A DNA stretch of 64,000 nucleotides from an uncultured Rhodopila sp. (GTDB lineage Bacteria; Pseudomonadota; Alphaproteobacteria; Acetobacterales; Acetobacteraceae): NCBI GenBank assembly GCA_903932145.1, contig CAIZFE010000109.1, forward strand, positions 1 through 64,000. Direction: 5' to 3'. The position numbers and the translations under genes were made by a program. The stretch's first letter is position 1; every line of letters starts with the position of its first letter. Positions 1 through 64,000 of the stretch are shown here, in pieces. A model generated the notes under the pieces. That model did not search any database. It saw only the letters and a program-made list of their open reading frames with translations, and was not told where the DNA came from.

Positions 1-419
1 CGGGCTGTGAAGAATGGAGAGGAGGCGCCTTGCTCCGAGACGGTCTTTTCACCAAGGGCCACACGGGCTCTCCGCTCCAGGACCGGCGTGCGGCCGGCAC
101 GCCGGTCCACCCGCTTTTTGGCACAAATCGAAGATACAAGGGCCACGGAGCAGTAAAGCGCATGCGAGGTCTTTGGCTGCGGGTTTCCGACAATGATGCT
201 GATCCATGCCTGGTCCCGATCGGATGGAAGGCAAACCGGATATTCGCCGCCAGGCGACCAGATGACGGGCGCCGTTGTTCCGCTCCTCCGTGACCCTTCG
301 TGGTTCTCCGCTTCCTCCGTGGTAAAACCTTTCTTGTTTGCCGGCCAGCAAGCGCCCTCACCGGAACAGATTGTGTGCCTTCGCGGTCGCGACGATCCGA
401 CTCGCGCAGGCTCTCTCTA
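1..419. other. 5' edge region without a convincing gene
   Basis: Short open frames cross this stretch on both strands, but none resembles a known family and they overlap one another. It holds a strong hairpin terminator (80-119), which suggests that a plus-strand gene ends just left of the window. The rest is the upstream region of the recombinase gene. A pyrimidine-rich segment near 285-335 resembles the degraded intergenic text often seen between bacterial genes. I see no tRNA and no clear promoter. Confidence 0.5.
80..119 (+). terminator. Rho-independent terminator
   Basis: A perfect 12-bp stem (80-91 pairing with 97-108) closes a 5-nt loop and is followed shortly by five T residues at 115-119. 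This is a textbook intrinsic terminator in the plus direction. It probably ends a gene that lies left of the window. Confidence 0.75.
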
Positions 420-1394
420 ATGGCCCGTCGGCCCGCCACCCGAACCGCACCCCCAGCGTCCGCCTCCGGTCCCATCCCGGCGATGACCGGCGAAGCCGCA
501 CGCACGGCGTTCCTCGCCTGGATGGAGCAGGAACGCCACGCGGCGGCCAATACAGTCGAAGCCTACGGCCACGCGCTAGCCGGCTTCCTGGGTTTCCTGA
601 CCCACCACCTGGGCGGCGAGCCCGACCTGAAAGCCCTCACCGAACTGCGCGCGGCCGACATCCGCGCATGGCTCGCGGGACTGGCCAACGACAAACTGGT
701 CGCGTCATCCCGGGCCCAGCATTTGTCAGCGGTGCGCAGCTTCTTCCGCTATCTCAGCCGCCGCCACGGCACCGAAATCGCCGCCGTCAAACTGGTCGCC
801 ACCGCCCGCGCCCGCCCCGCCCTGCCCCGCGCCCTTACGATCGATCAAGCCCGCGACGTCACCGACCACGTCGGCGATCAGGCGGAGGACCCCGCGCTCC
901 AGGCCCGTGACATCGCGTTCTTCTCGCTGCTCTACGGCAGCGGCCTTCGCATCGCCGAGGCGCTCAGTCTCAACATCCGAGACGCAACATCGCTGAGGAC
1001 AAACCCGTCGCTGACCGTCACCGGCAAGGGGTCAAAAACCCGCATCGTGCCGGTACTGCCCGCGGTGCGAGAAGCCATCGATGCCTGCGTGGCGTTACAT
1101 CCATCACCGAAACCCGACAGCGCGTTATTCCTGGGCGCGCGCGGCAAGCGGCTCGATCCGGCGGTAGCGCAGAAAGTTTTAAGGACCTACCGCCGCCTGG
1201 CCGGGTTGCCGGAACATGCGACACCGCACGCCCTGCGGCATTCATTCGCCACCCACCTGCTCGCCAGCGGCAGCGACTTACGATCCATCCAGGATCTCCT
1301 CGGCCACGCCAGCCTGTCCACCACCCAGCGCTACACGGCGGTCGATGACACCGCCCTACTGGCGGTTTGGCGCAAAACCCACCCACGCGGCTGA
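420..1394 (+). CDS. xerC: Tyrosine recombinase XerC
   Basis: This is a 324-aa tyrosine recombinase, the usual length for XerC/XerD, which resolve chromosome dimers at dif during division. Residues about 25-115 form the N-terminal SAM-like core-binding domain and about 135-320 the catalytic domain. The catalytic set is visible: Arg177 (GLRIAEAL), Lys203 (TGKGSK), His270 and Arg273 (HALRH), His296 (LLGHASL) and nucleophile Tyr305 (TTQRY). I chose ATG 420 because the upstream in-frame extension shows no family resemblance. The gene stands alone, with no integrase-type att context, so a housekeeping Xer protein is more likely than a phage integrase. XerC is preferred over XerD from overall resemblance only. 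Confidence 0.85.
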   Translation: MARRPATRTAPPASASGPIPAMTGEAARTAFLAWMEQERHAAANTVEAYGHALAGFLGFLTHHLGGEPDLKALTELRAADIRAWLAGLANDKLVASSRAQHLSAVRSFFRYLSRRHGTEIAAVKLVATARARPALPRALTIDQARDVTDHVGDQAEDPALQARDIAFFSLLYGSGLRIAEALSLNIRDATSLRTNPSLTVTGKGSKTRIVPVLPAVREAIDACVALHPSPKPDSALFLGARGKRLDPAVAQKVLRTYRRLAGLPEHATPHALRHSFATHLLASGSDLRSIQDLLGHASLSTTQRYTAVDDTALLAVWRKTHPRG

Positions 1395-1410
1395 CCCGCC
1401 ACAAAAAAAA

Positions 1411-1428
1411 CGGCGCCCGAGGGCGCCG
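1411..1428. terminator. Hairpin terminator after xerC
   Basis: A perfect 7-bp GC stem (1411-1417 with 1422-1428) with a CGAG loop sits 16 nt after the xerC stop. The A8 run lies on the left side, so the minus strand has the classic hairpin plus T8. On the plus strand the hairpin is followed only by a weak TTAAGTTT. It may work in both directions; the stronger orientation points toward xerC, where no minus-strand gene needs it. Confidence 0.55.
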
Positions 1429-1663
1429 CTTAAGTTTGGGGGGGAAACGTCACGCGGATGAGGCCTAGCCGTCATCCGCCCACCCAACATTGGGTGCCGT
1501 TCGACCGTTTCAAGCCTCACGCTTTCGCGCATTTTGCGGATTATCATCGGAGCAGAGCGGATATCGATATCGCAGTGCGGCATAGGGGCTGGCCGGGTGC
1601 GCAAATTTCGTCCTATACCGCCGCCTTTCGTCCCTTTCATATCCTCGCCAGGAGGCACCACGC

Positions 1664-3832
1664 ATGGACTATATCGCGTCAGCCGGTATCCGTATCGCCA
1701 GGCCGCTTTACGATTTTGTCAACAGCGAGGCCTTGCCGGGCACATCGATCGGTGCTGACGCCTTCTGGTCCGGGTTCGCCGGCCTGTTGACCGATCTGGC
1801 GCCGCGCTGCGCCGCGCTGCTGGCCAAGCGCGACAGCCTTCAGAACCAGATCGATGCCTGGCACAAGGCCAACAAGGGCATGCCGGCGGACACCGAGGGC
1901 TACCTCAATTTTCTGCGCGGTATCGGCTATCTGGTCGAGGAACCGGCCTCGGTGGCCGTGAACACGTCGAATGTCGATCCCGAAATCGCGACGCTGGCCG
2001 GCCCGCAGTTGGTCGTTCCGGTCACCAATGCCCGCTATGCGCTGAACGCCGCCAACGCCCGCTGGGGCAGCCTGTATGACGCGCTGTACGGCACCGACGC
2101 GATTGCCGATGACGATGGCGCGGCACGCGGACGCGGCTTCAACAAAATCCGCGGCGACAAAGTCGTGGCGCGGGCACGGGAATTTCTGGACGGAGCAGCA
2201 CCGCTGTCCGTCGGCAGCCATGCCGATGCGGCCGGCTATACGGTGAAGGACGGTGTCCTGTCCGTCGCTTTGAAGGACGGCGGCACAACCGGACTGAAGG
2301 ACGCTGCCCAGTTCGCGGGCTATCGTGGCGAGGCCTCGGCGCCGTCCATCGTCCTGCTGAAGCATCACGGCCTGCATCTTGAAATCGTGATCGATCGCAC
2401 GCACGCGATTGGCAAGGACGACCCGGCCGGCGTCGCTGACGTGGTCATGGAAGCCGCCCTGACGACGATCCAGGACTGCGAGGACTCCATCACCGCGGTC
2501 GATGCCGACGACAAAGTCGCCGCCTATCGCAACTGGCTTGGTCTGATGAACGGCACGCTGGCCGACACCTTCGAGAAAGGTGGCCAGCAGATGACCCGGA
2601 CGCTGAACAGCGACCGGCAATACACCAAGCCGTCGGGCACCGGCAGCGTATGGGTGTCCGGCCGCAGCCTGATGCTGATCCGCAATGTCGGCCATCACAT
2701 GTACACCGATGCCGTTCTGGACGCGTCGGGCGCGGAAATCCCGGAAGGCTTCCTGGATGCGGCGGTGACCTCGCTGATCGCGATGCATGACCTCAACGGC
2801 AAAGGCCCGATCAAGAACAGCCGAGCCGGGTCGGTTTATATCGTGAAACCGAAGATGCATGGGCCGGAGGAAGTGGCGCTGACCGCCGATCTGTTCGGAC
2901 GCGTCGAGACGATCCTCGGACTTGCGGCGCACACGCTGAAGATGGGGATCATGGATGAGGAACGGCGGACGTCCGCCAATCTGAAGGCCTGCATCGGCGC
3001 GGCGGCGGATCGCGTGGTGTTCATCAACACCGGCTTCCTGGACCGGACCGGCGATGAGATCCACACCTCGATCGAAGCCGGCCCGATGATCCGCAAGAAT
3101 GAAATGCGCGGCACGTCATGGATCAAGGCGTACGAGGACCAGAACGTCGAGATCGGCCTGGAATGCGGCCTGCGCGGCAAGGCGCAGATCGGCAAGGGCA
3201 TGTGGGCGGCGCCGGACCGGATGGCCGACATGCTGGTGCAGAAAATCGGCCACCCGATGGCCGGGGCGAACACGGCCTGGGTACCGTCCCCCACCGCCGC
3301 GACGCTGCATGCGCTGCATTACCATATGGTCGATGTCAGTGCGCGTCAGACCGAGCTGGCGACTCGCCCACGCGCGGCCCTGAAGGATCTGCTGGCGATC
3401 CCGCTGGCCGAGGGCCAGAACTGGTCGCCCGAGGATCTGCGCCAGGAACTGGACAACAACTGCCAGGGCATCCTGGGTTATGTGGTGCGTTGGATCGACC
3501 AGGGAGTCGGCTGTTCCAAGGTGCCGGACATCCACGATGTCGGGCTGATGGAGGACCGCGCGACGCTACGGATTTCGTCCCAGCACATCGCCAATTGGTT
3601 GCACCATGGCGTGGTGACCGAAGCCCAGGTGACCGAGGCTTTGCATCGCATGGCGCTGGTCGTTGACCGGCAGAACGCAGGCGATCCGCTGTATAAGCCG
3701 ATGGCTCCCGATTTCGACGGTGTCGCCTACAAAGCCGCGGCCGACCTGATCTTCGAGGGCCGGACGCAGCCGAACGGCTACACCGAGTTCATCCTGCACC
3801 GCCGCCGCCGCGAGGCGAAGGCCGCCTCCTGA
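1664..3832 (+). CDS. glcB: Malate synthase G
   Basis: This 722-aa enzyme condenses glyoxylate with acetyl-CoA to malate in the glyoxylate/glycolate pathway. Its length matches the monomeric G isoform (E. coli GlcB about 723 aa) rather than the shorter A form. Family-conserved segments include RNVGHHM, where Arg340 corresponds to the catalytic arginine, KPKMHGPEE in the TIM barrel, and MEDRATLR, where Asp631 is the expected catalytic base. The N-terminal residues NSEALPGT are also typical. ATG 1664 follows a strong CAGGAGG site. No isocitrate lyase or glycolate oxidase gene is adjacent, so the gene is monocistronic. A hairpin at 3841-3869 follows the stop. Confidence 0.95.
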
Positions 3833-3840
3833 TGCCTCCG

Positions 3841-3869
3841 GGACGGAGCGTGAAGAGCGCGCTCCGTCC
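3841..3869 (+). terminator. Hairpin downstream of glcB
   Basis: Inverted arms of 10 bp (3841-3850 with 3860-3869) with a 9-nt loop start 8 nt after the glcB stop codon. There is no T tract, so this could be a Rho-assisted terminator or an mRNA-stabilising hairpin rather than a classic intrinsic terminator. Confidence 0.45.
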
Positions 3870-4045
3870 TGGCCGGTTGCGCCATGAATGCGGTCCGGCG
3901 GCCAACAAATTGCCGGACGCCTTTGCCGCCGATCCGATGTATGATGGGCGTATGAGGAACATCCAAACAAACGCGTCGAGGCCCGGGTGAATGCGCGTGC
4001 ACCTGCGAGGCGTACGTTAAACCAGCCTTACTGCCATTCCACGTT

Positions 4046-4115
4046 CGTCATGGCCCGGCTTGTCCGGGCCTCCTATCGTGGCACCGTCAGGGCACAGGTG
4101 GCCCGGACAAGCCGC
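4046..4115. repeat. Dispersed intergenic inverted repeat, copy 1
   Basis: The segment begins GTCATGGCCCGGCTTGTCC and ends with the inverse GGCCCGGACAAGCC, so the ends pair around a variable centre containing GGCACCGTC. The same ends and the same central words recur at 39574-39653, and related elements lie at 4180, 10880, 12835, 44532 and 52789. It matches the general form of REP/BIME-like families found between alphaproteobacterial genes. It sits in the roughly 495-bp gap between glcB and the next gene, which otherwise shows only a hairpin and a second repeat. Confidence 0.7.
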
Positions 4116-4179
4116 ATAGGCGTCAGGATAGGCGTTGGGCGGAGGAGGTTTGTGCCACGGACGTGGCGTTCCGCTTTCC

Positions 4180-4268
4180 GTCATGGCCGGCCTTGGCCCG
4201 GCCACCCGGGACTTCCTGCGCCGCTCCAAGCAAAGTCCCGGGTGACCGGGCCAAGCCCGGTCATGACC
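4180..4268. repeat. Dispersed intergenic inverted repeat, copy 2
   Basis: This is a second element, 65 bp after copy 1. GTCATGGCCGGCCTTGGCC at the left is mirrored by GGGCCAAGCCCGGTCATGAC at the right, with an inner pair ACCCGGGACTT/AAGTCCCGGGT. The nested symmetry would fold into one long hairpin. An open frame runs through it into the downstream TPR gene, which is why the gene start is placed after it. Confidence 0.7.
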
Positions 4269-4327
4269 AATGGGCAAATCCTCCCCGCCCACCGCTTAAG
4301 TCGATGCCTATGCGGACAAGCCGGGCC

Positions 4328-5659
4328 ATGACGATCGGGGGAGGCCGGCGCGAATCCGGTCAGTCAGATCATGCGCTGCACCAGGTCGGCAGTGCTGAGT
4401 TTTCCGGGGTTTCGCCCAACCAAGGCTCGTCCCTTGCGGTATCCCCTAACGCCCGTTGGTCTGCCACCGATCCTGGCCCGCCACCCCGAACCCCCGCCCC
4501 CCTGCTGGCCGACCTGGACGCGCTCCGTCGCCTTGCCGGCGGCGCCTATCGAAGCGGGCGAATAGACGAGGCCGGCGACGCCCAATCAGCGGTGCTGGCT
4601 ATGGCCACATTGTCGGGCGCCGCGCAGGCGGACGACTTCCTGTTCGCCGGCCTGATCTGCCATGCGGCCCGCCGTCTGTCCGACGGCATCGACGTGCTGC
4701 GGCAGGGCCTCGGCCTGTACCCTGAAAACGCCGCGCTGCACGAAAACCTCGCCGTTCTATTGCTGGCAAACGGCGACATCGCCGATGCGATCGCATCCTG
4801 TCAGGCCGCGCTGGCCCTGGGTTCGGCAAGTCCCAACGTGCATGACTGCCTCAGCGAGGCGTATCAGCGTGCCGGACGCCTGGATCTGGCGGTCGCGGCC
4901 GGGCGAGCGTCCCTGGACGCCAAGGACCGCCGCTTCGGGGGCGCCGAACCGATTGTCAGTATGCCCGCCGGATTGCCGCCGGCCTTCAACCTCGGCCGTC
5001 CCGAACAGAACATCATCGCCTACAGCCTGTGGGGAAACCAGCCGCGCTACCATGTGCCGCTGCTGGAAAACGCACGTATCCGGCCGCATCTGTTTCCCGC
5101 GTGGACCATCCGGGTTTACCACGACCACACGGTCGATCCGTCGTATCTCGTGCAATTGGCGGCCAACGGGGTCCAGCTTCACCCTATGGCGTTGCCACCG
5201 GCGGTTCCCGAGCATCGTCGGTTGCTGTGGCGGTTCGAGGTGTTTGCCGATCCCGAAGTCCAGCGCTTCCTGATCCGCGATGCCGATTCGCTGCTGACGG
5301 TAAAGGAACGCGTCGCCGTCGATGCATGGCTGCAATCCGATTTCCATTTTCATGCCATGCGCGACTGGTACACCCACACAGACCTGCTGCTGGCCGGCAT
5401 GTGGGGCGGCGTAGGCGGCATCCTGCCGACCCCGGCCACTCTGATGCGCCGCCATAGCTTCTTTAGAATGGAAAACGATCACATCGACCAGGATTTGCTG
5501 ACCGAAACGGTGTGGCCGGTCGTTCGCCGCGCCATTCTGATTCATGACAGCATTTTCCAACCCTGCCTTGGCAGTCTGCCGTTTCCACCGTTCGGGTTCC
5601 TGCCGGACGGACACCATATCGGACAGAATGCCTTCCTTCATTTCAGCAAAACCGGCTAA
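4328..5659 (+). CDS. TPR protein with glycosyltransferase-like C-terminal domain
   Basis: The protein is about 443 aa. Residues about 60-190 form TPR-type helical repeats (for example LYPENAALHENLAVLLLANGD). The C-terminal 250 residues look like a nucleotide-diphospho-sugar transferase fold, with IIAYSLWG near the start, WTIRVYHDHT, and a DxD-like FLIRDADSLLT. The last third (HFHAMRDWYTH, IDQDLLTETVWP) is typical of proteins that handle a surface polysaccharide or glycoprotein. Which sugar or acceptor is involved cannot be read. The start is uncertain: the frame is open back to 4163, but that part is repeat sequence, so ATG 4328 was chosen. No Shine-Dalgarno decides it. The stop lies 10 nt before the next TPR gene, suggesting co-transcription. 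Confidence 0.6.
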   Translation: MTIGGGRRESGQSDHALHQVGSAEFSGVSPNQGSSLAVSPNARWSATDPGPPPRTPAPLLADLDALRRLAGGAYRSGRIDEAGDAQSAVLAMATLSGAAQADDFLFAGLICHAARRLSDGIDVLRQGLGLYPENAALHENLAVLLLANGDIADAIASCQAALALGSASPNVHDCLSEAYQRAGRLDLAVAAGRASLDAKDRRFGGAEPIVSMPAGLPPAFNLGRPEQNIIAYSLWGNQPRYHVPLLENARIRPHLFPAWTIRVYHDHTVDPSYLVQLAANGVQLHPMALPPAVPEHRRLLWRFEVFADPEVQRFLIRDADSLLTVKERVAVDAWLQSDFHFHAMRDWYTHTDLLLAGMWGGVGGILPTPATLMRRHSFFRMENDHIDQDLLTETVWPVVRRAILIHDSIFQPCLGSLPFPPFGFLPDGHHIGQNAFLHFSKTG

Positions 5660-5669
5660 GCTGTCCGCC

Positions 5670-6497
5670 ATGTCCCGGCGCCCCATCGCATTTTGCGCCT
5701 CCCTCGCCTTGCTGGGCATCGTCACGACCGCCGTGCTGTGGTCATCGCCAGACTCCGGACCGTCCGATTTCGCCCTGACCGAGCTGCCAATCCCCCCCTT
5801 CCCGCCCCGCATCACCGAGGGCAGCACCTACGAAACCTGCCTCGCCACCCTGGCCGGTGATCCGATCAGCGCGGTCACCCTGTCCGAAACCTGGGAGGCG
5901 GATGGCGGTGGCGAAGGTGCTCTGCATTGCCACGGGCTGGCACTGATCGCAGTCGGCAAACCGGCGGACGGCGCTTCCGAACTTGAGCAACTCTCCCAAC
6001 ACAGTGCCGCCCCACCCATGGCGCGGGCCACGGTGTTGGCGCAGGCGGCGCAGGCAAGGCTGATGGTCGCGCAACCGGACATGGCCGTGACCGACGCCTC
6101 GATGGCGCTCAAACTCTCCCCCGCCGACACCGAGTTGTTCATCATGCTGGGGACGGCCGAGAGTATGCGAGGCCGGTTGCAACAGGCGGTGGATGACGTC
6201 AGCGCGGCGTTGCGGCTGGAAGCCGGACGCACCGACGCGCTGGTGCTGCGGGCGGTGATGCGCCGGAAACTGAACCAGCTCGATCTGGCGCAGGCGGACG
6301 TGTCGCAGGCGTTGACGCTGGATCCGGACGACGCCGACGCCTTGCTGGAACGCGGCATCCTGCGCCAACGGATGGGCGATCCGGAAGGCGCGCGGGCGGA
6401 TTGGGAGCATGCACGCGTTGTGGACCCGACCACCATAACGGCCGATCTGGCGGAACAAAACCTGTCGCTGCTGGAAGCCGGACCGCTACGTCAGTAA
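5670..6497 (+). CDS. Membrane-anchored TPR protein
   Basis: This is a 275-aa protein. Residues 5-24 form a hydrophobic signal anchor (IAFCASLALLGIVTTAVLW) and the rest is predicted periplasmic. Residues about 120-260 hold at least three TPR units (DAALKLSPADTELFIMLG-type, ALRLEAGRTDALVLRAVM, ALTLDPDDADALLERGIL). TPR arrays mediate protein-protein contacts; the partner is unknown. ATG 5670 places the anchor at the N-terminus, whereas longer starts overlap the upstream gene. It is probably in one operon with the preceding TPR/glycosyltransferase-like gene. Confidence 0.65.
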   Translation: MSRRPIAFCASLALLGIVTTAVLWSSPDSGPSDFALTELPIPPFPPRITEGSTYETCLATLAGDPISAVTLSETWEADGGGEGALHCHGLALIAVGKPADGASELEQLSQHSAAPPMARATVLAQAAQARLMVAQPDMAVTDASMALKLSPADTELFIMLGTAESMRGRLQQAVDDVSAALRLEAGRTDALVLRAVMRRKLNQLDLAQADVSQALTLDPDDADALLERGILRQRMGDPEGARADWEHARVVDPTTITADLAEQNLSLLEAGPLRQ

Positions 6498-6571
6498 GCG
6501 CCAGCGTTGTCATCCCGGTCGATCCGGGCTGAAATGCGAGGCGTCGCAGCGTCCAGGGAAGATAAAACCAT

Positions 6572-7228
6572 ATGATCGATAAATTCGTGCCCGATGTGGC
6601 GGCCGCGTTGGCCGGCATCGCGGACGGGTCCGTGATCCTGTTGCCCGGTTTCGGCAACGGCATGGCGGAAACCCTCGCCGCCGGCCTGATCGCCCAGGGC
6701 GCCCGAAATCTGACCCTGGTGGCGAACTCAGGCGGCCGGGACACCGGGCCGGTGGCTGACATTCTGGCATCCGGCCACGTCGCTCGGTTGATTTGCAGTT
6801 TCGTGCGCGCCGACAGCGTTGCCGGCCGCTTGTTCGGGGCGGCCAAGCTGGAACTGGAGATCGTTCCGCAAGGCACGCTGGCGGAACGGCTGCGCGCCGC
6901 CGGGGCCGGGATCTCGGCGTTCTACACCCCCACCGGCGCGGACACGCTGTTAGCCGAGGGCCGCGAAACCCGCATCATCGACGGCCGCAACTGCCTGCTG
7001 GAATATCCCCTGCCCGGCGATGTCGCGCTGTGCGATGCGTGGGAGGCCGATCGCTGGGGCAACCTGACGCACCGCCAAAGCGCCCGCAATTTCAATCCGG
7101 TGATGGCGATGGCCGCGAAAATGACGATCGTGCAGACGCGCCATGTCATAGCACTCGGGGATATACCGCCGGAGAACGTCCATACGCCTGGCGTCTTCGT
7201 GCATCGCGTCGTGCATGTCCCAGCTTAA
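6572..7228 (+). CDS. CoA-transferase family I, alpha subunit
   Basis: This 218-aa protein is the alpha half of a 3-oxoacid/3-oxoadipate-type CoA-transferase, which moves CoA from succinyl-CoA to an organic acid. Features are DGSVILLPGFGNGMAETL (the glycine-rich loop of the alpha subunit), NSGGRDTG, YTPTGADTLLAEGRETR and GDVALCDAWEADRWGNL. The loop has PGFGNGMAE where the classical signature is GGFGxxGxP, so the substrate may differ from succinyl-CoA:acetoacetate enzymes. The beta subunit follows 10 nt downstream and a hydrolase overlaps that, forming one operon. I give no symbol because pcaI, scoA and atoD cannot be separated here. Confidence 0.85.
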   Translation: MIDKFVPDVAAALAGIADGSVILLPGFGNGMAETLAAGLIAQGARNLTLVANSGGRDTGPVADILASGHVARLICSFVRADSVAGRLFGAAKLELEIVPQGTLAERLRAAGAGISAFYTPTGADTLLAEGRETRIIDGRNCLLEYPLPGDVALCDAWEADRWGNLTHRQSARNFNPVMAMAAKMTIVQTRHVIALGDIPPENVHTPGVFVHRVVHVPA

Positions 7229-7238
7229 GGAAACGACC

Positions 7239-7886
7239 ATGACATTCCGTCCGCTGGACCGCGCCGCCATCGCCGCCCGCATCGCACAGGACATTCCCGA
7301 GGGTTGGTTCGTCAATCTCGGCATCGGCATTCCCACCGGGGTGTCGGACTATGTCCCCAACGACCGCGAGGTGATCTTCCATTCCGAGAACGGTGTCATC
7401 GGCGCCGGCCCGGCCCCCGCCCCGGACAAGATCGATCCGTATCTGGTCAATGCCGGCACGCAACATATCACCCTGCGCACCGGCGGCTCGTTCGTCCACC
7501 ACGCCGACAGTTTCGCCATCGCTCGGGGTGGCCATCTCGATCTGTGCGTGCTGGGCGCGTTCGAGGTCGCGGAAAGCGGCGACATCGCCAACTGGGCGCG
7601 GGCGCCGGATGAGCCGGTGAAGCAGGTCGGCGGCGCGATGGATCTGGCGATCGGCGCGAAACGACTGTGGGTGGCGATGGAGCACACCACCAAAGGCAAC
7701 GGCGGGTCCCGCATACGGAAACTATGTTCGTATCCGCTGACGGCAAAAGGTGTCGTCCGGCGCGTCTACACCGACCTTGCGGTGCTGGAGGTCACGCCAC
7801 GCGGCTTCCTGGTGGTGGAGATGATTCCGGGTATGACCCGAGAGGGCTTGCAGGAACGCAGTGAAGCGGAGTTGCACTGGTCATGA
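7239..7886 (+). CDS. CoA-transferase family I, beta subunit
   Basis: This 215-aa protein is the partner of the upstream alpha subunit. The catalytic glutamate that forms the CoA thioester is Glu50 in FHSENGVIG. Other family marks are VNLGIGIPTGVSDYVP near the N-terminus and GGHLDLCVLGAFEV, DLAIGAKRLWVAMEHT and TDLAVLEVTP further on. ATG 7239 is preceded by AAGGAAA; a longer frame to 7215 would overlap the alpha subunit and is unlikely. Its stop overlaps the start of the next gene (ATGA). The pair could act on 3-oxoadipate, acetoacetate or a less common acid. Confidence 0.87.
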   Translation: MTFRPLDRAAIAARIAQDIPEGWFVNLGIGIPTGVSDYVPNDREVIFHSENGVIGAGPAPAPDKIDPYLVNAGTQHITLRTGGSFVHHADSFAIARGGHLDLCVLGAFEVAESGDIANWARAPDEPVKQVGGAMDLAIGAKRLWVAMEHTTKGNGGSRIRKLCSYPLTAKGVVRRVYTDLAVLEVTPRGFLVVEMIPGMTREGLQERSEAELHWS

Positions 7887-9673
7887 TCACAGACATCACA
7901 ATCAACAGCCGCACACCCTTTGTGGGCGGAGCGGCGTTCGGCGACACCGGCGCATACGAGCGGATTGACGGCGTCGCGTCCGGCCTGCTGGACCCGGCTC
8001 ACCCGGGCAATCGAGGCATCGCCCTGCTGGATCAGGCGCCGCGCAACGAAGCGGGACTGGTGGCGTATCGTTCGGACTTCGTGTTGCTGCGCCCGGTGGA
8101 TGCGGCGAAAGGCAACGGTCGCGTGCTGTACGAGGTCAACAATCGTGGCCGGATCATGCTGTTCGCCAATCTGTGCGCGGGCGCGGCCGGCAATCAGCCC
8201 AAGACCGCGGACGATCTGGGCAATGCCCTGCCGCTGCGGCTGGGATTTTCGCTGTTGTGGACCGGCTGGGACCCCGGTGCCCCGAAGGCAACGGGACTGT
8301 CGCTGGATGTGCCCGTGATCGACGGCATCACACAGCCGATCCGGGAAGAATTCGTTTCGGGCACCCGGCTTGGTGTCCACGAATCCTTCCGGCTGGCGTA
8401 CGAGGCCGTCGGCCCCGCGACGGTCGCCGTGCGTCGCACGCAGACCGCGCCAAAGGTCGCGGTAGCATCGGAAACGATCGACAACCGCACCGTCCGGCCG
8501 GTTGGACCGATCGAAACCGGATCGATCTATGAGGTTCGCTACACCGCGACGAAACCCCGCGTCCTTGGAATCGGCTTCGCGGCAACGCGGGATATCGTCA
8601 GCCATCTGCGTCACCAGGGTGCGGACCTGATGGGACGGCCGATCGCGCACACGCTGGCGTTCGGCATTTCGCAGGCCGGCCGTTACTTGCGGGATCACAT
8701 CGCCGGCGGGTTCAACAGCGACGAAAACGGCCGCCGCGTGTTCGACGGCGTGTTCACCCATGTCGCCGGCATCGGACGGGTGTTCCACAATACTCCGTTC
8801 GGCCAGCCGTTTCGTACGCGGACATGGCACGAGGATCATCATTTCCCCGAAATCGAATTTCCGCACTCCGCCGCCGCGATGGATGATCCGGTTACCGGTC
8901 GCAGCGGCGCGTTGATGCGAGGGGACGCGACCGATCCGTTGTTGATCGAGACGAATACCTCCACCGAATACTGGCAGAAGGGCGCGTCGTTGCTGCACAC
9001 CGATCCCGCGGGAACGCGCGATATCGCACTGCCGCCGAATGTGCGGGCCTATCTGGTGGCGGGGACGCAGCATGGCGGCAAGGCAGGGATGCCGCGCGAT
9101 AACGGCCCCTGCATCAACCCGCGAAACTGGCACGATCCGATGCCGGCGATCCGAGCGCTGCTGGTGGCGCTGGACGAGTGGGTTGTGTCCGGGCGGACGC
9201 CTCCCGATAGCCGTGTGCCCCGGATCGATGACGGAACGCTGGTCGCGGCGGCAGACGTGGCCTTTCCGGCGATCCCCGGATTGGGACGGCCACATGCGGC
9301 CAACGATGTGACTGTGCTGGTGGATTGGGTCACGCCCTCGGCCGGAGTCGCTTATGGGGCGTTGGTGCCGCAGGTGGACGCCGACGGCAACGAAATCGCG
9401 GGGATACGGCTGCCGGATATCGCCGTGCCGCACGGGACGTTTACGGGGTGGAACCTTTACGCATCCCCCTACCCCGACGGCGAACTCGCTGACCGCGACG
9501 GCACATTCATGGCATTTGCGGCAACCGAAGCCGAACGGGGCGCCGACCCGCGGGTTTCGCTGGCGGTTCGGCATCCCGGCAACACCCATGCCGAAGCGAT
9601 CGGGACCACCACCCGCGCGCTGGTGCGCGACCGGCTGTTGTTACAGGAGGATGCCGATCATTATCTGGCCTGA
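7883..9673 (+). CDS. Alpha/beta-hydrolase domain protein (PF20091-like)
   Basis: This 596-aa protein matches the large alpha/beta-hydrolase-domain family found in catabolic clusters of proteobacteria and actinobacteria. Recognisable stretches are FVGGAAFGDTGAYERIDG at the start, LYEVNNRGR, the tryptophan-rich LLWTGWDPGAP, and FGISQAGRYLRDHI, where G-x-S-x-A-G is a probable nucleophile elbow. No signal peptide is seen. ATG overlaps the CoA-transferase beta stop by 4 nt, so translation is coupled and the hydrolase probably supplies or consumes the same acid. The 3' end overlaps the convergent MFS gene by 13 bp. The natural substrate of the family is poorly defined. Confidence 0.75.
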   Translation: MITDITINSRTPFVGGAAFGDTGAYERIDGVASGLLDPAHPGNRGIALLDQAPRNEAGLVAYRSDFVLLRPVDAAKGNGRVLYEVNNRGRIMLFANLCAGAAGNQPKTADDLGNALPLRLGFSLLWTGWDPGAPKATGLSLDVPVIDGITQPIREEFVSGTRLGVHESFRLAYEAVGPATVAVRRTQTAPKVAVASETIDNRTVRPVGPIETGSIYEVRYTATKPRVLGIGFAATRDIVSHLRHQGADLMGRPIAHTLAFGISQAGRYLRDHIAGGFNSDENGRRVFDGVFTHVAGIGRVFHNTPFGQPFRTRTWHEDHHFPEIEFPHSAAAMDDPVTGRSGALMRGDATDPLLIETNTSTEYWQKGASLLHTDPAGTRDIALPPNVRAYLVAGTQHGGKAGMPRDNGPCINPRNWHDPMPAIRALLVALDEWVVSGRTPPDSRVPRIDDGTLVAAADVAFPAIPGLGRPHAANDVTVLVDWVTPSAGVAYGALVPQVDADGNEIAGIRLPDIAVPHGTFTGWNLYASPYPDGELADRDGTFMAFAATEAERGADPRVSLAVRHPGNTHAEAIGTTTRALVRDRLLLQEDADHYLA

Positions 9674-10854
9674 CGCATCCGAACCAACAGCAGCGGCACC
9701 AGCGGCAGGGTTGCGGTCAGCGACAGCAACGCCCAGTACACCGACAGCGACAACACCCCGTCCGCATGCAATGCGGCCGAGGCGATCCCCAGCGCGAAAA
9801 ACAAATCCCAGAGCGGGGCGGCAAACGTAAAGAACAGCGCTTGCTGCCCCGGTGCCAACCGAGCCTGCATGGCGGTGAACCAGGAAGCGGTCGAGAGGAT
9901 CTCGGGGATTCCGGCCACCGCCAGAATAACGATGGCCTGGGTGCTTGTCTGCGCCAACAGCAGCATCAGCAGGCACAGGCCTTCCATGATCCCGGTGGAT
10001 ACGGTCAGCGTGTAGGCCGACAGGTCTCGTAACATTCTTGACACGAACAAAGCAGAGCACAGGGCGCCGATCAGGGCCCCGGCACCCTGGGCGACCAGCA
10101 AACCGGTCCAGGCGGCATCGGAGGCACCGAACCACTCCCGGTTGGCCCAGAACAGAAACGGTCTCAGGCCACCAAGCAGGACCATGTAGGTGACGGCGAC
10201 GATCAGCAGACCGGCCACCTGACGGTCGGTGCGGATCATCCGCACAAATGTCGTCAGGCTGCCGGTTGTCGCGCGCGTCCCCGGGGTTTCGGCAGGCACC
10301 GACAGGCGCGACACCGGGATGGCGGACAGCGCGATCAGCAGCGCGAAACCGGCGAACGCAGGGCCAAAGCCCGCGATGACAGCGAGGCCACCGAGCGCCG
10401 GGCCGGCCACTTTCGCGGTGCGGTCAGCGACGGAGCACATCGTGTTGCCCGCCAACTCCCGCCCGGCCGGTGTGACCGGGCCCCGGAGCGACAACAGGCC
10501 GGGGTTGATAAACAAATCGAGCGTGCCGATGGTGCCGATGACGACCTGGAGCAGGACAAGGTTGCCGCACCACGGCAGCAACGCGGTCAAAACGGCCATC
10601 GCGGCCATGGCTGTGCTGGCAAGGCGGGGCGCGCCGAACCGGCGCAGCAACCCGCCGGCAAGCGGCGCCAGGATGACCTTGGGAACGATCCGCAATCCCA
10701 GGCTAAGCACCAGCACCATGCCGGCGCCGTAACGCTCCGCCACCAGAATGGGGAGGGTGGCGATGACGCACCAGCTTCCCAGATTGTTACACAGCAGTGC
10801 CAACCAAAAGGCGCGGAAGCGCGGCGCGCTCAGCAGGGCGGTGTAATCGTTCAT
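9661..10854 (-). CDS. MFS transporter
   Basis: This 397-aa integral membrane protein has about 12 hydrophobic segments and a first helix starting near residue 14 (FRAFWLALLCNNLGSWCVIATLPILV). The layout resembles the MFS_3/enterobactin-exporter branch, whose members export small molecules. ATG 10854 follows from conserved N-terminal spacing (NDYTALLSAPRFRAFWLA); the longer frame reaches into a repeat. It converges on the hydrolase gene with a 13-bp overlap. Cargo is unknown; by position it could serve the neighbouring acid catabolism or a detoxification role. Confidence 0.8.
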   Translation of the reverse strand: MNDYTALLSAPRFRAFWLALLCNNLGSWCVIATLPILVAERYGAGMVLVLSLGLRIVPKVILAPLAGGLLRRFGAPRLASTAMAAMAVLTALLPWCGNLVLLQVVIGTIGTLDLFINPGLLSLRGPVTPAGRELAGNTMCSVADRTAKVAGPALGGLAVIAGFGPAFAGFALLIALSAIPVSRLSVPAETPGTRATTGSLTTFVRMIRTDRQVAGLLIVAVTYMVLLGGLRPFLFWANREWFGASDAAWTGLLVAQGAGALIGALCSALFVSRMLRDLSAYTLTVSTGIMEGLCLLMLLLAQTSTQAIVILAVAGIPEILSTASWFTAMQARLAPGQQALFFTFAAPLWDLFFALGIASAALHADGVLSLSVYWALLSLTATLPLVPLLLVRMRQAR

Positions 10855-10879
10855 GGGGTTGCGGTGGGGCGTCGCTCTC

Positions 10880-10970
10880 CCGCCATGGCAGGCGAAGGCC
10901 TGCCATCCACGTCTTTTCTGCGCCGCGTCAGCAAGGCGTGGATGGCGGGCCTTCGCCCGCCATGACGATG
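10880..10970. repeat. Dispersed intergenic inverted repeat, copy 3
   Basis: CCATGGCAGGCGAAGGCCTGCCATCCACG at the left is mirrored by CGTGGATGGCGGGCCTTCGCCCGCCATGACG at the right, with a short centre containing TTTTCTGCGCCGCGTC. This is a variant of the same dispersed family in which GGCGAAGGCC replaces the CGGGCC core. It sits between the divergently placed upstream ends of the MFS gene and the tail of the enolase-superfamily gene. Confidence 0.65.
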
Positions 10971-11088
10971 GGGACGGGCCGCGGCAAATCCGTCTCCACT
11001 CCCGATACGCACCCGCGTTTTCACACAAGCCTCTTCGCCCGGCCTGACGGTCGGCACCAGCGGCATTTTCAGCGCCATGGTCAGAGCC

Positions 11089-12288
11089 TCAATACCCGGT
11101 CCGCGTCGCCGCGACGGCGTAGTTCTTGCGGGGAAACTCCTCAGTGTACGACCGCAATCCCTTGCCCATCCGCGTGCCCATGTCGCGATACGGTTTCGCG
11201 CGCAGACGAGCGACATCCAGATCGATCCCGATACCCGGCGTGGTCGGCAAATCGACGAAGCTTTCATGCACCGTCAGCGGCGCAATCGCGATCTCATCGC
11301 AGGCCGGTTTCAGGTTGATGAAGCATTCGGCGATCAGGAAATTCGGGATCATCGCGGACAACTGCACCGTCGCCGCCAGCCCGACCAGCGTGGAATTATA
11401 GTTATGCGGTGAAATCGCCACGGCGTGCGGCTGCGCCATCGCGGCGATGTCCAACATCGCGGAAATGCCGCCGCAATTGCAGATATCCGGATTGATGATA
11501 TCCGCCGCCCGCGCCGCCAATGCCTGCGCAAAACCCTCTTTCGAGTAAATCGCCTCGCCAGTAACGATCGGCATCGGCAGCGCCCGCCGGACCTCCGCGA
11601 CCAGTTCGATGTTGTCGCACAGACACGGTTCCTCGTACCAGTCGATGTCGTATTCCGCGATACGCCGGCCGATACGGATGGCGTGCATCGGCGCCAGCCG
11701 GCGATGGACCTCCACGAACAAAGAAAAATCAGGACCCAGCGCCTCGCGCATCTGGCGGACGTAGTTGACGACGTGGTCTTCGTCCTCACGATGGATGAAG
11801 TTGCGCCACGGGCCGGGGAACGGGTCCCATTTCAGCGCGGTGTAGCCCATGTCCTTCACCAGCAAGGCGCGTTCGACATTCTGCTCGATACTGTCGGTGC
11901 CGCTGGACCAGCCGTTGGCATAGACCTTCACCCGCTCCCGCGAGGCGCCGCCGAGGATGTTGTACAACGGCTGGCCGGCATTTTTGGCAACGATGTCCCA
12001 CAGGGCGATCTCGATCGCGCTCCACGCCGACATCAGGTCCAGCGAGGTGCGGCGCATGGCGAAATCCTCGAACACCACCTGCCCGGTGTGGCGGATGCTG
12101 AACGCGTCGCGGCCGATCATGTATTTGGCCAGGTCGCGCAGCAGGTGTTCGATGACCGGTTCCTTGCCGGGGGTGACGTAGGCCTCGCCCCAGCCGTGGA
12201 TGCCGCTTTCGGTTTCGACGCGGCAGAACAGCAGGTTTTTGGCCGTGCCGGGGTCAAACAGGAAGGTTTCGATGCGGGCGATTTTCAT
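11089..12288 (-). CDS. Mandelate racemase/muconate lactonizing enzyme family (sugar-acid dehydratase-like)
   Basis: This 399-aa enolase-superfamily enzyme abstracts a proton alpha to a carboxylate using Mg2+. The N-terminal capping domain covers about 1-120 and the barrel about 125-370. Probable metal ligands are Glu in FVEVHRR, Glu in WYEEP and Glu in TGEAIYS; the acid/base His is in SPHNYNS. The His barrel base and the glycine-rich ICNCGGIS agree with galactonate/gluconate dehydratase-like members. RBS AAGGGAGC precedes ATG 12288. The exact sugar acid cannot be assigned from sequence. The gene is next to the MFS transporter but separated from it by a repeat. Confidence 0.8.
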   Translation of the reverse strand: MKIARIETFLFDPGTAKNLLFCRVETESGIHGWGEAYVTPGKEPVIEHLLRDLAKYMIGRDAFSIRHTGQVVFEDFAMRRTSLDLMSAWSAIEIALWDIVAKNAGQPLYNILGGASRERVKVYANGWSSGTDSIEQNVERALLVKDMGYTALKWDPFPGPWRNFIHREDEDHVVNYVRQMREALGPDFSLFVEVHRRLAPMHAIRIGRRIAEYDIDWYEEPCLCDNIELVAEVRRALPMPIVTGEAIYSKEGFAQALAARAADIINPDICNCGGISAMLDIAAMAQPHAVAISPHNYNSTLVGLAATVQLSAMIPNFLIAECFINLKPACDEIAIAPLTVHESFVDLPTTPGIGIDLDVARLRAKPYRDMGTRMGKGLRSYTEEFPRKNYAVAATRTGY

Positions 12289-12433
12289 GGACGTGCTCCC
12301 TTTGGTTGGGCGGGAGCATAGGGGAGCGTCCGGTTTGAGGCTACTCTGGCGGCGCCCGGTCCCGATGTTGGCCGGTGGGCGCGCGAACGCGCCCCCGGAC
12401 TCAGAGGGCGCGACGCAGGTCCGGCGATGGGAC

Positions 12434-13273
12434 TCAGGGTGGGGCGGTGGCCAGCCTCGGGCCGAATGCGTCCAACATTGCCGCCTCGCCGATCATGTAT
12501 CCGAACACTTGGCGAACCGTCTCCGGTGGCGGGAACTTCCAGGCAAAGTCCCAGGTATCCGGGCGCTTATCCCGCTCTTTCTGAAACGATATTGCGCGGC
12601 TTTCCCGGACTTTGCATATGACGGTCAGGCTGCCGCCGTAGGCCCGCAGAGTCTCGAATAGATCGTTCCAGAAAAAACCGGTGCAGAAGCTGGGGATGAC
12701 GGCAAGATCCATGCAGATCGCGGCGATAGTACGGCCGAACGGACGGCGCCTGACCTCGGCGTCGAGTTCCTCGATGGTGGGGATGCGGAGATCGTCCGGA
12801 TCGAACGGGCGGCGCCCGGACTTGGGCGCCCTTTCGTCATCGCCGGGCTTGGCCTCGCGACCCGGGACTTCGCTTGCCGCCTCTCCAGATGTCGCCGCCC
12901 CCTCTTGGGGTTCGACGGGTGGCCTGGCCGGCTTGGCCGGCGGGCGTTCGCACGGTTCCACGAATGCAATGTCGCGGCCTTGTTCGCCGCGGGCGAGCAA
13001 ATAACGTTCCAACGCCATCGCGCGCAGGATGCCGCGCTGGAGCCGGGCGAGGATGGACGGAACGGTGTAGGTGCCGCAAACGGCGGCGACGATGGCGAAC
13101 TCCACGGCGGTAGCGCGGTTCGGGACGGTCTCAACGAGGCGGCGGCCATGGCCGAGCAGGACGCGGACGACATACAGCAGGCCGGCGAGGCGTTCCGGTA
13201 GCGTGCGGCCGGGCCGATCCTGTGTGGGATCGGTCGAGGCAGGCTGGGTCGTGGCTGACGCCGCATGCTCCAT
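12434..13273 (-). CDS. Uncharacterised protein with charged linker
   Basis: I do not recognise a named family in this 279-aa protein. It has an N-terminal conserved-looking part (residues about 25-100, AGLLYVVRVLLGHGRRLVETVPNRA), a proline/charge-rich linker (about 105-165), and a C-terminal block (FGRTIAAICMDLAVIPSFCTGFFWNDLF, then RPDTWDFAWKFPPPETV). The linker is encoded partly by a copy of the dispersed repeat (12835-12871), a visible sign of repeat insertion into a coding region. Upstream lies an AT-rich divergent region containing TTGACA in the gene's direction. Codon use matches a real gene. Confidence 0.6.
   Translation of the reverse strand: MEHAASATTQPASTDPTQDRPGRTLPERLAGLLYVVRVLLGHGRRLVETVPNRATAVEFAIVAAVCGTYTVPSILARLQRGILRAMALERYLLARGEQGRDIAFVEPCERPPAKPARPPVEPQEGAATSGEAASEVPGREAKPGDDERAPKSGRRPFDPDDLRIPTIEELDAEVRRRPFGRTIAAICMDLAVIPSFCTGFFWNDLFETLRAYGGSLTVICKVRESRAISFQKERDKRPDTWDFAWKFPPPETVRQVFGYMIGEAAMLDAFGPRLATAPP
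12835..12871. repeat. Dispersed repeat copy inside a coding region, copy 4
   Basis: CGTCATCGCCGGGCTTGGCCTCGCGACCCGGGACTT matches the left arm and inner word of copy 2 (GTCATGGCCGG..., ACCCGGGACTT). Here it is read through in frame as part of the charged linker of the surrounding unknown protein. Only about half an element is recognisable. Confidence 0.5.
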
Positions 13274-13299
13274 GTTTTTATGACTAACACATAAAGTTA

Positions 13300-13305
13300 T
13301 ATAAT
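13300..13305 (+). promoter_or_regulatory. Possible -10 box (TATAAT) in AT-rich divergent region
   Basis: A perfect TATAAT lies in an AT-rich patch (about 13275-13310) between the divergent unknown gene and the tiny membrane genes. Its -35 region is weak. On the opposite strand TTGACA (13305-13310) overlaps it, pointing at the minus-strand gene. If used on the plus strand, the transcript would have a leader of about 130 nt before 13444. Confidence 0.3.
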
Positions 13306-13443
13306 GTCAACACCGGCATTTAGGTCACGCAGGAGCTTGCGGGTTACGGTTGAAAAACCTGCATTTATATGCTACTTATGCGCGAGTCTGTTTGCCCGCC
13401 CCAGGTCGATGCGTGGGGGACTAAAACGCGAAGGTAGGACGAG

Positions 13444-13644
13444 ATGTATACTATCCATAACGCCCGCACTCAGATGATGGCGACGGCAGTCAATAATCTT
13501 GGGGTGGGAGCAATTCTTGCGGGGATTGTCAGTCCGACCGTTAACGGCATGGTTGGGAATGGGTCCCAGATCGTGCTATGGTGCTTGCTTGGCGCTGACC
13601 TTATCGCTTTGGCTCAACTTATCCTTGAGAGGCTTCGCCCATGA
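13444..13644 (+). CDS. Small membrane protein, first of an overlapping pair
   Basis: This 66-aa protein has two hydrophobic segments, about residues 18-36 (NNLGVGAILAGIVSPTVNG) and 42-60 (QIVLWCLLGADLIALAQLI), and a basic tail. GAAGGTAGGACGAG before ATG 13444 gives a plausible ribosome site. Similar tiny two-helix proteins with N..RT...A..NN.....G occur in proteobacterial accessory regions, but I cannot name a function. The stop overlaps the start of the next gene (ATGA), so the two are translationally coupled. Confidence 0.55.
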   Translation: MYTIHNARTQMMATAVNNLGVGAILAGIVSPTVNGMVGNGSQIVLWCLLGADLIALAQLILERLRP

Positions 13645-13772
13645 GCATTCAGACGTATTGGACGGTTGTCCCGTTGGTAGGCATCGGCCTGTCGGGCTTT
13701 GGCTGGCTTGCGCTATGGCTCACGCAGAAGCCCGGGGGTACAACGCCGCATGAACCGCGAGGGGGCCTTTAG
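13641..13772 (+). CDS. Very small membrane protein, second of the pair
   Basis: This is a 43-aa open frame with ATG 13641 inside the stop of the upstream gene. It encodes MSIQTYWTVVPLVGIGLSGF and then a second stretch of hydrophobic residues ending in WLTQKPGG and a proline/glycine tail. One transmembrane helix spans about residues 9-28. The ATGA coupling and the membrane character of both products support a real gene despite its size. Function is unknown. Confidence 0.5.
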   Translation: MSIQTYWTVVPLVGIGLSGFGWLALWLTQKPGGTTPHEPRGGL

Positions 13773-14083
13773 TCGGACGGGTCCGTTAACGAACGGGACA
13801 GACGACCGCGCCATGCCGATATTGGCCGCTCATGGATCGACATACGATATATCGGTTCGGCGCTCCCGTGGGTGACAACCGGCCCACGTTGGCGGAAATT
13901 TCCCCGAATAACCTGCCAGCACTTCATAATACCGGCATTCCTCACCTACCGCATGGCCTTGCCGACGTCAGGGGCGAACATCCCTCAAGATAGCGGCCCG
14001 CCACAGCCCATTAGCGGCGAAACCCTGGCGTTTTGCCGATGGTACTACTATTTTGTGTTACATCCACGGCTACAGGAGCCGCC
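13773..14083. other. Gap before a toxin-antitoxin pair
   Basis: This is about 310 bp with no credible gene. A frame from 13872 runs into the antitoxin start but has no homologous look. The last 50 bases are more AT-rich (TGGTACTACTATTTTGTGTTAC) and are the probable promoter region of the antitoxin gene. No strong inverted repeat was seen. Confidence 0.4.
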
Positions 14084-14326
14084 ATGACCGCCCCCATCTC
14101 CATCCGTCTCGACCCGGACGTACGCCAGACGCTCGAGGACGAAGCGCGCTCACGTGGTATCGGCCTGGCGACCTACCTTCGCGAACTGGCTTGCAAGGCG
14201 GCCAAAGACGTTCGGCGGGCGCGCATCCGCGCCGAAAGTGAGCGCGTGGCCCGGCACGTTGCACAAGATCCAGCCGCCAGGCAGTTCATGGCCGATTGGG
14301 GCACGCCCGGGTCGGCGGATGCCTGA
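14084..14326 (+). CDS. Ribbon-helix-helix-like antitoxin
   Basis: This 80-aa protein starts with the RHH-like pattern APISIRLDPDVRQTLEDEARSRGIGLATYLRELACKAA, with a beta strand at 4-8 and two helices to about residue 40. The rest is a charged tail that could neutralise a toxin. ATG 14084 follows ACAGGAGCC. The stop is immediately followed by the ATG of the MazF-like gene. RHH antitoxins usually bind their own promoter, so autoregulation is likely. Confidence 0.75.
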   Translation: MTAPISIRLDPDVRQTLEDEARSRGIGLATYLRELACKAAKDVRRARIRAESERVARHVAQDPAARQFMADWGTPGSADA

Positions 14327-14689
14327 ATGACGCGGCTTGCGGCTGGCGCCATCGTCCTGGTCGATTGGCGCAGCGACGCGCGGCCGAAGGAGCCGAACAA
14401 GCTCCGTCCCGCCATTGTGGTGGAGGACGACGGACTATTCGGTGATGACTACCCGAACGTCATCGTGGTTCCGCTGACCGAGGACACTGAACTGGCCATG
14501 CCGTCGCTGTCGATCATGATCGATCCATCTGCGGAAAATGGCTGCTCGAAACGCTGCCATGCGCTGGCACCGTCGGTTACCGCTGTTTCCTTAGAGCGTG
14601 TCCGTCTGACCGGATCGCGGGTGACGGCTGGGCAGCTTAGGCAACTACGGGCGCTGATCGCCGAGGCGATTGGAATTGTGGCTGGCTAG
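14327..14689 (+). CDS. MazF/PemK-like toxin
   Basis: This 120-aa protein has the PemK/MazF layout: an N-terminal strand GAIVLVDWRSDARPKEPNKLRPAIVVEDD with the conserved KxRPAxVV, then YPNVIVVPLTED, and the C-terminal helix TAGQLRQLRALIAEAIG. Family members are ribosome-independent mRNA endonucleases. It directly abuts the RHH-like antitoxin gene (TGA then ATG). RHH paired with a MazF fold differs from the AbrB-fold MazE partner used at 21189-21770. Confidence 0.78.
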   Translation: MTRLAAGAIVLVDWRSDARPKEPNKLRPAIVVEDDGLFGDDYPNVIVVPLTEDTELAMPSLSIMIDPSAENGCSKRCHALAPSVTAVSLERVRLTGSRVTAGQLRQLRALIAEAIGIVAG

Positions 14690-14693
14690 AGCC

Positions 14694-15473
14694 TCACCCC
14701 TCCCCCATCACCCCCAACCCATTCGCATCCAGCCATTCCACCAGCCCCTCCGCCGACAGCTCCGTCGCCGAGATCGCCCGCCGCGCCAGCGCCTTCGCGC
14801 TCGCATTCCCGGCCGGCGTTCCCTCCCCGGCCGGCAGGCCCTGGATCAGCAGGCAGCCGCGCCGCAACATCCGCCAGGACTCCTTCGGCTTCTTCAGCTC
14901 GGCGATGATCGCGGCGATTCCGTCGGCCTCCGCGTCCACCTCGCCCGCGTCCCCGGCACCCTGTTCCACAATCCGCAGCCCCTCGCGGCTGATCGGCAGC
15001 GGCGGCCGCCCATCGCGCACCGGATGATGCAACTCGGCATCCCCCGTCAGGGGCGCGCCCGTCACCACGCACGTCGCCCCCATCCGCCGAAGCCGCGCCC
15101 GCGCCCGGCTACCGAGCAGGTATTTATCCGTGGCGGCCTGTTCGTGCGCCAGCCATTGCTTCACACCGTTCAGCAGCAGGCAGAACGTCCGGAACTCGTC
15201 CGGCAGCGCCCCGCCCATCGTGTCGGGCAGCGCAGTGTCGTCCAGGAACCGCCGCATGGCCGGGTTGGCGTCCGCCAGCGTCCGCGCTTCCGCGACAATC
15301 AGCGCGCCGATCCGGTCGAGCGCCCCCGCCAGCGCCTCCTCCGGCGGCTTCCGGTTCAACGCCCCGGGGTCTCGCGCGGCCAGCTCGCGGTAGAAATCGC
15401 CGTACTGCTGTAGCCAAGCCTCCTTCGCCTCGGGGGCCAGCGGAGCGGTGTTGGTCGGCCGCACGTATGTCAT
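14694..15473 (-). CDS. Uncharacterised protein with possible HNH-like motif
   Basis: This 259-aa protein starts at ATG 15473 (MTYVRPTNTAPLAPEAKEAW). A helical N-terminal half is followed by CVVTGAPLTGDAELHHPVRDGRPPLPIS (about residues 137-164). Its paired histidines, aspartate and 'DGRPP' resemble small HNH-type beta-beta-alpha elements, but the usual zinc cysteines are incomplete. The C-terminal part (ALARRAISATELSAEGLVEWLDANG) is helical. I cannot assign a function. It converges with the MazF-like gene (4-bp gap) and its 5' end faces the RluA gene. Confidence 0.55.
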   Translation of the reverse strand: MTYVRPTNTAPLAPEAKEAWLQQYGDFYRELAARDPGALNRKPPEEALAGALDRIGALIVAEARTLADANPAMRRFLDDTALPDTMGGALPDEFRTFCLLLNGVKQWLAHEQAATDKYLLGSRARARLRRMGATCVVTGAPLTGDAELHHPVRDGRPPLPISREGLRIVEQGAGDAGEVDAEADGIAAIIAELKKPKESWRMLRRGCLLIQGLPAGEGTPAGNASAKALARRAISATELSAEGLVEWLDANGLGVMGEG

Positions 15474-15592
15474 ATAACTTCCAGTCCAGGTTCCAGGGGG
15501 AGGGTCCCGCCGCGCCAATGGCACCGCATACGCGCATGACCCGCTCGGTGCCAACCATAGGCGGGCGGGTGCGCGGCTGCTACTCAGGGGCC

Positions 15593-16237
15593 ATGCAGGC
15601 TCCGGTCATTCTGTTTCAGGATCAACGCTTCGTCGTGCTGGACAAGCCGGCGGGGTTGCCGGTGCATGCCGGGCCGGCGGGCGGGCGCAGCGTGGAGGAC
15701 TGGTTTCCTTTGCTGTCGCGGCGCAAGGACGGGCCGTGGCTGGCGCACCGGCTGGATGCCGATACCTCCGGCTGCCTGGTTGTGGCACTGCGCCGCGCGG
15801 CGCTGCTGCAGGCGCAGGCGCTGTTCGCTTCGGGGGGCGTGCGCAAAACGTACTGGGCGGTGGTGGCCGGGATGGTCGAGGGGGATCGAGGATCGGTTGA
15901 TGCTCCGCTGCTGAAGGTCAGCGACAAGACCGGTTGGCGCATGGTGATCGACCCCAAAGGCCAGACCGCTGTGACCGATTGGCAGGTGCTTGGGCGCGGC
16001 GCTGGGCTGACCTGGTTGGAACTGCGGCCCCGGACCGGGCGGACCCATCAGATCAGGGTGCATTGCCTGACTCTGGGCGCGCCGATTCTGGGGGACGGGC
16101 GCTACGGTGAAGCCGGGTCCGGGTTGCATTTGCTGGCGCGGGCGATCCATGTGCCGGTGGATCCCCCCGTCGTTGCGAACGCCCATCCGCCTGCGCACAT
16201 GCTGGCTGCGTTGGAGCAGTGCGGGTTCCGCAGTTAA
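15593..16237 (+). CDS. RluA-family RNA pseudouridine synthase
   Basis: This 214-aa enzyme isomerises uridine to pseudouridine in rRNA or tRNA. The signature AHRLDADTSGCLVVAL is complete and Asp55 is the catalytic residue. VLDKPAGLPVHAG (16-28) and RTGRTHQIRVH (about 150-160) are also diagnostic. It lacks an S4 domain and is short, like RluA/TruC-type stand-alone synthases. ATG 15593 was chosen because the extension to 15467 overlaps the divergent gene. The target uridine cannot be inferred. Confidence 0.88.
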   Translation: MQAPVILFQDQRFVVLDKPAGLPVHAGPAGGRSVEDWFPLLSRRKDGPWLAHRLDADTSGCLVVALRRAALLQAQALFASGGVRKTYWAVVAGMVEGDRGSVDAPLLKVSDKTGWRMVIDPKGQTAVTDWQVLGRGAGLTWLELRPRTGRTHQIRVHCLTLGAPILGDGRYGEAGSGLHLLARAIHVPVDPPVVANAHPPAHMLAALEQCGFRS

Positions 16238-16375
16238 TTCGACGCTGTCAAATGAAGGATACGGCCGGCAATTCGGCTGTCGGTATCCACGGCATCGATG
16301 ACCCAATCCCGCTTTCGCCTGATCCAGCGCCCGGTCGGCGATAGACAGATCATGCCTGCTATCGTTCAGTCAGTC

Positions 16376-16669
16376 CTACCGGACCTCCGCGATCAGGGTG
16401 TTGCCGACCATGACCTCCGGTAATCCCTTGGTGAATTCGAGCACGTTGTTCCGTACCCAGTCGGCGGCCTTCTGGTTGGAGGCAAACGCCTCATCCGGGG
16501 TTTCGAACCGGCTGATGGTGATCAGTACGTCAGGCCCGCCATCCAGCAGATAATAGCTTTGGAACCCCGGCATATCTCGTATCAGAGGCACGAAGCCTTC
16601 TTGCACACGTCGAGCCAGTTCCTCGGCCGATCCGCGCTTGACCTTGTACTTCCTGATGCTGGTGAACAT
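16376..16669 (-). CDS. Antibiotic-biosynthesis-monooxygenase-like (ABM) protein
   Basis: This 97-aa alpha+beta barrel protein has MFTSIRKYKVKRGSAEELARRVQEGFVPLIRDMPGFQSYYLL followed by VLITISRFETPDEAFASNQKAADWV. This is the ferredoxin-like dimeric ABM pattern. Family members range from quinone-forming monooxygenases to heme-degrading enzymes and non-catalytic proteins; no catalytic residue identifies this one. It is monocistronic, with no clear neighbour link. Confidence 0.7.
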   Translation of the reverse strand: MFTSIRKYKVKRGSAEELARRVQEGFVPLIRDMPGFQSYYLLDGGPDVLITISRFETPDEAFASNQKAADWVRNNVLEFTKGLPEVMVGNTLIAEVR

Positions 16670-16880
16670 GCTGTTGCCCTCCCGTGAACGGTCAGTCCGT
16701 CGGGCCGTATTCTATAGCACGGACAAAGCACGGCATTGCTGTCTCAATATCTTCGCTACCGATAAAATCACCGTCTGAACCGGGGAAGGTTCCGCCGCCG
16801 ACGGGGCACCATCACGCCGAATGTGCGTTAAAGACGCAAATCCTGTAGAAGGCCGATGCAACAAGGATTGGGGCAAGACC

Positions 16881-17336
16881 GTGCGGCGTGAAAGTGTTCT
16901 GGCTATCTGGGGCGGCGGCTTCGTGCTGGCTGTCTCGCTGTATTTGATTGGACCCGATCGCTTCTTCGATGTCTGCTTCGCCGTCATCGACCTGATCGAC
17001 GCCGCGTTCCGTAACCTGGTTATGGCGCTGGGTGCCCAAACCTACGGCGTAATCCGAGCGTTTGCCATCGCGATTTACGTCGTCTTTGCCATCCTGGCGG
17101 TTCTGGCGTCTCAGCGCGGGCATCGCGGTGTTGGCGCGCTGGTGGTCGTCACGATCGTGCTTCTGATGCTGGTATGGCGGCCATATGCGATCTATCCGGC
17201 GCCGATCAGCCGATGGATGGCCGCATTGGCCCTGGTTGTGGTCGGCGCGGTGGCGATGACACAGCGTCTGACCCGCGAGCCGAACCGCGGCAATGGCTTT
17301 CCGCCGCCGCCGTATCCGCCGGGAGGAACACGTTGA
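16881..17336 (+). CDS. Small integral membrane protein upstream of AI-2E family transporter
   Basis: The protein is about 151 aa with four hydrophobic segments (about residues 8-24, 48-72, 77-95, 100-118) and a proline-rich tail (GFPPPPYPPGGTR). I recognise no family. GTG 16881 gives a hydrophobic N-terminus; an ATG at 16821 would add 20 polar residues, and neither has a strong ribosome site. Its last codon overlaps the TTG start of the permease gene, so the two are coupled. Confidence 0.55.
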   Translation: MRRESVLAIWGGGFVLAVSLYLIGPDRFFDVCFAVIDLIDAAFRNLVMALGAQTYGVIRAFAIAIYVVFAILAVLASQRGHRGVGALVVVTIVLLMLVWRPYAIYPAPISRWMAALALVVVGAVAMTQRLTREPNRGNGFPPPPYPPGGTR

Positions 17337-18409
17337 ACCCGGTGCCCGTCGCGGGCGTGTCCCGTCCGCAATACGCGGCTCGGTTGGTCATGGCCTTGGT
17401 GTTGGCAGGCCTGGGTGTATGGACGTTGCATCGTTATCTGCCGGCCCTGATCTGGGCGGGCATCCTGGCGATCGCCGTATGGCCATTGTATCAGCGTGCG
17501 CTGCGCCGTTGGCCGCCGGGCAAGCATAACATTCTGCTGCCGTCGGCGTTTACCCTGGCCCTGGCGCTGATATTCATCGTTCCCATGGTGCTGGTCGCGG
17601 TGCAGGCGGGGAAGGAAATTCATACCCTCTACGACAGCATCGCGCAGGCGCGCACCGACGGCATTCCCTCCCCCGCGTGGTTGGGTCACCTTCCGGTTGG
17701 CAGTCAGCAGGCCACGAGTTGGTGGCAGGACAATCTGGCCACGCCCGATTCCGCGAATGCGCTGCTGCAAAAGGCCCGTGACTCGCAGTTTGTTTCAAAC
17801 AGCCGTGAACTGGGGGGAGAAATCGCCCATCGCGCCGTGCTGTTCGGCTTCACTCTGCTGACGCTGTTCTTCCTGTTCAAGGACGGAGACCGGTTCACCG
17901 CGCAGTTAAGGCAGGCCAGCGAGCGGGCCTTCGGTCCGGCCGGCGAACGGGTCGGCCGGCAGATCATCGCGTCCGTCCATGGCACGGTCGATGGACTGGT
18001 GCTGGTCGGTCTGGGTGAGGGCTTCATCCTGGGCACCGGTTATGTCGTTGCCGGTGTGCCGCATCCCACCCTGTTCGGCTTGTTCACCGCCATTGCCGCC
18101 ATGGTGCCGTTCGGCGCGCCGCTGGTGTTCGGGGTCGCGGCGGCGCTTCTGGTGATCCAGGGCTCCATGGTGTCGGCCATTGTCATCGTCGCCCTCGGCA
18201 TGATCGTCACATTCGTAGCCGACCACTTCGTGCGGCCGACGCTGATCGGCAGCGTGACCCGCTTGCCGTTCCTGTGGGTGCTGCTGGGTATTTTAGGCGG
18301 CGTGGAAATCTGGGGGCTGCTCGGGTTGTTCCTCGGCCCGGCGATCATGGCGGCGCTGATGCTGCTGTGGCGGGAATGGACGGTTGGGCCGGAGGGGCCG
18401 GCGTCGTAG
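17333..18409 (+). CDS. AI-2E/PerM family transporter
   Basis: This 358-aa membrane protein has six to eight helices and the family's conserved C-terminal region: LVGLGEGFILGTGYVVAGVPHPTLFGL, then MVPFGAPLVFG, DHFVRPTLIGS and LPFLWVLLGILGGVEIWGLLGLFLGPAI. Members include PerM/YdgG, and some are Na+/H+ antiporters or signal exporters. The start is inferred as TTG 17333, with GGGAGGA at 17321-17327 at ideal spacing and TTGA overlap with the upstream stop. Earlier ATGs would lie inside the upstream gene. Confidence 0.85.
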   Translation: MNPVPVAGVSRPQYAARLVMALVLAGLGVWTLHRYLPALIWAGILAIAVWPLYQRALRRWPPGKHNILLPSAFTLALALIFIVPMVLVAVQAGKEIHTLYDSIAQARTDGIPSPAWLGHLPVGSQQATSWWQDNLATPDSANALLQKARDSQFVSNSRELGGEIAHRAVLFGFTLLTLFFLFKDGDRFTAQLRQASERAFGPAGERVGRQIIASVHGTVDGLVLVGLGEGFILGTGYVVAGVPHPTLFGLFTAIAAMVPFGAPLVFGVAAALLVIQGSMVSAIVIVALGMIVTFVADHFVRPTLIGSVTRLPFLWVLLGILGGVEIWGLLGLFLGPAIMAALMLLWREWTVGPEGPAS

Positions 18410-18569
18410 GAACGCCGAGCGGAGACCGGGGGCTGTGCCGTTTGCCCGCTGACGTATCGGCGCTGCCTGACATCAGGCCCGGCGGATGCGCTTTGCCTCG
18501 ACCGGTCCCAATGGCCGCTTGAGGCGATCTCCGCTAGCGTTGCGCCAGCAAACAAAACTGGAGGAAACG

Positions 18570-19772
18570 ATGCCCACCCTGCATAGACGCGCGCTGCTGG
18601 GCGCGCCGTTGGCAATGGTCGCCACGCGCGGCATGGCGGCGGAACCGATTCGGATTGGCGTCCTGACCGACATGACCGGCGTTTTCTCCGACAGTATTGG
18701 GCCGGGATCGGTCGTCGCGGCGCAGATGGCGGCGATTGATGCCGGAGGGGCGGCTCTCGGGCGGCCGATTGAGATTTTGTCGGCGGATAACCAGAACAAG
18801 GCCGACATCGGCTCTGCCCTGGCGCGCCAGTGGTATGATCGGGACGGGGTCGGCATGATCGTCGGGCTCGACAATTCCGCAGTTGCACTGGCGGTGGAGA
18901 AGGTTGCGAAAGATCGCAACGCGCTTGCCATGGCGATCGCGGTCGCAACGAATGACTTCACCGGCAAATTCTGCACGCCGACCGCGATGTCCTGGAACTA
19001 TGACAGTTACGCCCTGACTCACGGTATCGCCCGGGCGCTTGTCGCGCGCGGCCTGGACACATGGTTCTTTATCAGTGTCGATTATGCATTCGGCGCCGCC
19101 CTGGAATCATCGGCGACCGAGGCCGTCATCGGTGCCGGCGGCAAGGTCCTGGGGGCGGTGCATCATCCGATCGATGCCGGCGATTTCAGTTCCTACCTGG
19201 TCGCGGCCCGGGCCTCGGGAGCCAAGGTCGTGGCGTTGGCCACCGGTGGAGGCGATATGACCAACGCAATGAAACAAGCGGCTGAGTTCGGAATGAAACA
19301 AGCCGGACAGACCATGGTGCCGCTGCTGTGCAACCTGATGGACATTCACAGCCTCGGTTTGCAGGCCGCGCAGGGCATGACGCTGATGACGTCGTTCTCA
19401 TGGAACAGAACCGTGGAAACGCGGGCCTGGAGTCAGCGGTTTTTCGTGCAAAGGCATGTGATGCCAACGATGAACCATGCGGCTGTCTATTCGTCCATAT
19501 TGCACTATCTGCGCGCGATCGCGGCGACCGGAACGACCGACAGCGGTGCGGTGGTGGCGAAGATGCGGGCCACCCCGGTCAACGACATTTTCACAACCAA
19601 CGGCCATCTTCGCGACGACGGCCGGTTGGTCCACGACATGTTCCTGGTTCGGGTCAAGCGACCTGAGGATTCCAAAGGCGCGTTCGACTACGAGGAGGTC
19701 CTGCAAACGGTGCCCGGCAGCCAGGGCTTTCGGCCGGAAGCGGAGGCCGGTTGCCCGGCGGGAAAAGCCTAG
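18570..19772 (+). CDS. ABC transporter substrate-binding protein, branched-chain amino-acid type
   Basis: This 400-aa periplasmic binding protein of the LivJ/Peripla_BP_6 type has a signal peptide at residues 1-23 (RRALLGAPLAMVATRGMAA). IRIGVLTDMTGVFSDSIGPGSVVAAQMA is the family's first strand and helix. ATG 18570 has GGAGGAA upstream. No permease or ATPase gene is adjacent; instead a class III CoA-transferase follows after 88 nt. Such orphan binding proteins next to acid-CoA genes often deliver organic or aromatic acids rather than amino acids; this is inference. Confidence 0.85.
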   Translation: MPTLHRRALLGAPLAMVATRGMAAEPIRIGVLTDMTGVFSDSIGPGSVVAAQMAAIDAGGAALGRPIEILSADNQNKADIGSALARQWYDRDGVGMIVGLDNSAVALAVEKVAKDRNALAMAIAVATNDFTGKFCTPTAMSWNYDSYALTHGIARALVARGLDTWFFISVDYAFGAALESSATEAVIGAGGKVLGAVHHPIDAGDFSSYLVAARASGAKVVALATGGGDMTNAMKQAAEFGMKQAGQTMVPLLCNLMDIHSLGLQAAQGMTLMTSFSWNRTVETRAWSQRFFVQRHVMPTMNHAAVYSSILHYLRAIAATGTTDSGAVVAKMRATPVNDIFTTNGHLRDDGRLVHDMFLVRVKRPEDSKGAFDYEEVLQTVPGSQGFRPEAEAGCPAGKA

Positions 19773-19860
19773 ACGGGCGTCACTGGCCGACCGCCCCGGG
19801 GTGTGGCAGGCTTCCCGCCAACCAAGATCGCAACTACGGGAAACGCCCAAGGAGGCCAAA

Positions 19861-21090
19861 ATGTCCGCAGCCGTCGCCAATGTTCAGTTCCTGTCCGGCG
19901 TAAAAATCGTCGATCTGACCCAATTCGAAGCCGGCCCCTCCTGCACCGAGGCCCTCGCCTGGCTCGGTGCCGACGTGGTGAAGATCGAAAATCCGAAAAT
20001 GGGCGACCCCGGCCGCCGCCTGCGTCCCGGCCAACCGGACAACGATCCGTATTATTTCCATGTGTTCAACGCCAACAAACGATCGATGACGGTCAACCTG
20101 AAGTCTCCGAAGGGGCTGGCGCTGGTGAAGGACATGATCCGTCAGGCCGACGTCTGCATCGAGAATTTCGCCCCCGGCGCTATCGAGCGTCTCGGGTTGG
20201 GCTATGATGTCGCGCGGGAATTGAACCCGGCGATCATCTATGCTCAGATCAAAGGCTTCGGCGAGGGCAGCCCATACGAGAAGAACCTCGCGTTCGACAT
20301 GATCGCCCAGGCGTGTGGCGGAACGTTCAGTGTGACGGGTGAGGCGGACGGCCCGCCGATCCGCCCCGGCATTTCGCTGGGAGACACCGGAACTGGCATG
20401 ACCATGGCGATCACCATCCTGGGTGCGTTGTACAAGCGTCGCGAGACGGGCGAGGGTTGCCGGCTGCAAGTGGCGATGCAGGATGCGATCATGCATTACA
20501 TGCGGATCAACTTTGCTACCCAAGGCCGGACGGGACAGGTTGTTGGGCGGGCCGGCAGTAAAGTGCCGGGCATCAGTAATGCCCCAATGGGACTGTATCC
20601 GTGCGCGCCGGGCGGCTCGAACGATTACGTTTATATTATGACAAGCCGAGCAAATCCGGATCATTGGGATCGTTTGTTGAAGGTGACGGGGCGGGAGGAA
20701 TTGATCGGCGATCCTCGTTACTTAACGCCACAGGATCGCGTCGATCGCCAGGATGAGGTGGATGACATCATTGCGTCCTGGACTCGCACCCGCACCAAGC
20801 ACGAAGCCATGCGCGTGGTTGGCGAGGCCGGCATTCCGGCCGGCGCGGTGCTGGATACGATGGAACTGCAGAACGACAAGACGTTCGAGGACCGCGGCAT
20901 CATGCAGGTGATGCGCCATCCTGTGCATTCGGACTTCAAGATGCCGGGATGGCCGGTGCGGGTGAACGGCAAACCGCCGGCGATCCGGTCGTCTCCTGTG
21001 CTGGGCGAACACACAGACGCGGTGCTGGGCGAGTGGCTCGGGCTGAACGCGCAGGCGGTGGAGGTGTTGCGGGCGGAGGGAGCGGTTTAG
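19861..21090 (+). CDS. Class III CoA-transferase (formyl-CoA transferase-like)
   Basis: This 409-aa CaiB/BaiF (family III) enzyme forms interlocked dimers and transfers CoA between carboxylic acids. Marks are VKIVDLTQFEAGPSCTEALAWLGADVVKIE, NKRSMTVNLKSPKGLALVKDMI, and GISLGDTGTGM, whose Asp is the expected catalytic residue of Frc-type members. It resembles oxalate-linked formyl-CoA transferase, but no oxalyl-CoA decarboxylase is next to it, so frc is not assigned. AAGGAGG precedes ATG 19861. The upstream solute-binding protein may import the acid. Confidence 0.85.
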   Translation: MSAAVANVQFLSGVKIVDLTQFEAGPSCTEALAWLGADVVKIENPKMGDPGRRLRPGQPDNDPYYFHVFNANKRSMTVNLKSPKGLALVKDMIRQADVCIENFAPGAIERLGLGYDVARELNPAIIYAQIKGFGEGSPYEKNLAFDMIAQACGGTFSVTGEADGPPIRPGISLGDTGTGMTMAITILGALYKRRETGEGCRLQVAMQDAIMHYMRINFATQGRTGQVVGRAGSKVPGISNAPMGLYPCAPGGSNDYVYIMTSRANPDHWDRLLKVTGREELIGDPRYLTPQDRVDRQDEVDDIIASWTRTRTKHEAMRVVGEAGIPAGAVLDTMELQNDKTFEDRGIMQVMRHPVHSDFKMPGWPVRVNGKPPAIRSSPVLGEHTDAVLGEWLGLNAQAVEVLRAEGAV

Positions 21091-21188
21091 TTTCCGACGT
21101 TACGGGGGTGCATGCTCAACCTGTGCACCCTGGGTCTTGTGTTGTGACCGGGCCTTAGGTTTCTCGGAGGTCGTCTTCGTCAAACCAG

Positions 21189-21527
21189 TCAGGTCCCAAT
21201 CAGCGACCGCAATTTGGCGCGGATGAGACCCATCTCCGCTCGTGTCGCGTTACCCTTCTTGGTTGCCGCTCGTTTCCGCCAATCCAAGCTTTTGACCTGA
21301 TCCGCGAGCGCCACACTGGGCGGTGAGCCCGATAAGCCGACCTCGAATGGGTAGCCTTTGATTTGCGTTGTGACCGGGCAGCAGACGATCAGGCCGACGC
21401 GGCGATTATAGGCGATCGGGCTGAGAACAACGGCAGGACGATGGCCCGATTGCTCGTGTCCGATCTGAGGGTCGAAGTTGATCCAAATGATGTCGCCAGC
21501 ATCGGGAACAAATCCATCAGGCGCCAC
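21189..21527 (-). CDS. mazF: MazF-type toxin endoribonuclease
   Basis: This 112-aa mRNA interferase has DAGDIIWINFDPQIGHEQSGHRPAVVLSP, the diagnostic GHEQxGxRPAxVLSP strand of MazF/PemK. It continues with VGLIVCCPVTTQIKGYPFEV and the DQVKSLDWRKR strand. The start is GTG 21527, directly after the TAG of mazE in the same frame. Translational coupling at a stop-start junction with no spacer is expected. Confidence 0.88.
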   Translation of the reverse strand: MAPDGFVPDAGDIIWINFDPQIGHEQSGHRPAVVLSPIAYNRRVGLIVCCPVTTQIKGYPFEVGLSGSPPSVALADQVKSLDWRKRAATKKGNATRAEMGLIRAKLRSLIGT

Positions 21528-21770
21528 CTAAAGCTGTTCCTTCCCAACCGGGCGACCAAAATCGATCTCCTCATGCAGATTGTCATCGGTAATCCCTGCC
21601 AGTAGTTCGGCGAGATCGAATTCCTGCGTTGCGATGGGCTCGATGATCACGCGGCCCGCCTCCTCGCGGATATCCACGGGTTGGTCGAGGGACAGTTTGG
21701 CGGCCTCCATCACCGCTGCAGGGATACGGACGGAGGCGCTGTTGCCCCATTTCTTCACCAGCACTTGCAT
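21528..21770 (-). CDS. mazE: MazE-type antitoxin (AbrB fold)
   Basis: This 80-aa antitoxin has the swapped-hairpin AbrB N-terminus MQVLVKKWGNSASVRIPAAV (DNA binding, 1-45) and an acidic disordered tail (DLAELLAGITDDNLHEEIDFG) that occupies the toxin's active site. AGAGGT precedes ATG 21770. It ends TAG, followed at once by the toxin GTG. The operon is likely autorepressed, as in other mazEF loci. Confidence 0.88.
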   Translation of the reverse strand: MQVLVKKWGNSASVRIPAAVMEAAKLSLDQPVDIREEAGRVIIEPIATQEFDLAELLAGITDDNLHEEIDFGRPVGKEQL

Positions 21771-21877
21771 CGGCAGACCTCTATATCGACAATTGCCACC
21801 CTAACGTCCCGCTGCAGGTGTGTCAACAAAGTTGATACATGCTGGAGTATGACGATGGCAGGCGTGAGCGGTAGACA

Positions 21878-22004
21878 CCGCCGCGCCCCTTGCCCGGCCC
21901 CGCAAATGATGGTCGCCTCCCTCCCACAGGGGAAACATAAGGAACCGTCCATGCCCACCTTCCGCGCCGCCACCCGTGCCTGGCTGGAGGAAAATTGTCC
22001 GCCC
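21878..22004 (+). pseudogene. Partial duplicate of acyl-CoA dehydrogenase upstream region and 5' end
   Basis: The segment closely matches 23641-23767: the same upstream words (CCCCTTGCCCGG, CACAGGGGAAACA) and the first ~18 codons of the dehydrogenase (start at 21951, MP-FRAATR-WLEENCP). Similarity stops abruptly at about 22004, where transposase sequence begins. The copy differs at scattered positions, so the duplication is not recent. It has no function as a gene, though its promoter could still fire. Confidence 0.75.
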
Positions 22005-22255
22005 GGCTCTGCGGCGGTCAGGGTGCGACGCATATGGCGGTGTTCGCCGTTGCCAAGGCACCGTTTCTGTGCGGCCTCCTCAAGCTGGAGAACGGCCTGC
22101 CGAGCAATGATACGTTCAGCCGCCTGTTCCGTCGGCTCGATCCTGAGCAGTTCCGCGACTGCTTCCAGCGCTTCATGGGCCGGTTTTCTGATGTCTGCCG
22201 GGGCGTGATCGCGATCGACGGAAAAAGTGCTGTGCCGCTCGTTCATGACCCATAG
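22005..22255 (+). pseudogene. ISAs1-family transposase remnant
   Basis: The frame encodes GLPSNDTFSRLFRRLDPEQF and, further on, CRGVIAIDGKS, which match the conserved N-terminal third of ISAs1-type DDE transposases (LPxHDTFxRVFxxLDP, VIAIDGKxLR). The amino terminus is missing at the junction with the dehydrogenase fragment, and the rest is lost after IDGKS, ending in an unrelated tail. No terminal inverted repeats or target duplication were found. Confidence 0.72.
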
Positions 22256-22464
22256 AGGATCGTATCGGTGACCACCGCTTAATAATCAAGATCGTGGTAT
22301 ATTTTTAGTATATATATACAAAATGATACAAAATACAGGTAATTATGTCACATTGTCAGTCTTTTTTTTGTTGTGCGGTGTCAATTCCATTGCAACTTTC
22401 GCGCCAACGCTTAAAAAATAAATCTGCCGTCGGCCCTTCGCCCGACGAAGGGGGAGAAAGAGAT
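22256..22464. other. AT-rich upstream region of the PEP-CTERM gene
   Basis: About 200 bp, markedly AT-rich (TATATTTTTAGTATATATAT near 22300), unlike the GC-rich surroundings. It contains several possible -10 boxes and a T8 run near 22364, but no clear gene. It probably carries the promoter of the PEP-CTERM gene and may be foreign DNA brought in with the rearrangement. Confidence 0.45.
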
Positions 22465-23220
22465 ATGATACATTGGTTACGCGCAGGCCTTTCAGCGGCG
22501 GCTTTGTTAGGACTGGTCAACTCTGCCAGTGCGCAGGAACTTGTCGTCAATGGCGACTTCAGCGACACCTCGCTGTCGAGGTCCGGCCAGTTTTCCAACC
22601 AAGTCACCGGCTGGACGACAGAGGGCTATAATTTTCTGTTTTTCGGAGCCACCTCCGCGACGTCTAAAACGGCGACCGGTAGCGATCCTAACCTTTCCTT
22701 GTGGGGCACATATGGGACAGACGGATCAACCAACGGATTTACCGACAGCCCGAACGGTGGCAACTTCGTCGGCGCGGACGGTGCCTATGAAGTCGGCGCG
22801 ATCTCCCAGACCATCTTGGGCTTGGTCGCCGGGCAGACCTATGCCCTATCATTCGAGTACGCGGCGGCGCAGCAGTCTGGCTACACTGGCGACACGACCG
22901 AGAAATGGGATGTCAGCCTTGGCACGACCACCATCGACACGTCTGTCATCCAGAACCCGAACCACAGCTTCAGTGGCTGGTACACCGATACCTTCACCTA
23001 CACGGCGACGGCTGCCAGCGAAGTACTCTCGTTTCTCGCGGTCGGCACGCCCAACGGCGAACCGCCGTTCGTCCTGTTGGACGGCGTGAGCCTACAGGCG
23101 ACGTCTGCTACTGATATCCCCGAACCGTCGTCGCTGATCCTGATCGTCGGCTTCGCCATGGCCGGTGTCGCGCACCGGTTGCGCGGGCGTTCAGTCCGGC
23201 GGTCGACTGCATCGGCCTGA
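22465..23220 (+). CDS. PEP-CTERM sorted exported protein
   Basis: This 251-aa protein has a signal peptide (1-23, cleavage after SASA), a beta-rich extracellular domain with ELVVNGDFSDTSLSR, VTGWTTEGYNF and VAGQTYALSFEYAA (DUF642/choice-of-anchor style), and a C-terminal PEP-CTERM signal: IPEPSSLILIVGFAMAGVAH followed by basic residues. The tail is normally processed by exosortase (EpsH/XrtA), which is not in this window. GGGGAGAAAG precedes ATG 22465. Such proteins accompany exopolysaccharide. A hairpin follows the stop. Confidence 0.85.
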   Translation: MIHWLRAGLSAAALLGLVNSASAQELVVNGDFSDTSLSRSGQFSNQVTGWTTEGYNFLFFGATSATSKTATGSDPNLSLWGTYGTDGSTNGFTDSPNGGNFVGADGAYEVGAISQTILGLVAGQTYALSFEYAAAQQSGYTGDTTEKWDVSLGTTTIDTSVIQNPNHSFSGWYTDTFTYTATAASEVLSFLAVGTPNGEPPFVLLDGVSLQATSATDIPEPSSLILIVGFAMAGVAHRLRGRSVRRSTASA

Positions 23221-23244
23221 TCGACACGCAACTAAAACTTTTGA

Positions 23245-23281
23245 GGACCGAGGCCCAGATCGATTCCGGAGGCCTCGGTCC
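23245..23281. terminator. Hairpin downstream of PEP-CTERM gene
   Basis: Perfect 11-bp arms (23245-23255 with 23271-23281) and a 15-nt loop begin 24 nt after the stop. No T tract follows, but TTTT precedes the left arm. It probably acts as a transcript-end hairpin. Confidence 0.5.
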
Positions 23282-23714
23282 AATGCTTCGCCTGGATTGA
23301 TACTTTCCTTTCCGGGAAGCTTTGGGTGGACGGTGGAGTTCACCTCGTCAGTTTTGAATTCGGTGGACATCGAACATATTTCTAAGTTCCCAGCGACTTC
23401 GCGGTCTGCCTAAACAGGATCGCCAGGGATTCTGAACTGCGTTGGCCGGTCAGTTCGGACAAACCCACGTCCTCGATCCCCTCGCCAACGTGTGTCCAAT
23501 CGATGTCACTCACCCTTTCCCCGCGCGCAAGCCGGCGCAGCAGGTCAGCCTGGTGTTCGGACCAGGAAAGGATGTCGCGTTCCTACAGGCCGTCTGGCAT
23601 GCCGCGACGCTCCCCCAAACCGGCGACGATTGCCAGAAACCCGCCGTGCCCCTTGCCCGGTCCCGCATATGATGGTCACCTTCCAACCCACAGGGGAAAC
23701 ACAAGGACCAACCC
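23282..23714. other. Gap upstream of the acyl-CoA dehydrogenase genes
   Basis: About 430 bp. A frame of 76 codons from 23442 is open but resembles no family I know, and it overlaps an unrelated antisense frame. The last ~75 bases (from 23641) are the promoter-side sequence also found in the duplicate at 21878. No tRNA or clear repeat was seen. Confidence 0.4.
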
Positions 23715-24896
23715 ATGCCCAGCTTCCGCGCCGCTACCCGAACCTGGCTGGAGGAAAACTGCCCGTCCTCTATGCGCACCTTCATGCCCGAAAACGAGCA
23801 GGTCGCCGGCGGCAAGCGCGCGCGATACGTGCGGCCGGAGCAAAAACAATGGCTCGACCGCATGGCCGCCAAAGGCTGGACCGCCCCGACTTGGCCGACC
23901 CAATACGGTGGCGGCGGACTGTCCGGCGAAGAGGCGTTGATCCTGGAAGAAGAAATGCAGGACCTCGGCTGCCGCATCCCCCTCCGCGGCATGGGCCTGA
24001 CGATGCTCGGTCCCGTCCTCCTGGAATACGGCACGGAGGAGCAACGACAAACCCACATTCCGCCGATCGTCCGGGGGGAAATCCGCTGGTGCCAGGGCTA
24101 CTCCGAACCCGAGGCCGGATCGGACCTCGCCAGCCTGCGCACCCGCGCCGTCCTGCAAGGCGACCACTTCCTGGTCAACGGCCACAAGATATGGACATCG
24201 AACGCGCACCACTCCGACTGGATTTTCTGCCTCGTCCGCACCGACCCGACAGCGAAAAAGCATGAGGGCATCAGCTTCCTGCTGATCGACATAGACGACC
24301 CCGGTGTCCGCCCGCGCCCGATCCGCCTGATCAGCGGCGCATCCGTCTTCTGCGAAACGTTTATCGAGAATGTCCAGGTCCCGGCCGGCAACCTCGTCGG
24401 CCCGCTCAACAAAGGCTGGACCATCGCCAAACGCCTGCTGGAGCACGAACGCAAAGGCATCGGCGGCATCTCCGCCCGCAACGCCGCCAGGTTCGAAGTC
24501 CCGCTGGAAGCGGTCGCAAAACAATTTGCCGGTGACGACAACGGCAAAATCGCCGACCCGATCCTACGGGACCGCGTCGCCGCCTACAGCATGGACGCGC
24601 ACGCCTTCCAACTGACGCGCCGCCGCGCCGCCGAGGAAGCCGAATCCGGCGCCGCCCCCGGCCCTCTATCCGCCATGTTCAAGCTGCAAGGCACTGAACT
24701 GAACAAACGCCGGTACGAGATGCTGTTGGAAGCCGAGGGCTTCCAGGGCCTCGGCTGGGAAGGCGACAGCTTCACCTCGGACCAACTGCGTTTCACCCGT
24801 GAATGGCTGCGCTCCAAAGCCAATTCGATCGAGGGCGGAACGTCCGAGGTCCAGTTGAACATCATTGCCAAGCGCGTGCTTGGCCTGCCGGATTGA
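23715..24896 (+). CDS. Acyl-CoA dehydrogenase, catalytic-type subunit
   Basis: This 393-aa flavoenzyme oxidises acyl-CoA to enoyl-CoA with FAD. GYSEPEAGSDLASLRTRAV and FLVNGHKIWTSNAHHSDWIF are the FAD/substrate segments. The C-terminal NSIEGGTSEVQLNIIAKRVLG carries the expected base, Glu373. It is followed after 4 nt by a second, shorter dehydrogenase, an arrangement typical of the alpha2-beta2 enzymes known from steroid side-chain oxidation in actinobacteria and also common in alphaproteobacteria. AAGGACC precedes ATG 23715. The substrate is unknown. Confidence 0.88.
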   Translation: MPSFRAATRTWLEENCPSSMRTFMPENEQVAGGKRARYVRPEQKQWLDRMAAKGWTAPTWPTQYGGGGLSGEEALILEEEMQDLGCRIPLRGMGLTMLGPVLLEYGTEEQRQTHIPPIVRGEIRWCQGYSEPEAGSDLASLRTRAVLQGDHFLVNGHKIWTSNAHHSDWIFCLVRTDPTAKKHEGISFLLIDIDDPGVRPRPIRLISGASVFCETFIENVQVPAGNLVGPLNKGWTIAKRLLEHERKGIGGISARNAARFEVPLEAVAKQFAGDDNGKIADPILRDRVAAYSMDAHAFQLTRRRAAEEAESGAAPGPLSAMFKLQGTELNKRRYEMLLEAEGFQGLGWEGDSFTSDQLRFTREWLRSKANSIEGGTSEVQLNIIAKRVLGLPD

Positions 24897-24900
24897 TCCC

Positions 24901-26001
24901 ATGGCCCTGATCCTGAACGAAGAAGCGCAAATGGTGCGCGACACCGCGCTCGATTTCTTCCGCGAGCGCAGTCCCATCACCGCATTCCGAAAGCTGCGGG
25001 ACGACAACGATCCCGACGGCTTTTCTCGCGACCTGTGGCATCAGATCGCGGACCTCGGCTGGACCGGGTTTTTGGTGGCCGAAGACGACGGCGGATCCGC
25101 GTTCGGCATGATCGGCCTCGCCCAGGTCATGGAGGCGGCCGGCCGCACCCTGGCCGCCACGCCGTTGCTTTCGACAGCGTTACTGGGCGCATCCCTGATA
25201 TCTCTCGGCGGCACGGACGACCAAAAAGCCGAATACTTGCCATTGTTGCTCGCAGGCGAACACATCACCGCCCTGGCGCTCGACGAAGGCACCCGTCACG
25301 CGCCAACCCAGATCGCAACGACAGCGGAACGCGATGGCGCCGGTTACCGCCTGAATGGCAGCAAAACATTCGTGCTGGACGGCCACATCGCCGACACCCT
25401 GATCGTTGCGGCAAAAACCGCCGATGGCACCGGACTTTTCCTGGTCCCTGGCGAAGCCGCCAGCCGCACCCGCCTGTCGATGGTGGACAGCCGCAACGCC
25501 GCCTTGATCCGCTTCGACAATGTCTCCATCGGTCCCGATACGATGCTGAACGGCGCCGCACTCGACCAAACCCTGGACCGCGCCCGTGTCGGTCTGGCGG
25601 CCGAGATGCTGGGCAGCGCTGGAGAAGCGTTCGACCGCACCGTCCAATACCTGAAGGAACGCAAGCAATTCGGCGTCGCGATCGGCAGTTTCCAGGCATT
25701 GAAACACCGCGCCGCACAGATGTTCTGCGAGGTCGAAATCACCCGGTCCGCCGTCATCGCCGCCGCCTCCGCCCTCGACCAGAACAGCAATGACGCCGCT
25801 GCCCTGGTTGCATTGGCCAAAGCCAAGGCCAACGAAACCCTATACCTGTGCGGCAACGAAGGCGTGCAAATGCATGGCGGCATCGGCATGACCGACGAAC
25901 ACGAGATCGGCTTCTTCATGAAACGCAGCCGCGTCGCCCAGGCCAGTTTCGGCGACACGCGCTTTTGCCGGGACCGTTACGCGACGCTGATGGGATACTG
26001 A
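24901..26001 (+). CDS. Acyl-CoA dehydrogenase-like partner subunit
   Basis: This 366-aa protein of the same fold has LILNEEAQMVRDTALDFFRE at the start and RKQFGVAIGSFQALKHRAAQM in the FAD-binding helical domain. At the position of the catalytic glutamate motif it has GNEGVQMHGGIGMTDEHEIG and no EGT, so it may be the non-catalytic FAD-holding subunit of a heteromer with the upstream protein. ATG 24901 is 4 nt from the upstream stop. It converges with a lipoprotein gene at its 3' end. Confidence 0.85.
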   Translation: MALILNEEAQMVRDTALDFFRERSPITAFRKLRDDNDPDGFSRDLWHQIADLGWTGFLVAEDDGGSAFGMIGLAQVMEAAGRTLAATPLLSTALLGASLISLGGTDDQKAEYLPLLLAGEHITALALDEGTRHAPTQIATTAERDGAGYRLNGSKTFVLDGHIADTLIVAAKTADGTGLFLVPGEAASRTRLSMVDSRNAALIRFDNVSIGPDTMLNGAALDQTLDRARVGLAAEMLGSAGEAFDRTVQYLKERKQFGVAIGSFQALKHRAAQMFCEVEITRSAVIAAASALDQNSNDAAALVALAKAKANETLYLCGNEGVQMHGGIGMTDEHEIGFFMKRSRVAQASFGDTRFCRDRYATLMGY

Positions 26002-26409
26002 TCAGCGCGGCGGGGGCGCAGGGGACGTCGGGGTCTGGTCAGTCCGCATCGGCTGGGTTGGGGTGGAATCGGCCGGAGGTGGCCGATCGGATGACCCAAC
26101 CTGCGTCCCACCGGACAGATTCATCGCCTGCAACGTCGGCACGTCCAACTGTCCGCTGCTGCCCAGGTTATGATCACGCTGGAACGACCGCACCGCGGAC
26201 TCCGTTCCGGCCCCCCAGACGCCATCCACCGGGCCTTGTTTGTAATAACCGTCATCGTGCAGCTTTGACTGCACCTGCCTGACCAGATCCGGCGAGACTG
26301 TTGGTTGCGTCGCCGCCGCAATCGGCCGGGGCGCTGGAGCCGAACCGCCCATCATGTTCGAACACGCCCCCAGCCCAACCAAAAGTCCAAGAGCCCAAGT
26401 GGAACGCAT
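26002..26409 (-). CDS. Peptidoglycan-binding lipoprotein
   Basis: This 135-aa protein has a lipobox LGAC (Cys16) after a short hydrophobic signal, so it should be lipid-anchored. Residues about 40-95 form a PG_binding_1 domain (LVRQVQSKLHDDGYYKQGPVDGVWGAGTESAVRSFQRDHNL). The tail is low-complexity proline/threonine. AGGAGG stands before ATG 26409. The gene lies downstream of the bifunctional PBP on the opposite side of a 72-bp gap, consistent with an envelope role. Confidence 0.85.
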   Translation of the reverse strand: MRSTWALGLLVGLGACSNMMGGSAPAPRPIAAATQPTVSPDLVRQVQSKLHDDGYYKQGPVDGVWGAGTESAVRSFQRDHNLGSSGQLDVPTLQAMNLSGGTQVGSSDRPPPADSTPTQPMRTDQTPTSPAPPPR

Positions 26410-26481
26410 CGCTTCCTCCTACGATTTCGTGCAGGCTGAAGCGCGGCAGCGCCGGTTTGGTTCCATCCGACACCAAATGCG

Positions 26482-28299
26482 TCAATCAATTCCCATAGCG
26501 ATGTCGTGAAACAGCCGAGCCGGCAGGCCGCCGCCGAGAACGCCCTTCATCGGCACATTGTCGTCATTGCCCATCCAAATGCCAATCAGCACGCCCTTTA
26601 CCGACCCGATGAACCACGCGTCCTTGTAGTCCTGCGTCGTCCCGGTCTTCCCCGCCACCACATGCCCCGGCACCGCCGCCGCGCGCCCCGTCCCGCGCGT
26701 CACCACCGCACCCAACATCCGCGCCATCATGGACGCCACGCCGGGACTGATCACCGGCTCCGACACATGGGGCGCCTTGTCCAAGCCGAACGGCACCACC
26801 CGATTGCCGCCATTGAAGAACGGCGCGTAGGCAGCGGTCAGTTCCAACAGCCCAACTTCGCCTGTCCCCAACGCCAGTGACGCATCCTTCGGCAGTTTGT
26901 CCGCGATGCCCAAGCGAGCGGCCGTGGCGGCAACGGCTTTCGCGCCACCCGAGCGCATCAGAATCCGCACCGAGGCCGTATTGATCGACTGCGCCAACGC
27001 CTCCTCCAGCGTCACCTCGCCCATGTAACGATGTTCGAAGTTCGACGGGCTCCAATTCCCAATCTTCAAAGGCCCGTCCAGCACCGTATCGTCGGGAGTC
27101 ATCCCGTTCTCCAGCGCCGTTAGCCACACAAACGGCTTGAACGAGGATCCCGGTTGCCGCCTGGCCAGCACCGCGCGATTGAACGGGCTGGTGTGGAAAT
27201 TGCGGCCGCCAACCATCGCCCGCACCGCTCCGGTGGCGGCATCGACGATCACCACCGCGCCTTCACTGACCATCGCCGCCGTGCCGGGGCCGTCCAGCAC
27301 GGCGGCTAAGTCGCGCTCCACCACCGTCTGCCAGCGGCTGTCCAAGGTTGTGCGCAGCACCGCATCCGTGTCCGGCGCCAGCAACGATTGCGACTGATCG
27401 GCGATCCAGTCCGCGAACCATCCGGGCGCCACCGGGTTGGGCGGAAACACGATCTGCCCGGCTGCGGAATTGGCCTGCTCGGCTGTGATCACCTCGGACG
27501 CAACCATGGTCCCCAGCACCTCTTTGGCCCGAGCGATGGCCGCGTCCGGGTTGACGCGGGGGTTGAAGCGCGACGGCGCCCGCGGCAACCCCGCCAACAC
27601 CGCCGCCTGCGGCAACGTCACCCGCCGCGCTGACACCCCGAAATACATCTTCGCGGCGGCATCCATGCCCCAGGCGCCGGAGCCGAGATAGACGCGGTTC
27701 AGGTAGATCTCCAGAATCTCCTTCTTGGTAAAATGCTTTTCCAGCCACAGCGTCAGCAGCAATTCCTGCACTTTCCGCTTGGTGGTCCTGGCGTTTGTCA
27801 GAAACAACGTTTTCGCGACCTGCTGCGTCAGGGTGGAGCCACCCTGCACCACCCGTCCGGCGGTCACGTTCACAAACGCCGCGCGCAACAAACCGACCGG
27901 GTCCAAGCCGAAATGATGCCAGAATCGCCGGTCCTCCACCGCAACGACGGCGGCCGGCAATGCCGGCGCAAAATCCTTCAGCCGCAACGGTTCCCCGACC
28001 ACATCCCCAAAAGTAGCAATCACGTGACCCGACCGGTCCTGCAACGTCAGGCTCGGGCGGCGGGCGGCATCCAACGCCGATTCCGGGCGGGGCAGGTCGC
28101 GGGCATACCAAAGCACCATCACCGCGACCGCCAGCGTTAGCCATACCGAGGCGAAGAATCCCCAGCGCAGCAGCCAATAAAACGCGCGCCGCTTCCATGT
28201 CCGCACCGGCACGACCGGCGGGGCGGCGAAAGGTGCTTCGCGATACTCCGCGCGTGTCGGCGGGTCGAACCGGGGAACAGTCGGGGCGGGGCGGGGCAT
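26482..28299 (-). CDS. Bifunctional penicillin-binding protein (class A)
   Basis: This 605-aa murein polymerase has a transmembrane helix at about 42-65 and a glycosyltransferase-51 domain with VEDRRFWHHFGLD (catalytic Glu122) and GGSTLTQQVAKTLFL. A transpeptidase domain follows, with SSFK (Ser385 and Lys388), SIN (438-440) and KTG (551-553). All catalytic motifs are present. It lacks the OB-fold insert of PBP1a and is compact, like the PbpC/Pbp1 paralogs of Rhodospirillales. ATG 28299 gives a short proline-rich cytoplasmic tail; the longer frame to 28434 has no family support. Confidence 0.9.
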   Translation of the reverse strand: MPRPAPTVPRFDPPTRAEYREAPFAAPPVVPVRTWKRRAFYWLLRWGFFASVWLTLAVAVMVLWYARDLPRPESALDAARRPSLTLQDRSGHVIATFGDVVGEPLRLKDFAPALPAAVVAVEDRRFWHHFGLDPVGLLRAAFVNVTAGRVVQGGSTLTQQVAKTLFLTNARTTKRKVQELLLTLWLEKHFTKKEILEIYLNRVYLGSGAWGMDAAAKMYFGVSARRVTLPQAAVLAGLPRAPSRFNPRVNPDAAIARAKEVLGTMVASEVITAEQANSAAGQIVFPPNPVAPGWFADWIADQSQSLLAPDTDAVLRTTLDSRWQTVVERDLAAVLDGPGTAAMVSEGAVVIVDAATGAVRAMVGGRNFHTSPFNRAVLARRQPGSSFKPFVWLTALENGMTPDDTVLDGPLKIGNWSPSNFEHRYMGEVTLEEALAQSINTASVRILMRSGGAKAVAATAARLGIADKLPKDASLALGTGEVGLLELTAAYAPFFNGGNRVVPFGLDKAPHVSEPVISPGVASMMARMLGAVVTRGTGRAAAVPGHVVAGKTGTTQDYKDAWFIGSVKGVLIGIWMGNDDNVPMKGVLGGGLPARLFHDIAMGID

Positions 28300-28339
28300 T
28301 GGGTTCCGGTCTAGCAGATTCGCGTGCCGATTCCCGTAC

Positions 28340-29398
28340 TTATGCGAACACGGCGAGACGGCCGCGCAACCACCGCCGCGCGGGGATTTCGAACCGGTGG
28401 TAGGACAGCGTCGAAATCGCCAGCACGATAGCAAGATTAATCGTGTTTGCGGCCATCGTCGCTACCGCCGGGTCATTCACCGGCAGCACGCGCAGCCATA
28501 CCGGCCGAAGCGGAATGAAAGCCGCGTGCCACAGGTACAGCGAAAACGATATCGTACCGAGCCAGTGCAGGACCGGTGATCCAAGAGCGATGGCGACCCG
28601 GGACCGCTCTGACGCGAGGCCGATCACCAGCACACAGCAACCCACCACGAACGGCAGATCCATCGCCTTGAACGGCGTCATTGCCAGCATGGCCACCGCC
28701 ACTGCGCCAAGCCAAACAGTGCCGCCAAACACCGAACTCCACGCCGCCTGCCGCCAAAGCCGCCAGCACAGCATGCCCAGCGCGAATTCCGGGCCGCAGC
28801 GCACATACATCAACCGCGTGTCCAGTGTCCCGAGTTCCCCGGCCACGCCGCCGTCCAGCCGGTGGTTCAGCACGCTGACCAGCACCAGCGCGGCGCCGCA
28901 CATGACGGCCACCGCGACGCTGTAGCGCCACGACAATCGAGCGCACAGCAACACAAACAGGGGGAAGAACAGATTGAGGGTGAACTCCACGCTGATCGAC
29001 CAACTCGGGCCGTCGATCGCGTCAACTTCCCACAGATGCGTTGTCGTCATCACCAGGTTCGAGAGAACCGCCGGAACGATCGGGCCACCGCCCGGAGCGA
29101 ATAGCCCCGTGCCCGACCACCACTGCTCGACCAAACAGACCAGAGTCGCTACCGCATACAAAGGGTACAGCCGGCAGAATCGCTGCCAGACGAAATAGCG
29201 GTAGCCGGTCTCGCGCGGGACGTAGGTCATCGCCAGCACGAAGCCGCTCAGGATCATGAACAGATCGACCGCCGCATAGCCGTGCAGCGCGATGTCCTTC
29301 GCGATTCCAGTTAGTTCGTCGCCGGACCAGTGGCACGCCACGACCCACAACGCCGCCACCCCTCTGATCCCCGTCAGAGACCTGATTTCGCGATTCAT
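28340..29398 (-). CDS. Acyltransferase 3 family (OafA-like) membrane protein
   Basis: This 352-aa protein has about ten helices and the family signature near the N-terminus: IRSLTGIRGVAALWVVACHW, with the conserved RGVAALxVxxxH, followed by FMILSGFVLAMTY. Members O-acylate polysaccharides or lipids at the inner membrane. The later GTISFSLYLWHAAFIPL is also typical. ATG 29398 starts two residues before the family block. The divergent neighbour begins only 68 bp away. Confidence 0.87.
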   Translation of the reverse strand: MNREIRSLTGIRGVAALWVVACHWSGDELTGIAKDIALHGYAAVDLFMILSGFVLAMTYVPRETGYRYFVWQRFCRLYPLYAVATLVCLVEQWWSGTGLFAPGGGPIVPAVLSNLVMTTTHLWEVDAIDGPSWSISVEFTLNLFFPLFVLLCARLSWRYSVAVAVMCGAALVLVSVLNHRLDGGVAGELGTLDTRLMYVRCGPEFALGMLCWRLWRQAAWSSVFGGTVWLGAVAVAMLAMTPFKAMDLPFVVGCCVLVIGLASERSRVAIALGSPVLHWLGTISFSLYLWHAAFIPLRPVWLRVLPVNDPAVATMAANTINLAIVLAISTLSYHRFEIPARRWLRGRLAVFA

Positions 29399-29466
29399 CC
29401 CACACCCGCTTGCCCTGCGCGGTGTCGTTGCGCAGACTTGTGGCGTTTTCACGTCGGAGGGATGCG

Positions 29467-30369
29467 ATGAAGGGTCTTTTTCTGGATGCCGTCGACGATT
29501 TGGCCTCCGTCTTCCGGAACGTCTCCCGCCCCGGCGATCCGGCGATGGACGTGAACGAGCAAGGCGACATCCCGCCCGAGGCGCTGCCGGGGTTGCTGGC
29601 TGGCTACGATTTCTGTTTCGACGACCACACGCAAATGCCGGTGGAGGCGATGCGCCTGTGCACCGGGCTGAAGCACATCATCTTTCTGGGCACTGGCGCC
29701 CGCAGCTACATGGACCCCGAGGCGCTGGCGGCAATCGGCATCACGGTCCACATCATTAAAGGCTATGGCGACACGGCGGTGGCGGAGCATACCATCGCGT
29801 TGATGTGGGCCGCCGCGCGCGGATTGGCCGCGATGGACGGCGGCATGCGGGCGGGCCACTGGCTCCGTACCGAGGGCATGGAACTGACCGGCAAAACCAT
29901 CGGTCTGCTCGGTTTTGGCGGCATCGCGGCGGAGGTGGCGCGGATTGCCGGCGGGTCTGGCATGCGGGTGCTGGCGTGGAACCGGTCGGCGAAGACCGCG
30001 CCGGGGGTGGAGTTTGTCGATCTGGACACGCTGCTGGCCGAGAGCCAGGTGCTATCGGTGCATCTGCTGCTGAACGACGAAACCCGCGGCTTCCTGAGCG
30101 CGGAACGCTTGGCTCGGATGCGACCGGGCGCGATCCTGGTGAACACCGCGCGCGGGGCGCTGGTGGATGAGGCGGCGATGATCGCCGCACTGGAGACGGG
30201 TGCGTTGCGGCACGCCGCGCTGGACGTGTTCGGTGTTGAGCCGCTACCGGCCGGGCATGCACTGACGAAGCTGCCGAATGTGACGTTGTCGGCCCATAGT
30301 GCGTTCCGGACGCCGGAGGCGAGCGACAAGCTGATCCGGATGGCGTTGGATATTGCGTGTGGGTTGTGA
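29467..30369 (+). CDS. D-isomer-specific 2-hydroxyacid dehydrogenase
   Basis: This 300-aa NAD(P)-dependent oxidoreductase has a Rossmann motif GLLGFGGIAAEVARI at about 147-160. The conserved Arg is in LVNTARGALVDE (about 228), the Glu in DVFGVEPLP (about 257) and the catalytic His in SAHSAFRTPEA (about 276). Substrate could be a 2-hydroxyacid or 2-ketoacid; the N-terminal domain does not show a known specificity. CGGAGGG immediately precedes ATG 29467. Confidence 0.87.
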   Translation: MKGLFLDAVDDLASVFRNVSRPGDPAMDVNEQGDIPPEALPGLLAGYDFCFDDHTQMPVEAMRLCTGLKHIIFLGTGARSYMDPEALAAIGITVHIIKGYGDTAVAEHTIALMWAAARGLAAMDGGMRAGHWLRTEGMELTGKTIGLLGFGGIAAEVARIAGGSGMRVLAWNRSAKTAPGVEFVDLDTLLAESQVLSVHLLLNDETRGFLSAERLARMRPGAILVNTARGALVDEAAMIAALETGALRHAALDVFGVEPLPAGHALTKLPNVTLSAHSAFRTPEASDKLIRMALDIACGL

Positions 30370-30445
30370 TGAAGACATTGCTGGATTGAACTAAGGCGCT
30401 CTAAGGTGCCATCAATCGACGATTCTTGTTGTCGCCAAAATTCCC

Positions 30446-30640
30446 ATGATACCAGATTCGAACGTTCCACTCACTCCCGCGGAATTTCGATCCCTAAAGG
30501 ACGTTGCCAAGGGCGCGATGCAACTGGTCATTCCGGCCGGCCATAAAGATCGACTCTCGCAGATCCGGTACATCAAATCAGGCCTAGGCGGTCTCATGCT
30601 CACAAACACAGGTCTGTTACGGGTTGCCATGAGGCGATGA
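30446..30640 (+). CDS. Small uncharacterised protein
   Basis: This 64-aa protein has VPLTPAEFRSLKDVAKGAMQ, then IPAGHKDRLSQIRYIKSGLGGLMLTNTGLLRVA. It looks like a small winged-helix-type fragment or 'LxxAGLxR' DNA-associated protein, of a kind often annotated as hypothetical in alphaproteobacteria. I cannot assign a role. It stands alone, and an inverted-repeat pair follows it. Confidence 0.5.
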   Translation: MIPDSNVPLTPAEFRSLKDVAKGAMQLVIPAGHKDRLSQIRYIKSGLGGLMLTNTGLLRVAMRR

Positions 30641-30655
30641 GCCAAGTTTACCCCA

Positions 30656-30693
30656 GTATAACTGCCTAGTACATTCGTCTAAGGTAGTTATAC
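30656..30693. repeat. Inverted repeat
   Basis: GTATAACTGCC (30656-30666) and GGTAGTTATAC (30683-30693) are inverse with one G-T mismatch across a 16-nt loop. It could be an operator for a small regulator or an RNA hairpin. Confidence 0.5.
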
Positions 30694-30707
30694 AGTATCG
30701 GAAGATC

Positions 30708-30731
30708 GTGTCAAGGGGCCTCACTTGACAC
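30708..30731. repeat. Inverted repeat
   Basis: GTGTCAAG (30708-30715) and CTTGACAC (30724-30731) are a perfect 8-bp inverted pair across an 8-nt loop, 15 bp from the preceding inverted repeat. The second arm contains TTGACA and could double as a -35 box. Confidence 0.45.
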
Positions 30732-30861
30732 TCTGCGGCCCAGCGATCACCGGCCAGCAAGGACAGAAGACCGCCCTGCGCTCTTCGGCGCGGCTATTCC
30801 AGATCGCGCGATTATGTGCCACTGATTTATGGCAATGATCGACATCGATGGGAGGTTGACG

Positions 30862-31071
30862 GTGAGCGACACGAAAAAAGTATTGGATCCAACTGACAGG
30901 CTTGTGGCGGCGATTTTTGCCGCTGGCACATGCGCTGGACTGGGTCAGCATGCGCCGGAGGATTATATGTCTCATTATGATGATTTTATAAAACGCATGT
31001 ATGATCGGGAGTTTGATGCGATGGATGCTGAACTGGCCGAACAGGCTGGCAAGCAATCTCCGCATGGCTGA
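30862..31071 (+). CDS. Small uncharacterised protein
   Basis: This is a 69-aa protein with SDTKKVLDPTDRLVAAIFAAGTCAG followed by a charged helix (DFIKRMYDREFDAMDAELAEQ). GTG 30862 was chosen because GGGAGG ends 6 nt before it; an upstream ATG at 30829 has no ribosome site. Its stop lies inside the next gene's start (ATGGCTGA overlap), so the two are coupled. No family is recognised. Confidence 0.5.
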   Translation: MSDTKKVLDPTDRLVAAIFAAGTCAGLGQHAPEDYMSHYDDFIKRMYDREFDAMDAELAEQAGKQSPHG

Positions 31072-31471
31072 TTTTCCGCGACGTTTAAGTTCGTTGAACG
31101 GCTGGCAGCGCGCTTGGTGCGTTGTTGCCAGTATTTGGTTTCTTGTCGTCCTTGCTTTATTGGCTAATCATTTTCCGGATGCAAATATTGAGAAAATCTA
31201 TCGGGAGCAATCGGGTATTTCTCCGAATACCCCAGAAGTTATTCAGGAAATGTTTAGGTGTGGCAGTTTAGACGACCATCCTGCCGAACAAGCAAAGTGC
31301 AGAGACGGGCTTGCTCAGGATTATGAGTCGTTCGACGATAACGTGCTTCTATCGTTGCAGTTTAAGGCAATCATTAGAGGAATAGCGTTTTGGAGTGTCT
31401 CTTCTGCTGCTCTTTATCTTCTGGGAATGGGCGTTGCTTGGATCAGGAAGGGCTTTCAGTCACCACCATGA
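31064..31471 (+). CDS. Two-helix membrane protein
   Basis: This 135-aa protein has SSLNGWQRAWCVVASIWFLVVLALLAN (helix 1, about 12-36), a hydrophilic region with two cysteines (MFRCGSLDDHPAEQAKCRDG), and a second helix (about 105-127). The two Cys could form a disulphide in the periplasm. The NGWQRxWxVxxxxW opening occurs in small membrane proteins of unknown function. It is coupled to the preceding small gene. Confidence 0.55.
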   Translation: MADFPRRLSSLNGWQRAWCVVASIWFLVVLALLANHFPDANIEKIYREQSGISPNTPEVIQEMFRCGSLDDHPAEQAKCRDGLAQDYESFDDNVLLSLQFKAIIRGIAFWSVSSAALYLLGMGVAWIRKGFQSPP

Positions 31472-31724
31472 ACCCCTCACCGTCATCCTGATATCCGGCG
31501 GGAGCAATCGGCACGGTCTGATCAGCCACCGTCTGGCCGACGCCGCCGACGCATTGCGGGCCGAATTTCTGCGCCGTGAGGGCTTGCACTCTAGTCACTC
31601 GAAGTGAGCCGGTCTGTGCCTATAGCGTGCCTACAGCATCACGAATGGGATGCTGATATGTCAAAATTATGTTTATAATCAGTGCCTATATATCCGTATG
31701 ATTTTGGGAATCATAATCCCTTGG
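31472..31724. other. Gap before antitoxin remnant
   Basis: About 250 bp. The frame continuing the upstream protein end carries a possible peptide fragment (LISHRLADAADALRAEFLRR) that resembles no intact gene, so it may be decayed. Near 31697-31715 TATGATT/AATCATA form a 7-bp hairpin, and the region from 31660 is AT-rich. Confidence 0.35.
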
Positions 31725-31940
31725 TCACGAGGCAGCCATCGTCGAAGGCATCAGCAAGGCCGGAGACAGGCAGGATTCATCGAACTCCCGCATGGTCTGT
31801 TTGTCGATCAGGCCGGCGTCGTAAACCCCCTCCAGCATCTCATGGACCGACGCCGCGATCTCACTGCGATAGATTTTCGTCGGCTTCACCTTCTCGACCA
31901 CAGCCCACCTCCAAGATTTTACTGTCTGGTAATGCTTCAA
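31725..31940 (-). pseudogene. Truncated HigA-like antitoxin remnant
   Basis: This is a 71-aa frame. RSEIAASVHEMLEGVYDAGLIDKQTMREFDESCLSPALL matches the N-terminal part of XRE-type HigA-like antitoxins (IAASIHETxxGLxxAGxIDKxTMREFDxxCL). The helix-turn-helix part that should follow is missing: the frame ends soon after MPSTMAAS. No ATG starts it, only TTG. The cognate toxin is not adjacent. Most likely a decayed antitoxin gene. Confidence 0.65.
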
Positions 31941-32041
31941 AAGCGATCTTCGGTAATCTCAACATTCAGCGGAACCTTGCTTAGCAATTTTTGCGCAATT
32001 TATGTTATCGTGCTACCCATAAACCTCAAGGAGGCCCAACC

Positions 32042-32287
32042 ATGAACGTATCCCTAGGTCCCCGCTGGGAAACCTTCGTCGACAACACCGTCAAAAGCGG
32101 CCGATACGGTTCGGCCAGCGAGGTCGTGCGCGAAGGCCTGCGCCTCGTCGAAGAGCGCGAGGCCAAACTACAAGCTCTTCGCGATACCCTCAACGCCTCC
32201 ATCGCCGAGGGCGACCCGGGGACCGACGATGACCTGACAGCAGTACTCGACGCAAAGGCAGCGGAGTTGGCAAAGGCTGGCTACTGA
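32042..32287 (+). CDS. parD: ParD-type antitoxin
   Basis: This 81-aa antitoxin starts MNVSLGPRWETFVDNTVKSGRYGSASEVVREGLRLVEE, the ParD/CopG ribbon-helix-helix core (strand 1-6, helices 8-20 and 25-40), followed by an acidic toxin-binding tail. AAGGAGG sits just before ATG 32042. The next gene begins directly after its stop (TGA then GTG). It is likely autorepressing. Confidence 0.88.
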   Translation: MNVSLGPRWETFVDNTVKSGRYGSASEVVREGLRLVEEREAKLQALRDTLNASIAEGDPGTDDDLTAVLDAKAAELAKAGY

Positions 32288-32599
32288 GTGCACCACCTCG
32301 TCTATCTGGTGTCCGCACGCCGCGATATGGCGGACATCCTGGACTATATCACCAAAACCAGCGGAAGCCTCGTGATAGGCCAGCGTTTCGTTAGTGTTCT
32401 TCGCCAACAATGCAGCAAACTCGCATCCCTGTCCGCCACGATGGGGCGCCCGCGTCCAGACCTACGGCCCGACATGCGCAGTTTCGCTTTCAGGAACTAC
32501 GTGATCTTCTTCCGCTATAAAGGCGACACGTTCGAGGTCATCAATATCCTGGAGGGACACCGCGACATCGAAACCTATTTCCGAGGTGACGACGTCTGA
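32288..32599 (+). CDS. parE: ParE/RelE-family toxin
   Basis: This 103-aa toxin has HHLVYLVSARRDMADILDYI at the N-terminus, the ParE helix pattern, then GRPRPDLRPDMRSFAFRNYVIFFRYKGDTFEVINILEGHRD, the beta-sheet region ending with the common ILxGxRD. ParE members poison DNA gyrase; RelE-fold relatives cleave mRNA. The GTG start abuts parD. Confidence 0.87.
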   Translation: MHHLVYLVSARRDMADILDYITKTSGSLVIGQRFVSVLRQQCSKLASLSATMGRPRPDLRPDMRSFAFRNYVIFFRYKGDTFEVINILEGHRDIETYFRGDDV

Positions 32600-32666
32600 C
32601 CGATCGCCGCGGCCACCGTTATCCCTCTGGCCTCCCCCCGCAACCACCTGTAAAAGACCCAACCGT

Positions 32667-32752
32667 GCCCGCCTGGCGGAATGGTAGACGCAGCGGACTT
32701 AAAATCCGCAGCTGGAAACGGCGTGCCGGTTCGAGTCCGGCGGTGGGCACCA
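32667..32752 (+). tRNA. tRNA-Leu (UAA)
   Basis: The acceptor arm GCCCGCC pairs with GGTGGGC with one G-U pair. The D-arm contains TGGCGGAATGGTAGACGC, the anticodon loop is CTTAAAA (anticodon UAA), and a long variable arm follows as expected for leucine. The T-arm is GCCGG-TTCGAGT-CCGGC, with an encoded CCA end. It lies in a short gap and the downstream gene is on the opposite strand. No integrase or att-like duplication adjoins it. Confidence 0.95.
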
Positions 32753-32769
32753 CCAACACAAACCACCGA

Positions 32770-33405
32770 CTATCCAGCGGCCAGCGCAACCTCCGGCACT
32801 CGCACATGTGCCGCGGCGCTCAGCCGCACCACGATCGGCCGATGATCCGACGTTTCCCGCAACAGCGCCCTGGCCTCCAGACACGCCGTTCCCCGGATCA
32901 GGCAGCGGTCGATCCGCAACGGCACCATATCCCCGGCGATATGCGTATGCTCCCGCGGCCCGACGTCATGAAACCCCGGCAGCAGCGTCGGCCCGATCAG
33001 ATTGTAATCCCCCAGCACCGCCGCCCGATGCGGCAGCACGCCAGCGATCCGCCGCAACTGCCGCCGGTTCAGGATCTGGCCATGCGACAGATGCACGTTC
33101 GCCACGCTGATCGAGCCCAAATCGACAATTTGGCAAATCCGGTTGAACATCGCCCCGTTCTGCAAAGCCAGCACCACCGGCTTCACCGCTAGCGGCACCG
33201 GGCTCCACATCGCCAGACCGTGGATACGGCCCGGCATCAGCGTGCGATGGAATTCGCCACCAACGATGCGGGCCAGCCCGTCGATCTCGTGGGTGGCTTC
33301 CTGCATCAACAGCAGATCGGGATCTTCCCGGCGGATCAGCCGGACAATATCGTCAACCGAGGCCCCGGTGAGGCGGAGCAAATTCCAACTGATAAGTTTG
33401 ATCAT
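32770..33405 (-). CDS. Endonuclease/exonuclease/phosphatase (EEP) family protein
   Basis: This 211-aa metal-dependent phosphoesterase fold has ISWNLLR (Asn8), MQEATHEIDGL (Glu35 region), NVHLSHGQILNRRQL, LGDYNLIG (DxN) and a C-terminal SDHRPIVV (Asp-His). The complete set of EEP catalytic residues is present. Members include AP endonucleases, phospholipases and phosphatases; this short version could act on a lipid headgroup given the neighbouring cardiolipin-synthase-like gene on the same strand, but that is inference. Confidence 0.82.
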   Translation of the reverse strand: MIKLISWNLLRLTGASVDDIVRLIRREDPDLLLMQEATHEIDGLARIVGGEFHRTLMPGRIHGLAMWSPVPLAVKPVVLALQNGAMFNRICQIVDLGSISVANVHLSHGQILNRRQLRRIAGVLPHRAAVLGDYNLIGPTLLPGFHDVGPREHTHIAGDMVPLRIDRCLIRGTACLEARALLRETSDHRPIVVRLSAAAHVRVPEVALAAG

Positions 33406-33482
33406 TGCGCTCTATAAATGGGTTACGGACCCGGCACGGCACAACCACACTGTCTGCATGGCTGTCCCTCGCCAACAAAGGT

Positions 33483-34907
33483 TCATAGGTAGGGCAGCAT
33501 CAGCCGCGCGCCGGCATCCCGCAGACGCACCAGGAAAGACCTCGCATCCAACGCCGCCAACGTCAGTTCGGAACCCCGAACCTCGGTCATAATGGCGGTA
33601 AGCCGGCCGGCCAGATCGCGGTCATATACCTCCAGGCACAGTTCAAAGTTCAACCGAAAAGAGCGGATGTCCCAGTTGCAACTGCCGATCAGGCACCACT
33701 CGGCATCGACGACCATCAGCTTGGCGTGATGAAACGGCGGCGGACTGCGCCATATGCGCACGCCATCGGCCAGCAACGGCCGACTGTTCGGCCGGGATGC
33801 CCAATCGACCAGAGGATGATTGCTGGCCTCCGGCACCACCAGATCCACCGCGACTCCGCGCATCGCCGCCAGGGACAACGCCGTGATCAACCGCTCGTCC
33901 GGCAGAAAATAGGGCGTCATGACCATGATGCTGGCCCGGGCGCACGACACCGCCTGCAACACCGCGAATTCGACCTTTTCGACGTCCGCATCCGGGCCGG
34001 AGTCGATGACGCGCGCCAATGCGCCCGGGCGGGGGGCAATCGGCGGCGACCAAGTGTCACCGTCAAGATCCTCGCCTGTCGCCAGTTGCCAATCCTGGGC
34101 GAAGGCGTCGCCCAACTGGGTCACAACCGGTCCCTCGATCCGGAAATGCAGATCCTGCACCGGCATCGCCGGGTGGGTGGCCATCACGTTCTCATCCGCG
34201 ATGTTCATCCCGCCGGTGAAGCCGGTCACGCCATCCACCACCAGCAGCTTGCGATGGTTGCGCAGGTTGATGAACGGCATGCGCCACGGCAGCACGGAGT
34301 GCATGAAACGTCCCGCCGTGACGCCCTTACCGAGGAGCCGGTGATAAGCAGGTGAGCGCAACCAATCGCCGCCGATCCCATCGATCAGTACGCGCACGGC
34401 GACCCCGCGATGGTGCGCGTCGGCCAATGCCTCGATAAACCGGCCGCCCCAGGCGTCATCGCGAAAAATATAGGACGACAGGCCGATGCTGCGCTGCGCC
34501 GCCGTGATCGCCGCCAGCATCGGCGGATAGGCCTCATCGCCATTCTGGAAGATCTGCACTGTCGTGCCCGACAGCAATGCGCGTTCGGTGATCCGGCCGA
34601 TGCCCCGGCTGAGCGCGGTCAGTTCACCGCTGAGCGGCAAGGACAGGCGCGCGGATGGTCCGAAGCTGCCACCGTCCGACGTTCGGAACAGACGCGCCCG
34701 GCGCTTGACCCGGTTGACGCCGAACAACAGGTAGATGGTCGCCCCGAACACCGGCGCGAACCAAACCAGGCCGATCCAGCCAACAGCGGACGCAACCTCT
34801 CGCTTGCCCAGCAGGATGTGGATCGTGCTGCCGACGGCCAGAAAAAAGCCGATCGCCAGCGTGGCGTCGGCCCGATCCTGCATAAAGGCGTGCCAGAGAT
34901 CGTTCAC
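33483..34907 (-). CDS. Cardiolipin synthase-like phospholipase D protein
   Basis: This 474-aa protein has two N-terminal helices (about 15-33 and 38-62) and two HKD motifs, NHRKLLVVDG (His218, Lys220, Asp225) and FHHAKLMVVDAEW (His394, Lys396, Asp401), each continuing in the usual IGSxN style. This is the ClsA-type layout for condensing phosphatidylglycerol. The start is GTG 34907; an in-frame ATG at 34883 is also possible. An EEP-family gene follows on the same strand after 78 nt. Confidence 0.88.
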   Translation of the reverse strand: MNDLWHAFMQDRADATLAIGFFLAVGSTIHILLGKREVASAVGWIGLVWFAPVFGATIYLLFGVNRVKRRARLFRTSDGGSFGPSARLSLPLSGELTALSRGIGRITERALLSGTTVQIFQNGDEAYPPMLAAITAAQRSIGLSSYIFRDDAWGGRFIEALADAHHRGVAVRVLIDGIGGDWLRSPAYHRLLGKGVTAGRFMHSVLPWRMPFINLRNHRKLLVVDGVTGFTGGMNIADENVMATHPAMPVQDLHFRIEGPVVTQLGDAFAQDWQLATGEDLDGDTWSPPIAPRPGALARVIDSGPDADVEKVEFAVLQAVSCARASIMVMTPYFLPDERLITALSLAAMRGVAVDLVVPEASNHPLVDWASRPNSRPLLADGVRIWRSPPPFHHAKLMVVDAEWCLIGSCNWDIRSFRLNFELCLEVYDRDLAGRLTAIMTEVRGSELTLAALDARSFLVRLRDAGARLMLPYL

Positions 34908-35049
34908 GAGGTGCGGAACGCAGCGTCGGTGAGGTCGGTTTGCGCCAAAATGATCGATTCTCGCTGCTGTTCGCCGTCAGCGCCTAAGTCATCCGGCAAC
35001 CCATTGCAACGTACCCGAACCTGTCTTCGGCCGGATGGCCGGCGATGGG

Positions 35050-35949
35050 TTAGGCCTTGACCCGTCCTCGCAACGCCATCGCCCGCTTCACCACCGACCG
35101 AGCCCGGTTGACAACCGGAACGTCGATCATCGCACCCTCATACTGCACGGCGCCCAGGCCCTTGGCGTAGGCGTCGTCGTAGGCGGCGATCATCTTTTCC
35201 GCGCGCTCGACCTCGGCCGAATCGGGCGAGAATTCGTCGTTCAGCACCGATACCTGCAACGGATGCACCGCGCTGGCGCACATAAAGCCCAACCGCCGGG
35301 ACCGCCGGACGATCGCCCGGAATGCATCCTGATCGCGGAAATCGGCGATTGAGCCGATGAAGCCCATCGGCATGATCCCGGCGGCGCGCGCCGCGAAGAT
35401 CGCCTGTTGCTTGGGATAGAACAGGCCTTCGGGTTCGGACTGCATCCCGACGTCGGCGGCGAAATCCTCCGACCCCAGGCTTAATCCGACGACCCGAGGA
35501 TGCGACTTCGCGATCTGCTCGATCCGGAAGAACCCGACCGCGTTTTCCACCAGGGCGATGAACTTGAGCTTGCCGGCCGGCAGCCCGCGTTCGGCTTCCA
35601 GTTCGTCAACGATCTCGGCACATGCCAGAACATGTTCCGGGCTATCGACCTTGGTCAGCATCAACGCGGTCACACCGGGGATGACCGCCGCCTCCAGATC
35701 GCGCACCAACAGCCGCCAGGGCCGGTTCACCCGCACAACCACGTCGGCGCCATTGCGGGACACTTCCGGGATCGCTCCGGCGATCAATGTGCGCGCGTGT
35801 TCCTTCTGGGACGGCGCAACCGCGTCCTCCAGATCCAGGATAATCGCATCCGCGCCCTTATCGGCGCCGGTGCGGACGAATTTCTCCGCCGTCACCGGCA
35901 CGAACATCAAGGACCGCCAAACCGGTAGATCGTCGCGCATCGTCGTCAT
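35050..35949 (-). CDS. HpcH/HpaI aldolase family, CitE-like CoA-ester lyase
   Basis: This 299-aa TIM-barrel lyase has SLMFVPVTAEKFVRTGADKGADAIILDLEDAV at the start and VVVRVNR, the family phosphate/CoA segment. The glutamate and aspartate metal ligands are in IALVENAVGFF and GSEDFAADVG. Members cleave malyl-, citramalyl- or related CoA esters. Its ATG overlaps the stop of the upstream class III CoA-transferase (ATGA), so the two likely act together: CoA activation of an acid, then lyase cleavage. AAGGAAGG serves as ribosome site. Confidence 0.85.
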   Translation of the reverse strand: MTTMRDDLPVWRSLMFVPVTAEKFVRTGADKGADAIILDLEDAVAPSQKEHARTLIAGAIPEVSRNGADVVVRVNRPWRLLVRDLEAAVIPGVTALMLTKVDSPEHVLACAEIVDELEAERGLPAGKLKFIALVENAVGFFRIEQIAKSHPRVVGLSLGSEDFAADVGMQSEPEGLFYPKQQAIFAARAAGIMPMGFIGSIADFRDQDAFRAIVRRSRRLGFMCASAVHPLQVSVLNDEFSPDSAEVERAEKMIAAYDDAYAKGLGAVQYEGAMIDVPVVNRARSVVKRAMALRGRVKA

Positions 35950-37166
35950 CCTTCCTTGATCACGCCCGCGGCGGCCAACGAAGCCAGCCGATCAGCGTCA
36001 TAACCGATTGATTCCAAAACCGATCGCGTGTGCTGGCCCAGCGACGGCGCCGGCAGCCGCAGCTTGCCGGGCGTTTCCGACAGGCGCGGTATGATGTTGT
36101 GCATTAGCACCGTCCCGGCTTCCTCGTCGGGCGCCTCGACAATCACACCGCGCGCCTGCACATGCGGATCGTCGAGCAACTGGTCGATTTCGAAAATCGG
36201 CGTGGCGGTGACCTCCGCCGCCTCGAACACCGCCATATTGTCGGCCAGCGTGCGGGCGGCGATCCAGTCCGCGACGATCCCGTCGCAGGCGTCGATATTG
36301 CGCACTCGATCGGTATTGGTGCGGAAGCGCGGGTCCTCGATCAATTCCGGCCGTCCGATCGCCTTGAACAGCCGTTCCGCCATCGCCTGGATGGATGCCG
36401 AGATCGCGATAAACCGCCCGTCGCTGGTGCCATACACATTCCGGGGTGACGTCGTCAGCGACCGGCTGCCGGTGCGCCGCGGTTTTTCGCCGGACACGCG
36501 ATACAACGCCGCTTCCGGACCCAGCACGGAGATCATCGGTTCCAACAGCGGCAGATCGATGATCTGGCCGCGGCCGCCGCGCTCCACGACGCGCAACGCG
36601 ACCATCACCGCATAGGCGCCGTAAAGGCCGGACACCATGTCGGCCAGTGCCAGGGGAGGCAGTACTGGCGGCCGGTCGCCGTAGCCGTTTTTGGCGGCGA
36701 ACCCGGACATCGCCTCCACCAGCGTGCCGAAACCCGGCCGATCGCGGTAGGGGCCATCCTGACCGAAGCCGGTGATGCGGACGATGATCAGGCCGGGGTT
36801 GCGGGCGTGCAGCACGTCCGGTCCCAGCCCCATCTGCTCCAGCGTGCCTGGCCGATAGTTCTCGATCAGCACCTGACTGGTTGCCAGCAGATCGAGCAGC
36901 GCGTCCTTGCCGGCCTGCGGACGCAGGTTGATCGCCATGCTCTTCTTATTTCGGGCATACACTTTCCAGTGCAGCGACAGACCCTTCACCCGCCAGGCAC
37001 GCAGCGGATCGCCGACTTTCGGGTCCTCCACCTTGATGACCTCGGCCCCCTGATCGGCGAGTTGCAGGCTCACCATGTTGCCGGCGACGAGTCGCGAAAG
37101 GTCCACCACGCGGATGCCATCCAGCGGCGCGGGGGCGGTCGGGTCGAATTCAATACGCGGGATCAT
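35946..37166 (-). CDS. Class III CoA-transferase
   Basis: This 406-aa CaiB/BaiF-family protein has APLDGIRVVDLSRLVAGNMVSLQLADQGAEVIKVE, NKKSMAINLRPQAGK, and LADMVSGLYGAYAVM, whose Asp is the expected catalytic residue. ATG 37166 has AAGGGA upstream and begins near the family's usual start; the longer frame begins at 37202. It is coupled by ATGA overlap to the CitE-like lyase. It could activate mesaconate, citramalate, succinate or a similar acid; specificity cannot be read. Confidence 0.86.
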   Translation of the reverse strand: MIPRIEFDPTAPAPLDGIRVVDLSRLVAGNMVSLQLADQGAEVIKVEDPKVGDPLRAWRVKGLSLHWKVYARNKKSMAINLRPQAGKDALLDLLATSQVLIENYRPGTLEQMGLGPDVLHARNPGLIIVRITGFGQDGPYRDRPGFGTLVEAMSGFAAKNGYGDRPPVLPPLALADMVSGLYGAYAVMVALRVVERGGRGQIIDLPLLEPMISVLGPEAALYRVSGEKPRRTGSRSLTTSPRNVYGTSDGRFIAISASIQAMAERLFKAIGRPELIEDPRFRTNTDRVRNIDACDGIVADWIAARTLADNMAVFEAAEVTATPIFEIDQLLDDPHVQARGVIVEAPDEEAGTVLMHNIIPRLSETPGKLRLPAPSLGQHTRSVLESIGYDADRLASLAAAGVIKEG

Positions 37167-37274
37167 GGGTTCCCTTGGGGTAACTTTTCCTGGACGCGCC
37201 ATTCTCGCGTCTCAATCGGGTTACCCGCAAGGGCCAGGGGTTGCTCCGCTACCCTGCTGCCGTAACGAAACCGA

Positions 37275-38018
37275 TCAGGCGGCGGCCGGCGACACGATCT
37301 GCGCCGGCGGCGGTTCGTAGGTCAGTGCGGCATACAGGTCCTGAGTCGGGGACTCGCGGATCATGTAACCGCGCCCCCAAATTGTACCGATAATGCCTTC
37401 CGCCCCGACGCGGTTCAGTTTTTTTCTGAGTTTACATACAAAAACGTCAATGATTTTAACCTCTGGTTCATCCATTCCGCCGTAAAGATGGTTCAGGAAC
37501 GCTTCTTTGGTCAGGACCATTCCCTTGCGCAGAACCAGTAACTCCAGGATCGCGTACTCCTTCCCGGTCAGCCGCAGTTCACGGTTGTCGATGGTGACTT
37601 CCCTTGTGTCCAAATTCAGCATCAGCCGCCCAACCCGGACGGTTGGCTGGCTGAATCCTTTGCTCCGGCGGACGATCGCCTGCATCCGAGCCAGCAATTC
37701 CGTCTTGTCGTATGGCTTGGTGATGAAGTCGTCGGCGCCAAGGCCCAGCACCTTCACGCGGGCCTGCGCCATATTCAGGCCGGAGAGGACCAGCACCGGC
37801 GTGTCGTTGCGGGCAAACCGCATGCGGCGCACGACCTCAAACCCCTCAATGTCAGGCAAAGCCAGATCCAGGACAACGATGTCGTACTCATAATGGCGCA
37901 ACAGCTCCAATGAGTCTTCGCCGCTGTCGGTCTGGTCCACAATAGCGCCGGCGGTTTTCAGCATCTGGGTAATACCCCGTGCCGCAATCAAATCATCCTC
38001 GACCAGAAGGACGCGCAT
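37275..38018 (-). CDS. ctrA: Cell-cycle response regulator CtrA
   Basis: This is a 247-aa OmpR-type regulator. The receiver domain spans 1-120, with phosphoacceptor Asp51 (VLDLALPD), acidic Glu7/Asp8/Asp9, and Lys near ITKPYDK. The DNA-binding winged helix (about 135-230) contains LTGKEYAILELLVLRKGMVLTKEAFLNHLYGGMDEPEVKIIDVFVCKLRKKL, nearly diagnostic for CtrA. It lacks the hydrophobic degron of some CtrA orthologs; the tail is proline/alanine-rich. AAGGAG precedes ATG 38018. It is divergent from fliI, and a CtrA half-site pair lies between them, suggesting autoregulation. In non-Caulobacter alphaproteobacteria CtrA often controls flagella rather than essential division. Confidence 0.93.
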   Translation of the reverse strand: MRVLLVEDDLIAARGITQMLKTAGAIVDQTDSGEDSLELLRHYEYDIVVLDLALPDIEGFEVVRRMRFARNDTPVLVLSGLNMAQARVKVLGLGADDFITKPYDKTELLARMQAIVRRSKGFSQPTVRVGRLMLNLDTREVTIDNRELRLTGKEYAILELLVLRKGMVLTKEAFLNHLYGGMDEPEVKIIDVFVCKLRKKLNRVGAEGIIGTIWGRGYMIRESPTQDLYAALTYEPPPAQIVSPAAA

Positions 38019-38029
38019 AAAGCTGCTCC

Positions 38030-38044
38030 TTAACAAATTATGAA
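38030..38044. promoter_or_regulatory. CtrA-like site TTAA-N7-TGAA
   Basis: TTAA at 38030-38033 and TGAA at 38041-38044 are 7 nt apart; the Caulobacter consensus is TTAA-N7-TTAA, so this differs by one base. It lies 11 nt upstream of the ctrA start codon, overlapping the region that leads divergently to fliI. Confidence 0.4.
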
Positions 38045-38165
38045 TGAATGATTACCACCACTGCGTGTTTTTATCTATCAAAAACTAAACCTTATGGTGT
38101 AAATTTTTCGAAATATGCGATTTGCAGCGAAATAACTACCGAACAAAAAGTGAATAGGCCGAAAA

Positions 38166-39539
38166 TTGGAATCACAAGTGTCAATAATATTACCAAATCT
38201 TATAAAAAGACTTGAAGCTTGCAAATCGCGCCTCCGGCGCCTGCAGATCGCCCATATCAGCGGCACGGTCACAAACCTGCTCGGTCTGGTCGTGGAGGTC
38301 GAGGGCCTGACCGGTCTCGCCGCCGTCGGAGACAGACTGGCGCTCCAGGCGCGAGCCGGCCACCTCATCCCGGCCGAGGTCATCGGCTTCCGGGACGCAA
38401 CCGTCCAGGCCATGGCCTATGGCGCGCTGGAGGGCATGGCGTTCGGCGCCAAGGCGTTCTGGCTGACCCCCGCGCATGCCATGCTTGACGTCACGCAATG
38501 GTGGCTTGGGCGCATCATCGACCCGCTGGGTGAACCGCTGGATCAGCAAGGCATCCTGTTCGGCGGATCGGTTTCGCGCCCCACCCGAACCGCGCCGCCC
38601 GAAGCGACCACACGGGCGCGCCTGGGGCCGCCGATCGACGTCGGGGTTCGCGCGCTGAATTGTTTCGCCACCTGCCGCCAGGGCCAGCGGTTGGGTTTGT
38701 TCGCCGGATCGGGAGTCGGCAAATCGACTTTGTTGTCCATGCTGGCGCGCGGCACCGCATGCGACGTGGTGGTCCTGGCCCTGGTCGGGGAGCGCGGCCG
38801 CGAAGTCCGTGAATTTATCGAAAACGACCTGGGTGCCGACGGTTTGGCGCGTTCCGTGGTCGTCGTCGCGACCTCCGACGCGCCGCCGTTGATGCGTCGC
38901 CAATGCGCCTACACGGCGATGACCGTGGCCGAACATTTTCGCGACCAGGGATTGTCCGTCCTTCTATTGATGGACAGTGTCACCCGCTTTTGCATGGCGC
39001 TGCGGGAAATCGGCCTGTCGGTGGGGGAACCCCCGGCGACAAGAGGCTACCCGCCCAGCGTCTTCGCGGAACTGCCGGGTCTATTGGAACGCGCCGGCCC
39101 GGGGCCGATGCAGCCGGACGGCACCGCCGGGTACATCACTGGCCTGTTTACCGTGCTGGTCGAAGGCGACGATCACAACGAACCGGTGACCGACGCGGCT
39201 CGCGGCATCCTGGACGGACATATCGTCATGGATCGCAAGATCGCCGAATCCGGCCGTTATCCGGCGATCGACGTGCTGCGATCACTGTCCCGCGCCGCTG
39301 CTTCCTGCCTGGATGCGCCCCAAACCGCCACGGTCAGGCGCGCCAGGTCCATCCTCTCGTTGCACGGCGACATGGCCGACATGGTTCGGCTTGGAGCGTA
39401 TCGCCCGGGGACCGACGCCGCGGTGGACGAGGCATTACGCCTGACTCCGAGGATCGAGGATTTCCTGCGCCAGTCGCCGAACGACCGATCCAGTTTCCCG
39501 GATTCATTCGCCGGGTTGACGGCGGCGCTCGGTGGTTAA
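38166..39539 (+). CDS. fliI: Flagellar export ATPase FliI
   Basis: This 457-aa F1-like ATPase energises flagellar type III export. The Walker A GSGVGKST is at 181-188, with LFA before it. Other ATPase marks are LVGERGREVREFIE, LLLMDSVTRF (Walker B-like) and AELPGLLERAG. The N-terminus after MESQVSIILPNLIKRLEA is short of the full domain I helix but typical of the family. The start is uncertain: TTG 38166 gives the longest N-terminus, and GTG 38178 is also possible. A GANTC site is near (38169-38173). fliJ follows, after a dispersed repeat. Confidence 0.9.
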   Translation: MESQVSIILPNLIKRLEACKSRLRRLQIAHISGTVTNLLGLVVEVEGLTGLAAVGDRLALQARAGHLIPAEVIGFRDATVQAMAYGALEGMAFGAKAFWLTPAHAMLDVTQWWLGRIIDPLGEPLDQQGILFGGSVSRPTRTAPPEATTRARLGPPIDVGVRALNCFATCRQGQRLGLFAGSGVGKSTLLSMLARGTACDVVVLALVGERGREVREFIENDLGADGLARSVVVVATSDAPPLMRRQCAYTAMTVAEHFRDQGLSVLLLMDSVTRFCMALREIGLSVGEPPATRGYPPSVFAELPGLLERAGPGPMQPDGTAGYITGLFTVLVEGDDHNEPVTDAARGILDGHIVMDRKIAESGRYPAIDVLRSLSRAAASCLDAPQTATVRRARSILSLHGDMADMVRLGAYRPGTDAAVDEALRLTPRIEDFLRQSPNDRSSFPDSFAGLTAALGG

Positions 39540-39573
39540 TATCAACGGCCGTTGATGATGGCTTTCGCCCCCA

Positions 39574-39653
39574 TCGTCACGACCCGGCTTGTCCGGGCCA
39601 CCCGTCGCGGCACCGTCGAGCCACTGGTGGTTCGGACAAGCCTGGTCGTGACG
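39574..39653. repeat. Dispersed intergenic inverted repeat, copy 5
   Basis: CGTCACGACCCGGCTTGTCCGGGCCACCC at the left is mirrored by GGTTCGGACAAGCCTGGTCGTGACG at the right, with centre GGCACCGTCGAGCCAC. It shares its core and its central word with copy 1 at 4046. It sits between fliI and fliJ, so the two flagellar genes are separated by a large structured spacer. Confidence 0.72.
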
Positions 39654-39735
39654 ATAAGGCAATGGTGTCCAACGGACGCGGTTGTTTTCGGGCGTCGCCT
39701 GGGCGTCGTCCGTACGCATCCCGCGAGGCTCCGGC

Positions 39736-40170
39736 ATGGCGCGTGATCCGCTGCTCATGCTGTCGTTGGTTCGCCTGCTTGCGGTCGAACAAGCGCGTCA
39801 CACACTCGGTATATGCCTGGCCGCCGAAGCCGGTGTGGTGGATCGTATCCGGGACCACGCAGAGGCGGCCCGACGGGACCAGGAGGCCTGTGGCACATTG
39901 CCGAACTTCTATCAGTTTCTCGATATGTCGGCCGCCCGGCAAGGCGCCATTCGGGCAGATCGGCATGCCGATGAAGCCATTCTGGTGGCACTGCGAACCC
40001 GTAGCAATGAGGCTCGGGCCGCTGTGGTTGCCGCGAGAACCGCGGCCGAAGCCGTCCGGCAACTAATCGGCGAACGGGCTACCCTGGCGCAAACCGAGGC
40101 AGCGAAGCAAGAGCAGCACATGTTGGACGACATGACGCGGCGTCGGCGCCCGGCAAATGGTAGGCCGTGA
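39736..40170 (+). CDS. fliJ: FliJ-like flagellar export chaperone
   Basis: This 144-aa protein is almost entirely helical with heptad-like repeats (RDPLLMLSLVRLLAVEQARHTLGICLAAEAG and ALRTRSNEARAAVVAARTAAEAVRQLIGERATLAQTEAAKQEQHMLDDMTRRR), the coiled-coil expected of FliJ. It directly follows fliI apart from a repeat. Sequence identity to classic FliJ is low, so position and coiled-coil form carry the call. ATG 39736 begins MARDPLLM. Confidence 0.7.
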   Translation: MARDPLLMLSLVRLLAVEQARHTLGICLAAEAGVVDRIRDHAEAARRDQEACGTLPNFYQFLDMSAARQGAIRADRHADEAILVALRTRSNEARAAVVAARTAAEAVRQLIGERATLAQTEAAKQEQHMLDDMTRRRRPANGRP

Positions 40171-40457
40171 TCCGGCCGGATAATACGGGACCTTCAAACG
40201 CTCACGATTCGCGTTCCACTGCGCCCGAGTCCTTCCTCGCAATCTCCGTATCGAAAGCCATAGTTTCAGGCACGGCCGAACCCCGAATCGCAGCCCTATT
40301 GGAAGATTGATCTTATTGTTTCCCATGTCGGGTAACCATTCCTCGCCCTCGGCCCAAAAACGCCATTATTAAGACACTTGGCTCGGCTTTAACGGTGTGG
40401 CAACAAAGCGCGCGTCCATCGCCGGTTTTTCCGCCAACCGCCTTATATCGAGCATCA
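40171..40457. other. Gap after fliJ
   Basis: About 290 bp with no credible gene, no repeat family member and no strong hairpin. The last part (from about 40310) is the probable promoter region of the GT-C-like gene. Confidence 0.35.
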
Positions 40458-42047
40458 ATGTCCATAGCTTTGTCCCCCACACTTGGCCCGAACAGGGCGC
40501 AAGGCCAGTCGATCGTGTCGGCTATCAGCTTGATTTTGCTGCTGGCGGTGGTTGGCGTGGTGCTGTTTATCACGCTCAGATCGCCGTTGAAGGACGATAT
40601 CGCCTGGCTGCTGTATGTGGCCCGGCGTTGGATGGCAGGCCGCGAACTTTACGTCGATGTGGTGGAGGTGAATCCACCGCTGATCGTCTGGATCTCCGCG
40701 GTGCCACTGGAACTCGCGAAATGGTTCGACATCGGCGCTCAGTACGTCGCGGTTCCGGTGTTTGTCGCGTTTGCCCTGGCTTGCGCATGGTGGACCGCGA
40801 TCCTGTTACGGCCGCGGGGCGGGATCTTCCCCCGGCCGGTGCCGGTGTTCGCCGTGATCGGAGTGGCGCTGTTGATTCTGCCAGCCGCCGATCTGGGACA
40901 GCGGGAGCATCTGCTGATCGCCGCCTTCCTGCCATACCTTGTGCTGTTCGCCCGATCGTTGGACACCCGGGCACAGGGAAACCAGCGGAGTATGATTGTC
41001 TCCTGGCTGGTCGCGGGCAGTCTCGCCGGACTGGGATGTGCTCTTAAGCCCCGTTATGGCGCGGCGTTCGCGGCGCTGGAGTGTCTGGCCCTGATGCGCG
41101 GGTTGCGGCCCTGGCGCGTGATGCCGATTGCCGCGGGCGTGACCCTGGTTGGCTATGCCGGGCTGGTGGCGATCCTTTGCCCGGCTTATCTGCGGCGCGC
41201 CGTGCCGATGGCATTGGCGCTGTATGGTGCGACGGACGTATCGTTTCAGGCGCTGCTGGCTGACAGTACTATGCTGATATGCGGACAGGCGGTGGCGATC
41301 GCCCTGCTGTGGCTGCGCCGGCGCAGCCTGCCGGATGTCAACCTGATGCTGACGCTGGTGGTGTTCGCCGCGACCAGTACGGTGATCTGTTTTGTCGATG
41401 GCAAGGACTGGTACTATCACCGGCTGCCCGCGACCGTGGCGACCGTGTTGGCGCTGCTGCTGTGGACCGCGACGGAACTCATGCAGCGGCGCTGGTTCAT
41501 CCGCTGGCCGCTGGTCGCCGCCTGTCTGACGGTGGGCGTGTTCTGCGCGTCCTCCATCGAACGGCTGAAGCCGGAAGCCATCGAGGCGGTGGAGCCCAGG
41601 CAAACGGCCGTCAATCACCTGGAGCAGATTATTCGCGCCGAACATGCCCGGACCTACCTGGCGTTCTCCGAATGGATCGCGCTGGGTTTTCCGGTGGTAA
41701 ACGAGACCGGGGTTGCCTGGGCCTCGCGCTTCGATTCCATGTGGGCCTTGAAGGGCGAGGTCTGGCGTGCCGGATTCGACCCGGCGGCCGACCGGGAATG
41801 GCCGATCGCCCGCTGGGTGGCGCACGATTTCATCGCAGGGTGCCCGGACATCGCCGTGGTCGATACGCGCGAGACGACGAAATACATCAGCGTGCTGAGT
41901 GCGGCCGACCCGGCCTTTGCGCGCGCCTGGACCCGTTACCGGCCGATCGCCTCATTCGACGGGTTGGTCGTTTACCGGCGCGCCCGGGCGGGATGTCTGG
42001 ACATGTGGGTGGCGGCGGAGTCCAAACCGGCGATCGACGCCCGCTAG
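40458..42047 (+). CDS. GT-C-type membrane glycosyltransferase-like protein
   Basis: This 529-aa protein has roughly ten helices and an acidic loop after the first helix (LKDDIAWLLYVARRWMAGRELYVDVVEVNPPLIVWI). This matches the DD/NPP loop of lipid-linked-sugar transferases such as ArnT/PMT relatives. The soluble C-terminus contains FSEWIALGFPVVNETG and WIAL/ASRFDSM blocks. It probably transfers a sugar from an undecaprenyl carrier to a cell-envelope acceptor. The donor and acceptor are unknown. Confidence 0.7.
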   Translation: MSIALSPTLGPNRAQGQSIVSAISLILLLAVVGVVLFITLRSPLKDDIAWLLYVARRWMAGRELYVDVVEVNPPLIVWISAVPLELAKWFDIGAQYVAVPVFVAFALACAWWTAILLRPRGGIFPRPVPVFAVIGVALLILPAADLGQREHLLIAAFLPYLVLFARSLDTRAQGNQRSMIVSWLVAGSLAGLGCALKPRYGAAFAALECLALMRGLRPWRVMPIAAGVTLVGYAGLVAILCPAYLRRAVPMALALYGATDVSFQALLADSTMLICGQAVAIALLWLRRRSLPDVNLMLTLVVFAATSTVICFVDGKDWYYHRLPATVATVLALLLWTATELMQRRWFIRWPLVAACLTVGVFCASSIERLKPEAIEAVEPRQTAVNHLEQIIRAEHARTYLAFSEWIALGFPVVNETGVAWASRFDSMWALKGEVWRAGFDPAADREWPIARWVAHDFIAGCPDIAVVDTRETTKYISVLSAADPAFARAWTRYRPIASFDGLVVYRRARAGCLDMWVAAESKPAIDAR

Positions 42048-42254
42048 GGCGCGGGTTCGGCATCCAAGACCACGACAGTGCCCCCCCTGGACCGGCCGTG
42101 ACCCGGCCGCTGGTAAGGCTTTGGTGGATTTGGCTGCGTTTGTCATGCCGGTTTCGATTTGGTACTTGCATGAGGTCGCGCCGAGGGTCCTAGCTATTTC
42201 CGCTGGCACCGCCGAACGATTTTCGTCCGATGGCGGCCGGCTCAGCAGGGACGC

Positions 42255-42401
42255 ATGATCATGGGCAAGGGTGACAATCAGCGCAGCAATCGCGAGGCCA
42301 AGAAGCCGAAAGCCGACAAGAAGGTGGTATCGCCGGCCTCGACATTCCTCAAACCGCAGGCCGACGCGCGTAAGCCCGCAGGCAAGCCGGCGGCGAAATA
42401 G
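42255..42401 (+). CDS. Small basic protein
   Basis: This 48-aa frame (MIMGKGDNQRSNREAKKPKA and so on, ending PAGKPAAK) is rich in Lys/Arg with a central VVSPAS. AGCAGGGAC lies upstream of ATG 42255; ATG 42261 is an alternative. Similar lysine-rich 40-55-aa proteins with GxxNxRxxREAKKPKxxKK are found in many proteobacteria without known function. The reading frame is clean and its composition is not random, so it is likely real. Confidence 0.6.
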   Translation: MIMGKGDNQRSNREAKKPKADKKVVSPASTFLKPQADARKPAGKPAAK

Positions 42402-42769
42402 CCGGAGCGTGATTCGTTTGAGGGCGCTTCGACCCCGCGTGTAAGATACCCGATCGACCATAGAGTGCGGCGACGGTTCAGACCGGATCGATCGCGAGGC
42501 CTGAACCGTCGGTGTTGGTGTCGGTGGATCTATCCGAGAGATAACAAGGTGCAGCGGGAGTTCTTCCCATTGCGCAAGCGTGACGTTGATCAGACACCCG
42601 GGGTCGCGCGCAAACGTTACCCGACGGTAGCCTGTAGGCTACCTGCAACGATAAGCGAGCGATCTCGCGGCCCCCTGCGGAACCTGCATAGCAACGTGGT
42701 CCGGAAAACCGCGGCGAACCCTTCGAACCACCATTGCCAACCACCCGTCGCGCCGCACATAAAGCCAGG
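42402..42769. other. Structured gap before the J-domain gene
   Basis: About 370 bp without a gene. It contains an inverted repeat with 11-bp perfect arms (42471-42481 with 42501-42511, 19-nt loop) and a hairpin with 7-bp arms and TGTA loop (42626-42643). These may be transcript ends or an unannotated RNA; no T tract follows either. Confidence 0.45.
42471..42511. repeat. Perfect inverted repeat
   Basis: CGACGGTTCAG (42471-42481) and CTGAACCGTCG (42501-42511) are exact inverses around a 19-nt loop. No T run follows. It lies 70 bp after the small basic protein gene and may mark its 3' end. Confidence 0.55.
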
Positions 42770-43363
42770 ATGATGCGACGCCCCACCCGCTCCAGGGCCT
42801 ATGCACCCGACCCGGCAGCGCCTGTGGGACGGCCCTGCGACATGCCCGGATGCTCCGAGGCCGGCGAGTATCGCGCCCCGAAGTCGCGGACCTCTCTCAA
42901 CGAGTACCACTGGTTCTGCCTGGAGCATGTCCGCGCCTACAACGCCGGTTGGGACTTCTACAAAGGCATGTCCCCGGCCGAGGTCGAGGCCCAGCTTCGC
43001 GCCGATACGTCCTGGCAGCGGCCGACCTGGCCGATCGGCAGCCTGGGCCACACCGCGTGGAGCGAGGAAGAACTGAAGGATCCGCTGAACATTCTCGGCG
43101 CCGCCAGGATGAAAAATCGGGAGCGTCCCGACCCCCAAAGGCCCCCGGCCGAACTGAAAGCTCCCCTGGAGACGCTCGGCCTGTCCTGGCCGACCACATT
43201 GGATGTGGTAAAAAGCCGCTATAAAGAATTGGCCAAACGGCACCATCCGGACGCCAACGGCGGCAGTCGCGATGCCGAGGAACGGCTGAAAACCATCAAT
43301 CTCGCCTATGCGGCAGTACGCACCAAACTGAGCACCGAACCCCGGATGGCTGCCGCCGGATGA
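42770..43363 (+). CDS. J-domain protein
   Basis: This protein has about 197 aa and an N-terminal cysteine/histidine patch (PCDMPGCSEAGEYRAP with HWFCLEH), possibly zinc-binding. A C-terminal J-domain follows (about 130-185: LGLSWPTTLDVVKSRYKELAKRHHPDANGG, with the HPD intact). It would stimulate an Hsp70 ATPase. It directly precedes cobS and cobT, an order known from other alphaproteobacteria. ATG 42770 or the adjacent 42773 fits. Confidence 0.82.
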   Translation: MMRRPTRSRAYAPDPAAPVGRPCDMPGCSEAGEYRAPKSRTSLNEYHWFCLEHVRAYNAGWDFYKGMSPAEVEAQLRADTSWQRPTWPIGSLGHTAWSEEELKDPLNILGAARMKNRERPDPQRPPAELKAPLETLGLSWPTTLDVVKSRYKELAKRHHPDANGGSRDAEERLKTINLAYAAVRTKLSTEPRMAAAG

Positions 43364-43452
43364 CCTAAATTGGCATTGCGTCGCCTGCTGCCCTTGCGCC
43401 GCGCGCTGCCAACGTTAGACTTTCCCAGAATTGCAACAGGAAACGCTGGACT

Positions 43453-44469
43453 ATGAACACGGCTGTCGATATCGCCCCGCTCCGCCCGACCTCCGAGATC
43501 AATCAGCCCGACACCAAGGTGTCGGTGCGCGAGGCTTTTGACCTCGATATTGACATGGACGTCCCCGCGTTCTCGGTGCGCACCGAACATGTGCCTGACA
43601 TCGACACGTCGTACAAATTCGACCGTGAGACGACGTTGGCGATCCTGGCGGGGTTCTCCTACAACCGCCGCGTCATGATCCAGGGTTATCACGGCACCGG
43701 TAAATCGACCCATATCGAGCAGGTTGCGGCGCGCCTCAACTGGCCCTGCATCCGCGTCAACCTCGACAGCCACATCAGCCGCATCGATCTGATCGGCAAG
43801 GACGCGATCGTCCTGAAGGATGGCAAGCAGATCACCGAATTCCGTGAGGGCATCCTGCCGTGGGCGCTGCAACACGCCTGCGCCCTGGTGTTCGACGAAT
43901 ATGACGCCGGCCGTCCGGACGTGATGTTCGTGATCCAGCGCGTCCTCGAGGTTGAGGGCAAGCTGACGCTGCTCGACCAGAACCGCGTCATCCGGCCGCA
44001 TCCGTCGTTCCGCTTGTTCTCGACCGCCAACACGGTGGGCCTCGGCGATACGACCGGCCTGTATCACGGCACGCAGCAGATCAATCAGGGTCAGATGGAT
44101 CGCTGGAACATCGTGGCGACGCTGAACTATCTGCCGCATGCCATGGAAACCGGCATCGTGATGGCGAAGATGGGCATCGACGGGTCGAAAGACGCGGTGA
44201 TGAAGAAGCGCATCGAAAGCATGGTGGCGCTTGCCGACCTGACGCGCGCCGGGTTCATCAACGGCGATATCTCGACCGTCATGTCGCCGCGCACCGTGAT
44301 CACCTGGGCGGAAAACGCCCGCATCTTCGGCGATGTCGGCTTCGCGTTCCGGGTCACGTTCATGAACAAGTGCGATGAGGCGGAACGCTCCACCGTCGGC
44401 GAGTACTATCAGCGCTGTTTCAATGAGGACATTGCCACCGGCGGGTTCACCACGCGCAAGTTCGCGTAG
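43453..44469 (+). CDS. cobS: Cobaltochelatase subunit CobS
   Basis: This 338-aa AAA+ subunit belongs to the aerobic, ATP-dependent cobaltochelatase of cobalamin synthesis, working with CobT and CobN. Walker [10 protein letters not shown] is at 78-86, Walker B near [15 protein letters not shown], and [30 protein letters not shown] is the sensor/arginine-finger region. cobT follows after a repeat-containing gap. No cobN is in the window. Confidence 0.93.
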
Positions 44470-44531
44470 CGATCAAATCGGGCCACAGGCGCTGCCGGGA
44501 TTTCGCCCCGGCGGACCCGTGGTTTCTTTTG

Positions 44532-44602
44532 TGTCATGGCCGGGTTCAGCCCGGCCACCCACGACTTTCGGTGCCGAACGCTACAACGTCGTGGATCGTC
44601 AG
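44532..44602. repeat. Dispersed intergenic inverted repeat, copy 6
   Basis: GTCATGGCCGGGTTCAGCCCGGCCACCCACGAC lies at the left, and CGTGGATCGTC later in the gap only partly mirrors it. The left arm is a good member of the family while the right arm is degenerate. It sits between cobS and cobT. Confidence 0.55.
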
Positions 44603-44664
44603 GCTGAGACCAGCCACGATATGGCGGCGTTGGCTGCGATAATGCGGGGCAAACGGAGCGGATT

Positions 44665-46542
44665 ATGAGCGGGACCACCAAAGACAACGCACGCGCCGAA
44701 GACTTCAAGCGCGCAACGGCGGGCGTCCTGCGGGCGATCGCCGAACAATCCGACGTCCAGGTGGCGTTCCAGCCGGGGCCGTCTGGCGTGTCCGGCAAGC
44801 GGGCTCGCCTGCCGCTGCCGACCCGCGCCCTGCCGCCCGCCGAAATGGCCAAACTGCGCGGCCAGTCCGACGCGATCGCGCTCCGTCTGCGCCACCACGA
44901 TGACGGCGTTCACGCCCAACGCATGCCGACCCGCCGCGAGGCAAAGGACGCCTACGACGCGCTTGAACAGGTCCGCGTCGAGATCGTCGGTTCCCGCTTC
45001 ATGGACGGTGTTCGCGGCAACCTGCACGCCAAGCTGGCCGAAGAATGCGAGGCCGAAGGCTACGACCGCATGACCCGCAAGGACCAGTTGCCGATCGACA
45101 AGGCGCTGGCTCTGCTCACCCGCGAGCGGCTCTCCGGCGAGGCAGTCCCCGCCTCCGCCCAGCGTGTGCTCAACCTGTGGCGTGAAACACTCGGAGACTC
45201 CGCCGATCAGGCGCTGTCGGAAATGATGACGGCGCAGGACGACCAGTCCGCCTTCGCGCGCGCATCCCGCAAACTGCTGGCGGCGCTGGATCTGGCGGAA
45301 GCCGAGGTCGATGCCGAACCCGACGACAACACCGAGGACGGCGAGGACGGCGGCGAACAATCCGGCTCGCAGGACAACTCCGACGAAGGTGAGGGCCAAT
45401 CGGAGTCCGAACAAGACTCCATGCTGGGTGCCCAACCCGAGGAAATGGAAGGCGAAGCCGCCGACGACGACGGATCGGAGTCCGAAGACGAAGCCGCGGT
45501 GGCTGAGGGCGACGACAGGCCGGGTGGACCACAGCCCCGTCGCGAACGCCCGAACCCGGACAGCGAGGCGGTTTACCGAGCCTATACGCGGTCGTGCGAC
45601 GAAGAAGTCGATGCCGAAGATTTGTGCGATGCCGACGAACTGGCGCGGCTGCGGCAGCAGCTCGATCAGCAGTTGCAGCATATGCAGGGCGTGATTTCGA
45701 AACTGGCGAACCGGTTGCAGCGCCGCTTGCTGGCGCAGCAGACCCGGTCCTGGGAGTTCGATCTCGATGAGGGCATGCTGGACGCCGGTCGTCTGGCGCG
45801 CGTGGTGACCAATCCGCTGTTGGCCTTATCGTTCAAGCGCGAACTGGACATGGAATTCCGCGACACCGTCGTGACGTTGCTGATCGACAATTCCGGCTCG
45901 ATGCGGGGCCGGCCGATCACCGTGGCGGCGATGTGCGGCGATATCCTGGCGCGCACGCTGGAGCGCTGCGCGGTGAAGGTGGAAGTCCTCGGGTTTACCA
46001 CCCGCGCCTGGAAGGGCGGCCAAAGCCGCGAAAAATGGGTACAGGATGGTAAGCCCCGCAACCCCGGCCGGCTGAACGATCTGCGGCATATCATCTACAA
46101 GGCGGCCGATCAGCCGTGGCGGCGGGCGCGCAAAAACCTCGGGCTGATGCTGCGTGAGGGACTTCTGAAAGAGAATATCGATGGCGAGGCACTGTTGTGG
46201 GCGTATCGCCGCCTGCTGGTGCGCCCTGAACATCGCCGCATCCTGATGGTGATCTCCGACGGCGCCCCGGTCGATGATTCCACCTTGTCGGTGAACCCCG
46301 GCAACTACCTGGAAAAGCATCTGCGGGAAGTCATTCGCGACATCGAGCATCGTGATCAGGTCGAATTGATCGCAATCGGCATTGGCCACGACGTAACGCG
46401 GTACTACCGGCGCGCCGTAACCATCGTCGATGCCGAGGAACTCGGCGGCACGATGATGAAAAAGCTGACCGAACTGTTCGATGAGGACATGGAAGCCGCC
46501 TGGGTGCGGGCAGCGGGAGAACGCGCGGCGACCGTGATGTAG
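44665..46542 (+). CDS. cobT: Cobaltochelatase subunit CobT
   Basis: This 625-aa partner of CobS has an N-terminal helical part to about 210, a highly acidic linker (about 212-300, many Glu/Asp/Ser), and a C-terminal von Willebrand A domain beginning [15 protein letters not shown]. The MIDAS DxSxS (Asp408) is intact and [15 protein letters not shown] follows. Length and order (J-domain gene, cobS, cobT) match aerobic B12 synthesis loci. The gene ends close to a toxin-antitoxin pair. Confidence 0.93.
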
Positions 46543-46585
46543 GGTGCCGTGCAGAGTACGTTGCGATCCGCCGGTCAGGAATTGC

Positions 46586-46615
46586 TTGACAATTCTGGCC
46601 GGATGGCGATATGCA
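46586..46615 (+). promoter_or_regulatory. Possible promoter of the RES/Xre pair
   Basis: TTGACA at 46586-46591 is followed after 17-18 nt by ATATGC/TATGCA. The predicted start point lies about where ATG 46621 stands, so the antitoxin message might be leaderless or the start further in. No Shine-Dalgarno is seen before 46621. Confidence 0.4.
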
Positions 46616-46620
46616 CCAGC

Positions 46621-47055
46621 ATGACCGGCACATCACCGCATCCTTTCGAATACCCCCAACCGCCTGCCAAGTACAAGGGCCTCGCTGAGGCGCCCATGGG
46701 ATGGTTGCCGTTTGTCCGCGAAGGGCTTTCTCTCGCCGTGGTCGATCAGGCCCTGGCGGACGGGCGGATTACCCTGGCTGAGCTCGATCGCCTGGCGCTG
46801 TCGCGAAAGACGCTGGCACATCGGCGTGGCATGGGTTCACTGACCCCGGATCAGTCCGATCGCTTCAGCCGTTTGCTGCGCATGATTGAAGAAACCGAAG
46901 CGACGTTCGGCGATGCCGCTAAGGCGCACACGTGGCTGCGCCGGCCGACGCCGCTGCTGGACGGCGAAAGTCCGCTCGACCGGCTCGACACCGACATCGG
47001 CACAAGACAGGTGGAAGCGATCCTGGGCCGCATCGCGCATGGGCTCGCCGCCTGA
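46621..47055 (+). CDS. Xre/MbcA/ParS-type antitoxin
   Basis: This 144-aa protein has the C-terminal helical block typical of the MbcA/ParS/Xre toxin-binding domain (EATFGDAAKAHTWLRRPTPLLDGESPLDRLDTDIGTRQVEAILGRIAHG). A helical N-terminal half contains VDQALADGRITLAELDRLALSRKTLAHRRGMG (DNA-binding-like). The stop overlaps the start of the RES toxin gene (TGATG). ATG 46603 is an alternative start inside the likely promoter. Confidence 0.82.
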   Translation: MTGTSPHPFEYPQPPAKYKGLAEAPMGWLPFVREGLSLAVVDQALADGRITLAELDRLALSRKTLAHRRGMGSLTPDQSDRFSRLLRMIEETEATFGDAAKAHTWLRRPTPLLDGESPLDRLDTDIGTRQVEAILGRIAHGLAA

Positions 47056-47498
47056 TGATCGCGTGGCGGCTTTGCCGCCGCCCGCACGCGGACCTCAGTG
47101 GCGAAGGTGCCCGTCAGTTCGGCGGGCGTTGGAACAGTCCCGGACGGCCCGTGGTGTATCTGGCGGAGCATCCGGCACTGGCGGCACTGGAATTACGCGT
47201 CCACCTTGATCTGCCGTTCGAGCTTATTCCAGCCGACTTTGTGTTAATGCGTGTTGCCGTCGCAGACGGCACCATTTCCCCGGAGACACCGGCATCCACC
47301 GCGACTGTCGAGGCCGGCAACGCCTGGCTCACCGGCTCGCAATCCGCGGCCCTGAGAGTCCCGTCGGTCCTGGCGCCGCATTCCTGGAATGTGTTGCTCA
47401 ATCCCCGTCACCCGGACGCCGGGCAGGCGGAAATCCTGAACATTGAGCCGTTCGGTTTCGATCCCAGACTGTGGCGGCCACTGGCCGGCGAGGGTTAG
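47055..47498 (+). CDS. RES-domain toxin
   Basis: This 147-aa protein of the RES family consumes NAD+ in characterised members (MbcT-like). MIAWRLCRR opens it, then ARQFGGRWNSPGRPVVYLAEHPALAALELRVHL holds the conserved Arg and Glu, and APHSWNVLLNPRHPDA the conserved Ser-containing strand. It is translationally coupled to the upstream Xre-type antitoxin. Confidence 0.85.
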   Translation: MIAWRLCRRPHADLSGEGARQFGGRWNSPGRPVVYLAEHPALAALELRVHLDLPFELIPADFVLMRVAVADGTISPETPASTATVEAGNAWLTGSQSAALRVPSVLAPHSWNVLLNPRHPDAGQAEILNIEPFGFDPRLWRPLAGEG

Positions 47499-47512
47499 GC
47501 CCCGAACCGTCA

Positions 47513-48259
47513 CTAGGGCGTATACGCTTTCAGAAACGCAACCACCTGGGTGCGTTGCTGCTCCAGAAACTCCGGCCCCCGCCAATCGGTCAACACCTGT
47601 ACGCCCGGCAACAAGGCCGCCAGTTCAGCGCTGGTCGCGGCGGGATGCGGGATGTCGGTCCCCGGCAGCAGGAACGTCGGCACCGGGCAATTGCTGACGA
47701 ATGCCGCATCGACGCAGAACACAAACGGATGATCCCACATGTTGCGGCCAAACGAGGCAATCGCCGCCTCGTTCAAATGCGGCCGCTCCGCCAGTTGCTC
47801 CTTTGTCCAGGCGGCATGGCTTTCCGGGAAGTACTCCGGATGGTCCGGATGCAGGCCGATCGGATTCTGCAACACCGCGGACAACACGCGCGCCGGGGCC
47901 GTTTCGACCGCCTTCAGGCAGAAGCTGCCGCCGATGCAGCCACCCAGGACATGAAACTTGTCGAATCCGAGGTGGTCCATCAGCGCGATATGGTCAGCCG
48001 CATAGGTGTGCCAGCCGTGGTCGGCCTCGATCGCGGTGCGGGACGCCCCGGCGTTGCGCTGATCCATAGCGATGGCGGTGAAGCCGGCCTCCGGCAGCGC
48101 CCGGGTCCAATCGACCCAGGATTTGTGCGGAGAGCCCGGTGGCGATGGCCACATCTCCATGCGCGACCGCAACCCGCCGGGGGCGAACAGCAGCACGGGG
48201 AATCCGTCCCCATGGACTTCATAGTGAATCTCGCCGTCCGGGCGTTTGAGTACGGGCAT
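47513..48259 (-). CDS. Alpha/beta-hydrolase fold protein with Cys at the nucleophile elbow
   Basis: This 248-aa alpha/beta-fold protein has VLLFAPGGLRSRMEMW as oxyanion loop and HVLGGCIGGSFCL as the nucleophile elbow, where Cys108 stands instead of Ser. Asp in LLPGTDIPHP is a possible acid; no His is seen at the usual C-terminal position. It may therefore be a thiol-type hydrolase like dienelactone hydrolases, or not hydrolytic. ATG 48259 has GGAGG directly upstream; 48271 is the longer choice. It ends 15 bp from the RES gene (convergent). Confidence 0.75.
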   Translation of the reverse strand: MPVLKRPDGEIHYEVHGDGFPVLLFAPGGLRSRMEMWPSPPGSPHKSWVDWTRALPEAGFTAIAMDQRNAGASRTAIEADHGWHTYAADHIALMDHLGFDKFHVLGGCIGGSFCLKAVETAPARVLSAVLQNPIGLHPDHPEYFPESHAAWTKEQLAERPHLNEAAIASFGRNMWDHPFVFCVDAAFVSNCPVPTFLLPGTDIPHPAATSAELAALLPGVQVLTDWRGPEFLEQQRTQVVAFLKAYTP

Positions 48260-48316
48260 CGCATCCTCCATCGTCTTTGATGCCCAGGCTGCCCGTGCTG
48301 GCGGTTCCGCGCAAGA

Positions 48317-49237
48317 TCAGCCGAGCAATCGCCTCGCCTCCGCCGCGTCGGCCGCTATCTGGGCTTTCAGCGCATCGAGACCGGAGAATTTGATTTCCGC
48401 TCGGATGTAGGCATGCAGAGCGACGGTGATATCGGTGCCATAGATATCACCACTGAAATCGAACAGGTTGACCTCCAGCCGGCTTTCCGGACCTTCGTTG
48501 ACCGTCGGCCGCCGCCCGATATTGGCGACGCCCTTATGATGGGTACCGTCGTGCAGGCGGATCGTGACGGCATACACCCCCCGCGCCGGCTCCAGATGAC
48601 GGCCCAGCGGTACGTTGGCGGTGGGGAAACCAATGGTGCGGCCCCGCTTGTCCCCGTGGCTGACAAGACCCCGAATGGCCCACGGACGCCCAAGTTCAGA
48701 CGTCGCCCGCTCCGGATATCCGTCCTGCAAGGCACGGCGAATGCGGGTTGACGACAGCGGCCCTTGCGCGTCGGTGACCGGCGGCACCAGCGTCAGGCCC
48801 ATACCCAGAACCTCGGCGCGGGCGGCAAGGAAGCCGGTGTTGCCACCGCGGCGGTGACCGAACGCGAAGTCCTGACCGGACACCAAATGCCGCGCCCCAA
48901 ACCCGGCGTACAGCACCTGTCCGACGAAATCGTCGGCCGTCATCAGGCTGAATTCGTGGTTGAACGGCAGCTCGTACAGCAGATCGACACCAAGCGCGGC
49001 CAATGCGTCGGCGCGTTCGGCCGACAGCGTCAGGCGGAACGGCGGATCGTCCGGACGAAAGACCTCACGCGGGTGCGGTTCAAACGTCAGCACCGCCAAC
49101 GGCGCGTCCGGCCTCGCCGCATGCGCCGCTCGGATCACGCTGGCGTGGCCGAGATGCACGCCATCGAAATTACCCAGGGCGACCGTCGCCCCGCGCGCGT
49201 CGGGCGGCACATCCCGCCAATCGGAAAATATCCGCAT
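48317..49237 (-). CDS. ribF: Bifunctional riboflavin kinase/FMN adenylyltransferase
   Basis: This 306-aa enzyme makes FMN from riboflavin and then FAD. The adenylyltransferase half has ATVALGNFDGVHLGH (nucleotidyltransferase HxGH), DDFVGQVLY and SSTRIRRAL. The kinase half has HGDKRGRTIGFPTANV and RGVYAV. It begins inside the stop of the MaoC-like gene (TGATG), so the two are co-translated, as in several alphaproteobacteria. Confidence 0.93.
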   Translation of the reverse strand: MRIFSDWRDVPPDARGATVALGNFDGVHLGHASVIRAAHAARPDAPLAVLTFEPHPREVFRPDDPPFRLTLSAERADALAALGVDLLYELPFNHEFSLMTADDFVGQVLYAGFGARHLVSGQDFAFGHRRGGNTGFLAARAEVLGMGLTLVPPVTDAQGPLSSTRIRRALQDGYPERATSELGRPWAIRGLVSHGDKRGRTIGFPTANVPLGRHLEPARGVYAVTIRLHDGTHHKGVANIGRRPTVNEGPESRLEVNLFDFSGDIYGTDITVALHAYIRAEIKFSGLDALKAQIAADAAEARRLLG

Positions 49238-49659
49238 CAGAGGCGCGTCGGCACCAGAACAACCGCTTCGCCGTCAATCACCACGTCGTCCTCCACCATG
49301 CATCGGGTACGCAAGGTGGCGCTTTTCCGCGGAAGGTTCAAATCGGTAATTTCCACGATCGCCTTGACGACGTTACCGATGCGAACCGGCGCCTTGAACG
49401 CCAGCGACTGGCGCAGATAAATCGTTCCGGGACCAGGCAATTGGGTACCGAGCAGGGCGGAGATCAGGCCAGCGGGCAGCATGCCGTGGGCGATGCGTCC
49501 ACCAAAGCGGGATTGTCGGGCCAGTTCCTCATCAAGGTGGATAGGGTTTGTGTCCAGGCTGATGGCCGAATACATCATGATATCGGCGTCTGTGATGGTC
49601 TTGGACAAGGTGGCAGTCTGACCGACATGCAAGTCCTCAAAGAAATAGCCGTTGGCCAT
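49237..49659 (-). CDS. MaoC-like hydratase
   Basis: This 140-aa hotdog-fold protein has the hydratase motif ISLDTNPIHLDEELARQSRFGGRIAHGML, with the Asp and His of (R)-specific enoyl-CoA hydratases. MANGYFFEDLHVGQTATLSKTITDADI is the typical start. It is coupled to ribF by a TGATG overlap. No strong ribosome site precedes ATG 49659. The natural acyl-CoA is unknown. Confidence 0.88.
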   Translation of the reverse strand: MANGYFFEDLHVGQTATLSKTITDADIMMYSAISLDTNPIHLDEELARQSRFGGRIAHGMLPAGLISALLGTQLPGPGTIYLRQSLAFKAPVRIGNVVKAIVEITDLNLPRKSATLRTRCMVEDDVVIDGEAVVLVPTRL

Positions 49660-49776
49660 TTTGTGCCGCCCCGGGGTTAGCTTATTGTCTTGGGGACGCG
49701 GACGTAGCGAAACAACCGCGTACATCCCGCAAGAGAGGCGGCGCACACGGTCTTGATCTGACAACGAGAGGTAACG

Positions 49777-50901
49777 ATGCCGGCCACCGAAGTAGGAAAC
49801 TCCGAGGATCTGCTGACGGAATTGTCGGCCTGGATCAAAATGGAAACGCCAACGACCGACGCCGCGGCGGTGAACAAGCTGATGGACGTTGCGGAGGGCG
49901 AACTGACCCGGGCCGGCGCCGCGATCACGCGCATTCCCGGCCGCAACGGATTCGGCGACAACCTGATCGCCCGCACGCCCGGCATCGGGAAACCGGTCCT
50001 GGTCGCCGGTCATTTGGACACGGTCTGGGCACATGGCACGCTGGACACCATGCCCTACGCGGTGAACGGCACGAAGGCGCACGGCCCCGGCATCTATGAC
50101 ATGAAGGCAGGCAGCTTTCTGGCGTTCCACGCGGTTCGGTCCATCCTGCTGCAAGGCATCGTGACACCTCGCCCGATTGTTTTGTTGCTGACTCCGGACG
50201 AGGAGGTCGGGAGCCCGACCAGCCGCTGGTTGATCGAGCAGGAGGCGGCTCAGGCCGCGATGGTGTTAATCCCGGAGCCGGCCGGCGGCGGCGGCGCCTG
50301 TGTCACCGCCCGCAAAGGCGTCGGTCGTTTCACGATGCGGATCGAGGGACGCGGATCGCATGCCGGCGGCGCGTTCGAGGACGGCGCCTCCGCGGTCGTT
50401 GAGCTATCCCACCAAATCATCGGGTTGCACCGCATGGTGGATATCGAGCGCGGCATTACATTGAATGCGGCACCGATCTGAGGCGGCTCGCGGCCGAACG
50501 TGATCTCCCCCGACGCGGGATGCGAGATTGACCTGCGGGTCAACTCCGCCGCCGACGGCGTCCTGATGGAAGAACGTTTGCTTGGGCTGAGCGCGAAAAC
50601 CGCGGGATGCCGAGTGTATGTGGAAGGCGGGATGAACCGGCCACCCTACATCGAAAGCCCCGCGATTTCGGCACTGTATGCTCACGCGCAGGGAATCGCA
50701 CAGCAGGTTGGGCTGGCACTGCCAAAACAGCATCGCGGTGGCGGATCGGACGGGAATTTCTCGGCCGCGCTGGGTGTGCCGACACTGGATGGGCTGGGAT
50801 GCCCCGGGTCTGGCGCCCATGCGAGCCATGAGCACATTCTGTGGGGCCATCTGGCGCAGCGGGCGGCACTGATGGCGGGGCTGCTGGAGACACTCGCGTA
50901 A
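49777..50901 (+). pseudogene. M20 family peptidase (carboxypeptidase G2-like) interrupted by one in-frame TGA
   Basis: The frame is continuous for 374 codons except for TGA at 50479-50481 (codon 235), between TLNAAPI and GGSRPNVISP. Both halves are well preserved: His79 and Asp81 (GHLDTVW), Asp108 (GIYDMKAG), Glu142/Glu143 (PDEEVGS), Glu167 and the C-terminal GAHASHEHI supply zinc-site residues. Family members have a normal residue before GGxRxNVV. The simplest reading is a single nonsense mutation in a recent pseudogene, or a sequencing error. AGAGGT precedes ATG 49777. Confidence 0.8.
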
Positions 50902-50928
50902 CGGCGGCGACACCGAAAGGGCGAAAAA

Positions 50929-51354
50929 GTGAAAAGTTTTGCGACGACGACCACGATCAGTGCCTCGGCCGCTACGATTTGGAGCTTGCTGACAGATGCC
51001 GCCGGCTATCCGGCGTGGAATTCCACAGTCACCAAAATCGAGGGCACGATCGCGGCCGGGCAGAAGGTGACCGTGCACGCGAAGGCGTCGCCCGGACGCG
51101 CATTTCCCCTGACCGTAACCGCGTTTGAGGCGCCCGCCAGGATGGTCTGGAGCGGCGGCATGCCGCTGGGCCTGTTCACCGGCACGCGCATTTTCACACT
51201 GACGCCAGCCCCCGGAGGTGGCGTGGTCTTCTCCATGACCGAGCGGTTCGCCGGGCTGATGGCCGGGTTGATCACGCGATCGATCCCGGATTTGCAGCCG
51301 TCATTCGATACGTTTGCGGCGGATTTGAAACGGGCTGCTGAACGGGCTGGTTAG
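50929..51354 (+). CDS. SRPBCC-family protein
   Basis: This 141-aa START-like (Bet v1) fold protein has ATTTTISASAATIWSLLTDAAGYPAWNSTVTKIEG, then LTVTAFEAPARMVWSGGMPLGLFTGTRIFTLTPAPGGG and a final long helix. Family members bind hydrophobic ligands or act as cyclases. The start is GTG 50929 after GAAAGGGCGAAAAA. It overlaps a convergent DUF3237 gene by 4 bp. Confidence 0.8.
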   Translation: MKSFATTTTISASAATIWSLLTDAAGYPAWNSTVTKIEGTIAAGQKVTVHAKASPGRAFPLTVTAFEAPARMVWSGGMPLGLFTGTRIFTLTPAPGGGVVFSMTERFAGLMAGLITRSIPDLQPSFDTFAADLKRAAERAG

Positions 51355-51806
51355 CCGACCTCGAATATTGTCACCTCGACACGATCGGGGTGCCGCGCTC
51401 CGGTCGCGAGGAACAGCGGGCGGGTGAGCCACTGGTGGTCGGGCGACGCCGTCTCGAACCGCGGTGTGGTCCGGAAGTAGATCAGGGCGGGATCGACCGG
51501 CTCGCCGCGTGTGATCCGAGCCATGACGTCCGGCGGGCCGAACCGGACGCCGGTATTGACGATGTAGATCATCGCGCCGTCGTCGAGTTGCGCGACATAG
51601 CGGGCGTCGAGCGTGGTGTAGCCGTCCGGCCGGATCAGTTGGTAGTCCGCTCCGGCGGACAGGATGGTGCCTTTCAGGCGGGGTCCGGAGAGGTGGCCGC
51701 CGAGGATGGGCACGACGCGTCGGAGGCCTTCGTGCGTCTCACCGACCGTGATCGGCTGGCCGACCTGGATCGTGACGTCAGCGATGTGAATGAGCGTGGG
51801 GGGCAT
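51351..51806 (-). CDS. DUF3237 family protein
   Basis: This 151-aa beta-barrel-like protein has MPPTLIHIADVTIQVGQPITVGETHEGLRRVVPILGGHLSGP, LKGTILSAGADYQLIRPDGYTTLDARY and YFRTTPRFETASPDHQWL, the three blocks of DUF3237/UPF0311. Function is unknown; members are often next to hydrolases or aromatic-catabolism genes. ATG 51806 begins at the family start; an upstream ATG at 51842 adds 12 residues. Confidence 0.82.
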   Translation of the reverse strand: MPPTLIHIADVTIQVGQPITVGETHEGLRRVVPILGGHLSGPRLKGTILSAGADYQLIRPDGYTTLDARYVAQLDDGAMIYIVNTGVRFGPPDVMARITRGEPVDPALIYFRTTPRFETASPDHQWLTRPLFLATGARHPDRVEVTIFEVG

Positions 51807-51894
51807 GTGGGGTTCCGGTGAAGGGCGATTGCGATATTCCATACAAGAATGCGCGCCGGGCGAAAATGTCGGAATGTGCGTCGGTCGTCCCGCT

Positions 51895-52671
51895 TTATCG
51901 AGGCGACCTGGTATCCAGGCCCGTCACCCCGGTCAACGTCGCACTTTCGAAAGTGGCACGATCGGTGCGAGCCCCGGTGAAGTCAGCGTCGTTGAGATAG
52001 GCACCAATAAAGTCCGTATCGCGCAGATCGGCGCCGCGGAAGTTCGCATGACGCAGCCTGGCGAAGCGAAACGTCACATGCCCCAGACCGGCCCCTTCGA
52101 AGTTAGCGCCGTCGAGATCGCAGCTTTTGAACTCGGTTCGCAGTAAACCCATGGATTGGTTCGCCATCACAACCGTCATGTCTGCCCGGGCAAAATTGGC
52201 GCCGCGCATATCGTCGAAACTGAAATGTAATGTCGTGTGCGTGCCCGAGAGATCGGCGTCCACAAATATCGCGGCCTGATCCGGCGTGTTTTCCATGCCT
52301 CGGGAGGTCACCACCGTTTGCAGTGTGGCGCCGTGCAGATCGGATCGGGAGAAATTGGCTCGAATAAACCATGCAAACGTCAGATCGGTATTCACCAGCC
52401 GAGCCCCTGTCAGGTCGGCATCGACCAGTTTAACGCCGTGCAGGTTGGCGTTCGAGAAATCGGCACCCGCAAGTCTGGCGCCGGTAAGATCGAGACCGGT
52501 AAGATCGTCGCCGGACATGTCTTTTGCGGACAGGTCGATCTTTTGTCCGTGCGCCGCCGCGACGACGGCTCGCACCTGCTCGGTGCTGAGATGCTCCGAC
52601 GCGAAGCTTGGTGAGGCAATGAAAGGCGCCGCGATGAAGAGCGCGATCACCAGGCGATGAAAATAGGTCAT
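51895..52671 (-). CDS. Exported pentapeptide-repeat protein
   Basis: This 258-aa protein has a signal peptide (about 1-25, ending SFASEH) and then about 25 pentapeptide repeats of A(D/N)LxG type (DLSAKDMSGDDLTGLDLTGARLAGADFSNANLHG and on). These should form a right-handed quadrilateral beta helix. The repeats are interrupted near 115-145 by an insert containing VVTSRGMENTPDQAAIFV. Most pentapeptide proteins are cytosolic; this one should be periplasmic or outer-surface. Function is unknown. Confidence 0.82.
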   Translation of the reverse strand: MTYFHRLVIALFIAAPFIASPSFASEHLSTEQVRAVVAAAHGQKIDLSAKDMSGDDLTGLDLTGARLAGADFSNANLHGVKLVDADLTGARLVNTDLTFAWFIRANFSRSDLHGATLQTVVTSRGMENTPDQAAIFVDADLSGTHTTLHFSFDDMRGANFARADMTVVMANQSMGLLRTEFKSCDLDGANFEGAGLGHVTFRFARLRHANFRGADLRDTDFIGAYLNDADFTGARTDRATFESATLTGVTGLDTRSPR

Positions 52672-52981
52672 GGACAGATCATTACTTTCTCATATGATAT
52701 CAACCGGCGTTGACGCCGACTCTCTGCCAGCGTTAGCCCCGGCATGCCGACAAAGGTCGGCATCCCCAATTTTATGAATCTAAACAAAGACATGGATGGC
52801 GGGCCTTCCCGCACCATGACGATACGAGGACGGCCGGCGTGTATCAGTATAAACGCCGGGTGGTTCCAGACCGGTAAATCAATGCAAATCTAGTCAACAC
52901 AAAGGCTTGATGGCCGATCCCCTTGTGAACGCGAAACCCATGCGATCAGATGATTGCAAAGTGCCACATGGGGAAACAGAA
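52672..52981. other. Gap with hairpin and repeat fragment
   Basis: About 310 bp. A hairpin with 8-bp arms ATGCCGAC/GTCGGCAT (52744-52763, AAAG loop) is followed by CCCCAATTTTA, possibly a terminator. A short degenerate dispersed-repeat arm follows (about 52789-52826). The remainder is the promoter region of the serine hydrolase gene. Confidence 0.45.
52789..52826. repeat. Degenerate dispersed repeat, copy 7
   Basis: GACATGGATGGCGGGCCTTCCCGCACCATGACG is close to the right half of copy 3 (GGATGGCGGGCCTTCGCCCGCCATGACG). Only one arm remains, so this is a fragment of the family. Confidence 0.5.
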
Positions 52982-54205
52982 ATGCGATGGAGCCTTTTTT
53001 CGGGCGCGCTGGCCCTTGTGGGATGCCTGCTGACGCCGGCACGCGGCGACGAACCGGGACTTACGCAGCACCTTCAAACCGTGATCAACAACTACCTCGA
53101 AGCACGCCGCGATATTGAGAGAATTTCGGGCGTTGCGCTGCATGTCGACGTCCATGGTCAAGATCCGATCGACTTGTATACCGGGACGAATGGCCGCGAC
53201 GGGAAGCCGCTTGACCAGAGAACGCTTTTCCAGATCGGCAGCAACACCAAGCATTTCACCTCTGCGTTGGTCTTGAAGATGGAAGCAGACGGTTTGCTCA
53301 ATCTGAATCAGACCGTTGGCGACTGGCTGCCGCAGTATCCGATCTGGGCCAATGTGACGATCCGTTCGCTACTGAACATGACCAGCGACATTCCCAATTA
53401 CAGTGAGACGGTGCCAATTGCCGAGACAATGTCGGCGGACCTGAACCATCAGTTCAGTCAAGGCGATCTGGTGGCAGCGGTCTATGACAAGGGCTTGCCG
53501 ATTCCAAGCGGCTACTTTTATTCGAACACCAACAACGTGCTTGCTGGCCTCATCATCGAAGCGGCCGCTCATATGCCGTTCGGCGACGCGCTGAAGGCCA
53601 TGCTTAAGCCGCTGAGCCTGAAAAACACGTATTACGCAGACGGTCCGTATCCGGGGCAGGTATTGCGTCGGCTTCCGGTGGGCACCTACGCCAATACCGA
53701 CTGCACCCTGTATCAACCCAAACCATGCGAGACGACGGCCTGGGCGGGATTGGTCGGTAAGGACGTGAGCCATCAGAACCTGTCATGGGCCGGTCCCGCT
53801 GGAGGGATGATCAGTAACACCACCGATCTCGCACATTGGGTTCGCGCGTTGTTCAAGGGCAAGGTGATCCCCCAACAGCAGCTTAATGAGATGATGTCGG
53901 TTGTTTCAACAAAGACCGGGCAGCCGATCCCCGATGTGTCGGCAGACAATCCGGCTGGCTTCGGTCTTGACCTCGGACGGGCCTATCAACCGACGCTCGG
54001 CGGCACATATTGGTTCTACCAGGGAACGACGTTCGGCTTCCGGGCGATCTTTGCCTACTGGCCACAATATGATCTGGTCATCACCGCAATGACCAACAGC
54101 CAGCCGGAAGACGCCGAGGATCAGTTTGCCGCAACGGTCGTCGGAGGGGCCTTTCAAACGTTGCAGAAAGACGGACTTGCTGCCAACGAGACTTTATCGC
54201 ATTGA
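52982..54205 (+). CDS. Serine beta-lactamase-like hydrolase (class C/EstB-like)
   Basis: This 407-aa exported enzyme has a signal peptide of about 22 residues (cut near ARG-DEP). The SxxK motif is in QIGSNTKHFTS (Ser87, Lys90) and the tyrosine motif in YFYSNTNN (Tyr180-Ser-Asn182). It resembles penicillin-binding esterases and AmpC-like proteins rather than a proven beta-lactamase. ATG 52982 sits at the start of a good signal peptide; the longer frame to 52907 would bury it. Substrate is unknown. Confidence 0.8.
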   Translation: MRWSLFSGALALVGCLLTPARGDEPGLTQHLQTVINNYLEARRDIERISGVALHVDVHGQDPIDLYTGTNGRDGKPLDQRTLFQIGSNTKHFTSALVLKMEADGLLNLNQTVGDWLPQYPIWANVTIRSLLNMTSDIPNYSETVPIAETMSADLNHQFSQGDLVAAVYDKGLPIPSGYFYSNTNNVLAGLIIEAAAHMPFGDALKAMLKPLSLKNTYYADGPYPGQVLRRLPVGTYANTDCTLYQPKPCETTAWAGLVGKDVSHQNLSWAGPAGGMISNTTDLAHWVRALFKGKVIPQQQLNEMMSVVSTKTGQPIPDVSADNPAGFGLDLGRAYQPTLGGTYWFYQGTTFGFRAIFAYWPQYDLVITAMTNSQPEDAEDQFAATVVGGAFQTLQKDGLAANETLSH

Positions 54206-54482
54206 ACACCCTCATCAAGCGGCATCCGTTTGGAAGCCGATCCATGTTCGACGCGATGCCTGAGACAGTCAGGGTCACTGTCGTTCGGTTCTGACCCCGG
54301 CCACCGCCGCCCAGGCCACGGCTTCGGCCTTTGCCCTAATGCCATCCGGCACTTTTGACGCGCGGGTCCCGGCCGGCGGTGCGGTCCAGATATTTGAGGG
54401 TTTCGTTTGCCCCGAGGGCGCCGCTCTGGACGAACCTCGCAAAACCGTCCTCAATGCCGCCACCAAACCAAGAAGGCGGACG
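54206..54482. other. Gap before the Tat-hydrolase operon
   Basis: About 275 bp; no gene or family repeat was recognised. The in-frame extension of the downstream gene back to 54339 has no similarity to its family, so this is probably its promoter and leader region. Confidence 0.35.
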
Positions 54483-55481
54483 ATGGCGGGAAACAACCAA
54501 CAGACCACGACATCGCGACGCGGCGTGCTGATCGGCGGGACGCTTGCCGCCGCCGCGGCATCGCTGCCTGCCGCCGCTGCCGAGTCCTTCTGGACGGCCC
54601 GCTACACCGCGAAAAAGGGCGATGTCACGCTGGCGATGTATCGCAAGCGGCTGCATCCTCCCGGGCCGGGCACGCCGAAACTGCCGGTGTTGTTCCTTGT
54701 CCACGGGTCCTCCATTTCGTCGATACCGAGTTTCGATCTGACGGTTCCGGGCGGTGGCGAATACTCACTGATGAATGTCTTCGCGCGCTGGGGCTTCGAT
54801 GTATGGACGATGGATTTTGAGGGCTACGGCAAATCCACCGTCACATCGGGCAATTCCGACATCGTCTCCGGCGTCAACGACCTGAAGGCCGCCATGCCGG
54901 TGGTCGAACGCGAGACGGGACTGACGAAATTCCATTTCATGGGCGAAAGTAGTGGCGCCATCCGGGCGGGTGCGTTCGCCGTCGCCCAGCCGGCGTCCGT
55001 CGAAAGCCTGATTCTGGAAGCCTTCTCCTACACCGGCAAAGGTTCCCCCACCCTGGCCAAGCGCGGCGAGCAGACGGAATTCTATCGCACGCACAACCGT
55101 CGCAAGCGCGACGAGACGATGATTCTCAGCATCTTCACCCGTGACAAGCCCGGCACCTCCGATCCGCGCGTGGCAGTGGCGCTGGCGCAGGCCGAGATGC
55201 CGAACGGCGACACCGTTCCCACCGGCACCTATCTCGATATGACCGCCAACCTGCCGCTGGTCGATCCGGCCAAAGTGCAGTGTCCGGTGCTGATGGTGCG
55301 CGGCGAATACGACGGCATATCGACCGAGGAAGACCTGCTCGACTTCTTCAGCAAACTGCCAACGCCGAACAAGCAATATGCCGTTATCCCCGGCGCCGCG
55401 CATGCGATCGCCATGAGCCTCACACGCGCCGACCTTTGGCATGTCATGCGCGAATTCCTGACCATGCCGAAAACCGCCTGA
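54483..55481 (+). CDS. Tat-exported alpha/beta-hydrolase
   Basis: This 332-aa protein has a twin-arginine signal (TSRRGVLIGGTLAAAAASLPAAAAES). The hydrolase has LFLVHGSSISSIPSFDL as oxyanion loop and FHFMGESSGAIRAGAF as nucleophile elbow (GESSG). The acid is probably in RGEYDGISTEED and the catalytic His in PGAAHAIAM. It should fold in the cytoplasm and act in the periplasm. It heads an operon with two duplicated cupin-like proteins (spacings 12 and 13 nt). AGAAGGCGG precedes ATG 54483. Substrate is unknown. Confidence 0.82.
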   Translation: MAGNNQQTTTSRRGVLIGGTLAAAAASLPAAAAESFWTARYTAKKGDVTLAMYRKRLHPPGPGTPKLPVLFLVHGSSISSIPSFDLTVPGGGEYSLMNVFARWGFDVWTMDFEGYGKSTVTSGNSDIVSGVNDLKAAMPVVERETGLTKFHFMGESSGAIRAGAFAVAQPASVESLILEAFSYTGKGSPTLAKRGEQTEFYRTHNRRKRDETMILSIFTRDKPGTSDPRVAVALAQAEMPNGDTVPTGTYLDMTANLPLVDPAKVQCPVLMVRGEYDGISTEEDLLDFFSKLPTPNKQYAVIPGAAHAIAMSLTRADLWHVMREFLTMPKTA

Positions 55482-55493
55482 GGGAAGCCACAA

Positions 55494-55850
55494 ATGGGTA
55501 TTCACGTTCACAATCTGTATTGCGATGCTAACGGCGAGTCTCACTGGCGTGACATCCAGATCGACTGGGCTCAGGAAGGACCGGAGGGCAAGACCTCCGC
55601 CCGTCAGCCCGTCAACGGCATCATCTTCCGCCAAACGCAGGCGGAGCACGATCGCCCCTGGCATCCGGCACCCCGGCGGCAATACATCATCAACCTCGAC
55701 GCGGGGGTGGAACTGACCGCCAGCGATGGCGAAGCCCGGGTTATCGGCGCCGGGGAGATCGTTTTGGTCGAGGACACCTCCGGCAAGGGCCATTTGTCCA
55801 AGTCGGTCAACAACCAGATGCGGCACTCTATTTTCGTGCCGATCGAATAA
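55494..55850 (+). CDS. Cupin-like protein, copy 1
   Basis: This 118-aa protein, MGIHVHNLYCDANGESHWRD..., has the beta-barrel core WHPAPRRQYIINLDAGVELTASDGEARVIGAGEIVLVEDTSGKGHLS and ends MRHSIFVPIE. It looks like a single-domain cupin, but the metal-binding His set is incomplete (HPAPR, HLS). It is a clear paralog of the next gene. GAGGGAAGCC lies upstream of ATG 55494. Located after the Tat hydrolase, it probably acts in the same pathway in the cytoplasm. Confidence 0.72.
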   Translation: MGIHVHNLYCDANGESHWRDIQIDWAQEGPEGKTSARQPVNGIIFRQTQAEHDRPWHPAPRRQYIINLDAGVELTASDGEARVIGAGEIVLVEDTSGKGHLSKSVNNQMRHSIFVPIE

Positions 55851-55863
55851 GGAGAAACGAAAT

Positions 55864-56214
55864 ATGCGTATTCATAACATCTATGTTGATGACGCCGGCG
55901 AAACACACTGGCGCGATGTCGAGGTCGAGTGGGTCGAGGAACGCAACGGCAGCAAGCTGTCGGCACGCCTGCCCGCCACCGGCATCATTTTCCGCGAAAC
56001 CGGCGGCGACTATGACTTGAGCTGGCACCCGGCCCCGCGGCGCCAATACATCATCAACCTGGATGGTGGCGTGAAAATCACCGCCAGCGACGGCGAAGCG
56101 CGTGAAATCGGCGCCGGCGAGGTTATCCTGGTGGAGGACATTCGCGGCAAAGGCCACCTGTCGCAATCGATCGGCGGCAAAATGCGGCACTCGATCTTCG
56201 TGCCGATTGAATAA
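55864..56214 (+). CDS. Cupin-like protein, copy 2
   Basis: This 116-aa paralog of the preceding gene begins MRIHNIYVDDAGETHWRDVEVEW and has the same core WHPAPRRQYIINLDGGVKITASDGEAREIGAGEVILVEDIRGKGHLS and the same end MRHSIFVPIE. The two copies differ mainly in the N-terminal half. AAGGAG precedes ATG 55864. Such adjacent duplication suggests a heteromer or two related ligands. A strong hairpin follows in the next gap. Confidence 0.72.
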   Translation: MRIHNIYVDDAGETHWRDVEVEWVEERNGSKLSARLPATGIIFRETGGDYDLSWHPAPRRQYIINLDGGVKITASDGEAREIGAGEVILVEDIRGKGHLSQSIGGKMRHSIFVPIE

Positions 56215-56261
56215 CGACACACCCTGGCGCCTGGATCGTCTGGCGGTCATAGCGCGAAAAA

Positions 56262-56289
56262 AAGGCCGGGGGATTGATCCCCCGGCCTT
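56262..56289. terminator. Bidirectional terminator, unit 1
   Basis: A perfect 12-bp stem (56262-56273 with 56278-56289) with a TTGA loop is flanked on the left by AAAAAA, giving a T run on the minus strand. It can end the small exported-protein gene on the minus strand and the cupin operon on the plus strand. Confidence 0.8.
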
Positions 56290-56311
56290 CTTGCTAAATG
56301 TTCGTAAAGGT

Positions 56312-56461
56312 TTAGCCACCGCCACCCATCAGGCTCGGGCCATTGTCGGAACCAGCCTGCCGCGTCGTCTGCGTGGCGCTGTACGGGGCAGCCTGCGCCA
56401 ACTGTGCAACACCAGCAGTCAGGCCCATTGCGACAACGGCTGCGAGGATCATGCTTTTCAT
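56312..56461 (-). CDS. Small exported DNGPSLMGGGG protein, copy 1
   Basis: This 49-aa frame, MKSMILAAVVAMGLTAGVAQ and then LAQA|APYSA, encodes a short signal peptide (cleavage after AQA) and a mature peptide of about 25 residues ending SDNGPSLMGGGG. ATG 56461 has GGAGAG upstream. The gene is too short for usual gene finding, but it has a paralog 359 bp away with the same signal-peptide style and the same C-terminal DNGPSLMGGGG, plus conserved upstream DNA and its own terminator. Function is unknown; secreted small protein or peptide precursor. Confidence 0.72.
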   Translation of the reverse strand: MKSMILAAVVAMGLTAGVAQLAQAAPYSATQTTRQAGSDNGPSLMGGGG

Positions 56462-56618
56462 CGGAACTCTCCATCAATCTTGTCGGGCGGAATGTCCGGC
56501 TTCGATGTCCTGAAAATAGGTCTGTGCACCCGGGATGATAATCCAGGCATTCGGCATTAGATTTATGCGTTAAGCAGAGCAATGAAGGGGACTTCTCCGA
56601 TGCACTTACAGACAACAA

Positions 56619-56644
56619 AAAGGCCGGGAGAATACCCGGCCTTT
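56619..56644. terminator. Terminator, unit 2
   Basis: A 10-bp stem (56619-56628 with 56635-56644) with a 6-nt loop is flanked on the left by AAAA, giving a T run on the minus strand. It ends the second small exported-protein gene. Confidence 0.75.
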
Positions 56645-56667
56645 CCGTTACGCGTTTCGAAAGAAGA

Positions 56668-56820
56668 TTAGCCGCCGCCGCCCATCAGGCTCGGGCCATT
56701 GTCACGCCCACCCTGTTGGGTAGAGGTCTGCGAACCCTGATAGGGAGCAGCCTGGGCCATCTGAGCGACACCGACGCTAAGGCTCAGCGCGGCGATGGCT
56801 GCAAGGAACATGGTTTTCAT
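56668..56820 (-). CDS. Small exported DNGPSLMGGGG protein, copy 2
   Basis: This 50-aa frame, MKTMFLAAIAALSLSVGVAQ followed by MAQA|APYQGS, has a mature tail of QTSTQQGGRDNGPSLMGGGG. The signal peptide and the C-terminal DNGPSLMGGGG match copy 1; the middle part differs (QTTRQAGS vs QTSTQQGGR). GGAGAA precedes ATG 56820. Upstream DNA (about 56821-56928) is also shared with copy 1. Confidence 0.72.
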   Translation of the reverse strand: MKTMFLAAIAALSLSVGVAQMAQAAPYQGSQTSTQQGGRDNGPSLMGGGG

Positions 56821-56966
56821 CGGAATTCTCCATCAATCTCGTCGGGCGGAATGTCCGGCTTCGATGGACGGAAGATAGGTTTATGCCGCCTGGATGATAA
56901 TCGAGGCATTTGGCATTAGATTTATGCGCCACTCGCGTCAATCGCAGCCCGGTCGCGCCTTGAAAC

Positions 56967-57908
56967 TCAAACCAGCCAGGTCGCCTCGTTCTCGCCCCAA
57001 GTTCGCCCGTCTTGCAGCCGCTGCTCCAGCAAGCGGAATTCCTCGACCAGGAAGTCGATCACCACGCGGGTTCGTTGCGCCAAATGCCGGCGGGACGGAT
57101 ACACGACGAACGCCTTTCTGCGGCGGGCCACGTAGTCAGGGAGCAGCCGATACAGCCGCCCCGCTCGGATTTCCGTCACCGTCAGCGGGTCGCCCAACAG
57201 CGCAATCCCGTATCCGGACAACGCCGCCTGCCGCACCACCAGACTGTTGTTCGACCGGAACGCACTCGTCACCTCGACCTCGACCGCGCCCTCGGGACCG
57301 GTAAAGGCCCAGTGATTGCTGTCAGGCCCGACCTCCTGGACGATGCAGGTGTGGTTCAGCAAATCGGACGGATGCGACGGGGCGCCGCGGCGTTCCAGAT
57401 ACGCCGGGGCGGCCACCGGCGCCGACGACATGGTCGTCAGGGCGCGAGACACCAGCGACGTATCCGCCGGTTGCTCGAACCGCAGCGCCACGTCCAACCG
57501 CTCGGCCACCAGATCGTCGGCGTATTCGCTGACCACCAGTTCCACCGACAGGCCGGGATGGCGGCTGACCAGCGCGGTGAAGTCCGTCACCAGCAGAAGC
57601 GCGGCACCCACCGGGACGCCGACGCGGACCAGGCCGGTCGGAGCGCCACCGTTCTTGCCGAACCGGTCCTCCAGATCCTCCGCCTGTTCCAGCAAATGCC
57701 GAGCGCGCACCACGAGATCCTGGCCGTCGTCGGTCAGGCTGAGTTTGCGGGTGGTGCGGTGGAACAAGCGGACGCCGAAATGGTCCTCCAGTTGCGCGAC
57801 CTGACGGGTCACGGCGGACTGGCTGGCGTTGCCCTCCCGCGCGACGGCGGAGAACGAGCCGGTCTCGACCACGCGGATAAAGGTGTGCAGCCCGTTGATC
57901 AGGTCCAT
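56967..57908 (-). CDS. LysR-family transcriptional regulator
   Basis: This 313-aa regulator has an N-terminal winged helix (1-60: MDLINGLHTFIRVVETGSFSAVAREGNASQSAVTRQVAQLEDHFGVRLFHRTTR) and a C-terminal effector-binding domain of two Rossmann-like halves. The gene lies 25 bp downstream of an M20 deacylase on the same strand, so it may be co-transcribed, with the acid or amide product as possible effector. It could also act on the divergent neighbours. Confidence 0.9.
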   Translation of the reverse strand: MDLINGLHTFIRVVETGSFSAVAREGNASQSAVTRQVAQLEDHFGVRLFHRTTRKLSLTDDGQDLVVRARHLLEQAEDLEDRFGKNGGAPTGLVRVGVPVGAALLLVTDFTALVSRHPGLSVELVVSEYADDLVAERLDVALRFEQPADTSLVSRALTTMSSAPVAAPAYLERRGAPSHPSDLLNHTCIVQEVGPDSNHWAFTGPEGAVEVEVTSAFRSNNSLVVRQAALSGYGIALLGDPLTVTEIRAGRLYRLLPDYVARRRKAFVVYPSRRHLAQRTRVVIDFLVEEFRLLEQRLQDGRTWGENEATWLV

Positions 57909-57933
57909 TGTCTGCCCCGGTTCGGGCGAGCGG

Positions 57934-59043
57934 TCAGACCGCCAGCCGCAGCGCCAATGCCTGGAACATGGGGACGGCGGCGGCGAGTTCCGACAGGCGA
58001 ACCGCTTCGCCGGGTTTGTGAGCGACGCCGATGTCGCCCGGACCCATCACAACGCACGGCGCAATCGCCTGTAGGACGGATGCGTCGGTTCCGAACGGCG
58101 CGGTGGTGGCGGGCTGTCCGCTGACCTCGACGCAGTACCGAACGAACGGATGATCGGCGGCGAGTTCCGGCGGGGTCCCTTCCTCGGCTTCGGTGACGAC
58201 GATGCTGCAGCGGGCGGCGGCTTCATGGACGGCGACGCGGATCGGCGCCGGATCGATCGCGGCGGAGTAGCGGAACTTGATGCGGGCGGTCGCGACCGGG
58301 ACGGTGACGTTGATCGCGGTGCCGTGGTTGTCGATCACGATATTGAAATCACTGAACTTCGGATCGTAGGCGGTGTCGTGCAGTGCGGAGTCGGTCAGTA
58401 TCCGCTCGTAGATGGCTTTCATGTCCGCCAGGAACGGGATCAGGTCCCAGTTCGCGTTGCGGCCGATGCCCTTGGCGCTGTGGGCCTGCACGCCGATCGC
58501 CACGCAGGTGAACAGGATATGGCTGCGATGGCCGCGCACCGGCTGCAAGCCGGTTGGTTCGACCACCAGAATCCCCTTGGGGCGCACCGACCGGACCAAC
58601 GCCGACCGTTCGGCCATGACGCGGGCGCCTTGCTTGGTGGATTCCTCGTCGGTGGTGATGAGGAAGGTGACCGGGACGCTATCCGGCAGCCCTCGGGCGG
58701 CGATGATCGCGGCGGCGACGGGGCCTTTCATGTCAGTGCTGCCCAATCCGTGCAGGACTCCGTCCGCGTCAATGTGGGCGGACCACGGATCGTCCCGCCA
58801 GCCGGTATCGGGAACGGTGTCCATGTGGCCGGAGAACGCGATTCCGCCCGGCCCGCCGCGATGCGCGACCAGCACGCGCTTCGGCACGCCGGCGGCGTCG
58901 TGGTAATCGAGGCGTTCGATTTCGAACCCGGTGAGTTCCGGCTCGATCCGGTCGGACACGGGCAGGTTGGAGATGAAGCTGCGGCTGTCGAGCCGGACAA
59001 GGTCGCGAGTCAGGGTAGCGATGCTTGAGGTCGGGTCGGTCAT
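57934..59043 (-). CDS. M20 family amidohydrolase (ArgE/DapE-like deacylase)
   Basis: This 369-aa zinc deacylase has GIAFSGHMDTVPDTGWRDDPW (His and Asp), LHGLGSTDMKGPVAAAI (bridging Asp), ITTDEESTKQGA (Glu), VEPTG and a C-terminal His (AHKPGE). The zinc-site set is complete, unlike the interrupted M20 gene at 49777. It resembles acetylornithine deacetylase/succinyl-diaminopimelate desuccinylase, but several close families exist. ATG 59043 is at the domain start. The LysR gene follows by 25 bp. Confidence 0.85.
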   Translation of the reverse strand: MTDPTSSIATLTRDLVRLDSRSFISNLPVSDRIEPELTGFEIERLDYHDAAGVPKRVLVAHRGGPGGIAFSGHMDTVPDTGWRDDPWSAHIDADGVLHGLGSTDMKGPVAAAIIAARGLPDSVPVTFLITTDEESTKQGARVMAERSALVRSVRPKGILVVEPTGLQPVRGHRSHILFTCVAIGVQAHSAKGIGRNANWDLIPFLADMKAIYERILTDSALHDTAYDPKFSDFNIVIDNHGTAINVTVPVATARIKFRYSAAIDPAPIRVAVHEAAARCSIVVTEAEEGTPPELAADHPFVRYCVEVSGQPATTAPFGTDASVLQAIAPCVVMGPGDIGVAHKPGEAVRLSELAAAVPMFQALALRLAV

Positions 59044-59240
59044 GGCTGCTGCATAGTCCGGTAAAGGTCCCGCTAGCAACGGGTGGACAGTGGACGCAAG
59101 AGACTTTCCGCTTAACGGCTCATGTGCGCCCGCGATCATCAACCGGCGGTCATACCGAAAACCAGGACAGTTACGAGACTGTCGCATCGGGAGCAGGTTT
59201 CGATGGTTGCGGGACGGCGACGCAAGGGGGCCCCCGTTCT

Positions 59241-59963
59241 TTATAGCTTCGAAGCAGCCGCGCCGGCGCGTGTGGCCTCGTCGCGATAGGCTTTGCGGAT
59301 GGCTGCCCCATCCCCATCGGCGCTGTCGAGCGGAAAGATGTCGGAGTCGCGGTTCGGTTGTTCCTTTATCGCTCTGAATATGGCGTCCAGCTTGAAGCCG
59401 GGTGCGTCGGGCTTAAGCACGCTCACCCGGAACTCATCGTTATCCATGCTACAGCGTATGTGCTCCGCCCCCGTCACCCGCAGCAGGCTCAGCGGATCGA
59501 GTGTGGTGTCGACCGGCGCGGCGAGGCGACGCACCAACGCCATATCGGTTGGTTCGAATGCAAGATAAACACGCGTGCGGTCCTCATCGATCGGCTGCAC
59601 ACGTTCGATATAACGGCCGACCGTTTTGCCGTCCCACATCAGCGTGATGACAATCTGACCTGGAGCACTCTGCCCTGGATACCTGGCGCCAATTTCGCCT
59701 GTCACGCCGGCACGGCGCAGGAACCAGGGTATGCCGACGCCCTCCAAACTATCCAAAACCTCATCCGACGGCTGGCCGAACCGGAGCAGTTCGAACTCGG
59801 TGCCAGGCGCCGCCGCGCCGTCCTGCTCCATGACAACTGGTTTGGCCGCGTGCGGGCCCAACGGGTTGAACGAGAGTCCGGCGATTGCAGCCAGTCCCAG
59901 CAGGTAGGCGGCAAATTTCATTTTGCTGAAAGGCGACGCCGAGAAGGCGAACAACGACATCAT
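59241..59963 (-). CDS. Uncharacterised membrane-anchored protein
   Basis: This 240-aa protein has an N-terminal helix (about 5-30, FSASPFSKMKFAAYLLGLAAIAGLSF) and a soluble domain with FELLRFGQPSDEVLDSL, QIVITLMWDGKTVGRYIERVQP and VYLAFEPTD. I do not recognise a family. The M48 protease gene ends 2 nt upstream, so it is probably translated with it; a GTG at 59972 would overlap that stop. It may be an accessory of the LemA/M48 unit. Confidence 0.6.
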   Translation of the reverse strand: MMSLFAFSASPFSKMKFAAYLLGLAAIAGLSFNPLGPHAAKPVVMEQDGAAAPGTEFELLRFGQPSDEVLDSLEGVGIPWFLRRAGVTGEIGARYPGQSAPGQIVITLMWDGKTVGRYIERVQPIDEDRTRVYLAFEPTDMALVRRLAAPVDTTLDPLSLLRVTGAEHIRCSMDNDEFRVSVLKPDAPGFKLDAIFRAIKEQPNRDSDIFPLDSADGDGAAIRKAYRDEATRAGAAASKL

Positions 59964-59965
59964 GG

Positions 59966-62002
59966 CTACCACTTATCCTCATGGATGCTGAAGCGTTCCC
60001 CCCTAACCAACCGACTTCGGTGCGAATCGCAGACTTCGGCAGTCATTTTCGCCCCCGGGTCCAGCGCCGAAGGAGGAATGACGCGGCTGGTTTGGAACGA
60101 ACGGCCTTCCAGCATCGCGTTCAAGGCTTCGGCGAAATAGGGGCGCAGCGGCGGAGCGAGCACCGGTGGCTTCGCTACGGAAAAGGATGGGTCTGTTGGC
60201 TTGCTGCCGTCCGATACTTGCACCGTTTTTTCGAAGTCCGCGATGGCGAGCGTGACGCCGGTCGTGTCCGGGCCATCGGCAGTGAGCGTGGCGGTGAGCC
60301 GCATCTGCTCGATCGTTTCGCTCGTGATCGACCATGTCACTGATTTGCCGGCAATTGCGTTCACATGGGAATGCACAAGGATACCGCACTGGCGGGCGCG
60401 CAAGAAGGGGGCGATGCTGCCTTGGCTCAGGCGCTGCCAGGCCTCGTGCACCGGCATTGCGTATGACGCCATCAGATCGGTTGCGGGGCGGTCCACCCGG
60501 GGCGTGTCGTCCGCCAGGGGCTTCCCGGCATGTCCCGAGATCATGAAGCCGCCAAGATTGAGCTCCTTCGGGCTCAGCATCATCATTTGGGCGTCGGTTC
60601 GCATTTGCCCGTTTTGCGTGACATTGATGCCGAATGCTTTCGCATGAGTAGCGAATTCCGACGCCATCTGGTTACAGGCATCGATAGGCACCTTCTGTCC
60701 GATCAGGGTTTTCCATTCCGCAATCTGGCAGGCGCGAGCCTTCTCCTGGAAAAATGCCAGGTCCGTGCCGGGCAAGTCCAACACATGGCCCATTTGGCCC
60801 AGTACGCCGCCGATGTTGCCGCGATGAACCGCCAAAGTGACCAAGAACGTGGCCAACATCGCCACCCCGAGATCCCAGCGCAGACCCAGAATGAGGCGAT
60901 CGTTACCGACCTCGCGAAACGCCCGGAGAGCGCTCGTCCGCGGCGCGGCGCCGACGGCGGCGACCCGCTCCAGATCTGTCGTATTCCACGCCGCCACCCC
61001 GGCGCTTTCAACGTCATGCACACGCGAGCCGGTGAAACCGCGCGTGTCGCGCCGGGGTCGCGCATCCAGCGCCATCTGGCCGGTCGTAGCTACAATAGCT
61101 TGAATGCGGTCGATGATCGGCGGATGGGTGGCCAACCGGCCCAGAGCAATGCCGTCAATCATCATGGCGTCGTGCTCGACCGGCAGGCCAGGAAGTGCGC
61201 TGTTGCCTTGAATGCGGTGCAAGGCCGACACGAAAGCGGCCGGGTCTTGCGTCAACCGGACCGCCTCGGCATCGGCGATAAATTCACGCGCCGACGCAAT
61301 CAGCAGGCGCGACGCGAAGCCCAGCCGCAGGCATAGTTGCGAGAGCAGCGCGACACCCAGATAGATCGGGAACAAGACAGGCACGAACAGCAAGGAAGCA
61401 ATATGCCGGTAACGCCTTGGCTTCCAGCCGCCGAAACGGTCGAGCAGTGTCATACTGCGCAAGAACACATTGGCGGCCGCGATCAGGCGCGCGTCTCCAT
61501 TACGGATATGCACCAGCTCGTGCGCGATCACCGACGACAATTCGTCGTCGTCCAGCCCATCGATGATACCGCGGGTGAACACGATCACGGAAGACTTGCG
61601 GGTGATGCCGCAGGCAAACGCGTTCATGGCCGCGCTGTCGAGAACGCCGACATAGGGCGCCGGAAGGCCCGCCGCGATCGCCAACGGTTCGACGAGCCCG
61701 CACAACCGGGGCTCGTCCGCGTTGTCGACGAAGCGAAACGCCACAACCTTGCGAACGGTTTTCACGTGCCACCACATTTGTATGGCAAACAACGCTGTGG
61801 CGGTAAGCGTTACCGCCGGCACATAACGGGCGGCATAGCCACCCCAATGATACCAAGGCAAGTGGGCCGGATCGGCATAAAGCAGCGGCATGAACAAGGT
61901 GATTGCCGCCAGCGGCTGCATCAGCACGACAAAACTAAGCAGCAGGGCGATCGAGCGGGCGTTGTTGTGCTCGACCCAGCCGAACAGTCCGTTCGCGCGC
62001 AT
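59966..62002 (-). CDS. M48 metallopeptidase with long C-terminal extension
   Basis: This 678-aa protein has at least two N-terminal helices (about 16-42, 60-78) and an M48 catalytic core with VIAHELVHIRNGD (zinc-binding HExxH at 161-165) and ASAREFIADAEAVRL for the third ligand. After further helices there is a roughly 300-residue soluble extension (from about 380) without a family I recognise. HtpX-like M48 enzymes work in membrane protein quality control, and LemA directly upstream is a common partner. AAGGGAC precedes ATG 62002. Confidence 0.85.
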   Translation of the reverse strand: MRANGLFGWVEHNNARSIALLLSFVVLMQPLAAITLFMPLLYADPAHLPWYHWGGYAARYVPAVTLTATALFAIQMWWHVKTVRKVVAFRFVDNADEPRLCGLVEPLAIAAGLPAPYVGVLDSAAMNAFACGITRKSSVIVFTRGIIDGLDDDELSSVIAHELVHIRNGDARLIAAANVFLRSMTLLDRFGGWKPRRYRHIASLLFVPVLFPIYLGVALLSQLCLRLGFASRLLIASAREFIADAEAVRLTQDPAAFVSALHRIQGNSALPGLPVEHDAMMIDGIALGRLATHPPIIDRIQAIVATTGQMALDARPRRDTRGFTGSRVHDVESAGVAAWNTTDLERVAAVGAAPRTSALRAFREVGNDRLILGLRWDLGVAMLATFLVTLAVHRGNIGGVLGQMGHVLDLPGTDLAFFQEKARACQIAEWKTLIGQKVPIDACNQMASEFATHAKAFGINVTQNGQMRTDAQMMMLSPKELNLGGFMISGHAGKPLADDTPRVDRPATDLMASYAMPVHEAWQRLSQGSIAPFLRARQCGILVHSHVNAIAGKSVTWSITSETIEQMRLTATLTADGPDTTGVTLAIADFEKTVQVSDGSKPTDPSFSVAKPPVLAPPLRPYFAEALNAMLEGRSFQTSRVIPPSALDPGAKMTAEVCDSHRSRLVRGERFSIHEDKW

Positions 62003-62030
62003 GGCTCGTGTCCCTTTGGCGCAAAGCGGC

Positions 62031-62600
62031 TCAGAAACGGATTGCGGCCGGCTCGTCGAGCACCATGCGCTCGATACCAAGGTCAAACGGGCGACGTTCG
62101 GTGAGGCGGCGGCGGGCGGCAACGAGGCTGTTAGGGAACCGCGCCAGTGTGGCGTTGTATTCGCCGACGGCGAGATTGAAGAAGCGGCGGGACGCCGTGA
62201 TGCGTTCCTCGGTTGCGATCAGTTCCTGGCGCAATTCGCGAAAGTGCGGCGAGGCCGCCATGTCCGGATATCTTTCCGCGAGCGACAGGACCGAACCGAC
62301 TTTGCGTCCAAGCGCCGCCTCGACCTGTTCGCGGGCTTCCGGCGCGGTCTGCAGGCTAACCTTGCGGGCCTCGGTTACCTCATGAAGAATATTCGCCTCA
62401 TGCGCGGCAAAGCCCCGCACACATTCCGCAAGGCCCGGGATCAGGTCGTATCGCCGCTTCAGATGGACGTCGATGTCGGCATAAGCCGTCTTGCACCGCG
62501 CATCGAGCGAGACAAGGCGGTTTCCGATCGTAATCATGCCAAAGACGGCGAGGGCCACCACAAAGGCCAGAATAAGACCAATGGTTAATATAAGAGACAT
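62031..62600 (-). CDS. lemA: LemA family protein
   Basis: This 189-aa protein has an N-terminal anchor (2-24) and a helical bundle: GNRLVSLDARCKTAYADIDVHLKRRYDLIPGLAECVRGFAAHE and EERITASRRFFNLAVGEYNATLARFPNSLVA, both diagnostic for LemA. It precedes the M48 protease by 28 bp on the same strand, the usual LemA-M48 arrangement. Its 5' end faces the divergent PspA-like gene across an AT-rich gap. Confidence 0.9.
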   Translation of the reverse strand: MSLILTIGLILAFVVALAVFGMITIGNRLVSLDARCKTAYADIDVHLKRRYDLIPGLAECVRGFAAHEANILHEVTEARKVSLQTAPEAREQVEAALGRKVGSVLSLAERYPDMAASPHFRELRQELIATEERITASRRFFNLAVGEYNATLARFPNSLVAARRRLTERRPFDLGIERMVLDEPAAIRF

Positions 62601-62771
62601 GGATGACGCTCCAGCGCGTTCGTGCGATGCAAGTCTAACGATGGCGAATTCGTAAGAGCAACCCAATCAATGCACATAACAAATTATTTTGATAACGCTT
62701 ATTAATACTTGTCCGCATTCTGCCTATTTTGGTACTTTCCCCTCATACCAGAACCGTTCTGTAGGTGTGAT

Positions 62772-63446
62772 ATGGCCGAAGCCCTTTCTAAACGGATTGC
62801 GCGCCTTTTTTCAGCCAGCGCGGAAAATGCTGTCGACCGCATGGAGGTTGCGGGAAGCGAAAGCGTGATGCGCGAGACGATCCGCGAGATCGATCGCGCC
62901 GTTGATTTGGTGCAGGCCGACTATGAGGCGGTCGTTACCCGCCGTCTTCAGGCGGTCCGGCAGCAGAAGATGCTGCGCGAACGGGCCGATGGACTCCAGG
63001 AAAAGGCCCGCTTTGCTCTCACTGAGGGCCGCGCCGACCTGGCCGAGGCGGCGTTGACCAAGCAGGTTGATTGCGAGCAGGAAGTTGAAAAACTCGATGC
63101 GGCGCAGGCCGCGTGCCATGAGGAAGAAACCCGCCTGGCCGCGAATTTAGCCGCACTCAGGGTGCGCAAGGACGAGATGGAGCAAGCCCTCGCGGATTTT
63201 CTCGGCGCACGACGGGACGCCGAGTTAGGCGGCGACGGTCCGACACGGGTCCGGCACGATATCGAAAAGCGGGTCCAGAATGCCGAACAGGCATTTAAGC
63301 GCGCCATGGTTGGTGCCGGCGGTGTGGGCGTTGCGCGCGCCGATGTCGAGACGACCAACCGTGTTGCCGAAATCGATGTCATGCGCAAGCGCGCTTCGGT
63401 AGCCAGCCGCCTTGCCGCCCTGCGGCAAAATCTGACGGGCGCCTGA
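62772..63446 (+). CDS. PspA/IM30-like protein
   Basis: This 224-aa protein is almost wholly helical/coiled-coil, with an N-terminal amphipathic segment (ALSKRIARLFSASAENAVDRME), then long helices with MRETIREIDRAVDLVQADYEAVV and LAEAALTKQVDCEQEVEKLDAAQA. PspA/Vipp1 proteins guard membrane integrity and can remodel membranes. It is divergent from lemA and followed after 1 nt by a membrane-protein gene. No pspF/pspB/pspC homolog is here. Confidence 0.8.
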   Translation: MAEALSKRIARLFSASAENAVDRMEVAGSESVMRETIREIDRAVDLVQADYEAVVTRRLQAVRQQKMLRERADGLQEKARFALTEGRADLAEAALTKQVDCEQEVEKLDAAQAACHEEETRLAANLAALRVRKDEMEQALADFLGARRDAELGGDGPTRVRHDIEKRVQNAEQAFKRAMVGAGGVGVARADVETTNRVAEIDVMRKRASVASRLAALRQNLTGA

Positions 63447-63447
63447 T

Positions 63448-64000
63448 ATGATCAGCAAGCCGCAAGGCGACTGGTATCACGAGGATCGCACCGTCGAAGC
63501 CGCCCGCCAGTTTGGCGCCGTCGCGTCCAAGGTGCTGGCGGCCGGCACGTCCGGAGTTGTCCGGGTCCGCGCCGTCTATCGTACCTGCCTGTCAGCCGTG
63601 TTGGCATTCATCTCGGGATTCGCCGCACTTGCTAGCGGTTTGATTGGCGGGAACATTCCCATTTCTATACTCGCAGGGGGGTGCAGCCTGTTGCTGGGCT
63701 GGGTCGCGTTACGCAATGCGCGCTCGGCTTTCGGGCCTGGAGAGTCCAATCCAAAGCCAGACACAGCCAGTTTAAGAAGCCAGCAAGACCCGGGGGCGAG
63801 CATCGGCAAGGTGAAACGAGATGCCGAAACCAACGTGCCGAGCGGCGGATCGACGATTTGCTACGACAGCAAAAAACTTTTCATGCGCGCGGCAAAAATG
63901 TTTGCGGCGTGCGCGTTGCTGGCCCTGGTGCTCGCCGCAAACCTCCATCGGAACCTGTTCTTCAGTTTGCTGGTTATGGCTGCATTGGGCTTTTACCTAT
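63448..64000 (+). CDS. Membrane protein, partial at window edge
   Basis: The frame starts at ATG 63448 (1 nt after the PspA-like stop) and stays open to the end, at least 184 codons. It begins MISKPQGDWYHEDRTVEAAR, has two hydrophobic helices around residues 52-92 (AVLAFISGFAALASG, SILAGGCSLLLGWVALRN), a hydrophilic stretch, and another hydrophobic region from about 150 (MFAACALLALVLAANL, LFFSLLVMAALGFYL). It likely works with the PspA-like protein; no family was recognised. Confidence 0.6.
   Translation, partial: MISKPQGDWYHEDRTVEAARQFGAVASKVLAAGTSGVVRVRAVYRTCLSAVLAFISGFAALASGLIGGNIPISILAGGCSLLLGWVALRNARSAFGPGESNPKPDTASLRSQQDPGASIGKVKRDAETNVPSGGSTICYDSKKLFMRAAKMFAACALLALVLAANLHRNLFFSLLVMAALGFYL

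Follow-up and report, generated by a model that had tools for sequence, protein, structure and literature searches.

The window analysed here, a 64,000-nucleotide stretch of an uncultured Rhodopila sp. (contig C109 of a 6.66-Mb genome in 115 contigs), contains two minus-strand open reading frames of about 50 codons with the same C-terminal sequence. Are such small frames genes, and, if so, what might their products do? Gene A (56668–56820, minus strand) was predicted from its reading frame, dN/dS and an AlphaFold2 model to encode a 50-aa exported microprotein, MKTMFL...AQA|APYQGSQTSTQQGGRDNGPSLMGGGG, with a putative cleavage site for signal peptidase I following residue 24 (placed by eye). Gene B (56312–56461, minus strand) was a 49-aa tandem paralogue of it. 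The first-pass annotation had described this pair, and it was found to be real: the start codons lay 359 bp apart, both frames ended in DNGPSLMGGGG, and both N-termini resembled signal peptides. The two proteins were 69% identical, and their genes differed by 20.3 synonymous and 17.7 nonsynonymous changes (dS 0.99, dN 0.18). The resulting dN/dS of 0.18 indicated that A and B were selected proteins, as the annotation had suspected; this was beyond what chance reading frames would give, and a paralogue elsewhere in the genome (C76) and a syntenic homologue in a related genome (G309) pointed the same way. In the AlphaFold2 model of A, residues 3–24 formed a helix followed by coil, at low confidence (mean pLDDT 56.9, five-row alignment). 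A Pfam scan of A and B gave no match, even at E 10 and including DUF4148.

The two genes shared their flanking signals, all on the minus strand. Upstream of A, pattern matching located an operator-like site (GCATAAATCTAATGC, 56913–56927) and, 11 nt past it, an ATTATC box resembling a −35 element (56896–56901); a hexamer TATCTT that may serve as the −10 element followed 18 nt later (56872–56877), and then a conserved 5′ leader block defined by family comparison (AAGCCGGACATTCCGCCCGAC, 56841–56861) and a putative ribosome site (GATGGAGA, 56827–56834). The corresponding elements of B were the operator-like site (GCATAAATCTAATGC, 56554–56568), the ATTATC box (56537–56542), the −10-like hexamer TATTTT (56513–56518), the leader block (56482–56502) and the putative ribosome site (GATGGAGA, 56468–56475). 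The ribosome site stood 14 nt before the ATG in both genes, the nearest 46 nt to the ATG were 96% identical and the next 64 nt 80% identical, and a GC hairpin with a T run, read by eye as a terminator, followed both A (56616–56641) and B (56256–56288), all of which agreed with the annotation.

Conserved homologues, on which the case for the pair had been made to depend, were present in relatives. Among 33 genomes of the Rhodopila/Acidisphaera S103 group, which the part of PMC7005127 available places in Acetobacteraceae, 17 yielded the 84 tiny exported-looking proteins that were retained. Members were found with a profile of three paralogues and a leader sequence model run over the 33 genus genomes, after which the open reading frames were read; weaker profile matches were left out, so 84 is a lower bound. 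The leader model alone matched 19 of the 33 genomes at E up to 0.01. Acidisphaera sp. S103 (G305) had 13 members, the MAG Rhodopila sp. RYN_443 (G312) 11, the genome of the window 6, Rhodopila globiformis DSM 161 (G300) 2 that were kept, and three genomes one each. A and B both carried the exact promoter core, the leader, the common signal peptide and the tiny reading frame that define the family. Full lengths ranged from 30 to 97 aa (median 50), and the predicted mature part, cut at residue 24 in most members, had a median of 26 aa. It was polar and near-neutral (mean net charge −0.19), G, A, S, T, Q and N made up 62% of it, and Cys occurred in 2 of the 84. A terminator-like hairpin followed 46 of the 84 genes, against 7 of 84 in shuffled sequences. 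In seven subgroups pN/pS was 0.20–0.43 in the first 24 alignment columns and 0.31–0.58 in the remainder, as pooled pairwise counts that ignore kinship and with column 24 not being the signal end in the YYQNNWMSG group.

Annotation often overlooks bacterial proteins shorter than about 60 aa. Scans of 72 members against Pfam and NCBIfam gave no convincing match (best E among the matches listed, 0.0088 in each), one protein query each against plasmid and phage collections gave no match, and family sequence strings were absent from the open literature searched, in which nothing was recognised as this family by title or opening of the abstract. A and B thus apparently belong to a lineage-specific, undescribed family in acid-living bacteria. 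Another tandem pair of tiny exported-looking genes, with a different payload type, was seen in genome G310 (L110, 2049–2174 and 2795–2920, plus strand).

The glycine-rich end of A and B had been suggested as a possible recognition or processing tag; as a general tag of the family it was not supported. Four more relatives were found in the same genome: C76 (51 aa, ending NNGPSEMGGGG) matched A and B by DNA (E 1.8e-11) and protein (E 4.5e-10); C48 (97 aa, L348 4114–4407, minus strand), a weak relative (E 0.185), had two PGLMGGGG motifs, both internal; and C80 and C42 ended in YYQNNWMSGR and DDQNNWMAAR. At least three terminal Gly were present in only 17 of the 84 members, the ends of the others being quite different, and among the members read an LMGGGG end occurred only in this genome and in G309 (as SGLMGGGG). 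The poly-Gly end is therefore not a universal C-terminal tag, and across the family the promoter and signal peptide are common to more members. A search for the SLMGGGG end in relatives, made as a GP-x-LMGGGG DNA pattern (up to one mismatch) in 299 family genomes, matched 18 genomes including the window's own; at the 17 other loci the frames proved larger or unrelated, and no tiny exported homologue was found in the other 298 genomes. A profile of the first three paralogues run against 249 family genomes gave four non-self matches, all rejected as partial (28 to 41 model positions) and in frames of at least 179 aa, and a genome-collection scan with three sequences gave 52 stretches, none of them confirmed.

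A more widely shared element lay upstream. The operator GCATAAnTCnnATGC (at most two mismatches in 12 specified bases) preceded 59 of the 84 members, and in 56 of these 59 ATTATC (at least four of six) stood 11 nt downstream, the best gap of 7 to 15 nt being taken and ties given to 11. The hexamer 18 nt past ATTATC was mostly yATcTn, and the leader core GCCGGACATCTCGCCCGAC (at least 15 of 19) was found in 51 members. Judged by its spacing, this arrangement looks like a sigma-70 promoter with an upstream activator site. When the promoter core was searched for with up to one mismatch in the 33 genus genomes, 48 sites were obtained, against none for a reversed-pattern control, and 45 of the 48 preceded a tiny exported-looking reading frame: 43 of the frames were members, another (at G312:C609) was a copy of L174 at a contig end, with 127 nt identical, and the last, at L175, was a 76-aa frame judged exported by eye. 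The three sites without a recognisable frame of this kind were L160, L161 and L176 (G301:C111, G313:C497 and G315:C71). Since the pattern was drawn from members, the search tested specificity and not sensitivity; the core was present in only 43 of the 84 members, 25 had no good operator and 33 no leader block (a few cut by contig ends), indicating that not all members belong to the regulon as defined. The six FSEI-type members of 76–81 aa (L113, L117, L164, L182, L183 and L184) kept the operator and had a different leader, and four of them carried a perfect ATGCTGC-N3-GCAGCAT palindrome within the promoter.

At up to two mismatches, three genomes gave 20 sites, of which 17 preceded members and three did not: L202 lay inside a gene body, and L208 and L210 preceded transporter-like genes (by eye); the switch may therefore serve more than the tiny genes. 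The L208 site (1501–1532, G305) stood between LysR-like and HlyD-like genes (by eye), which may hint at the class of the regulator. A collection of 84,980 species, scanned for the exact promoter, gave 79 stretches, 21 of them in records of the Rhodopila/Acidisphaera group. A filter for tiny exported reading frames, modelled on the family itself, was passed by 19 of these 21; the other two, L246 (cut off) and L249, correspond to promoter-core sites already found in the genus-genome scan. The 58 stretches outside the group, mostly from other phyla, yielded one spurious-looking 61-aa frame and otherwise nothing.

Behind this common upstream part and signal peptide the payloads differed. Their types, given as typical or composite strings, included FHNGSTVAGDAAATRMQQTGSYSQ, YDNTANSLGGRYVGGGD, YDNTANSLNRNVIGGQ, YDNTGNGPGETGLEGGGG, YYQNNWMSG, NNYNFMQGGGG and HSQMEGGG, and a longer FSEIYHGIFGH. 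Like payloads recurred within G305, where three members ended in LGGRYVGGGD and three in LNRNVIGGQ.

Payloads were then compared at fixed gene positions. Locus I comprised a gene for a LysR-type regulator upstream of A (56967–57908, minus strand; Pfam HTH_1 and LysR_substrate), the tiny genes, and a cupin-like gene on the other flank (55864–56214, plus strand; Pfam Cupin_2 at E 0.0059, below the Pfam cut-off). A second cupin-like copy (55494–55850, plus strand) was 64% identical to the first and had no Pfam match even at E 10; cupin-like relatives were present in 20 of the 33 genus genomes (E up to 1e-8), in many of them as a tandem pair. The window has two tiny genes at this position, and G309 has one (...NDSGLMGGGG) beside a LysR gene whose product is 94% identical over the 192 aa covered. 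In G312 and G313 the position is empty, with 116 and 6 bp between LysR (82%) and the cupin; in G305 the same cupin has a tiny gene for ...YDNTANSLGGRYVGGGD beside it, and the stretch contains no LysR. In the 15 remaining genomes with the cupin, the available stretch, which at least in G323 ends at the cupin, contained neither LysR nor any relative of A or B.

The neighbours at locus II were 67, 87 and 80% identical between the window's genome and G305, two of them being response regulators by eye, and the payload was ...NNGPSEMGGGG in the former (C76) and ...YDNTANSLGGRYVGGGD in the latter. Between the two genomes the promoter was 72%, the signal part 78% and the payload 49% identical, with shuffled signal DNA at about 45%. 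Within G305, by contrast, the locus II payload was 57–71% identical to payloads at six other loci, whose upstream DNA was only 32–51% identical; likewise, the C76 payload was 61–63% identical to those of A and B, against 41–45% for the upstream DNA. Promoter and payload here differ in their histories, and exchange or conversion of payloads between loci explains this best. Copies within one genome thus appear to exchange or convert payloads, as judged from pairwise identities, mainly at locus II. Four G305 members (L073, L076, L065 and L088) combined two payload starts with two ends (by eye). At a third site, with a GST-like neighbour by eye (L066 and L089), payloads were 50% identical and the promoter regions, at 51%, were not alike either; at other shared positions the payload was conserved (L086/L103, L098/L179 and L121/L123, 81–90% DNA identity).

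The best payload partner lay in the same genome for 24.5 of the 84 members (mean 6.3 and maximum 17.5 in 300 shuffles). A strict reading in which each genome has its own payload was weakened by the signal-peptide control of this test, which gave 19.7 of 84 (shuffled maximum 18.8), and by the FHNGST payload, present in nine genomes.

Neighbouring genes offered one candidate for a regulator. LysR copies also adjoined tiny genes in G318 and G321 (78 and 81% identical), where the two were divergent and the operator was absent from the tiny genes; in the window and in G309 they ran in the same direction. Since it adjoins tiny genes in two arrangements, the LysR-type protein is a candidate activator only. 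When 150 flanking open reading frames were compared with one another, 72 fell into 29 clusters, the largest of five and most of them syntenic copies.

Taken together, these comparisons suggest exported, disordered microproteins run largely as one regulon, whose copies exchange payloads, a reading that we consider evenly balanced between right and wrong; its envelope function is a guess. A typical member would be a single-gene unit made of the operator GCATAAnTCnnATGC, 11 nt, ATTATC, 18 nt and yATcTn, followed by a conserved leader of about 45 nt and a reading frame for a signal peptide and a short payload, often with a terminator behind it. These units, scattered through the genomes, would respond largely as one regulon; their products would be exported by Sec and presumably cut by signal peptidase I. 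What remains, in the periplasm or outside the cell, would be a soluble and disordered peptide, short (median 26 aa) and near-neutral. Copies would be gained and lost at fixed gene positions, their payloads being exchanged or converted within the genome, and the exported peptides would act in bulk. Several like payloads in one genome under one promoter fit a dosage effect, and we therefore favour bulk envelope microproteins first and peptide signalling second. It is proposed tentatively, as rather less likely than not, that under an inducing condition of some kind the bulk peptides protect or condition the cell envelope in these acid-living bacteria. Asr and YhcN are small exported proteins of the enterobacterial periplasm associated with acid or stress, and a link to acid or envelope stress through their NCBIfam models was not found, the matches being insignificant (Asr, E 0.045 in one of 72 members; YhcN, E 0.015 in two of 72, among the best 25 of 33 families).

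Secreted signals, in which trimming of the payload would release a short peptide that other cells sense, like the Phr pheromones of Bacillus, form the second explanation, which we regard as unlikely. In the part of PMC11343458 available, Phr propeptides of the Rap-Phr systems of Bacillota are short Sec-exported precursors with a conserved export part, a variable payload and sometimes tandem copies. Similarly, the tiny proteins are export-type precursors of about 50 aa with a conserved, signal-peptide-like N-terminus (by eye, and a predicted helix for A) and a variable payload, of which several types occur in one genome, and C48 contains two tandem copies of the end motif of A and B, as do some pheromone propeptides (PMC11343458, the part available). 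However, unlike RRNPPA/Phr systems, the family is alphaproteobacterial, has one promoter shared by many loci and is without known maturation, and no receptor gene recurs beside its members, the window neighbours being the LysR-type and cupin-like genes. No neighbour occurred more than five times among the 150 flanking frames when these were compared with one another, indicating that there is no common adjacent receptor. The recurrence of like payloads within one genome suggests dosage more than specificity, and the conserved stretches of some payload types exceed a 5–10-aa pheromone.

A further explanation takes the dispersed loci as recombining units with one promoter and export tag, between which payloads would pass; the payload shared within a genome would act as a lineage-specific password that some common partner, for instance a receptor or PDZ protease, reads. 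If so, copies in one cell would tend to share a payload and sister species would differ at the same position, and we consider this improbable. More improbable still are antimicrobial weapons against related bacteria. The proteins are small, exported-looking and different among related species, and one of 72 members weakly matched a YxzE-like putative bacteriocin family (Pfam, E 0.0088). Nevertheless, the mature parts are neither cationic nor Cys-rich but near-neutral and polar, as given above, purifying selection acts on the genes, and no neighbour that might confer immunity or transport recurred beside more than five of the 150 flanking frames, which were compared among themselves.

That the RNA matters instead of the peptide, the leader and terminator forming a regulatory RNA around an incidental reading frame, would agree with the 46 nt before the ATG being the most conserved DNA of A and B (96%), but is very improbable given the codon-level selection on the frame. 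The leader fold had no covariation either (four predicted pairs, no compensatory changes); Rfam at threshold found nothing in the leader region, the only hit in the window being a tRNA elsewhere, and a permissive Rfam search of seven loci gave four weak matches, from E 0.055 (suhB, the best) to 0.35. Least probable of all, the poly-Gly peptides might be ligands or regulators of a periplasmic HtrA-type PDZ protease, since an HtrA-like gene with PDZ domains (L348 2500–3984) follows C48, the gene with the two PGLMGGGG motifs, on the same strand after about 130 bp, but this is one locus, the C48 motif is internal and not C-terminal, and none of the 150 flanking frames of other members examined matched this HtrA (E up to 1e-3).

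Multi-copy small exported proteins exist in other bacteria, among them DUF4148 (PF13663) and similar proteobacterial proteins with several copies per genome. DUF4148 proteins resemble the tiny proteins in being short and carrying a signal peptide; the best match among 72 members was at E 0.012, 11 of the 72 matched at E up to 1, and A and B did not match. As these E-values came from short signal-peptide sequences, no homology is claimed. We know of no precedent among multi-copy small exported proteins for a single shared promoter together with payload turnover at fixed gene positions.

One promoter sequence thus predicts many tiny-protein targets at once, up to 13 in one genome, and payloads vary while the export tag stays constant, even within one gene position. 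This provides a direct handle on what small exported proteins do, in named carriers such as Rhodopila globiformis DSM 161 and Acidisphaera sp. S103. The leader model, applied more widely to 299 sampled family genomes, matched four at E up to 1e-4, two of them from other genera, where the three sites preceded open reading frames of 79 to 119 aa whose starts resemble signal peptides. At L188 (G150:C199), in another genus, a promoter-like block precedes a protein of 119 aa that looks exported and contains tandem repeats around NDARPYNQLADANQDGNPRLQLAE.
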